From: Termitomyces sp. T153
Taxonomy: Eukaryota; Basidiomycota; Agaricomycetes; Agaricales; Lyophyllaceae
DNA length: 64,000 nucleotides
Direction: 5' to 3'
Assembly: GCA_018296165.2 (NCBI GenBank)
Contig: JACKQL020000025.1
Span: 744,001-808,000 of the forward strand
In this document: in pieces, positions 1 through 64,000 of the stretch
Numbering within the stretch: position 1 is the stretch's first letter
How the letters are laid out: each line of letters opens with the position of its first letter
Program-made: the position numbers and the translations under genes
The notes under the pieces: generated by a model
Seen by the model: the letters and a program-made list of their open reading frames with translations, nothing else
What the model was told of the DNA's origin: nothing
Databases searched by the model: none

Positions 1-2330
1 TTTATTGTATTCTGCCCGAGGCCAAAAAAGTCGGGTCCAGATACTGAGTTTGAATGTTGTCGGTTACGTATAGCGTTGGCCTGCTTTACGATGCTTGACC
101 AAGCCCCCGTCGCAGTGCCCGCAATCACAGGCCGACCCGGCACATCCGATGGTACGATCTGGAATTTGGGACCGTCACCACCATCCAGTATAGTGCAGTG
201 GTAGACGACCTCAATGTTCGGATCGACAGTAGACAGATAACGCCTACGTGGTACTAAGTCATCGAGTCGATCTAAAGAACAAAGAAAATACATACCTCGT
301 CACTTCATAGCCCACAGGGAAAATATAACGTTCGGTATGGAAGTGTTCTCTCATACAAACATCGCCGAGGCTAATGACTGTCATGATCCCAACATTCAAA
401 GGGAGCATCGGTTTGCCTCGTCTATCGCGAGGCACCATCGGAATACTGAAGCTTTTGCTGGTGACAGTATGCGCTTTGAGCCGCTTGGGTTTAACTGGAC
501 GTTGAGGGTCCGGAGACGGCCGTTGTGTATTGGGCTGAGCACCATTCGGGCTTGACGGAAAACCTCCGCTAGGTGCTCCCAAGGGCGTAGTCAAGTAGTA
601 ATAGGGGTTTCCATATGGTGAGTATGGAGAAGCTCCCGGTGTGATAGGGGTGCCTGGTGCGTAGTACACGGAATATGGGTTCAGCGGCAGAGGCACCCCA
701 CTGGTATTCAATTTTCCTGGTACCAGGGCCATGTAAGGGTTGTATGATGTAGAGGTAGACGAGCTGGATGATGTTGAGGACGAGGGCATGGTTTGCGACG
801 TTTTTGAAGGATCTGAAAATGAGGGAGACTGCCCTGGTGACACTGTCTGAGAGTTGACGGCATTTTGGGCAGCGATAGCGGCCTCAGCAACCTTAACTAT
901 GTTTTCCATAGGCGAGAACTCTTTTGAAGATTGCTCCAGTCCATTAGATGCTGAGCTCACCAAGAAAGGATCGATGTTAGGGTCAGATGGAAGAGTCTCA
1001 TCAGATGCTGGTGGGTTGGGAGTAGAAGATTGTGCCACCAATTGTTCAGTTGAAGAGAATGCAGGTGAAATACCATCTGGTGATGCTACAGATTTTTCTT
1101 GGGTTAAGTTTCCAACAGCAGTTGCGGAGATGGCAAGTGGCTGAGTTTTACCTGCAGGGGAATTAACTGCACGTTTGGCTGCTCCCCGCGTTCTGGGCCC
1201 AGGTCCAGGCTCAGCTCCATCCCCAACAGGCTCATGCTCTGCAGAAATTAGTCGGCTACTTCGACGTGTAGACCGCAAAGGTCCGGGTGCAGGAGCGCGA
1301 GATCTGTTAACAGTGGTTTCGCCTTCTACAGATTCCCTTCCAAGTTGACCGTTCGGATCATTCGGAATTGCAGCCGGACTTGAAGCCAAGCTTGAGCCCT
1401 ATTCATGTCCACGATGTCAGTCATCTCGACGTCATCTCTTGCTGTATTACTCACATTAATGGCCGGAGGTTGATTGGCATCAATCAGCTTTTGAATCGCC
1501 GACGAGGTGTGCGTTGAGGAAGAAAGGCGTGAAGGACTGTTTGGCACCTCTTTTGGAGAGGATGAAGGCACAATCACCGATGAAGAGCTGAAGGAAGAGG
1601 AAACATGGCCTATGTCGCGCTCGGTAAGCTAAGGTCGCGGATGTACACGTGGATTTAAAAAAAGACTTCACCTTGAAGCGAACCTCGATTTCTTGGAGTC
1701 CTATTACGCAAAGTTCGGGCGCCTTTTCCGAAAGACAACTCACTACTGTCGGTTGTTTGGGCATCGTTTCCCGCGCCGTTATCGTGTTCATCTACAGAGT
1801 TCTAGATGGAGGCGTTGCAGATGTCTGTGAATAGCGACGTACATCATCGTATATTTGACCATACCTGCGGCACTACAGCTGAGATGGATTGAAGTAGGGA
1901 AGATCCACTGAGATCGTGGATGCCGGGGTGTTCTTTCTCTAACAAGGAGATCGAATCCTTGATACGACTACGCAAGTGCCTTGTCAACTGAAGCAAACGA
2001 ATAAGTCTGTCAATGCTCACTTACCTTTGTTCTTCATGCCTCTTTGCATTCCGTTCTTCTGATCGCTCCAGTCCCATACTCGATTCGTCGTGATTCTGCT
2101 AAGCGGGCGCATCTATTGAGAATCTTTCCCTCATAAGCAGGAGCATGATTAAGATGCTAACTCACCTCTTCGAGTTCATGGTATCGCCTTTTCAGACTTC
2201 TATATTTCTCAACTAACACTTTGTCCGTCGTTTTTGCAGACGAGGGCGAAAAGGCATCCGGCAGGTGCATAACGACATCTCGGTCAGTTTCGCAGCTGGT
2301 CACCATTGACGAAGAGCGACGAGGGCTCAT
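1..2330 (-). CDS. FYRN/FYRC (FY-rich) domain protein, 3' end cut by window
   Basis: Probable nuclear chromatin-associated protein. Exons on the minus strand: 2330-2166, 2095-2025, 1967-1865, 1791-1672, 1628-1455, 1398-296 and 243-1, all in phase with GT-AG introns of 43-73 nt. The start ATG at 2330 has an in-frame TAG shortly upstream. Order: a basic coiled-coil-like N-terminus (VLVEKYRSLKRRYHELEE), a long Ser/Pro/Thr-rich low-complexity middle, then the FYRN domain (PLNVGIMTVISLGDV, HTERYIFPVGYEVTR) and FYRC (VYHCTILDGGDGPKFQIVPS ... SGPDFFGLGQNTI). FYRN and FYRC occur together in MLL-type methyltransferases, TBRG1 and fungal single-gene relatives; no SET or JmjC domain is visible before the FYR pair, so a TBRG1-like architecture is inferred. 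The C-terminus lies outside the window. The domain call is firm; the partner complex is unknown. Confidence 0.85.
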
Positions 2331-3335
2331 CAGGCGGCAGCCGGTGGTTTTCTATGGTGGAGGTTTAGGACAGAGATGGCTCGTGAATGCCGAGACCCCC
2401 CAACTCAGAAGGCGAGACCAAACAACGCAAATACAATGCCATGCATTGCAAACAATAAGCTATACAAACAAATTGAAACACTCCCCAACCATCATGAGGT
2501 AGCCCCTCTGTCTTGGATTCTGTCCGGCTGTTGCCAAGGCAAAAAATAAGTAAGCAATCCCAATTGCAATCATCAGTTGCAGATCAACTGTCGTCGATGA
2601 TCCTGTTGTACTTTTCCTTTCTGTGGCGCGTTTCCGGGTTTTACAACTCCGGATACTAATGAAGCTTACTTCTCCCAAATTCTCTACCTTCTTTTGAACT
2701 TTTCTCCCCAGCTTTGATATTCCCATCGCTTATTGTTCGACTTACTCTCGAGCAAGAATCCAAGAAACTGCAAATGACGTAGCGCTGGGGCTCTCCAACC
2801 TCCCATACATGTCTTTCTCAGGAACCACAACCTACATCACTCACACTGTTATGAAGCAATACCACCTCGAAACTACTTCCATATGTTGTTACGCAATATT
2901 ACACCATCTCTCTCCCATAGAAAGCAATTAATTTAATCCGAAATCCACTTTCAACCCAACTATCCACTAGTCTTGTTTCGGACTTTCTACAAAGATACCG
3001 TGAGGGAACATCTGCATCAAGATACGACACACGGCCACACGGCTTTCATGTGTGGGATCATTTTCGATCATCTGGACGCTCAGAAGGAGATCCTGTGACT
3101 TCATCAAGATAAATGAATTCGTTTTGTTCCAATGCCGACCTCAACAGGTCGGACAATTAACTACCTGGGATGCGAAATTTCCCTAGACGGTCCATGAATG
3201 TCATTTCGGTTGGCTTAGACGCACCGACTTATGCCACCTTGAAGCGAGGCCTTGATATGTGTATCAAATCATTCTGCGATAGAAAGTTTGTGATCAGTAA
3301 CGAGGATCCACACATCTTCTAGCGAGTGAGGGACT
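2331..3335. other. Intergenic stretch, no supported gene
   Basis: Shared upstream region of the FYR gene (to the left) and downstream region of the hydrolase gene (to the right). An 88-codon open frame on the minus strand (2726-2460) has a hydrophobic stretch but no homology, intron or codon evidence, so it is not called. Nothing else was recognised. Confidence 0.5.
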
Positions 3336-3401
3336 GTAGGTGACTTGCCAGAGAATAGTAGGTGACTCGCCAGAGAATAGTAGGTGACTTGCCAGAGAAT
3401 A
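3336..3401. repeat. Three-copy 22-bp tandem repeat
   Basis: Three consecutive 22-bp units (3336-3357, 3358-3379, 3380-3401) with core GTAGGTGACTTGCCAGAG; the middle copy has one T-to-C change. It lies about 260 bp downstream of the hydrolase stop codon. No function is implied. Confidence 0.9.
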
Positions 3402-3660
3402 TCAGGTGGATCTGTCTTTTTTTATAACGATATCTTGTCTCTGGCATCATAAGGAAACCAGTGATGCAAATTAGCATCATAAAGAGCTAACGCATGAACA
3501 CAGCAGAAATGAATTTCGATACATGCATATGTTTAGTCGCAATGATATTGCATCTACCGCTGATCCAGATATGGATCAAAAACTTCTCAGATTGAATATC
3601 AGAAGCTTGAACTATCCAAGTATCCAGGCTGAAAGCTCGCACGCTGGAAGTAATCTACAC

Positions 3661-5013
3661 TTAATTGGAAGAGTTTAATTCACCCCCAATGTGACTCCTT
3701 AAAAAATCCCCGACCCTATCAAAAACGTCTCCGAAAAGGTCTTCTGCGCCAGTTTCATAGTCAAACGAGTGTTCCCTGCCCTGAACCTCGTATAGTTCCA
3801 CATTCACCCCAAGAGCTTTGAGCCGCTTCACCAGATGCCTTGAATCCCAGATTGGCACCGCAGAATCTTCCGTCCCGTGCACCAGCAATGTTGGTGGCCA
3901 ATCTTTCGATGCAGCAAAATGCGGGAAGAGGCCATGGTGCTGCACAGGGACCAAGGTACGGATCAGATTGTCAAATTCAGCCACACTATCATCATAAGCT
4001 TCAGATTCGTGTTTAGAAATGAGCGCATCGCGGAGGGGAATGCTGATCCCTCCGTCATCATGTGCACCGGTAAAGTAATCAAGGAATACACCAAGCTGCA
4101 GATAGAGGCGTGGAAGGAGCATGCGTGGGTTCGCGGGGTATCCAGGGATATGATATGTTTGAGGATGATACGCTAGTGCCGAGTCCGCGACGGGATGGAG
4201 AGAGGCGAACCTTCTAGGATCAGTAGGTGCATCAGGATCGTGATTTGGATGAAGGTAATCAATGAAGTCACGGGGGTCGAGGATTTCCCTGCCGCGAAAG
4301 AAAGGCCTTGCTTTGGGGGAGAGGTAATGAGACGTCTTGGGGTACTCGTTAATTTTCCAATTGTGGATAAAGTAAAGAACCTACAAAGAAATCTCCACCC
4401 ATGCCATACATCGATATGATAGCCTTCGGTTTTGGGGAAGTACAGTGAACAGCGGCCAGGTATGCACAGAGCCCTCCGGCACTCGATCCTGCAACGGCGA
4501 TAGCCTCTGGGTTAACCCAAAAACCGAGACCTTCTGTCGAGGCACTGCCAGCTTCAACTTCATTCAAACTCGGGGATGTTGTTGTGAATTCTCTGGATGT
4601 AACAAACTGCAACACAGCTTGAATATCTTGCACGATATCATGTCCCGTTGCAGGTGGTAAAAGCTGGTAGTCAGCGGAAATAAACGCGTATCCAGCATTA
4701 GTCGTTCGATCTGTATAAATCACGACGAATCAAAATCAAACGGTGCCCTTCGTTCAAGTATCAAGACATAGGAAGGCCGGAAGCCAGGAGATAAAGCCAG
4801 GAAATACTGACTGTAAAGCCAGGTAGGGAACCAGCTTTGGCGGTTCCCAACAGTCAGACCGCCTCCATGAAAGTAAATCACCGCAGGCACGAAGAAAGCT
4901 GTGCTGTTGGCCGGAAAGAAAGACGGTGGATAGACATCGAGATGGACATCAATCGTACTCAGATGGTTAGTAACCTGTTTGTAAACCACAGTCTGAGGAA
5001 TAGAAACAGACAT
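3661..5013 (-). CDS. Alpha/beta-hydrolase fold esterase/lipase (HSL-like, HGGG type)
   Basis: Three exons: 5013-4812, 4710-4385, 4335-3661 (introns 101 and 49 nt), 400 aa. The oxyanion motif HGGG (VIYFHGGGLTVG, about residue 50) is followed by ADYQLLPP, the nucleophile elbow GSSAGG (VAGSSAGGL), a C-terminal acid site in LLVHGTEDSAVP and the catalytic His in GREHSFD. This is the usual layout of the hormone-sensitive-lipase/carboxylesterase group (COG0657, Abhydrolase_3). There is no obvious signal peptide, so the enzyme is probably intracellular and hydrolyses short esters or lactones; the substrate cannot be read from sequence. The splice at 4811 uses a GTCAGT donor. All three triad residues are present, so the gene looks functional. 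Confidence 0.9.
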
Positions 5014-6135
5014 CGATGAAGCGATAGCGTTGAGTCAGTGTGGATGGAAGGGATAGTTCGTGAAGCAATATGTCAGCGGAGCTCAAAATCTTTCGATGTG
5101 ACAAATCAATCAAGTTTTCCTTCTGTCTTGACTGCAAGGTGTTTTGACCCTTTTTTACTCTTCCGGGCCTCTGCAGTCTCTGTCAGTATGAGCTTGCCCT
5201 GTAAGATCCTCTTGGAGCACGAACTGGAGCTAGAGCCATGTCACGATGGGTGCAGTGTAGTTCTAAGGTCCGACTGTTTGCCGATCGCATGCCCTTGCTA
5301 GGTACGTATCTTCAATCCATCTCCCATCCACCGCTACCGAGAGTTACCCTAATCTTGATTTCAATGTATTGAGGCCGTATTAGGTTTCATTCAGCATAAC
5401 AATGACTTTGAAACGACTACTGAGTTCTACCATGTCCAGATTTGTGGAACTCAAAAATTTCTAGAACGCGGTATCAAAGTGATTAGTGATCCGTAGCAGT
5501 GATCGAACCATCGAGCCCCAGGTTTGGGCTTCGGAGATTTGTCGTGGACCACTACAACTTTGCTACAAGTTTTGTCGAGAGGAAGCGAGAGTTTCTGATC
5601 ATGGCGTCTGATGTTAATGGACCTCCGCGGAGAGCCGCATTCGATCCGTGTGACTATAAAACCGAACCAAAGAATTGTCACGGTCTTCTTAGATATTTGG
5701 TACCGAGGCTCAGGAAATAATATTTTCGACAGTCCCTGGGACAATTACCGTCCTGCGCTTCATGGTAGGAATGCTCAATACCAGAAACCAGACGTATGCG
5801 ATCTATCCTGGAATACTATCCGGGCGGGCTCATACCTAACTAACAAGGCCGATTCAAATTCCGTTCTCCACGCATAATCTGGAAAAGTCCTCCGTCCCAT
5901 CATCTATTTTGCGACTATACACTATTCCCAAATTGAGGTAGCCATGAATGGCAATGAGCTTTTTAGACTGACAGACTGTTAGATATCTCAAATTGTTCAT
6001 CTCAAGTATAAGAAGGAAGAGAGCTATACTCCTGTATTATCGTGGTTGATTTGTGATCAGAGTCAAGAATTTCCAAATCCAAATCGATCACGAGTCTTAA
6101 ACATGATGCAGAAAATGGCTTCGAAAAGGGAACAA
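5014..6135. other. Intergenic stretch, no supported gene
   Basis: Contains the hydrolase promoter at its left end. Open frames up to 97 codons exist on both strands, but none has family motifs or a plausible exon structure. Confidence 0.45.
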
Positions 6136-6357
6136 CTGATGCACTGCGGGCGCCGGAAGTTGATTCCCTTGGAAAAAGGGATAAAGAAACATGTTATGCC
6201 ATTTCTTTGTCAGCTTTTGGTTTTGGAAAAAGTCATTTTCCATTGTCTAATGCCTTTTCCCCCTTGAAATATGTGCATTAGGAATGGTATAACGTGTTTC
6301 TTTTTCACTTGTTCCAATTTCAAGGGAAACAACTCTGGGTGCCCACAGTGATGACGA
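6136..6357. repeat. Long imperfect inverted repeat (foldback / MITE-like)
   Basis: A left arm from about 6136 to 6203 (TGATGCACTG, GGAAGTTGATTCCCTT, AAAGAAACATGTTATGCC) pairs with a right arm from about 6283 to 6357 whose reverse complement reads CATCACTGTG, AGAGTTGTTTCCCTT, AAAGAAACACGTTATACC. The loop is about 80 bp. Arms match over most of some 70 bp, with a few mismatches and small indels. No target duplication or transposase was found. A non-autonomous foldback element or a long hairpin transcript are both possible. Confidence 0.7.
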
Positions 6358-6671
6358 GATTCTATTTCTATGATTTCCCACAACCGTGATGTATCTGGTA
6401 ACACAGCGTAAATACCGCAGCCTTACGCATTGTCAGGGAAGCCAGACGAACCTTAATAGTGTGCACCGAACATCACCATACTCACCCGCGGTCAAGAAAG
6501 CTATCTCAACCGTAACCTGGAGACCATCCTCCCAGAGTAAGCTTAAGACAAAAGATTATTTATATCCTGTGCGAGTGTCGGCCCATACGTCATCATAAAT
6601 CATGTCAAATATCGGCTTTTGCTGCCGGAGCTAATAATAGCGCAGCAACCATCATGCCGCACTCCTCGCGA
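6358..6671. other. Intergenic / upstream region of the CYSTM-like gene
   Basis: No coding signal. It leads into the TATA box of the Cys-rich peptide gene. Confidence 0.4.
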
Positions 6672-6678
6672 TATAAAA
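6672..6678 (+). promoter_or_regulatory. TATA box of the CYSTM-like gene
   Basis: TATAAAA in the context GCGATATAAAAAG, 99 bp upstream of the start codon at 6777. The position suits a fungal TATA promoter with a 5' UTR of roughly 70 nt. Inferred from sequence only. Confidence 0.6.
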
Positions 6679-6776
6679 AGAAACTACATATAGCATGCTT
6701 GTTCTCATATCTCCGACTCTCCCACTCGCACACAAGTCGTCTTAAACCAGTTTTGTCTTTGACTCACACTACCACT

Positions 6777-7345
6777 ATGGAATCCCCCATTGCTGCTTCC
6801 GCTGCTGCCAAGGCCACTCTGGTGACGACGCAACCTCAGGCCGGCAACATGAAAATGAGTACATCGTTTTTTCCCCATTATTTGGAGGGTTGATGGTTGA
6901 TTTGGTGTGTAGCGTCGATGGCGCCCCAGAACGAGTCCGTCCAGGAGCCTGGTAACCATCATCATCGCCATGGACCCGCACAAAGGCTGCGTGGAGGAGG
7001 TGCGGGCAAGGTGCGGACGATATCGCATAGGGGTGTGGTGCATTCATGGCTTAATTACATTATTTGATTAGGATTGCTTCTTGGGGATGATTGGATGTTT
7101 CCTGTGTTTCGGTAAGTGTATCTCTTATTTTTCCTTTGTCCCATGGCCAGGTTCTTATATTGCTTTCACAGAATGCTGCGAGGTCTGTTGTTGTCATGTT
7201 CCTTTCATTTCCATGCTAACGTGTTTAATAGGGCTGTTGCGAATGCTTTGCGGATATTATTTGTGCGTTGTGTTACTCTTCTCCTTGATACTCCTGACTC
7301 AACAAACATATTATGGCAGGCTGCCCATGCGAGATGTGCTGCTAA
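6777..7345 (+). CDS. Small cysteine-rich CYSTM-like membrane-associated protein
   Basis: Six tiny exons give 95 aa: 6777-6858, 6913-7010, 7072-7111, 7172-7182 (11 nt), 7232-7262, 7320-7345. The N-terminal two-thirds are low complexity (Ala/Thr/Gln, a His run, RLRGGGAGK). The last about 35 residues are a Cys-rich hydrophobic tail (DCFLGMIGCFLCFECCEG, CCECFADIICCPCEMCC) with 13 cysteines. This arrangement, a soluble head and a CC-rich C-terminal tail, is that of CYSTM-type stress peptides in eukaryotes and of a common basidiomycete family. The tail only forms one frame if all four short introns are removed, which supports the model strongly. Likely palmitoylated or inserted at the plasma membrane; a role in metal or stress tolerance is family-level inference. 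Confidence 0.85.
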
Positions 7346-8257
7346 ATGTGCACGTTCAATCCTCCCCTATGACACATGATCTTCTATTGAACTCGTGTCG
7401 CCTTACTAAAGGGCTACCTGATTTCGTTTTTTCTACCGTAGATAAGCCTGAGGTTTATGAACTTGTTCTCATTGTGTAAATAGACTCGAAGTTCTAGCAG
7501 AGGATTGTGTACAGTAGCTCTTGTATCATTTAAGCATCGTGAAAACTTATTCGGCGGACATGTGGAGGTCGGTGAAATGAATTCAGCCGACACTCACATC
7601 AGTGGATGAACGTTGCCACTGTACGCCCCATGATGAATCCGATGACATCTTTGATGAGATGGGGCGGAGTTAGACTACAGGTGGATGATAATGATGCTGC
7701 GGAGGAAGATGATCGATGAGCGCTGTTGGAGATGAAGGTGGAGAATCAGGCCCGCTCCAAGACGTTTAGAAGCAATAAATAGAAGAGCGAAAAAGCGGAC
7801 TACGCACGACAGCAATAATAATACAGGTTTCAAGGTGCTACTACCACTCACTTGCACAGAGACTCGGAGAAGATTGAAAGATGGTAGCTATGGACCCATG
7901 GTGTGGTAATATGATTCTATAATTTTCCGCGTGGATCTGCTAGGGCTTGGAGGATTGCTTTTCTTTGATCTGGTTCGTCGGTTTCTGTCATACCTTTAGT
8001 CCTGCAGACTTCACCATCACCGCGCGCTGAAAGCCGCAAGAATTTTACTATACAACAGCTCGATATTTTTTGATGCGTCGAGTATTGGACTCGATTAAGG
8101 AAGGAGGTTATTTGCACGTGTGTACGTGTCGCGTCTGATCCGCCTTCGAGGATTGTCACGTCGCGGTTTCACTGACTCCCAAATGACTCCACCAAATGAA
8201 TGCGCGAATTCACGCCCTCTACGTCATCAAATTCGTCATTGTATCACCACTGCAACC
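7346..8257. other. Intergenic stretch upstream of the CsbD-like gene
   Basis: No gene supported on either strand. The last 40 bp before the TATA box contain an ACGTCATC site (8221) resembling a CRE/bZIP motif (TGACGT on the minus strand), which would fit stress control of the gene that follows. Functional use is inference. Confidence 0.4.
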
Positions 8258-8265
8258 TATATAAA
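8258..8265 (+). promoter_or_regulatory. TATA box of the CsbD-like gene
   Basis: TATATAAA, 46 bp before the ATG at 8304, in the context AACCTATATAAACCAGC. A strong consensus at close spacing implies a very short 5' UTR. Confidence 0.65.
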
Positions 8266-8303
8266 CCAGCTTAGTTTGCATTCGTAACTCATTCTCTGTC
8301 ATC

Positions 8304-9006
8304 ATGTCGTACGGAAACGATAATAATCGCGACAACTACGAATCCATCACTTCCACCGGTCTTGGTAACTCCAACCAGTACGGTGCGTACTCGTTCCTAC
8401 TGTAATCCTCTGTTCCGACTAATTTGCTAGTGCCTAGGTCAAAGGCAAGGCCAGAGCATCGACGACCAAAACGTCGGCAACCAGCCATACGGCCAGAGCA
8501 ACATCGGCGGCAACCAAGGTTCCAACTGGTCGTCCGGCAACACAGACACCAGCCAGCTCGGCAGTAGTGGCCATGACCAATTAGGCTCAAGCACCGGACG
8601 CGACAATTTAGGATCTTCTGGGTCTGACACTTATGGGTCAAACACTGGGATTGGGGGAACCGGCTCTGGCATAGGCTCGACTGGTGATTCCTATGGCAGC
8701 GATTCAAGGAATCAAGGTCTTGGTTATGGTTCTGACCAGTCGTCCGGCATTGGCCAACAGCATTCCCAGAAGCCCAGCGTGGGCGACAAGATGCGCGGTA
8801 AGTGCTCTTTATTCAATCGCTTTGCGCTATCTTATTGTTACCTTAGGCGGGTTCGAGAAGGGAATCGGCAAGGTGACTGGCCAACCTGACCTTGTTGAGA
8901 AGGGACAGGAACGAGCTGTTCGTACTCCAAATTTCATTTGTTAAGCTGTTCTCACCTTTCTATTTTGCTTCAGACCGGCCAGTTTGACGGTCGTCGCAAT
9001 CTTTAA
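8304..9006 (+). CDS. CsbD-like glycine/asparagine-rich hydrophilic stress protein
   Basis: Four exons (8304-8382, 8438-8797, 8847-8917, 8974-9006) give 180 aa. The body is Gly/Ser/Asn/Gln-rich without hydrophobic segments (LGNSNQYGQRQGQ, GSNTGIGGTGSGIGSTGDS). It ends in the conserved fungal CsbD-like block GGFEKGIGKVTGQPDLVEKG followed by QERATGQFDGRRNL, reached only after splicing the last two introns. Proteins of this type are intrinsically disordered hydrophilins induced by desiccation, osmotic or oxidative stress; that role is known of the family and not shown here. A TATA box and a CRE-like site precede it. There is no signal peptide, so it is presumably cytosolic. Confidence 0.88.
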
Positions 9007-9084
9007 GCAGCCGAGACGGCTTCATGATGGAATTCTGACTCCATGATTGTAGTGTATCCCTCTGTATCTCTTTGTCTTGATCTT

Positions 9085-9240
9085 GTAATTATCTTGTACA
9101 TGTCTTTCGGCTGATGTATCTTGTAACTATATCGTGATATTTTTTCTTCGTCTGATGTATTTTGCATTTATATCATATATATATCTATCGTCTGTTGTAT
9201 TCTGTGATTATGATGCATATATCCATCATCTGATGTTAAA
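9085..9240. repeat. Degenerate tandem repeat, CTGATGTAT-type units
   Basis: Downstream of the CsbD-like gene, repeated imperfect units of about 36-40 bp share (G/T)CTGATGTAT(C/T)TTG followed by an AT run (TTATATCATATATATATC and variants). At least four units are recognisable. Simple 3'-flank repeat. Confidence 0.6.
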
Positions 9241-9660
9241 TAGTCGGCCGTTATGAGCTGCCAACATTTGACTACCCTCACAGCTTGTTGCCGAGATATC
9301 TCTTGTTTGAATCTGATCCATCTGACACGCGCGCCGCATAGTAATATAATCCAGCCGTTGCTTCCAGAGTCCACATAGTGAAGCTCTCAAGCGGCTTAGC
9401 GTATGCACGGAGCCATATCATATTTGTATTCTCAAAACTATCTATGGTTCTCCATTGCAAGACTGCAAGACTTCAAAGCTTCAATCATCGCTTTAGCATC
9501 TTGCCGATGCGATGCGACCATATAAGTAATGGCAGCTTCAATAATATCTACCGTCTAAGATCTAAAATGATTCTGAGGCTATATTGCTGAATAGACTTGG
9601 GGACAATCAGACAACCTGCGCTTCTTGATTGGCTCTATAGCTCACCTGAAATCAAATCTG
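9241..9660. other. Intergenic stretch, nothing recognised
   Basis: Short overlapping open frames only. The repeated DUF6533 unit begins shortly to the right. Confidence 0.4.
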
Positions 9661-10039
9661 CCCAGTTACAGGGGCCGATTAAAGAGTATGCGGTCCAAGT
9701 TCTTCAGGATCTATAGCTTGCCTGAAATCAATCCTGCTAAGACTATCCTCGAGTGTGTTAGCTCCGTCACCCGCGGAGGATGCTCGTAGCTCAAAGAGCA
9801 TCCTGCAAGCCAAAACCGAACTTAGGACCTGCCGCAGTCTTCAGCCAGTTAGTTCGTAGCAATACCGAAGATAACTTGAATTACATACTGTGACAAGATA
9901 TTCTGGTAATCAAGTCTGTTGGTTAGAGAGCTACATGACGAACCTAGAAACAATGGCATGCGGTCGTAGTCAGGTTCAGAAGGAAGTTGACAAGAGCAAA
10001 GCAACAGAGGTAGACATGATACTGTATGCCTGACCGTGA

Positions 10040-11110
10040 AAGTTTATGTCAACATTAGAAATACGACAAAGCCTGACGAACTTTGAGAATGGACTAGGCG
10101 TACGAATTGTGAAGGGCCAGTACTTCTACCACCTGAAATGAGAATCAAATCGCTTTGTGATCAGACAAGATGTAGATGTAACACATGTTTCTTACATAGG
10201 TGCCTGTATGCCCTAAGAAGTATTATAAATAACGTTACTGTCAGCAGGCAATGAGTATACAGTAAAAACAACGATCCGAAAAAACGCACCGGTATAGAAA
10301 AACAGTATCAGCCCATATGTTGCTACAGAAAAAGTATCACTGAAGATAAGAAATGGACATCCAAAGGCATCTGTGTTCAGAGGTAGCTGTGAAGCTGTTT
10401 TGAAAGGCTGAGCTCTCCTACAGAATGAGGCGAACATCAATTAGAGAGTCTTACACCGCGTGCCGTTTGTCCAGAGGGTTATGGTGACTACGCTGCTAGC
10501 CATCATAACCATGGAAAATGGAATGAGAAAAAAAAAGGCCAATTTTTCGACTACGATTCCAGATAGCCCATGCCCGTATCATGAAGAGACCTGCTCGAGG
10601 TCAAGTTGTTGAGATCATTGTAGGTGTATATATGTGCAAGATGACTCACTTTCTGCAGCAAGCATAGAGGCATAGGTTGACCCTAGAGCGGAAATGGACA
10701 ATTTATATATTATCCGGTAACACATAGGCTTCGAAATCAGCGCACAGATGACGAATATTTCCGACTGTAGACACGCATGATCAGACGACGGTCGGTTTTG
10801 AACTATATATTTCGCAGAGCGCAATTAGCCGATTGAGTCCCTCATAACGCGTTAGATGATCTTACAATACAGGGCCACACCTATGGTTGACATTGGAATG
10901 AAGCGGGCGATAAGGTACAAGACCTTTGGGACTGTCCAAGCAGCAGGCCATATCGATTGGATTTCAAGAGAGAAGCAGAGAACGTAGTCGTAGACCTAAG
11001 CAACAAAACTAAAAGAAGAATTCAACAAGAAGGGAGACACCGACTAATATCGAAACCGAGACTCCTTGGGTAAAAAGCCTGATAGTCAGTTACGACGACG
11101 TTTTGGTCAA
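10040..11110 (-). pseudogene. DUF6533-type 7TM protein, degenerate tandem copy 1
   Basis: The best-preserved exon is 10995-10866 (130 nt), encoding VYDYVLCFSLEIQSIWPAAW and TVPKVLYLIARFIPM, the DUF6533 hallmark (YDY..L...EI..IW...W...K.LY...R). A later exon near 10590-10480 gives LFMIRAWAIWNRSRKIG, the LILRTYALW-type helix. It is then thrown out of frame by a nine-A run at 10528-10536, where eight would keep the frame into the next TM segment. The first exon (QNVVVTDYQ) lacks an ATG and is in a different frame from the downstream helix GVSVSIL. DUF6533 proteins are basidiomycete integral membrane proteins of unknown function. Pseudogene status is inferred; the homopolymer shift could be a sequencing error. 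Confidence 0.7.
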
Positions 11111-12249
11111 TGAATCGATGTACCCCTGACGTACTGACGACAGATCAACGTGTATACAGGATCTCTACGACTTTAAACCCACGTTTCGAGCTTGAATTGA
11201 TCGAAGTAACTCATTGGGAGTGTCCATCTCGAGTGAAGATTTCGTGCTGATGTGGCATTAGGACAGACCATGAGTCCTGAGTCCTTTGGTATTTATATCG
11301 ATGCTTGAATGTGTTTTCATGATACGTGAACGGTGGGAAGAAACTCAGAATTGAGTCGCTTAGATTGTTTTCAATTGTTCATCATAAAGCAACTTTCTCG
11401 AAACAAATGCCCGAATATAGAAGATTTCCAGTGAGATCTGAGGTCATTTAGCCCCTAGATGATATATAGATAAGTGGATCGAGGTAAAAATCCGCGAAAA
11501 AGGCACCAATCCGACCTATGCACAGATGGTCCTCCAGTGAACTGGGCGGCACAGTCCTGATGATGAGAGATTGAATCTGATTGATATCATCACTTAGATT
11601 TCCATCCTTCCTGACCGGCGCCCATCGTGGACGATGGAACAAATATCCCAGAGTAACCATGACATGGGTTAAAGTTCGAGCTCAGAACCGAAGGAGCAGG
11701 TGAGAGTTGAATGGTTGCCACTAAGAAAGAAAAGTCTATTATGGCATGATAAACGTAAATCTAAGACAGATTGATGATATTAGATGATATATGGAACTCA
11801 CACCAGATGTATGAAAGGTTCAATCAAGTCTATCTTATATCCTGGATCAACGCTGAGTTATTAGGGCTGTACTTTTCAATATTGATTACAGGGCAAATCA
11901 AAGAGCATCTGACTCTTCAGTTCGCCTGAAATCAATTCTGCCAAGACTACTCTCGAGTGTGTCAGCTCCGCCCGTGGAAGATGCTCGAAGCTCCAAGAGC
12001 ATCCTGCAAGCCAAACTCGAGCTTATTACTTGCTGCAGCCTACAAGTTTAAGGAACAGTGATGTCAACCAAAGAGAGATGGTTTGAGTAACATACTCCGC
12101 TAAGAGATTCCGGTACATCGGCTGTTCTAAATGTGTTGGTTAATACTATATGACGAAACCAAAAACAAATTGCCATACGCTCAGCGTCAGATTCAGAAAG
12201 AAGCTCAAAAGAGTAAAGGAAAAAAGGTTGACGTAATATTGTATGCCTG

Positions 12250-13330
12250 ACCGTTCACGTCAAAGAAGTTGAAGATATGTGACAAAGCCGACGAACTTTG
12301 ACCACGGACAACACGTATGAATCGTGAGTGGCCAATACTCCCATCTTCAATGGAAACCAAATCACTTTGCAATCAGACAAAATGTAACTCGTATTCCTTA
12401 CATAGGTGTTTGTATGCCTTGATCAGCATTAACAATAACGCTACTGCCAGAAGACAATGAGTAAACAGACATTACTCCAAAGACATTGATGAAAATTCAC
12501 CAGCGTAGAAAAGAATTAACAAGCCATATGTTACAAAAACAAGATGACCTGAGGTTGGCAGATCTAGACACCTGAGAGCATCTGTATCCAAAGCTATTCA
12601 ACAGGTTGAGCCTCCATGCAGCCGAATGACATCAATCAGACTCTTACTCCGGAGGCCTTCGGTCCATATAATCATGATGACAACACTGCTCACCCCCAGT
12701 ACCGTGGCAACTACAATGAGGAAAAGGCCAATTTTTTGACTGCAATCCCAAACAGCCCATGTTCGTATCATGAAAAGAACTGCTCAAGGTCAAGTGTTTG
12801 GCTCTTTGTATATTCAAAATGACCCACTTTCTGCAGTGACCAAAGGGACATAGGTTGACCCTGAAGCAAAAATGACCAACCTATACATTTTTCTGGAGAC
12901 AGATACGGTTCGAAACAAGCGTACAGATAACAAATCTTTCTGATTGTGGACACTCATGATCAGATGACGGTTGCTTTTGAACTGTATATGTCACAGCGCA
13001 AATGCAATTAGCCGATACCGGGAGGCGTGGGGATGATCTTACAATATATAGACACACCGGCGGTGAGCATTGGAATGAAGCGGGTAATAAGGTACAGTAT
13101 CTTTGGGGCCGTCCAAGCAGCGGCCCATATAAATCGGATTTCGAGAGGGAAGCAGAGAACATAGTCGTAAGCCTAAACAAATTTCACATGAAGTCATCAA
13201 AAGTGAAGAATTCAACATAGAAAGGAAAATACTGACTAATATTGAAACCGAGACTCCTTGAATGAATTTGAAGCACCTAACAGTCAACTACGAAGACATT
13301 TTAGTCATTAAATCGATGTACCGCTCAAGT
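12250..13330 (-). pseudogene. DUF6533-type 7TM protein, degenerate tandem copy 2
   Basis: Exon 13172-13043 (130 nt) reads AYDYVLCFPLEIRFIWAAAW, TAPKILYLITRFIPMLTAGV and is intact, with a GTAAGA donor. The helix exon near 12800-12650 reads FFMIRTWAVWDCSQKIG, LFLIVVATVLGVSSVVIMII and is also open. The first exon, aligned to copy 1, has CAA and CAG codons replaced by TAA and TAG in the segment equivalent to QNVVVTDYQ, so the N-terminus is broken. The helix GVSVSIL with a GTCAGT donor precedes the 130-nt exon. Probably a decaying paralogue; an alternative start that rescues it cannot be excluded. Confidence 0.68.
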
Positions 13331-14344
13331 ACTCATTGGAAGTGCCCATCTCGACCCAAGATTTCGTGGTTGTGCCACTGTCGTTGAAATAGACCATAAG
13401 TCCTTTAGAATTTATATAATTTATACTGATCCTTGAATGTGTTTCCATGATACGTGAACGTGTGAAAATACTCATACTAGTATGTTGAGTCTCGCTGAAA
13501 TTGTTCTGGATTGTTCATCATAAAGTACTTTGACAAGGCTTGACGTACTGGTGGAACTCAAATATGGAAGGTTTGGATTTAAGCGAGATCTGAGGCCGTT
13601 TAGCCTCAGATGATGAGTGGATCGAGGTAAAAATTCGCGTCAAAGGCATCAGTGCAACCTATACACAGATGGTCCTCCAATGAACTTGTAATCGGCACAG
13701 TTCTGATGGTGATAGATTAAACTCCGATTGATATCAGTACTCAAAAATTTCCATCTTTCCTGGCTCGCGTCCATCATGGACGACAGCGGTAACCATGACA
13801 TGAGTTAAAGTTCGAGCTCAGAACCGAGCAGGTGAGAGTCGACTAGTTACCACTAAGAAAGGAGCTTATCATGGTATAAACATAAATCTAAGACAGATTG
13901 GTGATATTACATGGATGGAACTGTATGAAGGCTTAAATCAGGTCTATGTTATGTCCTAGGTCAAAGGTGAGTCATTAGGGCTGTACTCCTCAATTACAGG
14001 GCAAATCAAAGAGCATCTGACTCTTCGGTTCGTCTGAAATCAATTCTGCCAAGACTACTCTCGAGTGTGTTAGCTTCGCCCGTGGAAGATGCTCGAAGCT
14101 CCAAGAGCATCCTGCAAGCCAAAGTCGAGCTTACTACTTGCTGCAGCCTACAAGTTGAAGGAACAGTTGGTGTCAACTAAAGAGAGATGGTTTGAGTAAC
14201 ATACTTCACTAATAGATTTCGATACATCGGCTGCTCCAAATGTGCTGGTTAATACTATATGACGAAACCAAAAAACAAATTGCCATACGCTCAGCGTCAG
14301 GTTCAGAAGGAAGCCCAAAAGAGTAAAGGAAAAAAGGTAGATGT

Positions 14345-15480
14345 AATATTGTATGCCTGACCGCAGAAGTTTATGTCAAAGGTTGAAGAGATGTGACGAA
14401 GCCGACGAACTTTGACCATGGACAACACGTATGAATCGTGAGCGGCCAATACTCCCATCTTTAATGGAAATTAAATCACTTTGCAGTCAGACAAGATGTA
14501 ACCCATGTTTCTTACGTAGGACTTTGTATGCCTTGAAAAACATAAATGATGATACTACTGTCATAAGACAATGAGTAAACAATGATTGCTCCGAAAACAG
14601 TAATCGAAACTCACCAATATATAAAAGAGCCATTAGACCATATATAACAAGAAAAAGAGGACTTGAGTTTGAATGTAGACATCCAAAAACATGTGTATTC
14701 AGACGGATTTCGAAAGCTATTTTGACAAGCTGATCTCTCATGCAGGTGATTTGACCAATCAGAGACTCTTACACTGTGTGCCTTTGATCCAGAAGGTTAT
14801 GGTGACTACGATGCTAGTCATCATAATCGTAAGAAATACAATGAAAAAAAGGCCAATTTTTCGACTACGATCCCAAACCGCCCAAGTTCGTATCATGAAG
14901 AGACCTGCCCAGGGAAAAGTTGTTAAGATCATTATAGCTTATGTATATGATGAAAAAGTGGCTCACTTTCCGCAGAAAATATGGAGGCATAGATACACCC
15001 TACAGCGAAAATGGCTAAGTTATATGTTGTCTGGTAACAAATTTGCTTCAGATAAACGTACAGATGATAAAATTGTCTGATCCTGAACACGCATGATCAG
15101 ACGATGGTTGGTTTTGGACTACATATGTCACAGAGCGCAATCAGCTAAATGAGTCCGTTGGAAGGCATGTGAGGATCTTACAATATAGGAGTACACCGAC
15201 GGTCAGCATTGAAATGTAACGGGTGATAAGGTAGAGAATCTTGGGCATTGTCCAAGCAGCAGTCCATATGAACCGGACCTCAAGAGGGAAGCAGAGAACG
15301 TAGTCGTAAGCCTAAACAAAAATCAAGAAAAAATAAAGAGGCTATTAAAAGTGAAGCTTCTTACAGAGAAAGGAAAACACGGACCAATATCGAAACCGAG
15401 ATTGCTTGGATAGAAATCGAAGAAACAATCAGTTACGGAGACGTTGTAGTCATTGAATCGATGTACCGCTCAAGTACTGA
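14345..15480 (-). pseudogene. DUF6533-type 7TM protein, degenerate tandem copy 3
   Basis: Exon 15311-15182 (130 nt) encodes AYDYVLCFPLEVRFIWTAAW, TMPKILYLITRYISMLTVGV. The helix exon near 14910-14790 reads LFMIRTWAVWDRSRKIG, LFFIVFLTIMMTSIVVTITF and is open. The C-terminal helix lies in the frame 14741-14487 (VFGCLHSNSSPLFLVIYGLM), with an intron at its end. The N-terminal exon is shifted relative to copies 1 and 2. This copy has the fewest visible lesions and could still be transcribed. Confidence 0.65.
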
Positions 15481-16265
15481 TGTCAGGTGAGCGTAAATAC
15501 AGGACCTGTACAACTCCAAACCTACATACTGAACTTGCAAAGATTGAAGTGAAGCGAAGAATTCATCGGAAATATCCATCTCTACTGAAGATTTTGTGGT
15601 CATGTCGTTATAATCAAGCCCCCTGGGACTTGATATTCACTCCACAATGATATTTAGATGTGTTTCCATCATGCATGAGATACCGGAGAGAAATCGAATC
15701 GAGTTCGGGCAATTTGGCTCTCACCTGATACTCATATGGGTAAATCGATCGAGTGCAACGAACCACGTAAAGTTCCAATCAATCCACAGACGACCTTGGA
15801 TTGGAACCGAACTGTTTCATATGATCCTGATGAATAGTTTCATATCCATCTTCCCCGAGTAATAGCTCATGGGCAACGGCACAGCCCTGATGGCAAGATA
15901 TCAGAAAATCGGCGCCCAACTTGCTATCTATATAAGATCGACAAAGTCGAAGTCAGTGACCACACAAGCCAGACATGTACAGTCGAATGGCCTTCTGAAC
16001 TTGAGACTGTTATCCAACTGCACGAAAGCCTCTTCAGAACTGATTGATGTGAGGAGATTTCCATCTTCACTGGCTGTCGTCATCATGACAATGGAACCAA
16101 TGCCGAGGACATGATACGAGAAAGCTCAAAACACGGAAGCCGCGAGATCAAGCAGTTGACACGAAAAAGCATGATGAATAAAAGCCTAAAATGATGATCT
16201 TGAACAGTTAGATACATGGAACGTGCATGATTTGTGGCCCATAGTCCGTCCTCTTAGGTTCCCGA

Positions 16266-17769
16266 TTACAACTTACCTCCCGACGCCCCTTCCAAAGTGG
16301 CCTCCGTGCTCGACGATGTCTTCCCTTCGGCATCCACAGAGGAATCAGCATTCGCTAGATTTTGCTTCGAAACCTCCGTCAAATCCAGCTGTTTTTCGAT
16401 ACCATTCGTAATCTTATCGATCTCCTTCTCCAGCGCTTCTTTCTCTTTTCCTGCCTCCTCTACCTCCACACCTTCATTTCCACCTTTCGCCTCCGCCTTT
16501 GCTTCATTTCCACCTTTCGCCTCCGCCTTTGCCTGAGGATCTTTTAAAGCCGTCTCCGCCCACGCTTCCTCGAGCTCATCCGCCCATCCGAGCGCCGCAC
16601 ACAGCTCCCGTATAATAACATCACATTCGCCCAGGAGAACGGTGTCTCCTGGACGCCGGCCGATGTCGCCCACACGCTCGAGGTTGATCAATACGCGGCG
16701 GCAGGTTTTGTGATCTGCCATGCCCGCGAGAGATGCGAAAGGGTGTACGGTGAGAGATGTACCGATGATGAGGAGGAGGTCGGCCTCGCCGATTGCGGGA
16801 ATTGTTCTGATGAAACGCTCGGGAAGCTGGTGTTATCGCTTCACATTCACACCAAGTACAGGAGAAGGCAAGCATATGACGTACCGGCTCCCCGAAGAAC
16901 ACGATGTTAGGTTTCACCAGACCTCCACATTCCTTAATTTTACACCTCGGGATGCGCACGCCCTCTCCAGGTGCCCGTTTGGCTAGGACAATATCCCGCA
17001 TTTCGTTGCCATCAAAGGGCGTCCAACAATCGATACAGCGATGTGTGGCAAAGCTACCGTGTGCTTCGACAATTTTGTCAGCGGAAACACCGGCGCGCCG
17101 TTCGAGCGTGTCGATGTTCTGCGTGAAGCACATGTGGAGAAGGTTGTGTGTTGCAAGGAGTTTGACGAATGAATGGGTAGGCGTAGGACGGAATGAGTCT
17201 GGATATAGTTCGGCAGCAAGAGTATAAACTAGTCTCGGTAAATGACAAGGAAATCAAATTGAAATTAAAGAGCATTTGAAGGAGACGTACAGGGAACGGG
17301 GTTGTGACGGAAGAAGTTGATTTCGAATACGGCTTCCGGACGAGGGAGCTTCAATTTCGCTAGGTTAGACTACAGAGGCCTAGATGAGCTATGATATACT
17401 CTTTCTGCGTCAATCAAGGAACTCACATATAGGCCTAATAGATGCGAATCGTCAAATTATGACGTTATCCATGAGGTAGTTGGATATGCTCACCTGTCTT
17501 TGGAGATCTAAAATCAGGGATCCCAGCAGACGTGCTGACTCCTATAATCATAATCGTTAAAGCTGCACGCCCCAAGCTTGCCAAGATACTGACCAGCCCC
17601 GAGCTAATGTTTGAATCAGCCTATGGTAGTAATTATTGTAAGATAGCGCGCGACGAACCATGAGCACAACTTTCTTGCAGTTGTCCGACTTCATATAATC
17701 TGCAAGCGTCTCGATATCCTTTAAGCGCTGTTGCGATTGACCGATCGCAGAACCCTGGTTGTTACCCAT
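16266..17769 (-). CDS. NAD-dependent protein deacetylase, Hst2/SIRT2-like sirtuin
   Basis: Seven exons: 17769-17659, 17603-17594 (10 nt), 17541-17494, 17434-17427 (8 nt), 17369-17291, 17228-16885, 16826-16266; 386 aa. The Rossmann core shows GAGVSTSAGIPDFRSP (NAD binding), then TQNIDTLERRAGV, the catalytic His in VEAHGSFATHRC, zinc ligands CIDC and C....C (RCKIKECGG), KPNIVFFGEP and IGTSLTVHPFASL. The last about 120 residues are a charged tail with a duplicated KAEAKGGNE unit and an acidic coiled stretch, as in Hst2/SIRT2-type cytoplasmic or nuclear enzymes. It removes acetyl groups from lysine using NAD+. The GAG-motif glycines are only joined by the 10-nt exon. A donor-like GGTAAGT overlaps the final codons, so a short alternative last exon is possible. 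Confidence 0.93.
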
Positions 17770-18720
17770 AGGAGTGGCTATACGAAGACTTGAGATAGGA
17801 TACAATAATCAAGACAATAAAGGAAGAAGAAAAGTCTCAAGCGCTAAGTGCCAAAGGTCTGAGATTGAGAAGATGGGTTGGCCGTCAGCGCTCAGACTGA
17901 CGTGGACCAAACAAATCTATTTGGCCTCAAGGCTTCATCTGTCTTGACACCAATGCAACAGTGGCGCTGCGCGCACGCCCCTCCAGCAGCTTACCTAATA
18001 ATTAGGTTTCAATCGGCAACCTCGTCCTATCGCCATGTCGGTGGTTCTCGTTTCCAACTACTGGTCGAACGTTTCTCATCAGAAGTAGACGAAGAGCATT
18101 GGGGCTGATACACACCGAATTCATTCCTTTTGGGACACACAACAACACAGGTATCGAGTCCTCTTCGAACTCGAATATGGAACCACTGCTGCCACTTGGG
18201 TGGTTGGAATCTTTGGTCAGTGCCATCTTCCTTTCAGCGATGTATACCTGAAACAACTTAGAATATTTTCGTTCACGGGAGGTATGTTTTCAATTTTCCA
18301 TGAGAGTAGCAGCATAGACGAGTAAGTTGTACGAGTAGTATTTCGTCTGACTGGCACTAAATCACTTTGAGCTGTATAGACCGGCAATATCATTTCCTCA
18401 TCCATGATCCCCTCCGGACCCCTTTGTACTTCAGTCTTGAAAGGTTAAACACCGACTTCAGTTGATTATGCAAGAGATAGTTCGGCAGGTGTCATTTTAA
18501 CGCTTTGGAATCGATTTGTAGAGCCCACAAGCCTCTGAGCATTAAACTTCTTCAAATTCAAAGACGGTGTACGAAATTGAATGTCTAAAAAGATATTATA
18601 AATACGAGATGAGGGACCTTCCTGAACCCTTGAGCCGCTGGATATATGGCAAAGGCTGCATAACTATCCTACGTGACTTTGGTAAAACACGAACTGAGGA
18701 GATTGTATGCATGGTTTATT
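17770..18720. other. Intergenic stretch, no supported gene
   Basis: Sirtuin promoter side at the left. A minus-strand open frame (18256-18002) has no recognisable family. Nothing else seen. Confidence 0.4.
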
Positions 18721-18798
18721 CAGCTGGATGCGTATATTGACAGCGACTTTGCATCTTCCATCGACACGCCCGTTGATATCTGGTATCTCGGTTGTATG
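18721..18798 (+). pseudogene. Possible protein-kinase relic (subdomain IX-like)
   Basis: A 26-codon stretch reads QLDAYIDSDFASSIDTPVDI followed by WYLGCM. The TPVDIWYLGC part resembles kinase subdomain IX (DxWSLGC). No other kinase motifs are found on either side, so at best it is a fragment. Confidence 0.25.
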
Positions 18799-19248
18799 GT
18801 TAGTTTTACTATCCCAATCAGTTTTCTCTGATTTTCTCATCAATATACATAGATATGGACTCTCTGTCGCCGCGCAAGCGTGGTGCTGGTATGTCTGACC
18901 TATAATCAGTCGTAGATTGTACCGTAACAAGCATTTTTCTTCAGCAATCATTACTCTCAAGTCGGCCATTGCTGTCGTCCACCTACGAGGAATTATACTG
19001 CTTCTACCTCGGAGACAACACTTTAATTCTGGCTTCTGCGCGATATAGACTGTTGCCAAAAATTCCTGAAGGAGATCTCATGACCACGATGTCTCCAGAG
19101 ATCCACTCGAATAGAACCACTCGAATGCCAGCTGTCATCTTGACATAGTATGTATCATATGATATGTTACTGGCCCAAAGTCTAAGTATATATATATACA
19201 TAATATATATATAGGAGGTATGGCCAAGTCCCCAACATCATCAACACA
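18799..19248. other. Upstream region of P450 copy 1
   Basis: It includes an AT-rich run of TATATA repeats at about 19185-19213, just before the ATG at 19249. Part of this flank (GTATG.ATCATATGA.ATGT type) is also recognisable upstream of P450 copy 2 near 38070, showing that the duplication included promoter sequence. Confidence 0.5.
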
Positions 19249-21392
19249 ATGTTGTCGATACCTGCTTCGTTATTCTTTCTCAGTGTTGCTTTCATCCTGT
19301 TCTTAAAGAAAAGCCATCAGAAACGTGCTCGTCTACCTCCTGGGCCTCCCGGTCATCCCTTTATCGGTCATGTGCTAAAGATTCCTGCCGAAAGCCAAGA
19401 TTTAGCCTTGTACAAGCTGGGAAAAACATACGGTACGCCTCCTTCAGAAACACATTGAAGCCTTACGCACCATCCCACGTTGTCATCAGGAGATGTTATG
19501 TATCTCGAAATGTTTGGAAGACCAATAGTGGTGTTGAACAGTGTCGAGGCCGCCATAGACCTTCTGGACAAGAGAAGTGCGAATTATAGCGATAGGCCTC
19601 ACTTTCCTATATTTGAACTGTGCGTTTTCTGCTTTAGCAGAAAAAATGAGTGGCTAATGTCTTGACAGCATGGGCTGGAGGGAAACCTTGACCTTTACAG
19701 GTAGTGGGAAACTTTTCAAAAAATATCGAAGATTGTGTCAAGAACACCTCAAGTCAACAAAAATCATAGTCTATCAACCGGTCCAGAGACAAGCGACTCG
19801 TATTCTTCTTCAAAATTTGCTTTCAGATGATAGCCTAAGGAATGATTGGATACGGCGGTAAGAATGATTATCAATCAGAAATATTGGTAACAAAGGTCTA
19901 CTAACCGCCAGGTTTTCTACTTCGATCATCATGCGGGTCGCATATGGCCACCAAATTACTTCTGATGATGATCCTTATCTTGACATCACGGAAAACACTA
20001 GTATTGCCCTAGGCAATGCCGGTGCCCCTGGAACCACGCCAGTCGATTTCTTCCCATTTCGTAAGTAAAAACGAGTCAGCTTCTACTGCTGACTCTATAC
20101 AATGACTGACTATTCGGATGTTTTCAGTTCAGAATTTTCCATCGTGGTTTCCTGGCGCCTATTACGCCGGATTTGCACGCAGCCAGAAAGGCGCGATCAG
20201 GAAGTTGCATGATTACCCGTTCGACAACGTGAAAGCGGAGCTGGTGCGTCCTCGGTCCAAGTTTGCTTCTTATATTTTGCTTCATAAATATTTTTAGGCG
20301 GCAGGGACGGCCAAGCCTGCGTTTGCATCTCATGAGTTACAATCCCTCAGCTTGGATGAAGCTGACAACTCGAGTAATATTCTGGATATAAAGGGCGTAG
20401 CAGGTGTGATGTACTGTGCTGGAGCAGAGACGGTAAGGAGAGCGTTCAGTGAGTATGTTATTGGTATGGATTCATGTTTGTGATCAGACATGGGCTACAT
20501 TGTCTGTTTTCTTTCTGGCAATGGTCCTTCATCCGGAATGCCAGAAACGGGCCCAGCAAGAGATCGACTCTGTCGTAGGACCAGGGCGTCTTCCTGAGTT
20601 TTCAGACCGCGAGTCCCTACCATATGTTGACTGTATACTCCAGGAGACTCTGAGGTTCGTCTCTGAACATGCGTACGTTGTAGCAATCCAATCATTTTGC
20701 CTATTGCAGATGGAACCCAGTAGTGCCATCAGGTCTGTATCCTAATTTATTGTAATAGGAAGTTCTTCGTGAGACATCGATAACCTTGTTCTCAGGTATA
20801 CCACACCGTTCTTTGGAGGATGACATCTATCGTGGAATGTTCATACCCAAAGGTTCTCTCGTCATAGGGAACACCAGGTCACTATTTATATCTCCATCTT
20901 GGGAATTGAGGGTTCAATCATCATTTAGAGGGATGGCACTCGACGAGAAAGTTTATACGGATGCGCAAGCCTTCAACCCATCTCGTTATCTCCCTCTACC
21001 TGAGGGAAATCATGAGCCCTATCCACATCCTTTTGGTTTTGGACGTAGGTATGAACGTTCCTTGTGCCGTCATCTTTCTTTGTATATTGGGTTGAGGAAA
21101 CCTCAGGATCTGTCCTGGGCGTCATCTTGCTGATGCGAGTGTGTGGATTGCGATGGCATCTATTCTGGCAACTTTCGACATACTGAAACCTATCGGATCG
21201 GATGGAAAGGAGATAACGCCCGAAGTTAAGTTTAGTACTGGTATCACAAGGTACCTTTCATTTTCTTGTTACAATCTATTATCACTCAAACAATCCCACA
21301 GTCAACCTTCCACCTTCTATTGTCATATACGGCCCCGAAATGATCAAGCAAAGGATCTGATTATGCATGCTGATACATCAGACAACTATTAA
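19249..21392 (+). CDS. Cytochrome P450 monooxygenase, copy 1
   Basis: Twelve exons: 19249-19432, 19490-19619, 19669-19857, 19912-20060, 20128-20243, 20298-20432, 20488-20654, 20710-20732 (23 nt), 20796-20877, 20929-21048, 21107-21250, 21302-21392; 509 aa, the normal length for the family. N-terminal membrane anchor (LFFLSVAFILFL), PPGPPGHPFIGH hinge, C-helix WRETLTF, I-helix CAGAETT, K-helix ETLR, FNPSRYLPLPEG (PERF region) and heme loop FGFGRRICPGRHLAD with the Cys ligand, created across the 21048/21107 splice. It resembles the sterigmatocystin-oxidoreductase-like basidiomycete P450s. An ER-bound mono-oxygenase using a P450 reductase; substrate unknown. Versus copy 2 it lacks one Gly before the heme loop (YPHPFGFG against YPHGPFGFG). 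Confidence 0.94.
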
Positions 21393-22096
21393 GCATTTTG
21401 TCACTAAGAATACTCAATTCCTAGTTCTTTCAAGTGCTCAGGCATTTATATATGTGTGTTAAGATATTACCAGTGTCATGGCATCATACTACTGTATTTC
21501 TGTAATGGTGTCATTACAGTCTCACAGCTTACAGTGCATGTCTCATAAGTCAAAACAAAGTGTTCAGTTGTGACTACAAGTATGCAAGGCAATGCCTTAC
21601 ATTATGTAATACTAGTCATTGTATAGACAACACTATACAGTGTTGCTATGCAGAGTCTAATTATGGTTGATAAATCTGAGTGCTGCAAGAGGAGGAGGAA
21701 CAGGTTTTTCAGTGGGACAATGACTCAAAACACATTTCCAAGAAGACATCTCAGTGGTTTGAAGACAACAATGTTCAAGTGCTTTTTGTTGCAACAGATA
21801 TTGTTGTAATGGAGCATCCTACTGACTTCCTAGTTACAAACTTGTATTGACTTGCACTACAAAGCACCAAGCTTACTGAACTTCTGAAAAGAAGTTCACT
21901 GCCACTAGTTATAATCAAAATGTTAAAATTTTCACAATGACTCTCCTCAATGTGTACCATTTAGTTATGATTGTACCCATTGAGGAAGGTGAATGCTAAA
22001 ACTTTGATGTCCTGATTGTAACTAATGGCAGTGAACTTCTTTTTGGAAGTTTGGCTTCTGCTTTGCAAATGAGTCATCACTTGTTTGTCTTAAAAA
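21393..22096. mobile_element. Left edge of TE island: decayed LTR-element leader sequence
   Basis: From about 21450 the sequence becomes almost CpG-free. Blocks at about 21660-21960 and 21966-22096 resemble the leader next to the 5' LTR of the large element (GGCAGTGAACTTCTTTTT, CTTTGCAAATGAGTCATC compare with 33480-33540). They are therefore remnants of further copies of the same family. No coding sequence. Confidence 0.55.
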
Positions 22097-22312
22097 TGTA
22101 ACATTTCAATCATGTTTTGCACAACTTACAATTCACACCTTGTAAGTTAAAGCCAGTCATTGCTTCTGTCTACAAAGTATGAAGTAAGGTGCTGCCTTAT
22201 GTAAATAAAGTGAATAGGTTTTATAGGTAGCATCATGTGATGCTACAATAATAATATAACTAATAATTAAATAAAATAGTCTAACAAGATAGTATTGGTA
22301 TGCTCTGTTACA
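22097..22312 (-). repeat. LTR of the 0.2-kb-LTR gypsy family (relic copy)
   Basis: 216 bp, starting TGTAACA and ending TGTTACA, the same ends and length as the LTR pair of the large element. Its internal-side flank (21966-22096) matches that element's leader, so it is the 5' LTR of a truncated minus-strand copy. Confidence 0.7.
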
Positions 22313-22790
22313 ATATCAGCACTCATAATTTTAATTTGTTCAGCAAATGCAACAAAGTCACTGCCACAAAAAATGTTATCATGGATCATGTTTCCATCTT
22401 GCTTGAAATTGTTGATTCTTTCAATCACTTCTGCAATTTTTTCATCAAGATAGGACATTTCTTTGGCCCCTTATTTAGACTGACATAATGTTTGAATCTG
22501 TAGTCCAAGAGGAATAGTACAAGTCTGCTATTGTAGTACTTTTTTTTACCATCTTTAGCAAGTTGTTCAGGATTGTAATAAGGCTGTTTGCAGATACTAC
22601 ATGCATCAAGTTCAGCAAAGGGACCAGTAAATGCATGGCATGAGTTTATCCACATATCATTCATAATTGGAACTATGCCACTGATGTTGGCAACTAGCTT
22701 TTTCACATTGTAAAAAGTGAGTCTGAGAATAATGTCTAAGGATAGCATTGCAACATTGATTGCATTGAGGTATTCCATTAAATACAATTC
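22313..22790 (-). pseudogene. Tnp2-family (CACTA/En-Spm) transposase fragment
   Basis: The upstream half (22787-22425) reads FTGPFAELDACSICKQPYYN and KGPKKCPI, with the CxxC pair typical of agaric Tnp2 proteins. The following frame (22458-22267) has the block DGNMIHDNIFCGSDFVAFAE ahead of the DDE region. Both halves are on the minus strand but in different frames. No catalytic domain is complete. The fragment sits between two LTR relics of another family. Confidence 0.65.
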
Positions 22791-22823
22791 AAGGCCATTA
22801 GGATTTCCATCATCAGATTCTGC

Positions 22824-23436
22824 TGTAATGTTTCTGTGATGAGTTGCACAGCCACTTCATCAGTCAAAACCAGTTGTGATTCTGTCTACAAAGTACAAAG
22901 TAAGGTGTGTCTTATGTAAGTAGAGTAAGGGATATTCAAGGTAGCATCAAGTGATGCTACAATAATAATGTACTAAATAATTAATTACAATAATATGAGC
23001 ACATAGTAATGGGACACTCCATTACATACCCCCCTTTTTAGTCTGTCAATGGACTCACACAATGATTACAGTGGAAGGCAATGATGTAAGACAAAAAGAG
23101 AGTGGGATATGGCATCTCACTCATGGTGCAGTACTGGGGCCCCATAGCAGGATACCTACATTAAAGATATAGGTAGGCTTGGGTAGCCCTACAGGAATAG
23201 TGGTGCACTGCCCTAGTGTGTGCCAGAAGGGCTTGCCCACATGTAATATCTGCATTGTGTACTGCATATTGTAGTTCAGCCAGCCTGTTTGTCCATCTGC
23301 AATGATAACACTTCCTTGTTACTTACAATGTCAGCCCAGTGCTTGGATACAACATTAGTTTATCACTTGAGCTGCTAGTTCCAGCTTCAGAGGTGACAGG
23401 AGTAGTGATGTTAGTCACTATAGCTGCATCTAAAGG
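22824..23436 (-). mobile_element. Relic 3' LTR plus 3' internal end of a gypsy element
   Basis: A diverged LTR copy (22824-23026, ends TGTAAT / ATTACA) is followed by the polypurine-tract equivalent (TACCCCCCTTTTTA on the plus strand). About 400 bp after that match the 3' internal region of the large element (for example GAGTGGGATATGGCATC, repeated at about 23714). It stops at 23436 where the large element's own LTR starts, so the large element is inserted next to or inside this one. Confidence 0.65.
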
Positions 23437-23652
23437 TGTAACATTCCTGTTACAATTTGCACAGCTTATGGTTCACACTCTGTAAGTCAAAACCAGTCAA
23501 TAGGTCTGTCTACAAAGCATGAAGTAAGGCACTGCCTTACATAAGTAGGTGTATAGTACTTTTAGGGATAGCATCAGGTGAAGCTATCAGTATGATTAAA
23601 TAATCATATAATTAATTATGTATGTAAAGCATGTAATGGGTGCTCTGTTACA
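23437..23652 (-). repeat. 3' LTR of the 10.3-kb gypsy element
   Basis: 216 bp with TGTAACA/TGTTACA inverted ends, closely similar to 33558-33773. The purine-rich tract lies immediately internal to it. Confidence 0.85.
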
Positions 23653-24101
23653 TACCCCTTTTTTGAGTCTGTCAATAAACTCACTTCCAATAGCAACTAA
23701 AGTCAAAGAAGAAAGAGTGGGATATGGCATCCCACCCAAATGTGTGCACTGGAATTTGAGTATGAATTTCTATGTTTATCAGTAGTAGAATCAACTGATT
23801 CTACATGGACAAAGCATACTTCAGCACACTGTCCAACTGCACTAAGTAACAAATATGGGCTGCTGAAGCCTGTGTGTAGTTATTGCTCATTGTGAGCTAC
23901 AATAGTAGCTCACTCTGCTCATTCATCCATCTTTGAGGCCTCTGCTTCCTTGTTGCTCACAATGTCCACCCAGCACTCCAATACAGTGTTAGCCATATCA
24001 CTGGGGCCACTGGATCCAGCCTCAGGGGAAGTAAGAGTAGTGACATTAGTCACTACCACCACTTCCATGGGGCTGGGAACAACTTGTGGAGTTGTTGCTG
24101 G

Positions 24102-27100
24102 TTAGACTGGCATGATCAATGCAGAGTTGTCAGCATAGTCCAAGTCCATGGACTTTTCTGAGAGTGCATCTTCTGAAGATGCACCAGAGCTCAATGGTGG
24201 GATGGAAGTGGCCACAGCTACTGACAACAAAGGCCCCTCCTCAGTTAGGGCTGCACTCACAGAAGGAGCCACTGATGAAGGCTCCTCTGCAGGTTGGTGC
24301 AAGAGGTTAGTGAAAATGCTATCCTCACCAAAGTGCAGCCATTCAGCTGCATCAAAAGGAGAGTGGCCTCTGCTCTCATAAATTTGGAGGAGCATGCAAA
24401 AGTGCTCCCAGTCATCAGTGGTGGGGATATACCACTCATCATACCCCAGGAAGGGAGGGGGTACCCCAATGGTTTGGAGTAAACAATGGCATTCATTGTT
24501 GACCTACATAAACAAGTCCACATGCAGTGCACTCCCAGACCAATGGTGATCAAGGAAGCATATGCCATAGGTATATGTGTGATTCACCCAAGAGGGAGGC
24601 ATATGGTTAGCCAGGAGGTGATGTATCACCTCTGTTTCACTCAAATTGTTGATTTGTATAGGCAGGTAGAGTGAAAGTGTAAGAAGTAATCACATTAAAC
24701 TCCCCTAAACTGGATTGGTAAAAATCTACTGCCTCTTGATAGAGATATGGCCAAGCAACCACCATCATGAACAACCTCATATAGGCCATTTGTGCATGCA
24801 GAGTAGTTGAGGCCAGTGCCCAACCTAAAATGTAATTAAAGACTAAGCATCAGTCTATGTGCAAGGCAGCATTAATGGCCACACCTGAGTATAGGTTCTG
24901 TGAACCTGGGTGGCTGTGGTGCAGGATGTACTATGCCTATGCCTTGATGTCAAAGTGACAGCTGATCAGGACTCGATTAAGTCCTGCACCCCACATATTG
25001 TTGTCTGTGCAGCCTAGCATGGCCAACAAATGTAAGGGTAAGGGGACTGGTACCCAATGGCAGTCCCCTCTGAGCAGAAATGTTTCCAACTCTGCTGGAG
25101 TTAGCTCCATAGCCCACCTCATTGTGCAGTCCCTCAATTGTGGAGCTGTATAGAAGAAGATCCAATGGAACTCCTAAAGGAGGAGAGTGGCATGAATCTG
25201 CTCCCTCATTGTGACCTTGAATCTGCCAACTCAAATGACTTTACAAATCAGGCAAATCTGCTCTGGATTCACAGGCATTCCATGGGCAGCCCATTAGTAC
25301 AACAATTTGTAATGTGGGGATATGTGAGATATCCCAGCCATCTCTGTTGAGCAGGCAAAGACCACTTTGTCACCAACAAAAACTGCATTGGTTGTTGGCA
25401 ACCAGTAGAAGTTGAGGTGTAGCATACCTCTGAAGTCATTCTGGTGCTCAAAGCACCCACAAACCAATGTGGCTATCTAGCCATTTGGTAGGTGGCTGGG
25501 CACTGTATCATTCAGATGCTTGAGGTCCAGTTTAGACTTCTCCATATCAAGAGCTAATAGCTGTCTGGCATTAGCATTGTGCCGCTCTTTGCAATGATAC
25601 TTAGTAGCATCATCATTGGAGTCACTGTCCAAGATATGTTGTTTAAATGTAGGGACATCATCATCATCATTGCTACCTGAGTCAGATGCCACTGGGGCAC
25701 CTGCCATTGCTTCAGCAGCTGCTTGCTGGGTGATGAAGAATTCCTTGTCACATGGTTTTCATTGCACTGGTGGCCTAAACTCCTGAGGAAGCACACTAGG
25801 CATAACATAGGTCCTTGATTTAAGGACCTTAATCATGCCAGCTTCTAATCTCTGAGGAACATTGGCTGGGAAGGCAATTGGGGTGGTGATGACCATAGAG
25901 TTGTCTGCTTCTGTTGATGTTACAGCTGGCTGCACAGTGCTAGCTCTTTTTATGGGAGCCTTAATGTTCCCTCCTTTGTTGCCACTGGTTTTGGTGGCTT
26001 CATATGAGCTGCCACTGGCTTTAATAGCCCAGCAGTGGGTGAAGCCACCTTGAAATTGGGGCACTCATCCATCCTCTAGTCATCACCAGCAGGTACCATA
26101 TCACTGTATGGCATGAGTGGTGCCCTCTAAGTTGAGGATTCCTCAACAAACACAGAAGGCTCAGTATGAGCCTTCTTCACCTCTAGAGGGTTAGGGTGGG
26201 TTGCATGCTTCCCCTTCCCCAGGGCTGAGCAGAAGAGGTCTGCCTGGGCCTCATCTCTCTGGTTTTGAACAACATTAAGTTCATTCAGAACTTGAGCTAG
26301 TGCTAGCTGCACTACAGGATTGTTGAGGATGTCAGCACCAATGTCCTCTGGAACTCCAGCTTCATGAAGCCACTGGAGCAGGTGAGTGAGTTGTTCATCC
26401 ACAGCAGTTGAAAGCTCAGGCTCTTTTGCTTTGCCCTTGCTCTTCTCCTTTGCAGAAAAGTGTTGCTTAACCATCTTCTAGGTGGTCAACAAGGGAGTGC
26501 TACTCCTCTGTGCTGGTGTGGGTGGCAATGTTGCAGTTGCCTTGCCCTTTTCTTTGCTAGTTGAGGCAGCTGTTGGTTGCCCCAATGCACTTGACAATGA
26601 AGAAGGCACATCTGAAGGACACATCCCAGTAGGCAATGGCAGATACAACTGCCAAGAAGGTGCCAATGACTGCATCAGAGCCATAATTGACTCTGGGCCT
26701 TTGTCATCCACCTCCATCAAATCTGCTGACAATGCTGCAGGGACTAAAATCCCTACTTGTGATGACATAGTGGCAGGTCATTGTTGACTTGCTGTGCCCA
26801 TTGTATGGCCAGGACCAGCCACTGGGAGTGGGGCCATAGCAAATTGTGGCATCACATATTGTTCAAACTCCTGGGACCACACTGGTTGTGCAGCCACAGG
26901 GTATTCAAAGTTAAATTGAGGGGGGGCTGGTGGTCCCCCACATCCTCTGCCTGCTCTGCCTTGTTGTGGGGGCAGACCACATCCCCTCACTGGCAGCTGC
27001 TGCATTGCCACTGCATAACTTGGCAGAGCTACATCTCCTGGCACTACTAATGGTTTTCTACTTGTGGGCCTCATGTCCCTTTGAGCTGGAGCTGCTCTTC

Positions 27101-27365
27101 TCATTGTTGGGAATGCTATGTCCCCTGGCACTAAGCTTCCTGCCAATGCAGCAAAGCCACTAAAGCCAGGGAGTGAGCTACTCCCTGACCCTCCCTCTCT
27201 TGAGCTTTGTCCAGAGCTCAACAAATACCCTGGCAGATCTATGTTTGCCTCACCTGGTTGTTTCTTTTTCTTGCCCATGGGCAAGGAGTCTCCTTTGTAC
27301 AGTTGGTGCATAGTACCAACAATGTGAAAGAAGACAAAGTCCAAATGGACTTTGCATTTAGCCAA
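24102..27365 (-). pseudogene. Extra ORF region downstream of pol, unknown protein
   Basis: A chain of minus-strand frames (27365-26778, 26768-26478, 26474-26127, 26064-25759, 25707-25477, 24395-24102) is separated mainly by single stops or small shifts; for example one TAG separates PLLTT from KMVKQHFSAKEK at about 26476. It therefore looks like one former ORF of 600 or more codons. Features: a Lys-rich start (MGKKKKQPGEANIDL), a Gly/Pro/Gln-rich region (RGCGLPPQQGRAGRGCGG), a charged segment (KEKSKGKAKEPELS) and an acidic Asp/Ser cluster (SDSGSNDDDDVPTFKQH). No family recognised. It lies between integrase and 3' LTR on the coding strand, the place of an accessory or env-like ORF, but no signal peptide or TM helix is visible. 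Confidence 0.5.
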
Positions 27366-28182
27366 AAAATTGGCTGATATAATTGTTGATGGCCACTGGC
27401 ATGGCAGCCTGTCAACTTCTGAAACTACATCAAGTTAACTTAGACCTTCTAGCCAACTGTGCAGAGCACTACATGCCCTGCAGCTCCAAGTATCTGTCAA
27501 GGGCTGCCAGGTCCTTGCAGGCAGCAAGGGATTCTCAAGTGGTGTTCCCCAAACTCCAATAAACCTCAAACTTGAGGTTCTTACCATTCCAACAATGACC
27601 TACTAGGTCATCAACAAACCATTCCTAGTTGTCCGGGGTGCCAAAGTCATAAGGCTCTGGCATTGCCCTGTTAGGAAACAGAGTGTTGTTGCTGGCCTTA
27701 TATGGGCACAGCAGCAGCACATAGAACTTAGAATGTATCCTCTGTTCCTAGAGTGCCATAGGCAACTCCAATACATAGTTGGAGGTCTCACTGCAGGCCT
27801 CCAGAATCCTATATGGCCCAACCTACTTAATGCAGAGCAAGGAAGCTCTGCCTGTAGGTAGGTTGAAATTTTTCATCAAAAGGTACACCAACACACTCTT
27901 CTCTAGCTCAGAGTCAGGCTTGCAACATGAATTGGCCAGATGTGTCTGAAAGATGCATGCCTCTATAATTGCATCATATACCACTGCCAAGTTCTCTAGA
28001 GCTTGGCAGGCAAGCTGCTAGATTCCCCTTAGAATTGCAGTGGCTGCCCTAATCTCTTATATCATAGACAGCATATATCTACCATTCAACTTGAATGGTG
28101 CAAACCATGTCATCTCAGAAATGCTTGCATTTATTGTGAACTCCATTAAGTCTATTTGACTTAACTAGTCTTTTTGGTCTGG
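27366..28182 (-). pseudogene. Integrase C-terminal region, decayed
   Basis: Short open pieces only (such as 27821-27603). Its position right after the integrase core fits the C-terminal and possible chromodomain part, but no chromodomain motif survives to the eye. Confidence 0.4.
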
Positions 28183-28674
28183 TCATACTACCATATGCAA
28201 GATCTGACCAACTTTCTGATTGGCACATTCAGTCTGACCATTAGCCTGCAGATGAAATGATGTAGACATTAAGAGCTTTGCTCCTAACAACTTATGCAGT
28301 TCACGCCACCAGTTTGATGTGAACTTTGAGTCTTGATCACTGACAATTGAGCTTGGAAGGCCATGTAGCCTCACAACCTTGTGCATGTAAATCCAGAACA
28401 GCTGCAAAGCTGTCATGGTGGTGTGCACTGGGATAAGTTGCACCATGCTTGTCATCTGACATATAACTACCCACAGGTATTTATACCCTTTTGATTTGGG
28501 AACAGACTTATAAAGTCCATTCCTATCAAATCCCAGGGTTTGACTGGCACAGGCAGGGAATGTAACTTCCCTGAAGGAAGCTGATTGCTCTCTTTTGCCT
28601 GCTAGCACAGCTGACAAGTGGTACAGAATGCATGTGCATCTGCAACCACTGTTGGCCACCAATACTAATGACAA
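28183..28674 (-). pseudogene. Retrotransposon integrase core (rve), frameshifted
   Basis: Reads GYKYLWVVICQMTSMVQLIP, RLHGLPSSIVSDQDSKFTSN, WWRELHKLLGAKLLMSTSFH, NGQTECANQKVGQI. The second Asp (SDQDSKF) and the Glu (NGQTE) of the DDE triad are present. The first Asp lies in IGMDFISLF, found in another frame at about 28510, so a one-base shift separates it from the rest. Retroviral-type integrases insert the cDNA copy; this one is not functional as read. Confidence 0.85.
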
Positions 28675-28844
28675 ATGTACTCTGTTGTTCTCTGGATGCC
28701 AAAATGCCCCATTACATTGTGTGCTTGCTCAAGCACACTGGTTACCAACTCTTGATCATGAGGTATACAAAGTACCTCATGGCCCAAGATGTTGGTAGTC
28801 CAGATTAGCTTATTCTGGAGGCAGAAGAACTTATAGTCCTTTAG

Positions 28845-29334
28845 TCAAGTTAGAATCTCAGCAAAGAGCTTGTCTTTGCTATATAGGGATTGGATTTGAT
28901 GGAGAAATTCCCCTATCCCAGGGTTGCAGGGACTGGGCCATCCCAAGGATGGCTTCTCCAAGAGACATATCAATTTTGTCCCCCACAATATTAGACCCAC
29001 ATTGAGCTTGGGCTGAATCTCCTTTGCCATCATTACTGGAAGCTAGTATGTATGCTTCCTCATCATGAATTTTGTGATGATTGCACACTTGCCTACATCC
29101 ATAGCTAGGTCTGTTGCAGAGAGCACATATTTGATCCAGCTGCACTTGCATTTCCTGTATGAATGTAGGAGGCAGATCATCCCTCTCTGGGTTGATACAA
29201 GCATCTGCACAGCCATAGTCATAGACATGGAGTACATCTTGAGGAGAGTCACTTTGAAAGTAGCAGGATAAATAGTCTGCTACCTTATTGAGCTCTCCCT
29301 TTACATATGTAATGTCAAAATTAAATTTTGACAT
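28845..29334 (-). pseudogene. RNase H / integrase linker with zinc-finger remnant region
   Basis: Begins MSKFNFDITYVKGELNKVAD, YLSCYFQSDSP, the conserved end of the RNase H/connection region (FDITYVKGELNKVADALSR-type). It continues into the spacer before integrase (QLDQICALCN, RQVCNHHKIHDEEAYILASS). Stops split it from its neighbours. Confidence 0.7.
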
Positions 29335-29352
29335 ATAATCTGTCCACCATCA

Positions 29353-30093
29353 TTAATGTGGTGATAAGTTCTGTTGAGTTTTGAAGAACTTCAGCACTTT
29401 AAGATCTGTTATCACATGGATCTTATACCCCAGAAGCTTATCCTCCCACTCAAGGAGGGCTTCTAGAATTGCCAGAGTTTCAAGTTCATGCATGGCATAG
29501 GTTTGCTGTGCATTGGTGAACTTTTTGGACATGAATCTGACTGGCCAACATTTCTGCCAGCTTGGACCTTGTCCAGACATTGCTCTGACACCTGTCTTTG
29601 AGGCATCACAGATTAGCCAGATGGGATCCTCATGTTGTGGATCAATCAGGCATATTACTGGACTTTCAGCACAGATCCTCTTGATCATGTCAAAACACCA
29701 TTGGTGGATGGGTTGCCAATGAAATGGCAACCCATTTTGCATCATGGCTATTAGTGGCCCAGCATATGCAGATACATCAGGCAGAAATTTCCCAATGTAA
29801 TTTACCAACCCAACAAACCTTTGGATGTCATTGTAGGTTCTGAGAGTGTGCCACTCCTGAATCCTATTCAACTTCCTCATGTCAGGGTGTATACCCTGTG
29901 AGTCAATTACATGGCCAAAACATTCTATGCACTTGGCATATAGCTCACACTTCTTCCATTTGAGGTAGAGCTTGTTTTTGTGTAGTCTTTCAAAGACTAC
30001 TCTGAGGTGCTGCTCATGTTCCTTGTTGGAGTCTAAAAAGATGATTATGAGCTGGAGTTGCCTTTCCATCAATGGCCACCTGGTCATTTGCAA
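29353..30093 (-). pseudogene. Reverse transcriptase (C-terminal part) plus RNase H
   Basis: 246 codons open. RT thumb/connection blocks are LDSNKEHEQHLRVVFERLH, KKCELYAKCIECFGHVID, GIHPDMRKLNRIQEW, RFVGLVNYIGKFLPD. RNase H follows, with WLICDASKTGVRA, FMSKKFTNAQQTYAMHELET and HVITDLKVLKFF. The RT fingers and palm, including the YxDD catalytic box that should stand just before LDSNKEHEQH, are missing: sequence jumps from the protease tail into this block at about 30050. The copy cannot make active RT. Confidence 0.88.
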
Positions 30094-30310
30094 AATTAAG
30101 GAGAATCTTATGGTTTCTTATGAATGGTGTCCCTACAATCATGTTATAGTGATCAAAGTTTGCAATATCTACATAAACATTGCAAATCTTACCAGGGACC
30201 TTCATGGTAACTCTGGCACCATAGTTCACTATAGAACAACTTCCAATTGTTCTCAGCTGCAGGGTAATGGGGGTGGCCAATGGTGCTACCCATATCCTAG
30301 CCACATGCAC
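30014..30310 (-). pseudogene. Retropepsin-like aspartic protease region
   Basis: Reads VAPLATPITLQLRTIGSCSI, VYVDIANFDHYNMIVGTPFI, the fold after the catalytic site with the flap-like IVGTPF block. The DSG/DTG active site should lie upstream and is not seen intact. The matching region of the second element is at 58740-59026. Confidence 0.65.
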
Positions 30311-30749
30311 AAATGATGGGGTGATTCCAGAGGTGGTAATCCTTGAATTTCACAGTGTCCATGCCTGGTGGCCATTCACTTCTACCCAAGTGACAAGACA
30401 TTCTTTGTCTTGTGCTGGCAGCACTGGGCATTCCATGGCATCCTGGGATGCTATGAGCCACACTTTTTGCATGCAAACCTCATTGCTAGGTTTCTTTTCC
30501 TTATGCTTGCCGATAGGAACCTGTTTGAGGGCAAATAGTCCATCACTATCACTATCATGAATATAGTACTCATTGTCATATGTTTCCAATTCAATGTACT
30601 CTTCACCATGCTCCTGAGTCCCATTGGACTCACACCCATCATCAGCATCAGCCTCAGCAGGCTCTTCCTCCTGCTCATTATCAGCTTCCCCCACATCTGA
30701 CAGGGCAGCTGTATGAGCTGCTCACACAAATATCCAGGGAGCTGATTTA

Positions 30750-30815
30750 GCTGGCTTCATGCATTTATGTGCAAAGTGCCCAGCCTTCCTGCACTTATAG
30801 CAGTTTGTAGCCTGC
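30750..30815 (-). pseudogene. CCHC zinc knuckle of gag
   Basis: On the minus strand CYKCRKAGHFAHKCM matches C-X2-C-X4-H-X4-C exactly. It follows the gag matrix region and precedes an acidic spacer (GEADNEQEEEPAEADADDG, 30694-30350). Confidence 0.8.
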
Positions 30816-31065
30816 CTAGCATCCTTGCTGGGTTGGCCTGATGCTATGGCCACTACATTTTTTCCTGCAGCAAGATGTTTTCTTGCTGCCTGCACTACAG
30901 CCCTAGGTTAGAAGGGCCCCAAGCCCACATCAGCTCTTGGCAGCAATGGTCTTGAGGCCACTCATATAGCTGGCCTCCTCACTGACTACAATGGCTGTGA
31001 CCAACCATGATGTCCAGTCACCTCTGTCTGATTGCTGGAGACTGCGCTGCTGCTACTGACAGCTG

Positions 31066-32972
31066 CTATCCTGACTGACTCTTCTTGCTGTGCTCTAAGT
31101 AGTGTGCAGCAGTTTTAATGCTGCTTTTGTAGGCCTTGGCCTCTGAGACAAACTCCTTGACTGTATTTACTTTGAGAGCCAGTCTGCCATCACATATTGA
31201 CACTACAAGCATGTCAGAAGGTATTCCCTCCAAAAACTGCTCATGAATGGTAAATTTGTTGGAGAACACAGCTATGTTTTGAGCATGGTTGAGCAAGGCA
31301 TCATAGAAGCCTTGCACTTCTTCTTTGACTGCATACACTGCATCACAGAATGCATCACATTCATCTTGCATCATAAAAGGCTGTACAAACTAGTTGTACA
31401 GTTTAAGGATCATGTCCTCAAACCTCCAGTGGGATTGGGCCCTATTGACATGTATGACATGTTGTAGGTACTATTTCAGTGCACTCACAGCTAGGAAGTC
31501 CATTAAAATCAGGACTTTCTCAAGATTGTGCCCATCCCCACCATACTGAGCTACAGCATAGAACATGCAAATGCTTATCAGCCAGTCTTCAAGTTTGCTG
31601 AACTTGGCAGACCCTGCATAGGGAGTGATCATTTTTGATGGATCACTCTGCCTGGGCTTAAGTCCTTCTGGTATAGCCAGTTGTACTGCAAGCAACTGTT
31701 CCATCACCACTCTCAGACAATCATGCATTGTTTGGCAGTGATATTCATGGGCTTTCTCCACTCCTGGAGTTGTGAAGCATCCATGATGTTGCAGCAGCAT
31801 TGAACACTGCTGTGGCTGTCTCTCTGAGAGGACTGTAGCCCTCCTCTTTACATCTCTGCATCCCACACCATTGTCCTCACCAAGAGGGCCATCCTCTGGT
31901 CCTCCTGGACCTGGTGGACCTCCTCTTGGGGGTGGTGGTGGTCCATGACCAGGAAAAGGTTGTCCTCTTCCTGGTCCTCCACCTTCTCCTCCTGGCCCTT
32001 GGGGTCTATGATGTGGCATAGACAGAGGAGAAGACACAGGATCACTTTCTGGTGATCCCCATCCTGGGTTTTCTCTGCCAGCAAGTCTTTCTCCAGACCA
32101 GTTTGCAGGAGCAATTGCTCTGTGACCTGTATGTCTCTAGGAATCTGCAGGGCTCTGACCATTCCCAGCATGTCCATCTCTGAGAGGAGAGCAAGAATCA
32201 TGCTCCTCCTTATTAATTGGCCTGGTTTGTTCTGGTGGAACATACCCTTCAGGCCAAGCATCATAGGCAGTATTTTCTTGAAACACCACCCTTTGATCAT
32301 CCACATAGGACTGTCCAGAGTCCTCCATGTCCCCATTGCAAAATCACTGTAGAATGATTCAATCTTCCCAAATCAGCACTCTCCATGTAGACCCATCTGG
32401 TCTATGCTCCACCACTGGTTGCTCTACTGTAATCACCAACCCTGCATCAGTAGATGCTAAGTCCAGTGCTACAATTGTGCCTAATGTGGCCCATCATTGA
32501 TGGTCCACAGCAGCCTGTCTAGCTGCATAATCATGTGGCATCTTGCCAGGCTGTTGTGGTGCTTGCAACAGAGTCAATGCTTTGTTGACTAGGAACAGTG
32601 GGATCACATATGCCCCCCCCCCATATATGGAGATGGCATTGCAGACAATGTCTGCAATCCCTGCAGCTTCTTGCACTGGATGTAATCCATTACCTCCTGT
32701 GCTAAAAACAGCATGTAAATATTCATATATTTTCCTGGATCAGTTGGGATGATATTGTCTCCCAATGATCTTTGAATTGCAATGTGCTTAGCTACTCTAG
32801 CAGCTAAATGTTGCTGAGTTGAGGTCTTAGGGACCTCAACATGGTTCTGCCAAAACACCATCACCCTTCTACAAAGGATGTCATTTGGATGAGCCTCACT
32901 GTCCATATCAGATATGTCTCTGACATCCTCTGGTATCATCTCAATGAACATGGCTGGGGCTGCCAATTGCAT
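31066..32972 (-). pseudogene. gag of the 10.3-kb gypsy element, broken
   Basis: Pieces in order on the minus strand: 32972-32604, 32676-32494, 32328-32137, 32037-31471 (GPGGEGGGPGRGQPFPG, a proline/glycine linker, then the gag core KMITPYAGSAKFSKLEDWLI, MFYAVAQYGGDG) and 31374-31066 (CDAFCDAVYAVKEEVQGFYD, IHEQFLEGIPSDML). The homologous frames of the second element (53911-55842) are less broken and confirm the order. It would form the RNA-packaging particle. Confidence 0.8.
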
Positions 32973-33557
32973 ACCCAGTGCTGGCCCAGCTCAGGATCTT
33001 ACAGACCCATGAGCCCTGTATGAGGAGTCTTCTCCACTCCTCAGCAGTGTTCCCACCATCAAAGAGTCAATCTGACCTCCCATGGCAACTGGGAAGGATC
33101 AGAGTCCTTCCAGCCTCAGCACCATGGGCACATACAAAGGGGTTTTCCCCTTGTCTGCCAATGCTACTGTGCCTCCTGGCTCCACTGTTGGGTATAGTCA
33201 GGTAGAGGGCCCTTGAGAGCCCTCCACTATGACACCCTCCCAACCATCAACACAGGTGGTCATACTAAAGTATCTGCTGGCAGCCCTCCTGGCATCACAG
33301 CACTCTCCCTGCCCCCATCATGGTGTGATGTGGCAAATTCTGATGTTTCCTGTGGAGCACTATTCCATGCTCCATCAAACTCTGTCTCAGACCTAGGCCC
33401 AAGCACCTGACCTTCCATGATCACCACTGTGCCCATTGTGGAAGGTGCACATCAAAACTTTAATGTGCTGATTGCAACTAGTGGCAGTGAACTTCTTTTT
33501 TTAGAAGTTCAGATTCTCCTCTTGCAAATGAGTTATTGCTTGTTTGACTTAAAAAAA
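32973..33557 (-). mobile_element. Leader between 5' LTR and gag of the 10.3-kb element
   Basis: About 585 bp of non-coding leader, also present in plus orientation at 53124-53730. No TGG-type tRNA primer site is obvious next to the LTR; the bases adjoining it (minus strand) are a T-run then AAGTCAAACAAG, conserved in the second element. Confidence 0.6.
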
Positions 33558-33773
33558 TGTAACATTTCCATTACAATTTGCACAGCTTATGGTTCACACT
33601 CTATAAGTCAAAACCAGTCAATAGGTCTGTCTATAAAGTATGAAGTAAAGCACTGCCTTGCATAAGTAGGTGTATAGTACTTTTAGGGATAGCATCAGGT
33701 GACACTATCAGTATAATTAAGTAATCATATAATTAGTTATGTATGTAAAGCATGTAATGGGCACTCTGTTACA
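33558..33773 (-). repeat. 5' LTR of the 10.3-kb gypsy element
   Basis: 216 bp; see the partner LTR at 23437-23652. Ends TGTAACA and TGTTACA. Confidence 0.85.
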
Positions 33774-34478
33774 CTGATCAGACCTGACACCTGTCCAACT
33801 TGCACAGCCCCAACCAGCCCTGCCATCAGACCTGCAATCCCTGGAGTAGACCCAGTAGTCAGCATTTAAGTCATAGAGTAATATATGCTACAATAGTCTT
33901 GATATTACTTACAATTTTGTCCTGTTATGTCTTGTTTTCTGGTTTCATCTCTGTTTCTGTCTCATTATATCTGGTCTCATATCTCATCTCAATTCTATTT
34001 CATTCTTGTCTCTATCTCATCTCAACTCCATCTTGTCCTGCCTGCCTCAGTTTCCTCTCATGTGTGCCTGAGTTCCTTTCAACTTCAACTCCATTCCAAT
34101 TTCCATACATATTTCTGTTCATATCTTTATGACTTGTACATTCTTATCTAACTCCAGACCTTGTCCTATGCTCAGCCCCAGAACCCATCAACACCATCTG
34201 ATCACCCATCAAACCCTGGTCCCACTCCCATTGCTTATGTGACCCTCAATTGCCCCACACTCCCAGTGTCTGCCCCCCAACTTGAGCCTGACAAGCCCCC
34301 CAAGCCAACCCTTATTTGCACTTTTTCTTAGACTTCCCTGGACTTCTCTGGACTTGCTTGGACTGCTCCCCCAATCTATCCTTGCAACTATCTGACATCT
34401 GGACTTCCCCAGAGCACAAGGTTATAAGTGCAGGATGTTGTGTCTGCCTAGTAAGGATTTGCCCAGTTAAGCTGAGCC
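33774..34478 (+). repeat. Decayed 1-kb-type LTR (self-primed family), 5' truncated
   Basis: Matches the second half of the young LTR (59733-60717): CCCAGTAGTC, AAGTCATAGAGTA, AGTCTTGATATTA at 33895-33907, and GGTTATAAGTGCAGG ... TAGTAAGGATTTGCCC near the end. The TATA position has decayed to CATTTAAG but is still 32 bp before AGTCTTG. CpG sites have turned into TG/CA. Boundaries are approximate. Confidence 0.75.
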
Positions 34479-35475
34479 TGGAACAACCCATCCCTGGACC
34501 TCTGGACCTCCCTCCCACATGCCCCAAATGCCCAGACTGCCCACCAGCACCCCCTTGTCTCACCCCAACTCTTGTTCACCCATTGCACCCACCTCAGCTA
34601 ACTCCAACACTTCCCCAGCAAACTTTGACAGCCCCCCAGCAAACCCTGCCACTCCCTCATTCCCTTCTGAGCCCCTGGATACCTCCAACTCTTCCCAGAA
34701 ACTCCAGCACACATTGCAGACCCACACTAATGTGTCACCATGGCCCACTTAATCAGAAACTGACACCTGCCAGACCTGCATGGCCCCAACAATCCCCACC
34801 ATCAGACCTGCAACCCCCAGAGGATTTCCAGTAGTTAGTATTCAAGTCATAGGGTGATATCTGCTACAGTAGTCTTGATATTACCTACTTACATCTGTGT
34901 CTGTTAACATTTTGTTTCTGGTTTCATCTCTCACCTCTAGTTCTGTTTTGTTTTTGTCTTGAGCCTCATTCTAAATTCCATTCTGTTCTTGTCTCAATCA
35001 TGTCTCAACTGTCTTATCTTGTTTGCCTCAGCTCCTTTCATGTTGTCTGACTTCCTTTCAATTCCAACTCTGTTCCAATCTCTGTGCATATCTCTGTTCC
35101 TACCTTTATGCCTTGTACATTCCAATCTAACTCCAAACTTTGCCCTACACTTAGCCCTGGAACCTATCAGCACCATCTGATCCCCCATCAAACTCTGATC
35201 CCACTCCCATTGCTTGCATGACCTTTGATTGCCCCACACTCCTAGTATCTGCCTCCAGACCTGTGTCTGAACCTTCCAAGCCCAACCCTTATTTGTACCT
35301 TGTCTTAGACTTCCCCAGACTGGTGCCTGAACCTTCCCCAAGCCTGACCTTTATTTGTACCTTGTTTTAGACTTCTGTGGACTACTCCAGACTTGCTTGG
35401 ACCACTCCCCTTAGCTTGCCCTCACAAGTATCTGATGTCCAAACCTCCCTGAAATGCTAGGTTATAAGTGCAGGC
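34479..35475 (+). repeat. Second decayed 1-kb-type LTR, 3' truncated at Helitron junction
   Basis: Starts with a block similar to the solo LTR start (CCCTGGACCTC). It carries AGTCTTGATATTA at 34871-34883, 32 bp after the TATA-equivalent, and breaks off inside GGTTATAAGTGCAGG at 35475 where Helitron-like sequence begins. Lies head-to-tail with the previous copy. Confidence 0.7.
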
Positions 35476-36654
35476 TTGCTTGTATAAGTCAATGAAGAGA
35501 TTGACTCTAGCAAGCATAACCTGCAAGGAGGCTATTATTTGAGGATCAAGCCTGGGATCATTCTGTTGACAAAAAGCCAATTGCTGGTTATGGTCATGAA
35601 AGTAGAGTTGTGCATACACAGAATGACTGCCTTCAGCTGGAAGCAAGGCACCTGTCAGATGATGGAGTTCTCCATTGATCCTAAAGCTGTATGGTCCAGG
35701 AGCATTGGTGATAGCATGATCAATTTATAACTCTCAGAGATGTGAATGCAAAGGCTGCATTGTATTGGCAGATATTGACAAATAGATGTTTGAAAAGTGT
35801 CAGAGAGAGGATGGTGGCCATCAAGTAGGTTGAGTAAATCTGCTGGAGCATCTTTGAGTCTGGGCAAATTCACTTGGCCTTGTAAGCAGCACATCCCAAA
35901 CTTTGGATTATAAATGGTAGACTTGGTGAGCTTTTCAGCATTGAAATGTAGAGCTTGGTGGTGTGGAAATATGACAGTCATAGGACCAAGATAGTGTGGT
36001 TGGTGTTCAATCAAGTAAGGTTGCCTTCCTCTTGGAGTAGGCTAACAGGACCAAGCTGTGGTGGAATAGAAGGGTGAAGAGGAAGCTCTGGTTCTTCTGC
36101 TGGTATATTTTCAGCAGGATTTTCTGGTCGGTGGATGATTGGGTAGGGGAGGGTCCAAGTCTTCTGCAGGTCTCTATCAAGCAGGATCAACATATTCCAA
36201 GTCATCATCCAAAGGCATGTCATCCTGAGGGCCCAATGGATCATCAAGAGGAAGATCCAGTTGTTTTGCTGGTTGATCTTCAGCAGGATCAACATTTTCC
36301 AAGTCATCATCAGAATTTATATCATTCTGAGGACCTGAATCATTGAAGTCCTCTTCTAGATCAGCTTCATGTTGTTGTTCCCAGCTTTGGAAGATTCTTT
36401 GAGCCATAGCTGCATCCAAAGGCCTATGATCTGGATTTAGATTTATATGCTACTAAACTTTGTTAGTCAAGTAGCCTTTTCAAGTTGCCTTTGACTGACC
36501 TCTTTTCTTGTTGCCTCAATCTATCTTCCTCACTCAGCCTTTCCTGGCTCAAAATGGCCAATGCCTGTTGCCTCTCCTGATCTTGTCTCAGCCTTTGTTG
36601 CTCTTGCAACACTGCTGGTGCCTCTTGTTGTTGCCTCTCCTGCTCTGCAACCAC
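35476..36654 (-). pseudogene. Helitron Rep-helicase fragment (Helitron_like_N region)
   Basis: Minus-strand pieces: 36654-36463 (QERQQ-rich repeats), 36419-36177 (acidic Asp-rich spacer), 36014-35655 (FGMCCLQGQVNLPRLKDAPA, DLLNLLDGHHPLSDTFQTSI) and 35646-35476 (MLPAEGSHSVYAQLYFHDHN, RLDPQIIASLQVML, DLYKQA). The order C-C, LPxLxxxPxxLxxL, SLLPxEGxxxVYAQLYxxD and NPxxxxYK is the hallmark N-terminal region of fungal Helitron helicases. Rep HUH and helicase domains are absent; truncated at an LTR junction. Confidence 0.85.
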
Positions 36655-36839
36655 AGCAATATGCTAGTGATGCATTAATGTTACATTATTTCCATGCAGT
36701 ACTTAATTTTAGTTACAGAGGATAATGCATTACATTTTTACTGTAATTACACAGTATCAGTGTTGGACTCTAAGGGGTTATCAACCCCAATTTTTTTTGC
36801 ATAAGGCTTATCTCTCAAAGGGTTAATAAGACTACAGTT

Positions 36840-37500
36840 CTAAGAGGTTATCAAGACTCCAAAAAGAATCACCATCCTTTTTGCCCAAGTTGGCAAGAAT
36901 GAGATCAACAAGATAGGTCTGAGGTCCAGTGAGCAAACCAGCACAATAAAGACTTGATATATTCTTACTTTGCCATTGACAGAGAGATTTACACCTGTTA
37001 CAGCATTGTGTGATTCATCCTTCCACCCATCTGACATCAAGACAGCATATTTTCTATGCAAGGATGATTTAAGTTGGTTGGTGACCATATCATTGGCTTT
37101 GTCAAGTAGCTGACCTGAGACCTGCTTTCTTGAAGGGATAATGTTACCAGCTGTTGACCAAAATTGAAGGAACAGGGTCATGATTTCAGAATCCTTGACC
37201 CATTAAAGTGGTAGGTTTGCAGGTATGGTCCGAAGAAATTGTTTTTGAACCACTTCTTCTTGCTCAGAGGTAAATGGGACATTGATTCCACAAAATAATT
37301 TGAGCTGGGACTGGGACTATTTCATCAATGCTTCAACCTTGGTGAGTAGCTTTTTGGCTTTCTTCCCTTCCCTTTCATCATCTGCTTCATATTCTGATAC
37401 CCTATCCTTTGCCCTCTTTCTGTTGCCCTTCTTAAGTGCCTTAGCCGTTTTTTGAGCCTGAGTTGATGCATTTGGGCATGGATGGATTCACCCCATTCTT
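36840..37500 (-). pseudogene. hAT-type transposase fragment (DUF659-like)
   Basis: Minus strand, beginning near 37500 with a basic charged run (KKGNRKRAKDRVSEYEADDE). It then reads INVPFTSEQEEVVQKQFLRT, IIPSRKQVSGQLLDKANDMV, RKYAVLMSDGWKDESHNAVT and GVNLSVNGK. SDGW...G is the conserved hAT/DUF659 box. Two in-frame stops (after EALMK and ANLPL) and loss of the remaining catalytic part show it is dead. Flanking repeats of the GGTTAT(C/T)AACC type occur at about 36775-36850 and 37870-37930 and may be subterminal repeats. Confidence 0.7.
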
Positions 37501-38253
37501 CCCTAGAATGTGCGCAATCATAGAATCCTTGACTCCAAGGACACCACCAACATCATCTCGGCATGCTTTTGTACTCTTAGCATGGATTCACAATCAGACA
37601 GTAAGTTTCACGCACCTTCTGTGACCCAGGATTCAGATGACAACTTTGGGAATCCATCACTATCAAGCTCCACAATTTCTCCATCAGGACGATGCTTCAG
37701 TGAAGACAGTGCACATGGAGGTGGGAGCCATTTTGTCTAGCACCGGCAAGGAAGAGCTGCCAGATATTGGATTCTGTGGGAGGCATTCAAGCTTCATCAA
37801 AGATTCTTGAACCTTTGCTGCCAAAAATTTGATTGACATTTATTATGAGTCAAAGGGTTGAGTAAAGGTTATTAACCTTTGGGATTGATATGAACCTTGA
37901 GCTTAGAAACGACCTAAGCCTTGAAGCTTATTAACCCAAAACCTTTATAGCCAACGCTGCAGTACCATGCATTAAAATGTCAGGGTCGGCTGACAGTACA
38001 GTGTTCTTTTCAGTATGCCTGTCTCCACTCAGAGAACCCAGTAATTTCTGTCGTCTAGATATGGTATGCATCATATGACATATCGAGTTCCGAGTTTACC
38101 TCATGGCATATGACAGTATAGTGTTCTTTTCGGTATGCCTGTCTCCGCTCAGAAACCATCTCGAATGCTAGTTGTTATCTAGATTTGACATGTATGCGTC
38201 ACTACCCTAAGCCTATTTAATAGGTATGCCAAGCCCCCCAACTCCTTAGCGCA
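37501..38253. other. Right edge of TE island and P450 copy 2 promoter
   Basis: CpG dinucleotides return here. A plus-strand open frame to 37740 (SDSKFHAPSVTQDSDDNFGN) has no recognised family. The block TGACAGTACAGTGTTCTTTT with the text around it is repeated twice (about 37990 and 38109), a short direct duplication upstream of the P450. Confidence 0.5.
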
Positions 38254-40400
38254 ATGCTGTTAATACCTGCCTCGTCACTATTCCTCAGTGCTGCTTTCAT
38301 CCTGTTCTTGATAAATAAAAGCCGTCAGAAACGCGCCCATCTACCCCCTGGACCTCCCGGTCATCCCTTTATCGGTCATGTGCTAAAGATTCCTACCGAA
38401 AACCAAGATATGGCCTTGTACAAGCTGGGAAAAACGTACGGTACGCCTCCTTCAGAAACACATTGAAGCTTTATGCACCATCCTACATTGTAATCAGGAG
38501 ATGTTATGTATCTCGAAATCTTTGGACGACCAATAGTCGTGCTGAACAGTGTCGAGGCCGCCATAGACCTTCTGGACAAGAGAAGTGCGAATTATAGCGA
38601 TAGGCCTCACTTTCCTATATTCGAACTGTGCGTCTCCTGCTTTAGGAGAAAAAATGAGCGGCTAATGTCATGACAGCATGGGCTGGAGGGAAACCTTGAC
38701 CTTTACAGGTTATGGGAAACCTTTCCAAAAATATCGAAGATTGTGTCAAGAACACCTCAAGTCAACAAAAATCATAGTCTATCAACCGGTCCAGAGACAA
38801 GCGACTCGTATTCTTCTTCAAAATTTGCTTTCAGATGATAGCCTAAGGAATGATTGGATACGGCGGTAAGAATGTTTATCAATCAGAAATATTGGTAACA
38901 AAGGTCTACTAACCGCCAGGTTTTCTACTTCGATCATCATGCGGGTCGCATATGGCCACCAAATTACTTCTGATGATGATCCTTATCTTGACATCACGGA
39001 AAACACTAGTTTTGCCCTAAGCAATGCCGGTGCCCCTGGAAACACACCAGTCGATTTCTTCCCATTTCGTAAGTATAAACGAGTCAGCTCATACTGCTAA
39101 CTCCATACAATGACTGACTACTCGGATGTTTTCAGTTCAGAATTTCCCATCGTGGTTTCCTGGCGCCTATTACGCCGGATTTGCACGCAGCCAGAAAGGC
39201 GCGATCAGGAAGTTGCATGATTACCCGTTCGACAACGTGAAAGCGGAGCTGGTGCGTCCTCGGTCCAAGTTTGCTTCTTATTTTCCACTTCATAGAAATT
39301 TTTAGGCAGCAGGGACGGCCAAGCCTTCGTTTGTATCTCATGAGTTACAATCCCTTAGCTGGGATGAAGCTGACAACTCGAGTAATATTCTGGATATAAA
39401 GGGCGTAGCAGGTGTGATGTACTGTGCTGGAGCAGAGACGGTAAGGAGAGCGTTCAGTGAGTATGTTATTGGTATGGCTTAATGTCTGTGATCAGACATG
39501 GATCACATTGTCTGTTTTCTTTCTGGCAATGGTCCTTCATCCGGAATGCCAGAAACGGGCCCAGCAAGAGATTGACTCTGTCGTAGGACCAGGGCGCCTT
39601 CCTGACTTTTCAGACCGCGAGTACCTGTCCTATATTGAGTGTATACTTCAGGAGACTCTGAGGTTCGTCTCTGAACGTACATGTGTTGTAGCAATCCAAT
39701 CATTTTCCCTCTTATAGATGGAACCCGGGAGTGCCATTAGGTCCGTCTTCTATTTCATTACAACAAGAAGTTTCCAGTGAGACATCGATAAACTTGTTAG
39801 GTGTACCCCATCGCTCTTTGGAAGATGACATCTATCGCGGAATGTTCATACCCAAGGGTTCTCTTGTCATAGGGAACACCAGGTCACTATTTATATCTCC
39901 ATCTTGGGAATTGAGGGTTCAATCATCATTTAGAGGGATGGCACTCGACGAGAAAGTTTACACGGATGCGCAAGACTTCAACCCATCTCGTTATCTCCCT
40001 CTGCCTGAGGGAAATCATGAGCCGTATCCACATGGACCTTTCGGTTTTGGACGTAGGTATGAACGTTCCTTATGCCGTCATCTTTCTTTGTATATTGGGC
40101 TGAGGAAACCTCAGGATCTGTCCTGGGCGTCATCTTGCTGACGCGAGTGTGTGGATTGCGATGGCATCTATTCTGGCAACTTTCGACATACTGAAACCTA
40201 TCGGATCGGATGGAAAGGAGATAACGCCCGAAGTTAAGTTCAGTACTGGTATCACAAGGTACCTTTCATTCACTTGTTGCGACCTATTATCACTCAAACA
40301 ATTCCATAGTCAACCTTCCACCTTCTATTGTCGTATACGGCCCCGAAATAATCAGGCAAAACATATAATTATGCACGCCGATACCTCGGACAATTATTGA
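38254..40400 (+). CDS. Cytochrome P450 monooxygenase, copy 2
   Basis: Same twelve-exon structure as copy 1: 38254-38440, 38498-38627, 38677-38865, 38920-39068, 39136-39251, 39306-39440, 39496-39662, 39718-39740, 39801-39882, 39934-40056, 40115-40258, 40310-40400; 511 aa. All phases are intact. Motifs: PPGPPGHPFIGH, CAGAETT, ETLR, FNPSRYLPLPEG, HGPFGFGRRICPGRHLAD. Differences from copy 1 include WNPGVPLG for WNPVVPSG in the 23-nt exon, TWITLSV for TWATLSV and one extra residue near each end. Introns are nearly identical too, so the duplication is recent. Likely the same ER-membrane oxidation role. Confidence 0.94.
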
Positions 40401-41208
40401 CAACTCCAGTTTTGAGTGTACTCTTCAATTACGATTGATGCTTGCCGTAGTCCTTTATTCTTTGATATAAGGCTAGATCCAGCCTTGCTTGAGTTTGCTG
40501 TCCTCGTAGCATTAAAAAAACTAGCCAAGATGAATTTGTAACTCTCGATATCAGGTCGGGTGCTGTCAAATGAATTATATATTGCCGACACTCTGCTCGT
40601 CTAATCACTGGTGTAGAATTTGTGGCTATTTCTTTAAATATTCAACACACCATATTCGACCTCACAACTTTTGCATCGTTTACTTAATCCCACGTAGCGT
40701 TACGCCACGAGTGAGTAGGGTGACAACGGCTCGCCCGACCTGAAACCTAATCCCTGTGCTGGTGCTTGCCATGATCCTTCCCGCAAGTGACGCAGGTGTG
40801 TGGGTGGTCCCAGGGGTATCTAGTATTGGCTCGAAAGCCCTCAAAAGTAATCAAGGGACCTGATATCTTTTATCTTTCTCCTGACAAGAACATCGTGCGA
40901 GTGGGTTGTAAATCACAATAGTTGGTCACATGTTACACCACGTGTCATCCTTTCCCATGCCGTTCTTTCACTCGAAAGTATGGCTACTCGTCAATGTATT
41001 ACGGCCATCCCGAGCTAACAGAGTTTTATGTAGTTACAATCTGGTGGAATAAAATACATCCAGAGATATGAGTAGCAGGCACTGCGGCCAGAGGGCGCCC
41101 GTTGTGTTTATGTATCACTCTCAGGACAGGCTTGCTCATGGCCACAAACAGGGCAAGGTCACGTGCATACAAAAACTCTCCCTCCACTCCACCACTCTTC
41201 TTAAAAAG
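40401..41208. other. Intergenic stretch, eIF3i promoter side
   Basis: No gene supported. The last 200 bp form the upstream region of eIF3i; a pyrimidine-rich run (CTCTCCCTCCACTCCACCACTC) sits just before the ATG, usual for highly expressed fungal genes. Confidence 0.45.
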
Positions 41209-42542
41209 ATGGTAAGTCCCTTTCTCTGCTTGAAAGAAAGTTTTTTCAGTCATATGAACCCAGCGGCCCATTCTACTACAAGGTGATTTCAGCGAGAATT
41301 AACGGAAGTCTTTCGCTTAACCGATATAGGCCACGAACGGTCCTTGACCCAAATCAAATTCAACGCAGAAGGAGACCTGCTCTTTTCTTGTTCGAAAGAT
41401 CACGTTATCAATGTCTGGTACTCACACAATGGGGAGCGGCTGGGAACATACGAAGGAAACAATGGAACGGTGTGGACAGTAGACGTTGACTGTGAGTGTC
41501 TTTTCTGTATTTTGCAATACCTGCCGCCTGAACCAAGCCTCAAAGCAGAGTCAAGATTCATGATGTCAGGTTCAGCCGACAACACCATGCGACTGTGGGC
41601 GGTCCAGACGGGCAAATGTCTCTACACTTGGGAGTTTCCAACGGCGGTGAAGAGAGTGGCTTTTAGAGAGGATGATAGCCAGGTGGTCTGCATTACCGAA
41701 CAACGTATGGGATACCAGTGTACGATACGTGTTTTCAACATCAATCGAGAAGGCGATGGGACAAATCGTGGGTGCCAGACTTTTTATTGCTGTTTTCCAT
41801 CTGACTGACTCTTTTTTTTTCTTCGGTACTGCAGAGTCAAAAGAGCCTTTCCACATTTTCAATCCAATTGGCTCGAAAGCGACAGTGTGCGCGTTCACGC
41901 CGGTGAACAATATCATAATCACTGGACACGAATCCGGAAAGGTCGCGCTATTCAATGTCAAGACTGGGGAAGAGGTCGACAATAATGAGCGGGCGCATAG
42001 TGATACGGTCACTGATCTTCAAGTAAGTAAGGATGGGACATACTGCGTTACCAGCAGCAAGGACAAGTCTGCTCGGATACACGATACAAAAACACTCATG
42101 GTCATGAAGACATACACGACCGAAACCCCTTTGAACAGTGCTTCTATCACGCCTGGACGGCCCTACGTAAGTCACTCAGAAATTCTATCTGAGACGAGAC
42201 GAATTCTGACTTGGCCCTTTCTTAGGTCCTCCTGGGTGGTGGACAAGAGGCTATGAACGTGACGACTACGTCCCTGCGCCAAGGCAAGTTTGAGACTCGT
42301 TTCTGGCATAAAATCTTCGAAGAAGAGGTGGGCCGCGTGAAGGGCCACTTCGGACCGATCAACACGTCAGTATTTTCCTCCGTTCGTTTGTACTTCCGTT
42401 AACAAACCCCATCAGTATTGCTGTGCATCCTGCAGGTACCTGCTACGCATCAGGTGGAGAAGACGGATTCGTGCGCGTACATCACTTTGAGGAGTCGTAC
42501 TTCAAAGCCAAACCGTATGGAGATCTAGACATTGCTGATTGA
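41209..42542 (+). CDS. TIF34: Translation initiation factor eIF3 subunit i (TIF34), WD40 protein
   Basis: Seven exons: 41209-41211 (the ATG alone), 41264-41282 (19 nt), 41330-41491, 41546-41767, 41835-42166, 42226-42365, 42416-42542; 334 aa, normal for eIF3i. The joined start reads [20 protein letters not shown], the family N-terminus, which only appears with the ATG-only exon. Further blocks: [145 protein letters not shown]. It forms a seven-blade propeller within the eIF3 complex on the 40S subunit. Housekeeping gene; very firm call. Confidence 0.97.
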
Positions 42543-43069
42543 TAATTTCATGCACTTGTTTTCTACCCTTTGACGTGACGATGCCCGATTTAAACTCTGA
42601 TCTGTACTGCCTTATCTTCCTCGGTGAGGACTTCTTGTCAATGTAGTGCGGGAATGCTATTCTTTTGTTCTCCCCGTTGCCCGTCTGATCTTGTCGTTTT
42701 CCTCACGACTGGGCTGCGCTTGCTGACCCGATGTACCTATATATGAGGCAACCACGTTCACCTACTTGTACTTGTACACGTTCCTTGAGAGTCAGCTGGT
42801 AGTCAATATTGTGTCTATAACGATATCATTCTATCTTTCTACAATTGAGCTGTTGAGAGCGTCGAATATGTCGATCACTGACCGATCCATGTAGGGATCT
42901 TTGGAACAAAAAGTCACGGTGTTTATGTTACATATTGATATCTCCTTCCGAGTTAATAATGACCGCTAATAGCTATCAAGGCCTCTTCCTATCACGGCTT
43001 TGAACTTGACAATAACCTTCTCGCTTGAGAGATTCTCTCAAGCCTTCACGATATTCTTTCGGACTTGAC
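42543..43069. other. Intergenic: eIF3i 3' flank and promoter of GPI protein
   Basis: Contains no coding signal. Nothing specific recognised. Confidence 0.4.
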
Positions 43070-44379
43070 ATGCCAATGGCCTCTACAACACTCCTCTGTC
43101 TTCTTCTCCCATCATTAGTCTTTGGCTTTAATCATGGTAGCAGCCACAATCGCCTCCGACGCGCGAGTTCTCTATCCTCACGAAAGGTCCCTGAACAAGG
43201 CTTCTACAACCCCCTCGACAACGGAGGAAGCTTCCTAACAGTACGTTTCGCGCTGCACGGATGACTACGTATAAACGCCTCATGCTCGCTATATAGAAAA
43301 TCCCTGTCACGTTCCCGATGGGGCAAGGCGAACCTGTGAACACAATAATATCAGGCAATTCAGACGAGGCCATCCTCGTGGACTCTGAGACAGACGGTGG
43401 CCTAAGAAACTACTTTGAGTACGTCCTTGTCTGGTCAAATCCATCTGACTCGTGCTCTTGTGTTGATTGGTGTATTCCTAGGTCTCTTGGGTTCTCAGCC
43501 GAATGCCTTGGGCAGAAGGAGTCTACTCACCAGGCGGTAAACCTTGGTGATGGGCATGGGTTTTGTTCGTGTTCGACCTGCCATAGTTAGAGCCATCCCG
43601 CTGATTTGGTCACCCCAGTAAATGAAACAGCCGTCATTCGATGGGATTATGGGGACCCGTCGTTGGGTACCTGCAAAGAGACAATACAAGGGGGCAACCA
43701 TTTTCGATACTGGATACAGAATGGACCGGATGCGAACAGGTATGCTATATCACTTGCCTTCCGAATATATCTCATCTTTCGCAGTGGAGCCATCTTTATG
43801 GCTGTCTCGTACGAGCTCCCGCTTGCTCGTAAGTCGTCATGTTATGTCTTTTGATACCTTTCTCTGATCAATCGTCTAGAGCAACACGACATCATTCCTA
43901 ATGGATACAATCTCGCTCGGTGCATCTTGCTGCTTACCTTTTCCCAGCAGTGTTCTAACATTGCGCGTTTCAGCGATTGGCTTATAGGAAATATAACTCA
44001 ATTCTCAATACCCACACTAACATTGAGCAATGCAACGACTTATAACGGCACAACTTCTGCCAATGGCTTTACATATCACAGCGATATCCTCTATGTCTCG
44101 GGACTACTCCCAAACACTAGTGATGGTATCAATCACAATCTCACTGTCGCCGTCAGTGGAAGGAATGCAGTGGACGGTTTCGTAGCAATACTGACGGTGA
44201 AGATCACTGAAAAACCTCCTACATCGTGAGTATCTTGAACTCGTCTCAGTGAGATGATGTGACGGCTCAGAGTTCATTGTTTCTTCCTCAGAGGCGCAGC
44301 CGGTTCTCCGTCAATACACGTGTGGTCTATATTTCCTTCAATAAGTCTTCTCTTGGCAATGTCATTGCTGGCTCTTTGA
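43070..44379 (+). CDS. Secreted GPI-anchored protein of unknown function
   Basis: Eight exons: 43070-43240, 43297-43418, 43482-43536, 43591-43739, 43785-43828, 43880-43919, 43974-44225, 44292-44379; 306 aa. It has a signal peptide (STTLLCLLLPSLVFG), then a KIPVTFPMGQGEPV beta-like block, a Cys-containing middle (SAECLGQ, SLGTCKETIQGGNHFRYWIQ), SGAIFMAVSYELPLAQQHDI, an N-glycosylation-rich region (GNIT, SNAT, YNGT, NHNLT) and a C-terminal small-residue site (SGAAGS) followed by a hydrophobic tail (FPSISLLLAMSLLAL) that ends the protein, the pattern of a GPI signal. No enzymatic motif recognised. Cell-wall or plasma-membrane surface location is inferred. Confidence 0.8.
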
Positions 44380-44812
44380 TATTCTAGATATTCTTTGTTT
44401 ATGGACGTCTTTTACGATTACTCCTTTAGATAGTCATCTTTGCTGGTCTAAGTATGGCACGTTTGTATACATACCCAACTGACAAGTCACGTCTCTGGAC
44501 ACTCATCTGTAATATTCACATTCCTGTAGTTATTCCTACTATACGAACATGTCTATATGTATCTCACAATATAGATTCCACAGCGCTTCTGGTCTGCTGT
44601 GTCAGGTTGTCAATATTTATTTGTTCCATCTTTCTCTTGCCTTTGTTCTGCGAGCGGCTTTGTTACCACGGGCAACAATTGCGATGGTTTCTTTTTCCTT
44701 CTGTCCTTGTGTCAGATACTCAAAAGGCTACTGGCTAGCCTCAGCTCACCAACACTTTTCATTCTTGGATTTCGAGCGCAGTCGTACATACCCATAACCC
44801 ACAGACCGTACT
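44380..44812. other. Intergenic stretch, no supported gene
   Basis: Short frames only; promoter side of the BTB gene. Confidence 0.4.
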
Positions 44813-46155
44813 ATGAAGAGACCCAGCAGATTTATCATTGTTGACGACTCCACCATCCACGACTCTAGCGACGATACTGATCGTTCTCGTTCCAAGAAGC
44901 GCCAAAGAAAGCAAAAGGTACCGCCGTCGCCGACGATGCCAGGCACGTTCGAGCGGAAAGCCATGTCTGAACCTCGAGCCTCGCTAAGACCAGACTATGA
45001 CGGGACCGTAATTCTCATACATGATCCCAAGTATTACTTTGAGGATGATCCGGGGGCGGATTGTTTCATAAGGGTGGAGAAGATTTTGTTCAAGGTAGGA
45101 GAATTTTTGTTGTGGTCCAACGAAAGAAAGAGAAGATGACGAACGGTGGTTGTCTTCAGGTTCATAGCAATTTGCTATTCATGTCCAAGCTGATGGAAAG
45201 AAGGATAACCGGGCGTGCTGAGCCGACGACTAGTCAAGATCCTCTGGAACTCTTCGGAGTATCGGTGACAGAGTTCCGTGCGTTGATGTGGGCACGGTAT
45301 GCAAAGTGAGTTATCCCATTTCCGAAATCAAAGTCCTCTTTTTACACCACCATCCATAGTGAAGACGATGCCGAAGGTCAGCCAAGAGCCCTCGAAGACC
45401 TCGAGCGTCTTCTCTCCCTCGCTACTGTCACAAAAAACTTTGAATTTGATCGTCTACACGACTGGACAATTGACTCGATGCACCGCGCCTTTTCGTCCAA
45501 CTCCTCCCTCGTTGACTCCTGCTCCTCCGCTGTCTTCACGCGTGTAATCGAGATCGCTACCCAATACAAAGCTACAGTCCTACTTGAAGCCGTTGTGTCA
45601 AAGTGGTGTGATCGTGTCCGTCGGAAAGACAGTCCCGCCGTTCCTGCGATCATCGCTGCTGACGAACATAAGCTTGAGAAGCTTGTGGGCGTCGCGTACT
45701 ATGCGCTTCTCCTCGAGGCAATCGAGCAGGCTCCGACACCAACGGCAGATAGTCCGCTCCGGATCCTGGCCGACCCAAAGCTCAGCTCGAAACAGATCAT
45801 AAGATTACTCTCAGGCCATCTAGCACTCGTAAACTTTAGTGAACGATACAGGCGACGCGCGCCGAAGCTAGAGTGCGCAGAATCTTGTTCCGCCGGCGCA
45901 CACAAAGGGTGTATGCTTGTCTGGAATGAGCGATGGCAAGCCACGGCCGGTTCGCGTAGGGTGCTTGCGCTTTGTTCGACAGATGTATTGAGCCTTGTGG
46001 CAGAGATGAGTGATAAGCTGAGCGGGGACGAGGGACTCAGCGAGGGTGTTACAGAGGCTTGTAGGCTGGCGGCTCTTCAGAGTCTGAAGCAGAACTTGAG
46101 GGACCTGCAGGAGAAGTTACCTCAATATTTCGTTGGTTGTCTTACGCCGTCTTGA
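44813..46155 (+). CDS. BTB/POZ domain protein
   Basis: Three exons: 44813-45094, 45160-45305, 45360-46155; 407 aa. A basic, Ser-rich N-terminus contains a likely nuclear localisation signal (RSRSKKRQRKQK). The BTB fold starts HDPKYYFEDDPGADCFIRVE, KILFK|VHSNLLFMSKLMER and continues DPLELFGVSVTEFRALMWAR. The C-terminal half is alpha-helical (TVTKNFEFDRLHDWTIDSMH, YKATVLLEAVVSKWCDRVR, HLALVNFSERYRRRAP, CSAGAHKGC). This is the frequent agaricomycete BTB family in which the phrase YYFEDDPGAD..I.VE.ILFK is conserved. Family members are thought to act in protein interaction or ubiquitin-ligase recruitment; the specific role is unknown. Confidence 0.88.
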
Positions 46156-46848
46156 TTTCTGTTTGAGATTTCTTCTGTTCGTCTACTAATTGTTCAATAT
46201 ATATTGATGATACATTCAAATTGCTGTCAGGTTAAACTCAGCAAATGGCTGCATAGTACGACTAAGAACTCTTCGGATCTTGTTTTTTTTTCTAAAAAAA
46301 GTTTCGAAGTTCGAATATGTACATATGTGCCGTCAATATTAGGATCCAGGAGGTGCCCCCACGCTCGTGAGGGTGAAATGGGACTTATGTGATAGGGACC
46401 GGATGTCGAGACCGCGTTCAGACCAGCTGTGACGCGGGTCTCCAGCATGCCCTGCATGTTTTGAGAGAATGTGGAGGATCAATGTCACTCGCTACTGATC
46501 TGTGAGGCACATGGAGGACTGGCTGCATGCCGCAACGCCTCCGTGATAAGGAGTGGTTCTTGCGATGGTTCAGTGATCATCTGATATTTTGGCATATGAG
46601 TGATTACTATCTGTCATATCCCAGATCTTGCACTGGTCCACGCTGACAGCAATTGGCCTGTACAGGCAGACAAGAGGTGCGAGTCGACTCAATGATTACT
46701 TTGGGATCCTCAGACTATCAATCCTATAACCTCGCAAGTCAAGACTCAGAAGAAAATCCCAGTAGTATATGTTTGTATGGCTGAGAGGGAAGGTAGGAGC
46801 GTTCGTATGTAGCACACCTGCGGCATCGTGCAGTTGTATTAATACGTC
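46156..46848. other. Intergenic stretch, no supported gene
   Basis: BTB 3' flank, then AT/GC-mixed sequence without coding signal. Confidence 0.4.
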
Positions 46849-46911
46849 GGGCGCGGACCGCGCCGGTAATCTTATCCTATCTACCCGTGACGGGGGCTTA
46901 CGCGGTCCGCC
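46849..46911. promoter_or_regulatory. Paired CGGWCCG palindromes upstream of the S28 peptidase
   Basis: GGCGCGGACCGCGCC at 46850-46864 (7-bp perfect arms around A) and ACGCGGTCCGCC at about 46900-46911 each contain CGG-N-CCG, the inverted-triplet layout bound by Zn2Cys6 regulators. They lie 157-171 and 110-121 bp before the ATG at 47021. Binding is inference. Confidence 0.4.
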
Positions 46912-47020
46912 TCTTGGTGCAATTGTTTAAGCACTCAGCGCACTTGCTACGTGTGCACCCCTCTAGGCTCCGGGTCACCATCGTACGGTGTGGCAGCGCT
47001 TTTATATAATAGTAGCCGCG

Positions 47021-49341
47021 ATGCATTTCGTGCTAGATCACCTGGTGCAGGCAGTGACTGTATTTTCGTTCGTTTTTGCCGCCAATGCAGCATTGAATGT
47101 GGACTCGCTTCGCATACTAGGGCCACAGGGAATCAATCTTTGGAAGCTGGAGAGAGCACAGGCAGCCAAGGTCTCGAAAGAGTCTGCTAGTTTTGTTCTC
47201 CAGGGAGCTGAAGACCATCAGGGTGCTCGGGCTGACAGTGACTTTGAAGCCCGTTGGTTTGAGCAACCTTTGGATCATTTTTCAAAGGAATCGAATCACA
47301 CATTCTTGCAGAGATACTGGGTGAACGACAGACACTATGTCCCCGGATCGAGAGGTCCAGTAATTGTTTTGGACGGAGGAGAGACCAGCGGAGAGGTATG
47401 GTTGACAATTTTCGCTGACCTTTAACGTAGCTAACCAGAAGCAGGACCGACTCACCTACTTGGACACGGGAATTGTTGAAATCCTTACGAAGGCGACTGG
47501 CGGTCTTGGTCTCGTGTTAGAACACAGGTATTATGGTGCGTAGAGAACAGGATCATTGCGTTCCAAACCACGCTGACCTTCAAAGTTGAACAGGAAACTC
47601 TATCCCAGTTGACAATTTCACTACCGACTCCCTTCGGTGAGTTCATGTGCATTCTTTAGTTCCATGTTGCTCAAAGAGGGCAAGTTGGCTTGACAATGAA
47701 CAAGCCGCGGCTGATAGCGCGAACTTTATGTCCTCTATCAGGTTTGAGGGCATTGACGAAGACCTAACGGCGCCCAATACACCATGGATTTACTACGGCG
47801 TATGATAAAACAGTTCTATGCACAATTTCACTCATGTATACCTTCCCTTCACAGGGCTCATATGCTGGTGCCCGTGCTGCTCACATGAAAATTCTCTACC
47901 CAGAGCTGACATACGGATCCATCGCTTCAAGCGGTTTGTTTGTGATTGCATCTGTTCTGGTTCATTTTTACCGAGCGAGATTTATTAACAGCCGTGACTC
48001 ATGCTGCCATCACGAACTGGGAATACATGGAAGTCATTCGACGAGCAGCAGATTCAAAGTGCTCTGGAGATCTTCAACAATCTATCACCACAATTGATGA
48101 TACTCTTGACATGCCTTTTTTCAGGGGGCTTTTGAAGGGTTTGTTTGGTCTCCAAGATCTGGAGCACGACGATGATTTTGTATCGTTACTCTCGGTGAGC
48201 TTTTTTTGTTCATCATTCGGTAGTAGACACTGATGTCTGCTATCGTTAGAGCCCTTTGGGTGCATGGCAATCGAAAGTCTGGGGTCCCTTTGATAGCACC
48301 ACCTTTGATGACTTCTGTACTGCATTAACAAAACCACTCGGGAATTCCTCTACTGTTGCGCAGCTGCCTTTCGGCTCCCCATCAAGGATGGTGTCCGTTA
48401 CTGATGATTTCAAGGTCGACTTTGTCATTTTGAACTACGCGAACTACATCAAGGAGGTCAGTTCTTCGGAATTCTGAGTCGTAATTACCTTGATCACAGA
48501 CCGTACTAGCAATATGTGTCAAAATGCACGGAAAACAAGACAGTTGAAGAGGTTAGAAGTCATAATACATAACATGGGATTACGATGAAACTCCTTCGTC
48601 AGTGTTTCGGGACATATGACGATTCCCAATACCAAGTTACGACCCTCGACCAAGAATGGCGCTTATGGCAATTCCAAGTTTGTACTCAATGGGGATACTT
48701 CACTGTCAGTCAATCCTACGCTGGAGGCTTGTGTTCCGAGGTCCTGATATTCTTGTTTTGCAGACCGCACCTCCCGATCAAAACCAGCCACGTATCATTT
48801 CTCGCCGATTGACTCTCGAGTATTTGTCCAAGATCTGCAAGCAGGTGAACCGAAGAAACCATGACTTTGCAGCGGTCATTCGTTTACTGGTTTCTTAGGC
48901 TTATCCTCCAGGAAAATACTTCACTGTACCCCGTCTTCCTAACATCACCGCAGTGAACGCTCTTGGGGACTTTGATATTGCTGCCGATCGCCTTGCATTC
49001 ATTGATGGAGAAGGTTTGTTCAATGTATTTCGCTAGACACACACACTCATGATGGCTGTAGTTGATCCTTGGAGACCGGATACTCCTCATAGTCAGTTCT
49101 ACGCCAAAGACAGGCCTGATACCATCCTTCGTCCTTTCAAGCTGATACCTGGTCGGTTGAATTTTCTCATTCCTTTAACTCTCGTCTCAGGTTACGCTTC
49201 ATAGGCGCTGTGCACCACTGGGACGAATGGGGCCTTCCTAACATCGGCGACGAACCTCCTGAGATCCAGAAAATACATGAGGAGACGATCGATTTCGTGA
49301 CCGCCTGGCTGGAGGATTTCAAGGCGCCTGGGAATAATTAA
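47021..49341 (+). CDS. Secreted serine peptidase, S28 family (prolyl carboxypeptidase-like)
   Basis: Thirteen exons: 47021-47395, 47445-47535, 47594-47636, 47685-47799, 47855-47933, 47992-48194, 48250-48456, 48510-48551, 48603-48704, 48764-48844, 48899-49013, 49062-49151, 49205-49341; 559 aa. N-terminal signal peptide (HLVQAVTVFSFVFAANAALN), then WFEQPLDHFSKESNHTFLQR, GPVIVLDGGETSGE, LVLEHRYYGNSIPVDNF and the nucleophile GGSYAGARAAHMK (GxSYxG). The acid site is VDPWRPDTPHS and the catalytic His is AVHHWDEWG. NFT, NHT and NKT glycosylation sites are present. S28 enzymes cleave after proline and are released extracellularly by many fungi for protein feeding. Splice phases agree throughout. The exon at 47685 uses a GGGCAAG acceptor, slightly unusual. 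Confidence 0.93.
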
Positions 49342-49815
49342 AACTCGGATTCCCAAGGACAAGGACTTTCTTTATTCGATATATGTTCGAAACTCACGAT
49401 ACCAGGAACTCTTATCTCCTTGTATGAGACTTTGAGACACCGCTTAAATAAATCTGATTGTCTATTCTACTGCAGCCCAAAGATGAAATCAAAATCAGAG
49501 GGCGTTGGATCAAAAGATTGCACCATTGCAAAGTGTCAAACAGATATCGACAGATGGTCCAGGACCGGCCGAAGAATCTCTCGACAGCGTGGCCAGTGGC
49601 CATCACATATAGTATATGTCATCTGTCTTGAAATCTTGACCGAGGAGGCAAAGCGGCTTCGCGTTCACTGGCCCATTGATTTTGAGCAGACTTATGCAGC
49701 CAAGAACGATTTGTCAATGTTGTCCCTCTACGATCAGGCCCCTCGGTGAACTACGAAGTCAGAGTAAAAGGTCGTAGAATCACCGGATGCAATGATCAGC
49801 CATGGCGCTAAGAGA
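49342..49815. other. Intergenic stretch between convergent genes
   Basis: Convergent 3' flanks. A plus-strand frame (49420-49749) has no homology and is not called. Confidence 0.4.
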
Positions 49816-50860
49816 TCAACTAAAAATATTTACCGGTTTGTAGGCATATATACTTGGGAGAAGTTGATGATAAGGAAGTGCAAATGTTCGCGGAGAGACT
49901 TGGCCATTGACTAGATGCTCGAGGAAACGACCAGCCTGAGGAAGTAGATGGCCAGTATTCTCAGTAGAAAGTATGGCTTTCGGGGGTTCCAAGATCTTCG
50001 TAACGCGCAATACGAGACTTGTAGACGTGCGTTCAGGAAGCGTCACTCGTTCATAATTGACGATGATTCGGCCTGTAGATACTACTTTAGTCATCCAGGT
50101 CTTACTCGTGGCGATGTCGATACGCACCAGAGTATGCAGGCTTCCAAAAACTGGTATCAGGAAAGGGGGTCTGCAAGTCGTAGTTTTGAACCAAATCTGG
50201 CGTGACTATCCTTAGGTAGCACATATATTGCTCCAGGTTCAGTACGAAAGGTTGTTCTAAATAGTACAGTTCCGCTCGCGTTTTCTTAGAGCCTGCATTT
50301 CGCCTTTCAAAAGCCTCCGACATCTGTTCGAAGACATCGTGGTTGATCAGTCTACTCTGAACGATAAGTCTCTGTAAACCCCAACGTTTTTTTTCGCGAG
50401 CTATGCGGAGTAACTTGACGGACCATGGCACTCCAGACAAATCAATTAGGTCGGTACCATGTAGAAAGTTCTCTGGATAGTTATCCCGCATTAGGCGGAA
50501 GCGTAACTCGCCGGTTGTGACTGGAAGTCTAGGGTCGTGGTGCCAATACAGATAGCCCTTGGTACCAGGAGGAAACGGTTGTTTGACGTGGTCTATGACT
50601 CCATAGTTAAAATGGACGTTTATTGCATGTTCGTACCCCAACTTCCAGCAAATGCAAGGCCGAGTCACATCCGAGAAGTTTACGAAGTCGTGGATTTGCA
50701 GATGCTCTGGATGAAAGCGGACGTTCCTTCTCACTGAGACGATGTTTTTGACTACTTGACTTTTCGAGTCTTTTAAAAAGGATACGTTGCGATAATGCTG
50801 AATCGGAATATGTCGAAAAGATGTGCCTTTCGGCGAGAGACGATGAATTAGATTTAGCAT
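49816..50860 (-). CDS. Conserved agaricomycete protein of unknown function
   Basis: Two exons, 50860-50128 and 50081-49816 (46-nt intron), 332 aa. Recognisable segments: LQIHDFVNFSDVTRPCICWK, PFPPGTKGYLYWHHDPRLPV, TTGELRFRLMRDNYPENFLH, GTDLIDLSGVPWSVKLLRIA. The pattern F-P-P-x-T-x-G-x-L-Y-Y/W-H ... L-P-x-x-x-G-E-x-R-F-R, with D-L-x-x-x-x-G-x-P-W, is that of a hypothetical-protein family common in mushroom genomes. No signal peptide, TM helix or catalytic motif is seen. Function unknown. Confidence 0.75.
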
Positions 50861-51165
50861 CAGGTATTTGAAATAAAGGCAGAAAATGGTGTTGAGTGGG
50901 ATTCAATTTTATCTCGAACTAAGGTGGTAAGCATCAGGTACACGTTGGAACAACCAATGTGAGACTGACTTTTCACCCAGCTTGTGGCATGCGTAGCCGT
51001 CGTCTAAAATGTGTCGGTGAAAGCTCAGGGGAGGTTGAACGGTTGACCATGGACATTGTTATTATTTACAACATAATTTGTTTGCATAATTATTATTAAG
51101 TATGGGCAAATAACATATGCACCCATCGTCTGACAGCTAAGACAAAGAGCCTTGCCTCAATCTTA
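50861..51165. other. Intergenic stretch, nothing recognised
   Basis: No coding signal; the IFI6-like gene ends at its right border. Confidence 0.4.
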
Positions 51166-51846
51166 CTACGAGACAATAAAAGCAATAAAGATATATGTCC
51201 CAATGGCTCCGGCTGCTAACCTGATGGCCAAAAACAAGCGATGGTTGACCGTGTCCTCATTATAGTGAGTGCCAGCGGACTGGAGCATGACGAGCATAGA
51301 ATGTGCAGGTGTATGGCCTCCGTAACAGAAAGCCTGATACAAGTCCGTTGGAGAACCTGAGAAAACGATGGTTTATGAGTGAAAGGGTTGATCGACATCA
51401 TTACTGACCACCGACAATGGCACTCGAACCAAGTCCAAGGATATAGAATATAGTGAATATGAGAGCTTGAAAAAGAAACAGAGGCAAGAGAAATATCCAT
51501 GGGCCAAGACATAGGAGCAGAGAGACAAAGATTGCCACGTATGGGTGCCGTTGGACTAAAGATATTTCGTAAGTGGGTGACCTCGCAGGGGAAAAGTGAG
51601 GTTACGGGGTTCATTGGCAGCACGCGCGATAGATATAGCCCATTTCGAGAGGTTATTGTAGTTTTCGGCAAGGAAATGTTCTGGAAGTTACGGAGGTCCC
51701 TTTAGCACCTTGATCTTCACTACTAGTGCAATGATCTGAGCACCTATTTGGGTAAGCAGTCTTGAGAACCATTCTGATATCTTATCAATCAGAGTCCGAT
51801 CTTGGGCGTGGAGTCCAGGAAATATAAAGGATGGTGGAATGAACAT
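51166..51846 (-). CDS. IFI6/IFI27-like small membrane protein
   Basis: Four exons: 51846-51744, 51680-51606, 51555-51412, 51356-51166; 170 aa. An N-terminal amphipathic region (LIDKISEWFSRLLTQIEHFL, NNLSKWAISIARAANEP) is followed by a hydrophobic span (HPYVAIFVSLLLCLGPWIFL, LPLFLFQALIFTIF). Then comes the glycine-rich IFI6/27 block GLGSSAIVGGSPTDLYQAFC, YGGHTPAHSMLVMLQSAGTH, and a last TM helix (GAIGTYIFIAFIVS). The family (interferon-induced 6/27-like) is widespread in agarics as small membrane proteins of unknown role. The ATG at 51846 is the first in frame; upstream the frame stays open into a hAT-like relic. The start is therefore the least certain part. Confidence 0.75.
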
Positions 51847-51995
51847 CGAGAGGATGAACACGTATTTGACACGCGGAATGCACGTCACATGTGCCAGGAA
51901 AGGCTTGTCAAGGAGCTCCCGGTTGACCCACCACTTAAATGGGTTGTCATCTGCCAGCTGCCTAGAAATTACTGCCCCAGCTGATTATTGACTTT
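51847..51995 (-). pseudogene. Possible hAT transposase C-terminal (dimerisation) relic
   Basis: Minus strand, in frame with the IFI6-like ORF: LADDNPFKWWVNRELLDKPF followed by LAHVTCIPRVKYVFILS. It resembles the hAT dimerisation block NPLxWWxxN...P.LA.MA.DYLxIP.SSV. The match is short and decayed, so this is tentative. Confidence 0.4.
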
Positions 51996-52311
51996 GTGAT
52001 CCAAATTATGAAGAATTGTTTTATAAGTACTTGCCTTGCATGAACTAGACCTGTGTGAGCTAATTACACTGGGTGTAGGGAAACAATATTTTGAGTCAAA
52101 AGAATTTGAGAATATAATAGAAATCATTGAATTCAATCAAAAATTTTCTTTGAGTGGTTTTGGACAAGGCCAGAAAATGAGTATCATGAATTTCTTTAAA
52201 AGGAAATTTGGTAGCCTATGCAACAATATTTAAATTAAATCAAAAAAATAAATTATAATACTCTATAATACTTGTTAAAAGTTTCTTGAGATTTTTGTTT
52301 AATATTTAAGA
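51996..52311. other. AT-rich stretch, nothing recognised
   Basis: Very AT-rich with short frames only; transition from gene arm to TE zone. Confidence 0.4.
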
Positions 52312-52785
52312 TCAGTGTCTTGAAAGAAAACACAAGTTACTTTTGTGATCCATTGCCTGTTTTAAAATCCTCAGCACAACCTCCAACTCATCAGGAAACT
52401 TGGTGGAGGGAGCAGCTATAGGCACATCAGGAGAGGAGGCTCCAGTTGCATCCTGGGCTGCCAGGAGTTGGACAAGCAGCTCTTCTTGCTCCAATGCACA
52501 GAGGTAGCACACTCCCAGCCCTTGAGGACAGTAATGGGCAAAGTGACCAGCCTTTTCACAGTGTTGACACAACAGAGGAGTAGAGTATCACTGCCAAGAG
52601 GCATCAACATCCATAGGGACTCCCTGTGGTAAAGGAAAGATGGAGCAGGAAGGGTTGCACCTGCTGGTGGAGCCACTGGAGCATGCAAGGGGATAGTGAT
52701 AAGACCCTATCCTTGTCAAGTACCAATTTCTGTCTTTTCCTATATTTTGGAAACTTAAGAATTTCCTACATGACACAACAGTCAC
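52312..52785 (-). pseudogene. Retrotransposon gag C-terminus with CCHC knuckle
   Basis: Minus strand: LPQGVPMDVDASWQ, one stop, then CQHCEKAGHFAHYCPQGLGV (C-X2-C-X4-H-X4-C) and EQEELLVQLLAAQDATGA. The phrase PMDVD ... CxxCxxxGHxxxxCP ... EELLxQxLAAxDA is the standard gag tail of agaric gypsy elements. The rest of the element is absent. Opposite strand to the element that follows. Confidence 0.75.
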
Positions 52786-52908
52786 ATGACTTTGTCACAT
52801 GTGGTCTAGACCCCCAGCCCATTGGATGACCTTCTTACAAATACTAGTGACCTCTAGTGACCTCCTAGTGAGGTCACCAATAATACTCCCTTTCTTGATA
52901 TTATTGAT

Positions 52909-53123
52909 TGTAATAGAGTGGCTATTACTATCTTTACTTTGCATTATTTATATTAATTATTTAACTATATGGATAGCATCACATGACACTATCCCTAAAA
53001 CTACTGTACTTTTACTTATGTAAGGCAGCACCTTACTTCATACTTTGTAGACAGAACTAACAACTGGTTTTGACTTATGGAGTGTGAACAGTAAGCTGTG
53101 CAACCTGTAATAGAAACATTGCA
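52909..53123 (+). repeat. 5' LTR of the second gypsy copy
   Basis: 215 bp, starting TGTAATAGAGTGGC and ending AAACATTGCA, the reverse-complement relation to 33558-33773. The leader to its right matches 32973-33557 in reverse. Confidence 0.75.
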
Positions 53124-53734
53124 TTTTTTTTAAGTCAAACAAGCATCAACTCATTTGCAAAGCAAGAACCCAAACTTCTGTAAAAGAAGTTCACTGCCAC
53201 TAGTTACAATCAGCATGTTAAAAATTGTGATGTGCACCTTCCACAATGGGCACCATGGTGACCATAGAAGGTCAGGTGCTTGGGCCTAGGTCCAAGACAC
53301 AGTTTGATGAAGCATTGAAGAGTGCTCCATAGGGGACATCAGAATTTGCCATGTCACACCATGACAGGAGCAGGGAGAGTGCTGTGATGCCAGGAGGGAT
53401 GCCAGCAGTTACTCCAGTACAACCACCTGTGGGTGGTTGGGAGGGTGTCACAGTGAAGGGCTCTTAAGGGCCCTCTACCTAACTATACCTGACAGCAGAG
53501 CCAGGAGGCACTGTGGTGTCTGCAGAAAAGGGGAAAACCCCTTTGTATGCACCCACAGCACTGAGGCTAGAAGGACTTCGATCCTTCCCGGTTGCTGTGG
53601 GAGGTCCACTGGACTCTTAATGGGTGGGTACACTGATGAATAGCAGAGAGGACTTCTTGCACAGGGCCTATAGTCCTGTACAATTGTGAGCTGGGCCCAT
53701 GCTGGGTATATGATCAGTAGCCCCAGCAGCATTC

Positions 53735-55842
53735 ATTGAGATGATACCAAAGGATGTCGGAGACACCTCTGATATGGATGGTGAGGCTCATCCAGATGAC
53801 ATCCTTTGTAGAAGGGTGATGGTGTTCTGGCAAAACCATGCTGAGATCCTCAAGACCTCACTCAGCAATGTTTAGCTGCTAGAGTAGCTAAACATATTGC
53901 AATTCAGAGGTTGTTGAGAGATGATATGATCCCAACAGATCCAGTGAAGTACATGGATATTTACATGCTCTTCTTAGCACAGGAGGTAACAGATTACCTC
54001 CAGCAAAAAAAGCTATGGGGATTGCAAGCATCATCTGCAATGCCATTGCCATATCTTAGTGGGGCTTATGTGCCCCAATTATTCCCAGTCAATGAAGCAT
54101 TGACTCTGTTGCAAGCACTGCAACAGCCTGGCAAAACACTGTGTAATTATGTGGCTAGGCAGGCTGCAGTGGACCATAAACAATGGGCTACATTGGGCAT
54201 GATTGTAGTACCAGACTTGGCATCTACTGACATAGGGTTGGTGATTATGGTAGAGCAACCCATGATGTGGTGAAGACCTGGTGGGTCTACATGGAGGGTG
54301 CTGACTTGGGAAGATTGAATTGCCCTACAGCAATTTTGCAATGGGGACATGGAGGACTTTGGACAGTCCTACATGGATGATTAAGGAGTGGTGTTCCAAG
54401 GAAATACCACCTATGATGCATGGCTGGAGGGGTATGTTCCACCAGAACAAACCAGGCCAATTAAGAAGGAGGAGCAAGAGCCTCACTCCCCTCTAAGAGA
54501 CAAAAATGCTGGGACTGGACAGAGCCCTACAGATTCTCAGAGACATGCAGGTCAAGAAGCAAATGCTCCTTTGAACTGGTCTGGGGAAAGAATTGTGGGC
54601 AGAGGAGAACCTGGACAGGGATCACCAGATAGCAATCCTGTGTCCTCTCTGCCCTCTATGCCACACCATGGACCCCAGGGTCCAGGAGGAGGAGGTGGAG
54701 GTCCAGGAAGAGGACCACCTTTTCCTTGTTGTGGACCACCACCACCCCTGGAAGGGGGCCTGCCTGACTCAGGAGGACCAGATAATGGCCCCTCTGGCAA
54801 GGACAATGGTATGGGATGCAGAGCTGTAGGAAGGAGAACTACAGTCCTCCCAGAGAGACAGCTGCAGCAGTTTTCAATGCTGCTGCAACACTATGGACAC
54901 TTTGCTACTCCAGGAGTGGAAGAAGCTTACAAATATCACTGCCAGATGATGCATGATTGTCTGAGGCCAGTGATGGAGCAGTCGCTTGCAGTACAACTAG
55001 CAATACCACAAGGACTCAAGCCAAGGTGGAGTGATCCATTGAAAATGATCACTCCCTATGCCAGGTCTGCCAAGTTCAGTGAACTTGAAGACTGGCTAAT
55101 GAGCATCTGCCTGTTCTACACCATAGCTCAGTATGGTGGAGATGGGTGTGATTGTGGGAAAGTCCTGATTTTGATGGACTTTCTAGCTGTAAGCATGTTG
55201 AAGTGGTACCTACAACATGTAATACATGTCAATAGGGCCCAGTCCCACTGGAGGTTTGAGGACATGATCCTCAGACTATACAACTGATTTGTACAGCCTT
55301 CAACAATGCAAGGTGCACATGATGCTTTCTGTGATGTGGTATATGCAGTCAAAGAGGGGGTGCAAGGCATTTATGATGCCTTGCTTGACCATTCTCAAAA
55401 CATGGCCATGTTTCCTGATGAATTTACTATTTGTGAGCAGTCTTTGGAGGAGATACCCTCTGACATGCTCATGGTGCTAGTACATGACAGCAGACTGGCT
55501 CCTGAAGTGAAGACAGTTGAGGAGTTTGTCTCAGAGGCTAAGGCCTACAAGAATAGCATTCAAACTGCTGTGCACTACTTAGAGCACAACAAGAAAAGTT
55601 GGTCAGAATGGCAGCTGTTGCTAGCAGCAGCACAGTCTCCAGCAATTGGGACTGCAATGGCTAAGTGGACAGAGATGACTGGACAACATAGTCAGTCACA
55701 GCTGTCTAGGTCAGCTAAGAGGCCTGCTATATGCATGGCCTCAAGACCTATGCAGCCAAGAAGTGGTATGGCCAGGTGCCTTCCTAACCTGTGGCTGCAG
55801 TGCAGGCAGCAAGGAAACATCTTGTTGCAGGAGAGAATGTAG
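53735..55842 (+). pseudogene. gag of the second gypsy copy
   Basis: Open frames 53911-54273 (DDMIPTDPVKYMDIYMLFLA), 54388-55287 (299 codons: proline/glycine linker GPGGGGGGPGRGPPFPCCG, core KMITPYARSAKFSELEDWLM, YTIAQYGGDGCDCGKVLILM) and 55306-55842 (MQGAHDAFCDVVYAVKEGVQ, CEQSLEEIPSDMLMVL). It is broken by three or four stops or shifts. The knuckle that follows reads CYKYRKAGHFACECG, where the second Cys has become Tyr. Confidence 0.8.
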
Positions 55843-56125
55843 TGGCCATAGCATCAGGCCAACCAGTCAAGGATGCTGAGCAGTCTGCTAACTGTTATAA
55901 GTACAGAAAGGCTGGGCATTTTGCATGTGAATGTGGGGAGCTGGCTTAGCCAGCTCCCCAAGTATTTGTGCAGGCAGCTCATATAGCTGCTCTGTCAGAT
56001 GTGGGAGAGGCCAACAACAAGCAGGACAAAGAGCCTGCTGAGGCCAACATCAATGATGCATTTGAGTCTGATGGGACTCAGGAGCATAGGAAAGAGTACA
56101 TGGAATTGGAAATGTACAACAACAA

Positions 56126-58460
56126 TGATGTGCTCCTATGCCACCTAGTGCCATGCAGGAAACCAAAAAGGAGGACCTAACACTAGTTACTAGATAGAGT
56201 AGCTGGCAGTAGGAAGTTAATGATGAGGGTGAGTTAGTAACTGTCCCACAAAACAAGAGCTAATGGATGTAGTGTGAAAGAGAAGGGTAATAGTTGCTAT
56301 TGCTAGCCTAAGTCACTAAATGGTAATGAGAGGTTGCTAGGCAAAGGAAAGACAAAAGAATGAAGGCAAAAGAGTTGCTAAGGAAGGGGGGGGACTGTCA
56401 GGTTCTGCTGATTATGGGGGCTCAGCTACACTGGGCAAATCTTTACTAGGCAAATGTGATTCCCTGCACTGATAACTGGGCACTTGGAGAGGTTCTAAAT
56501 GCAGAGGACTTGGGAAGATAAGCAATGGGGAGTGATCTGAACAAGTCTAGGATGGTTCAGAGGAGTCTAGGACAAGTTGTGGGGAAAGGAGCAGACTGAT
56601 AGGATGTCAGGTACAAGTCCAGAGGTGAATATTGTAGGTGCAGAGTAAGTAGAGGCTATGTGAGTGATGGGAGTGGAGGCAGCACAAGTGATGGGAGTGG
56701 AGGCAGAGCTTGATGGGGGATCAACAGAGGTTGACAGCTTTTGGAGCTGAGCAAATAGCAAGGTCTGGAGTTGGTTTGGAAAGTGTTGAGTTTGTAATTG
56801 TGAGCACAGAGTTTGTAAAGGCATTGAAGTTGAAAGGACTTGAGCATGGTAATAGAAACAGAGTTGAAAGAGACAAGACAAAGTTGAATGGAGTGAAATG
56901 GAGTTGAGATGAGATTGAGACAAGAACAAAAATAGATTCAAGTGGAGATACAAAATGATAACAAGAACAATAATGGAGATAGAGACAAGACAAGACTGGG
57001 AGATGGAGGGAAGGCTGGGAGACTGAGAGTAAAGGAAAACATAACATGGAACACAAAACAAGAAATAGAAACAATCAGAAGCACATCAGGTAAGGCAATA
57101 TCAAGACTAGAGTACAAGGAGCTACTCTGCAACTTATATACTGACTACTGGAGAGCTCTGGAGGACAACAGGTGTGGTGGCAGGGCTTGGCAGAGCCATG
57201 CAGGGTCAATGGGTGTTGGTTGTGATCAGAGGGTGGGCTGGTGATATTCTGATGGGATCAGCTAAGAACATGAGTCATTCTGAGGTTGTTGTAGTGCTCT
57301 AGAGTAGGTTGGGTAAATCAGGGTGATGAGCTGGTGACATACAATGGGGTCAGGAATGGTGGGGGAGGGTTCTTGGGGCTCAGGATAGTCAGGGGAAGTG
57401 TTGACAGCTGCGGAGAAGGCATCAGAGTGGGCCAGGGGGCTGCTGGGGTTTGCTAGAGAAGTGTTGAAGTTACTTGGAGTGGGTGCAGAGGGTGTACAAG
57501 GGTTGGGGAGTTTGTTGGGGCACTGGGGGGGGGAACTCTGGGAAAGCAAGCAGGCTGGGAACAATGTTGGAGGTCCAGGGAGCAGTTCATGACAGGGACT
57601 AAACAGTGAAGGTGGAGTTGGGAAGAAAAGGGGAAAGTGAAGACAAAGAGACTGGAGGGAACAAATGCAACTTAGTTGCTAGCTATAGTTGCTAGCATCA
57701 CTAAGTCAGAATAATGCAAAGGGAACCTGCAGTTGGTACCACACAAAGTCAAAGTCAAGGTCAGCAAGACTGTCACTAAGTCATTGTCAATGTTGAGTGA
57801 AAGAGCAAAAAGAAATTTTAAGCTGGTAAGCTTAGAGCTAGAGAGGGGGAAACAGTACTCTATTCATTTTTTTTTAGTCTCTATGTACAGGCAGTATTTA
57901 TACTGTTCATAGGTATAGTATATGAAAGGAAATAGTAGTTGCCACCAGCAATGGCATCTGCCAAGGTGTTTATGATACATACAAGGTGTCAGTCTGGTAA
58001 CCAAGTAAAAAGTAAGTGAAGTCAATATAATGTGTAAAAATTACAAATTGCAAGAAAAGAGCATGTCCAATGTCAATCCCTGAAGTGTAGACACTATTCA
58101 AGTATGTTTGTAAGCTCAACAAGAAAAATGATAAGTAAGAAATCACATGACTGTCAATATGTCCATTTTTAGAGAGAAGGTGGTGTTGTCACCAGGAAAG
58201 TCACTAGCAATTGTTGCTAAGAAAGGTCTCAGCTTTGTTGTTTTAGACCCAAAGTCCAGACTCCACATAATATGGCTCATGATCAATAAGTCTCATGGTT
58301 GCTAAAATTCCATGCAAAGGCTACATGGTTCCAGACCTTGGGGTGAGGCCTCACATGCTGAATGTCATGACTTGTGTTGTGACTTGTGCCATGTCAATAT
58401 AATTAGCTGCTGTCTAATCAGAAAAATGCCAAAAATGGTGCTCAGCAACAAGTAGGTCTT
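56126..58460. mobile_element. 2.3-kb insertion of unknown type splitting the gag/pol spacer
   Basis: The spacer reads ...EYMELEMYNN up to about 56125 and resumes with EYYTHGSDSERLFAL at about 58460, matching the uninterrupted 30350-30694 region of the other element (EYIELETYDNEYYIHDSDSD). The inserted DNA carries repeated GTTGCTA/TTGCTAAG motifs, no coding sequence I can identify, and the antisense solo LTR (56396-57594). Possibly a non-autonomous DNA element; ends are approximate. Confidence 0.55.
56396..57594 (-). repeat. Solo LTR, antisense, with 5-bp target duplication GGGAC
   Basis: 1199 bp, TGTCA...TGACA, a reverse-orientation member of the same family as the young LTRs. On the minus strand it starts TGTCATGAACTGCTCCC and has TATATAA 32 bp before AGTCTTGATATT. 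GGGAC flanks both sides (56391-56395 and 57595-57599), proving insertion as an element and later LTR-LTR recombination. No internal element sequence remains. Confidence 0.9.
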
Positions 58461-58739
58461 ATCAACAAGTACTATACTCATGGTAGTGATAGTGAGAGAC
58501 TGTTTGCCCTTACAGAGGCCCCTATAGGTGAGCATAGGGAGAGAGAACCCAGCAACAAGGTTTGCATGCAAAAAGTGTGGCTTGTGGCATCTAAAGATGC
58601 CATAGACCACCCTGTGCTGCCAGTATGAGACAAAGAATGTCTTGTCAAGTGGGCGGAGGTGAATGGCCACTGAGTATGGATGCTGTGAGATTCAGGGAGT
58701 ACTACTTCTGAAATCACACTGTTGTTTGCTCATGTGGCT

Positions 58740-59026
58740 GGAATACAGGTGGCACCAAGGCCACCCCCATCATACTATATCTGGGAACAATTGGAAGTTG
58801 TTCTATAGTAAACTATAGTGCCAGGGTTACCATGAAGGTCCTGGGTGAGATTTACAATGTCTACATGGACATTGCACACTTCAATTGCTACAACATGATT
58901 GTAGGGACACTATTCATGAGGACCCATAAGGTCCTCCCTGATTTTGCAAATGACCAGGTGGTCATCAATAGAAAGGCAACTCCAGCTCACAAGTTGGAGC
59001 TGGAGGATGCCAATGGCCATGCATGA
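58740..59026 (+). pseudogene. Retropepsin-like region of the second gypsy copy
   Basis: Reads VLGEIYNVYMDIAHFNCYNM, IVGTLFMRTHKVLPDFANDQ, VVINRKATPAHKLELEDANG then a stop, parallel to 30310-30014. Downstream to 59455 are scattered RT N-terminal pieces (PKPTLELVYNSWMPQEWNQV, ADLMQQEGVRRLTPAD), the part deleted in the other copy. Confidence 0.65.
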
Positions 59027-59732
59027 TGCTTTTGCACTGTGGAAAAGCAGCTTGATGAGTGGCCCTGACTCCCTGGTAGACTCAAGCAGCTCCTCATAGA
59101 GGAGGTAGCAGATGAGAACAAGATTCAGGTAACTGAAAGCTTACCCAAGGACCATCTATTGCTACTGATCTTGGAGGAAGAGTACCAGAAAAGTACTCTT
59201 CAGGAGGGGGGGGGAGAGTATGCCAGAATGATTGAGTTGACCCTTTGATGGCAAGGGAATGGAAGATTTGAGATAGACCAATTCCAAAGCCTACCCTTGA
59301 ATTGGTGTACAACTCATGGATGCCACAGGAGTGGAATCAGGTCATAGCTGACCTGATGCAGCAGGAAGGAGTAAGAAGACTGACCCCTGCTGATGAAATA
59401 TGCAGAATGGCTATGGAGGATGAAATATCTAAGCCTAGCAAGTTTGAATACTTGTGAACAGAAGCAAGAGGTAGGACAACTTATTGTCCTGCCTGGTTAA
59501 ACATACCAGACAAATCAGAGATTTGTTTAATGGCCTTGTGTGACAAGTACACAAAGTCTGTGCCACTAGTAAAATTGGCCAAAGAAGATACTTATCATGC
59601 CCACTTTGTAGCTGATGGAGTTGTGTTGCACTGGATTGTGCATATTTGTCAGCATCCTCCATAGTCATGTGCTTCTCAATATATATATAATTACATTGTT
59701 TACTTCTCCAGCCTTAGTTGTTCTCTCATTGT

Positions 59733-60717
59733 TGTCATGACGCTCCCTAGATCCCTAGACACTGCCCCCAACCCCTCCCGATTTCCCGCCTAACTCCCTG
59801 GAACCCCGCCCACACTTTCGACGCCCACACTGGGCAACTCCGACGCTTCTCTGGCAAACCCCGACAGCAACTCCCTACCCGTAGCCATCAACACCCCTTG
59901 AGACCTTCCCCCACCGTTCCTGGCCACGTCATACGTCCCCGACCCCCTACCCTAGCTCACCCGACCCGTCCCGGAGTGCCACGACGTCCCCGGAGGGGCC
60001 GCGCCCCCAACTGATCCCATCAGAATACTGCCGCAGCCTGACCTTGGATTGTACCCGACACCCGTCGACTCAGCACAGCTCCGTCGACCCCCGCCATCAT
60101 ATCCGCCGCCCTCGGAGGCACCCAGTAGTCGGTATATAAGTCATAGAATAACTCCTCGAACCTTAGTCTTGATATTACATTTTACCGGTTTCCTATGTTT
60201 CGTCTCGTGTATCATCTCTATTTCTGTTTCTAGGCCTCGAATCTATCTTTTCTCAGTCTCGTCTCATCTCGACTGTACATATTTCCTTTGTTCCTCTGAA
60301 AGTTCCCTTGCTCCCTACGTCAGTACGAACTCCGCGCACGCGCCACAACCTGAACATTCTTAACGACAACCCTGGACCTCGCTACCCGCTCGGCCCCGGA
60401 ACCCACCAAGCCCCGGTAATCCCCTGTCCAACCCGACCCCGCCCCCCAACAGCCGAGAAGCCTCTGCCTACCCCGCAATCTACTTGTGCGCCCACTAACT
60501 AGCTCTGACACCCGCCCTGGGTCAACGACCAGTAACTCCGGTCTTAGACCCCTCTGAATTACTCAGGACTTATTCGGGCCGCTATCCCTAGGGACCCCTC
60601 GCAAGCTTTCCCCACCTCCGCTCCAACTCCGGCGCCTGGTTATAAGCGCAGGACATCGCGTCCGCCTAGTAAGGACTCGCCAGTGTACTGAGCCCCCATC
60701 ATCAGCGGAACCTGACA
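59733..60717 (+). repeat. LTR 1 of the young self-primed gypsy element
   Basis: 985 bp, begins TGTCATGACGCTCCC and ends GGAACCTGACA; the short inverted ends are TGTCA/TGACA. GC- and CpG-rich, in sharp contrast to the sequence on its left. Its TATA box TATATAA lies at 60133-60139. Nearly identical to 62351-63336. Confidence 0.92.
60133..60177 (+). promoter_or_regulatory. LTR promoter: TATA box and predicted transcript start
   Basis: TATATAA (60133-60139) is followed after exactly 32 bp, counted from its first base, by AGTCTTGATATTA (60165-60177). A start at 60165 would place these 13 bases at the RNA 5' end. The same spacing is seen in LTR 2 (62775-62787), the solo LTR and both decayed LTRs. 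Confidence 0.7.
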
Positions 60718-60730
60718 TAATATCAAGACT
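60718..60730 (+). promoter_or_regulatory. Self-priming primer-binding site (PBS), copy 1
   Basis: TAATATCAAGACT directly abuts the LTR end and is the perfect 13-base reverse complement of AGTCTTGATATTA at 60165-60177. There is no TGG-type tRNA site. This is the arrangement of Tf1/Tf2-like self-primed elements. Confidence 0.75.
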
Positions 60731-60749
60731 CCCCCTTACCCCGTTCTCG

Positions 60750-62350
60750 ATGTCTGCGTTTAACCCCACGTACAACCCAGTCGGTTACCCAACCAACGCC
60801 TACGGCCAGCCCATATTGGAAAATTCCTACGCCCCATTCTACCCGGGCCCCTTCGCGGACCAATACGTACCCCGTCACTGGACCCCTGACCCCAACCAGG
60901 TGTTCTATGCCCCCTCCATCAGCCAGGGAATACCCCCGGGCTGGCGCCGCCCTCCCGCATTCCACGCCGATGGCAACAACCCCCGTATCAACCCCGGAGG
61001 ATACTCCGCAGCACCCCCCAACCCCGCCTACCTTCCCCCCGCCCATTATTATGCGTATCCAATCCCCGCTGCAGCCCCAGCCCCTCCGGAAGCTACGGAT
61101 AACTATTCCCCACCCCGCCCACCATTCGCCGTTCAAACCCCTCCTTCCCCCAGGCAGCAGAGGATCGAAGCCTACGCCCAGCAACGCGACGAAGTCCTCC
61201 GCTTCCTTCGCCTGTCCCCTGCGGAATTCGCAAGGCGTACCCGCACCTTCCTTACCAGCCTAGGCTACCCCGACACCTCCGCAACCCCGGAGGTCTGGGC
61301 GGACCGACTCCTCGACTTCCACGAACGCTACCTGCAAGGGAACCTCCCGGAGAATACGCAAGGCACCCTGGGCCTCGACGAGAACTTACGGAACGAGCTC
61401 CGCGCCTTGGTCGAAGAAATCCACACTAGCCCGAACCCCCGCCCCTTCGAAGATCCCCTGGACCCCGCCCGCTCCTTCCACGTGCAACGCGAGGAACCCG
61501 TCGGGACACGAAACGAAGCCCCATCTTCCGTTCCCCGCCAGCAGGAAGAACTCAACGCGGCCTCCAGCATCTTGAGGAATCTCAACCCCGCGGGGGGGCT
61601 GTTCGACCAACCCGCCGCCCACACCCTGGCCCTCTCCGCCCGGCCCCGGGCCAGCTCGGTGCCCAGCGCCTTCCGAACCTGGGATCAACCCGCCATCCCC
61701 GAAATCCGCTCCCAACGACCGTCCCTACGCGTCGACGACGACAACCGGACCCTCTCCTATATCGACGAGCCGGGCAACCCCGTCGACGAACACCCCCCGC
61801 GCAACGGGCCCCAACGAGACCGACCCCCCCATTTCGACCTCCGCGCCCCTCGTAGCAACGCCCCTCCGCCCCGTCCCAACGCCCCAGTCCCCCCGCGACA
61901 GCCCCTGGGCCCCGGGGCGCCCCGACCCCCTCTGTCCGCCAACCCCTTTCGTCCCCCGCCCGCCCCGATGCCTAACCCCCCCAACGACATCAACTATTTC
62001 GGACCCCCGAATCCCGGAGGACCCTCTCCCCCTCGATGGGCCCCAGGACCCGCCCCGGGTAGTGTAGGTCAAAACCCCGGTGGGGGACCACCCAATGGCG
62101 GACCCCCAGGAGGATGGGGCCCGGCGATGGACAACTTCCCCCCCCAGCGCGGAAACGGAAACAACTACTACTACTACTACAACGCCGGACCCCCACCCCG
62201 AACTCAAAATTTGCAGGACGACACCCGCGACGCACTGGCCCGGGAAGGAAAGCTCGACATCCAGAAGCCCGAACCCTTCACCGGCCGCGACCCCCGGAAG
62301 TGGCGAATCTTCCTGACCCAGTGCTTAACTATGTTTCAAGCTAAGCCCAT
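60750..62350 (+). CDS. gag polyprotein (N-terminal part), interrupted by LTR 2
   Basis: The open frame from ATG 60750 runs about 533 codons and then reads into LTR 2 (last codons TTRSLDP, stop at 62378). Pro/Asn/Tyr-rich N-terminus (MSAFNPTYNPVGYPTNAYGQ), a helical capsid-like stretch (QRDEVLRFLRLSPAEFARRT, WADRLLDFHERYLQGN), a proline/glycine linker, and the start of the Ty3-type capsid domain KLDIQKPEPFTGRDPRKWRI, FLTQCLTMFQAKP. No stops or frameshifts, so young. It should continue into the rest of gag and pol; instead LTR 2 begins at 62351. It forms the particle shell. Confidence 0.88.
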
Positions 62351-63336
62351 TGTCACGACCCGCTCCCTAGATCCCTAGACACGGCCCCCAACCCCTCCCG
62401 ATAACTCCCCGGAACCCCGCCCACACTTTCGACGCCACACTGGGCAACTCCGACGCTTCTCCGGCAAACCCCGACGGCAACTCCCTATCCGTAGCCATCA
62501 ACACCCCCTTGAAACCTTCCCCCACCGTTCCTGGACACGTCATACGTCCCCGACCCCCTACCCTAGTTCACCCGACCCATCCCGGAGTGCCACGACGCCC
62601 CGGAGCGGCCGCGCCCCCAACTGATCCCATCAGAATACCGCCGCGGCCCGAACTTGGGTTGTACCCGACACCCGTCGACTCAGCACAGCCCCGTCGACCC
62701 CCGCCATCACATCCGCCGCCCTTGGAGGCACCCAGTAGTTGGTATATAAGTCATAGAATGACTCCTCAAACCCTAGTCTTGATATTACATTTTACCGGTT
62801 TCCTATGTTTCGTCTCTCGTCTCGTCTGTATTTCTGCTCCTAGGTTTCGAATCTATCTTTTCTCAGTCTCGTCTCGTCTCCGTCTCGTCTCGACTGTACA
62901 TATTTCCTTTGTTCCCCTGAAGTTCCCTTGCTCCCTACATCAGTACGAACTCCGCGCACGCGCCACGACCTGAACATTCCTAACGACAACCCCGGGCCTC
63001 ACTACCGCTCACCCCGGAACCCATCAAGCCCCGGTAATCCCCTATCCAACCGACCCCGCCCCCCCAACAGCCGAGAAGCCTCCGCCTACCCCGCAATCCC
63101 CTCGTGCGTCCGCTAACGAGCTCCGACACCCACCCTGGGTCAACGACCAGTACCTCCGGTCTTAGACCCCTCTGAATCACTCCGGACCTACTCGGGCCGC
63201 TATCCCTAGGGGCCCCTCGCAAGCCTTCCCCACCTCCGCTCCAACCCCGGGCGCCTGGTTATAAACGCAGGACATCGCGTCCGCCTAGTAAGGACTCGCC
63301 AGTGTACTGAGCCACCGTCGTCAGCGGAACCTGACA
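62351..63336 (+). repeat. LTR 2 of the young self-primed gypsy family
   Basis: 986 bp, TGTCACGACCCGCTCCC ... GGAACCTGACA. The scattered differences from LTR 1 (for example CGGCCCCC for CTGCCCCC, a missing TTTCCCGCCTA block) show that the two are not the pair of one fresh insertion. It interrupts gag 1 after AAGCCCAT; the 5-mer just left is CCCAT. Confidence 0.9.
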
Positions 63337-63349
63337 TAATATCAAGACT
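63337..63349 (+). promoter_or_regulatory. Self-priming primer-binding site (PBS), copy 2
   Basis: TAATATCAAGACT abuts LTR 2 and is perfectly complementary to AGTCTTGATATTA at 62775-62787 in that LTR. Confidence 0.75.
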
Positions 63350-63368
63350 ACCCCTTACCCCGTTCTTG

Positions 63369-64000
63369 ATGTCTGCGTTCAACCCCGCGTACAACCCAGT
63401 CGGTTACCCAACCGACGCCTACGGCCGGCCCATATTGGAAAATTCCTACGCCCCATTCTACCCGGGCCCCTTCACGGACCAATACGTGCCCCGTCACTGG
63501 ACCCCTGACCCCAACCAGGTGTTCTACGCCCCCTCCATCAGCCAGGGAATACCCCCGGGCTGGCGCCGCCCTCCCACATTCCACGCCGATGGCAACAACC
63601 CCCGTATCAACCCCGGAGGATACTCCGCAGCACCCCCCAACCCCGCCTACCTTCCCCCCGCCCATTACTATGCGTATCCAATCCCCGCTGCAGCCCCAGC
63701 CCCTCCGGAAGCTACGGATAACTATTCCCCACCCCGCCCACCATTCGCCGTTCAAACCCCTCCTTCCCCCAGGCAGCAGAGGATCGAAGCCTACGCCCAG
63801 CAACGCGACGAAGTTCTCCGCTTCCTCCGCCTGTCCCCTGCGGAATTCGCAAGGCGTACCCGCACCTTCCTTACCAGCCTAGGCTACCCCGACACCTCCG
63901 CAACCCCGGAGGTCTGGGCGGACCGACTCCTCGACTTCCACGAACGCTACCTGCAAGGGAACCTCCCGGAGAATACGCAAGGCACCCTGGGCCTCGACGA
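63369..64000 (+). CDS. gag polyprotein of the second young element, cut by window end
   Basis: ATG at 63369; the frame is open to the window edge and nearly identical to 60750-61380 (MSAFNPAYNPVGYPTDAYGR against MSAFNPTYNPVGYPTNAYGQ). It lies downstream of LTR 2 and PBS 2, as in an intact element, so LTR 2 is its 5' LTR. Confidence 0.88.
   Translation, partial: MSAFNPAYNPVGYPTDAYGRPILENSYAPFYPGPFTDQYVPRHWTPDPNQVFYAPSISQGIPPGWRRPPTFHADGNNPRINPGGYSAAPPNPAYLPPAHYYAYPIPAAAPAPPEATDNYSPPRPPFAVQTPPSPRQQRIEAYAQQRDEVLRFLRLSPAEFARRTRTFLTSLGYPDTSATPEVWADRLLDFHERYLQGNLPENTQGTLGLD

What the first reader, a model, noticed from the sequence alone, without database searches (positions are those of the whole stretch)
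60133..60730. Self-primed (Tf1-like) reverse transcription signature in a mushroom gypsy family
Seen: TAATATCAAGACT right after the LTR is the perfect complement of AGTCTTGATATTA inside the LTR, 32 bp after the first base of TATATAA. The same is true for LTR 2 (62775-62787 with 63337-63349). Known: in S. pombe Tf1 the first bases of the RNA fold back on the PBS and, after cleavage, prime cDNA, replacing a host tRNA. Inferred: this family uses that mechanism. Two independent copies with perfect pairing and no tRNA-type site make chance unlikely. This is the strongest candidate for an uncharacterised system in the window.
Basis: partly seen in the sequence, partly recalled or inferred. Interest (0 to 1): 0.75.

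Follow-up and report, generated by a model that had tools for sequence, protein, structure and literature searches.

The report
Self-primed mushroom LTR retrotransposon (Tf1/sushi-type)
A jumping gene of a mushroom (most likely the termite-farmed Termitomyces) carries the sequence signature of starting its own DNA copying with the first dozen letters of its RNA instead of a host tRNA, a mechanism already known from its relatives in fission yeast.

Summary
In both window LTRs the 13 nt right after the LTR (TAATATCAAGACT) exactly complement AGTCTTGATATTA, which starts 32 bp after the first base of TATATAA. None of 20,000 control boundaries reached 13 nt. Print calls self-priming a common feature of that Tf1/sushi group, so this is a new member of a known kind. 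New detail: TATA box plus motif recurs at 2,719 places in this genome (reversed control 0), 2,579 with the same 25-nt spacer. Constraint covers nt 1-12. Nt 13 is A at 1,006 of 2,719 places, while the PBS base opposite is T at 735 of 739. Against: the window copies are not independent, the paired bases show no covariation, and the Tf1 'pretzel' side duplexes were not supported. No RNA data exist here, so start site and cleavage are inferred.

The parts
59735..60717 (+). LTR 1 (983 bp, TGTCA...TGACA)
   Evidence: LTR end supported by target-site duplications of other copies
60133..60139 (+). TATATAA, putative TATA box; first base 32 bp before the self-primer
60165..60176 (+). putative RNA 5' end / self-primer AGTCTTGATATT (12 nt constrained; nt 13 at 60177 pairs in this copy but varies in the genome)
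60718..60730 (+). primer-binding site TAATATCAAGACT, directly after the LTR, perfect complement of 60165-60177
60750..62350 (+). gag reading frame of element 1, cut by LTR 2 (the open frame runs on to 62378 inside LTR 2)
   Evidence: no Pfam hit on this truncated frame, but the longer relative on C97 carries Retrotrans_gag
62351..63336 (+). LTR 2 (LTR of a second copy lying in the gag of the first, followed by gag again)
62743..62749 (+). TATATAA of LTR 2
62775..62787 (+). self-primer sequence of copy 2
63337..63349 (+). primer-binding site of copy 2
63369..64000 (+). start of gag of copy 2 (runs off the window; the contig ends 864 bases further on)

Best explanation
The window holds the 5' parts of two copies of a Ty3/gypsy chromovirus family of the Tf1/sushi assemblage that starts reverse transcription by self-priming. 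Pol II most likely starts the RNA at A60165, 32 bp after the start of the TATA box (inferred). The first 12 nt (AGUCUUGAUAUU) fold back over a leader of about 550 nt and pair with the primer-binding site directly after the LTR (sequence shown, pairing predicted). The element's RNase H would cut after about nt 11-12, and the freed RNA end would prime minus-strand DNA in place of a tRNA (inferred from Tf1).
For: Exact 13-nt complement at the LTR boundary, 0 of 20,000 controls. Of the 30 LTR loci, 29 carry TATATAA, 25 nt and AGTCTTGATATT exactly, and all 12 that are followed by element interior (one of the 12 is window copy 1) have both halves. 2,719 such places genome-wide with spacers of 20-32 nt, control 0; 2,579 of them with exactly 25 nt. 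In 6 diverged LTR segments found with a query that stops before the motif, the 12-nt primer is the most conserved 12-nt window, tied with the window one base earlier (98.6% against a mean of 65.7%); nt 13 falls to 33%. 750 exact LTR-end+PBS sites, control 0. No TGG in 35 nt after either LTR; best of 40 usable tRNA 3' ends matches 1 nt. Pol of the C97 copy has SH3_Tf2-1 and a chromodomain. RT on the fungal/vertebrate side, 100/100. Primer:PBS pairs have probability 0.76-1.00 (copy 1) and 0.81-0.99 (copy 2) in the full leader.
Against: No transcript data, so start site and cleavage are unproven. The paired 12 nt hardly vary, so there is no covariation inside the family. The two extra duplexes of the Tf1 'pretzel' did not beat shuffled sequence (fractions 0.15, 0.17, 0.72, 0.77), and the leader as a whole folds no better than shuffles (z 0.59, 16 of 20 at least as good). 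5 of 33 exact PBS sites on C1 had no listed exact primer motif 250-1000 nt upstream. The tRNA set is incomplete. Tf1 and sushi-ichi were not in the tree, and Ty3 is a long branch whose place the program calls unsure.
Confidence: 0.86

Rival explanations
1. The element is primed by a host tRNA or tRNA fragment, and the LTR complement is coincidental.
For: The tRNA set is partial: 60 places listed, 71 unique ARAGORN sequences, 40 with a usable acceptor stem. Half-tRNA primers occur in some LTR elements (passages of PMC6317226).
Against: No TGG within 35 nt; best tRNA 3'-end match 1 nt and best internal shared stretch 7 nt; coincidence at the exact boundary 0 of 20,000; the LTR motif is constrained over the paired length.
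Confidence: 0.03
2. The complementarity is a real RNA stem closing the leader (for packaging, translation or dimerisation), and an unidentified RNA primes at or near the site.
For: Pairing is predicted to form, and static sequence cannot tell a leader stem from a primer duplex.
Against: One strand sits exactly at the LTR edge where minus-strand synthesis must start, the other at a TATA-spaced position, and the RT falls with a group that has published self-priming (PMC10085805).
Confidence: 0.07
3. The motif is conserved as a core-promoter initiator, and its inverted copy at the LTR edge is a relic no longer used for priming.
For: TATA spacing is fixed; LTRs not followed by element interior carry the motif as well; many copies are decayed.
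Against: A promoter element alone does not explain an exact inverted copy at the LTR boundary, which recurs 750 times.
Confidence: 0.04

Closest known systems
Tf1/Tf2 of Schizosaccharomyces pombe (self-priming, 11 nt; passage read in PMC7175516)
   Same: [quoted passage not shown] SH3 domain of the Tf2-1 type
   Different: Here the constraint runs to nt 12 rather than 11; start site and cleavage not shown; pretzel side duplexes not supported; gag and pol in different frames. Sequences of Tf1/Tf2 were not compared
Tj1 of S. japonicus (passages read in PMC4600332)
   Same: PBS complementary to the mRNA 5' end
   Different: Tj1 was shown to transpose; nothing comparable here
Tcn1 of Cryptococcus neoformans (passage read in PMC7175516)
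   Same: A basidiomycete gypsy element for which self-priming was proposed
   Different: A clade of its own in PMC2864245 (passages); its sequence was not compared here
marY1 of Tricholoma matsutake and its clade (passages read in PMC10627285, PMC2864245)
   Same: Mushroom chromovirus, so a plausible nearest named clade (inference)
Ty3 of Saccharomyces cerevisiae
   Same: gypsy-order RT, 38% identical
   Different: Falls on the other side of the 100/100 split, though as a long branch; tRNA-primed (recalled)

Membership tests
Tf1/sushi group of chromoviruses | gypsy-order pol with integrase chromodomain | tested here: met
   RVT_1, RT_RNaseH, Integrase_H2C2, rve, SH3_Tf2-1, Chromo (profile positions 1-35 of 53) on the C97 copy's pol; the window itself holds no pol of this family
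Tf1/sushi group of chromoviruses | RT groups with fungal and vertebrate chromoviruses, apart from plant chromoviruses and Ty3 | tested here: met
   100/100 split in a tree of 29 rows. Tf1 and sushi-ichi were not available; of the five vertebrate rows two were rescanned, the fish one with a chromodomain, the axolotl one without
Tf1/sushi group of chromoviruses | PBS complementary to the LTR at the RNA 5' end, no tRNA PBS | tested here: met
   sequence only, the RNA 5' end itself is inferred
Tf1-type self-priming | RNA starts at the complement | not testable with these tools
   Only indirect: fixed TATA spacing at 2,579 of 2,719 places
Tf1-type self-priming | RNase H cut after nt 11, freeing the primer | not testable with these tools
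   Indirect: constraint stops after nt 12
Tf1-type self-priming | three-duplex 'pretzel' leader | tested here: inconclusive
   Central duplex predicted; flanking duplexes no better than shuffles; consensus fold of 16 motif-selected leaders gives a weak second helix
tRNA-primed Ty3/gypsy | PBS begins TGG and matches a tRNA 3' end | tested here: not met
   tRNA set incomplete

The most novel reading that the evidence does not exclude
This genome is a natural experiment in self-priming. Thousands of LTRs show a primer constrained to 12 nt, with nt 13 uncoupled from the PBS base that faces it. A second, different gypsy family (184-bp LTR, LTR pairs about 5.3 kb apart, L104/L107-L109) has its own, unlike 11-nt LTR/PBS complement 2 nt after the LTR. 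Self-priming would then be widespread across gypsy lineages in this mushroom, not confined to one family.
Probability: 0.3. Interest if true: 0.45.

Novelty: new member of a known kind. Interest (0 to 1): 0.3.

Why it matters
It adds a high-copy mushroom family to the likely self-primed Tf1/sushi elements; the experiments met in the passages read here concern fission yeasts. With 2,719 motif places in one genome it lets primer length and start-site spacing be measured from sequence alone, and it gives a sharp prediction (RNA start at 60165, primer of 11-12 nt) that ordinary 5'-end RNA data could settle.

Tried and rejected
Covariation inside the family: the 12 paired nt hardly vary, so the test has no power; the 16 leaders were chosen by the motif, so their pairing there is by selection.

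Pretzel side duplexes: not better than shuffles.

First tRNA comparison used wrong 3' ends (ARAGORN's trailing genomic bases kept, CCA added after them) and is discarded; one search replaces it.

Relatives in viral contigs: none by protein or by DNA motif.

Search of held sequence for other self-primed LTRs: 21 hits of this family type (overlapping loci counted), 10 others against 7 in letter-reversed controls, so the others are background.

Second gypsy family (L104): 11-nt complement 2 nt after its LTR; 49 of 50,000 control boundaries reached 11 or more with offsets 0-5. Its PBS begins TGG, so a tRNA is not excluded. It was the only different family among the three extra loci read. Its LTR end is taken as L104:2818 from the 3' LTR matches, which end at query base 182 or 183; the script set it one base later, which changes the offset only.

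Pairing of C1 sites: the primer lists are capped, reverse-strand places above about 2.38 Mb being thin, so one of the 28 pairs (PBS 2406975) could only have been classed as A.

Structure of the antisense-ORF protein: mean pLDDT 52, not searched further.

Full report
What is there. LTR 1 spans 59735-60717 and LTR 2 62351-63336; both begin TGTCA and end TGACA and are 91% identical. Directly after each stands TAATATCAAGACT, the exact complement of AGTCTTGATATTA at 60165-60177 and 62775-62787, in each case 32 bp after the first base of TATATAA. LTR 2 lies inside the gag frame of the first copy, and gag starts again after it. The window is G000:C25:744001-808000 and the contig ends 864 bases later, so a nested insertion and an assembly join cannot be told apart here.

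Chance. The longest complement starting exactly at the LTR boundary is 13 nt. Of 20,000 random boundaries in the window with the same 983-bp upstream stretch, none reached 13 and one reached 12. The two window copies are paralogues and count once.

The element. The own genome (72.4 Mb, 307 contigs) gave 40 scored LTR matches of 1,246 candidates, a lower bound, many in pairs about 9.7-9.8 kb apart, so elements are about 10.8 kb. The copy on C97 has a gag frame (836 codons, Retrotrans_gag) and, in another frame, a pol frame (1,332 codons) with protease, RT, RNase H, integrase, SH3_Tf2-1 and a chromodomain match reaching the frame's end. Five-base target-site duplications flank 4 of 5 complete elements checked, and GGGGGTGA precedes the 3' LTR in 5 of 5. 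This fixes the LTR ends and shows that the PBS follows with no gap. The five LTR pairs are 94.9-98.3% identical over 960 columns.

Host. The closest named proteins are from Termitomyces: RT region 89% identical over the whole query to one Termitomyces sp. T112 protein and 86.6% to another. All 120 listed homologues (of 133 found) of the element's antisense frame are Termitomyces. That the host is Termitomyces is an inference.

Group. A tree of 29 RT-RNase H rows splits 19 rows (the window's family, fungal and metagenomic rows, one amoeba row, five vertebrate rows) from 10 (Ty3, six plant and three Closterium rows) at 100/100. Ty3 is a long branch, flagged as unsure. Published classifications, read in passages, call the fungi/vertebrate assemblage Tf1/sushi and name self-priming as its common feature (PMC10085805, PMC6317226). 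Tf1 and sushi-ichi were not available as sequences here.

No tRNA site. No TGG occurs in 35 nt after either LTR. From 60 tRNA places listed ARAGORN gave 71 unique sequences, of which 40 had a usable acceptor stem; the best 3'-end match to the PBS is 1 nt and the best internal shared stretch 7 nt. The set is incomplete.

Genome-wide constraint. TATATAAN{20,32}AGTCTTGATATT occurs 2,719 times, with 0 for the pattern read backwards; 2,579 of these have exactly 25 nt between. CTGACATAATATCAAGAC occurs 750 times, control 0. Of the 30 loci, 29 hold the exact TATA-25-motif (L007 does not), and 12 of the 12 LTRs followed by element interior carry both halves; one of these is window copy 1. Using a U3 query that stops before the motif, 37 distinct segments reached its end. 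In the 6 diverged ones (68-76% identity) 5 keep all 12 bases and 1 keeps 11; the primer 12-mer is the most conserved of 149 windows, tied with the window one base earlier, at 98.6% against a mean of 65.7%, and nt 13 drops to 33%.

Primer length. Nt 13 is A at 1,006 of 2,719 places. The PBS base facing it is T at 735 of 739 sites of CTGACANNATATCAAGACT. On contig C1, 28 of 33 exact PBS sites have a listed motif 250-1000 nt upstream; nt 13 is A in 9 and not A in 19, with the same PBS; 5 have none listed. If the primer were 13 nt and copied into the PBS, base 1 should follow nt 13; it does not. So the working pairing is most likely at most 12 nt (in held LTRs the other letter at nt 13 is G, which could still wobble with T). 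Tf1 uses 11, with the cut between nt 11 and 12 (passage in PMC7175516).

Structure. In the full leader the primer:PBS pairs have probability 0.76-1.00 in copy 1 and 0.81-0.99 in copy 2 and are in the minimum-energy fold of both. The two further duplexes of the Tf1 model were not supported, the whole leader folds no better than shuffles, and a consensus fold of 16 motif-selected leaders gave only a weak second helix. This part is inconclusive.

A second family. One of three further loci read is a different gypsy element with a 184-bp LTR (LTR pairs about 5.3 kb apart at three places); its pol start is 41% identical to the first family's over 91 residues. The DNA 2 nt after its LTR, TGGACTAAGAT, is the complement of ATCTTAGTCCA inside the LTR in L107, L108 and L109; 49 of 50,000 controls reach 11 nt. 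It is suggestive, but TGG leaves a tRNA possible and the three copies are 97-100% alike in this stretch.

Verdict. The sequence observation is right, and self-priming of the Tf1 type is the best explanation (0.86), with RNA start and cleavage inferred. It is not a new system: self-priming is the published common feature of this group and was proposed for a basidiomycete element before. Searches of the held paper library for self-priming with basidiomycetes, self-primed reverse transcription, Termitomyces with LTR retrotransposon and Termitomyces with transposable element listed no title or abstract on this family; subscription journals are mostly absent from that library.

Papers: passages only were read of PMC4600332, PMC2864245, PMC6317226, PMC10085805, PMC7175516 and PMC10627285. 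The original Levin, Lin and Butler papers were seen only as references there; other papers only in search listings.

Noticed in passing
L036:7974-9218 (minus strand), between pol and 3' LTR of the C97 copy: A 414-codon antisense open frame without Pfam match. 133 homologues at E<=1e-5, all 120 listed from Termitomyces. Several T112 locus tags of pol and of this protein are neighbours. No indel columns against 5 other copies and a third-position excess of substitutions. Model of low confidence with one long helix.
   Followed up: partly
window 56396-57261 (minus), 33782-34478 and 34752-35474 (plus): Decayed relatives of the same LTR. Their primer motifs (57096-57108, 33895-33907, 34871-34883) have 1, 0 and 0 changes in 13 bases, although the matching parts of the first two are about 70% identical to LTR 1.
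   Followed up: partly
L036 antisense-ORF region against L032, L034, L038, L040, L042: 89-94% of substitutions between copies are transitions (83 of 93 to 95 of 101), as repeat-directed mutation or deaminated methyl-cytosine would give.
   Followed up: no
L104:2635-2818 and L107-L109: A short-LTR gypsy family with its own 11-nt LTR/PBS complement.
   Followed up: partly
window 60001-64000: GC content jumps to 62% against 40-48% in the other 4-kb blocks of the window, where these less decayed copies lie.
   Followed up: no
window 19208-21390 and 38214-40398: A 2.2-kb direct repeat, 92.6% identical, 19 kb apart; possible LTR pair or dispersed repeat.
   Followed up: no
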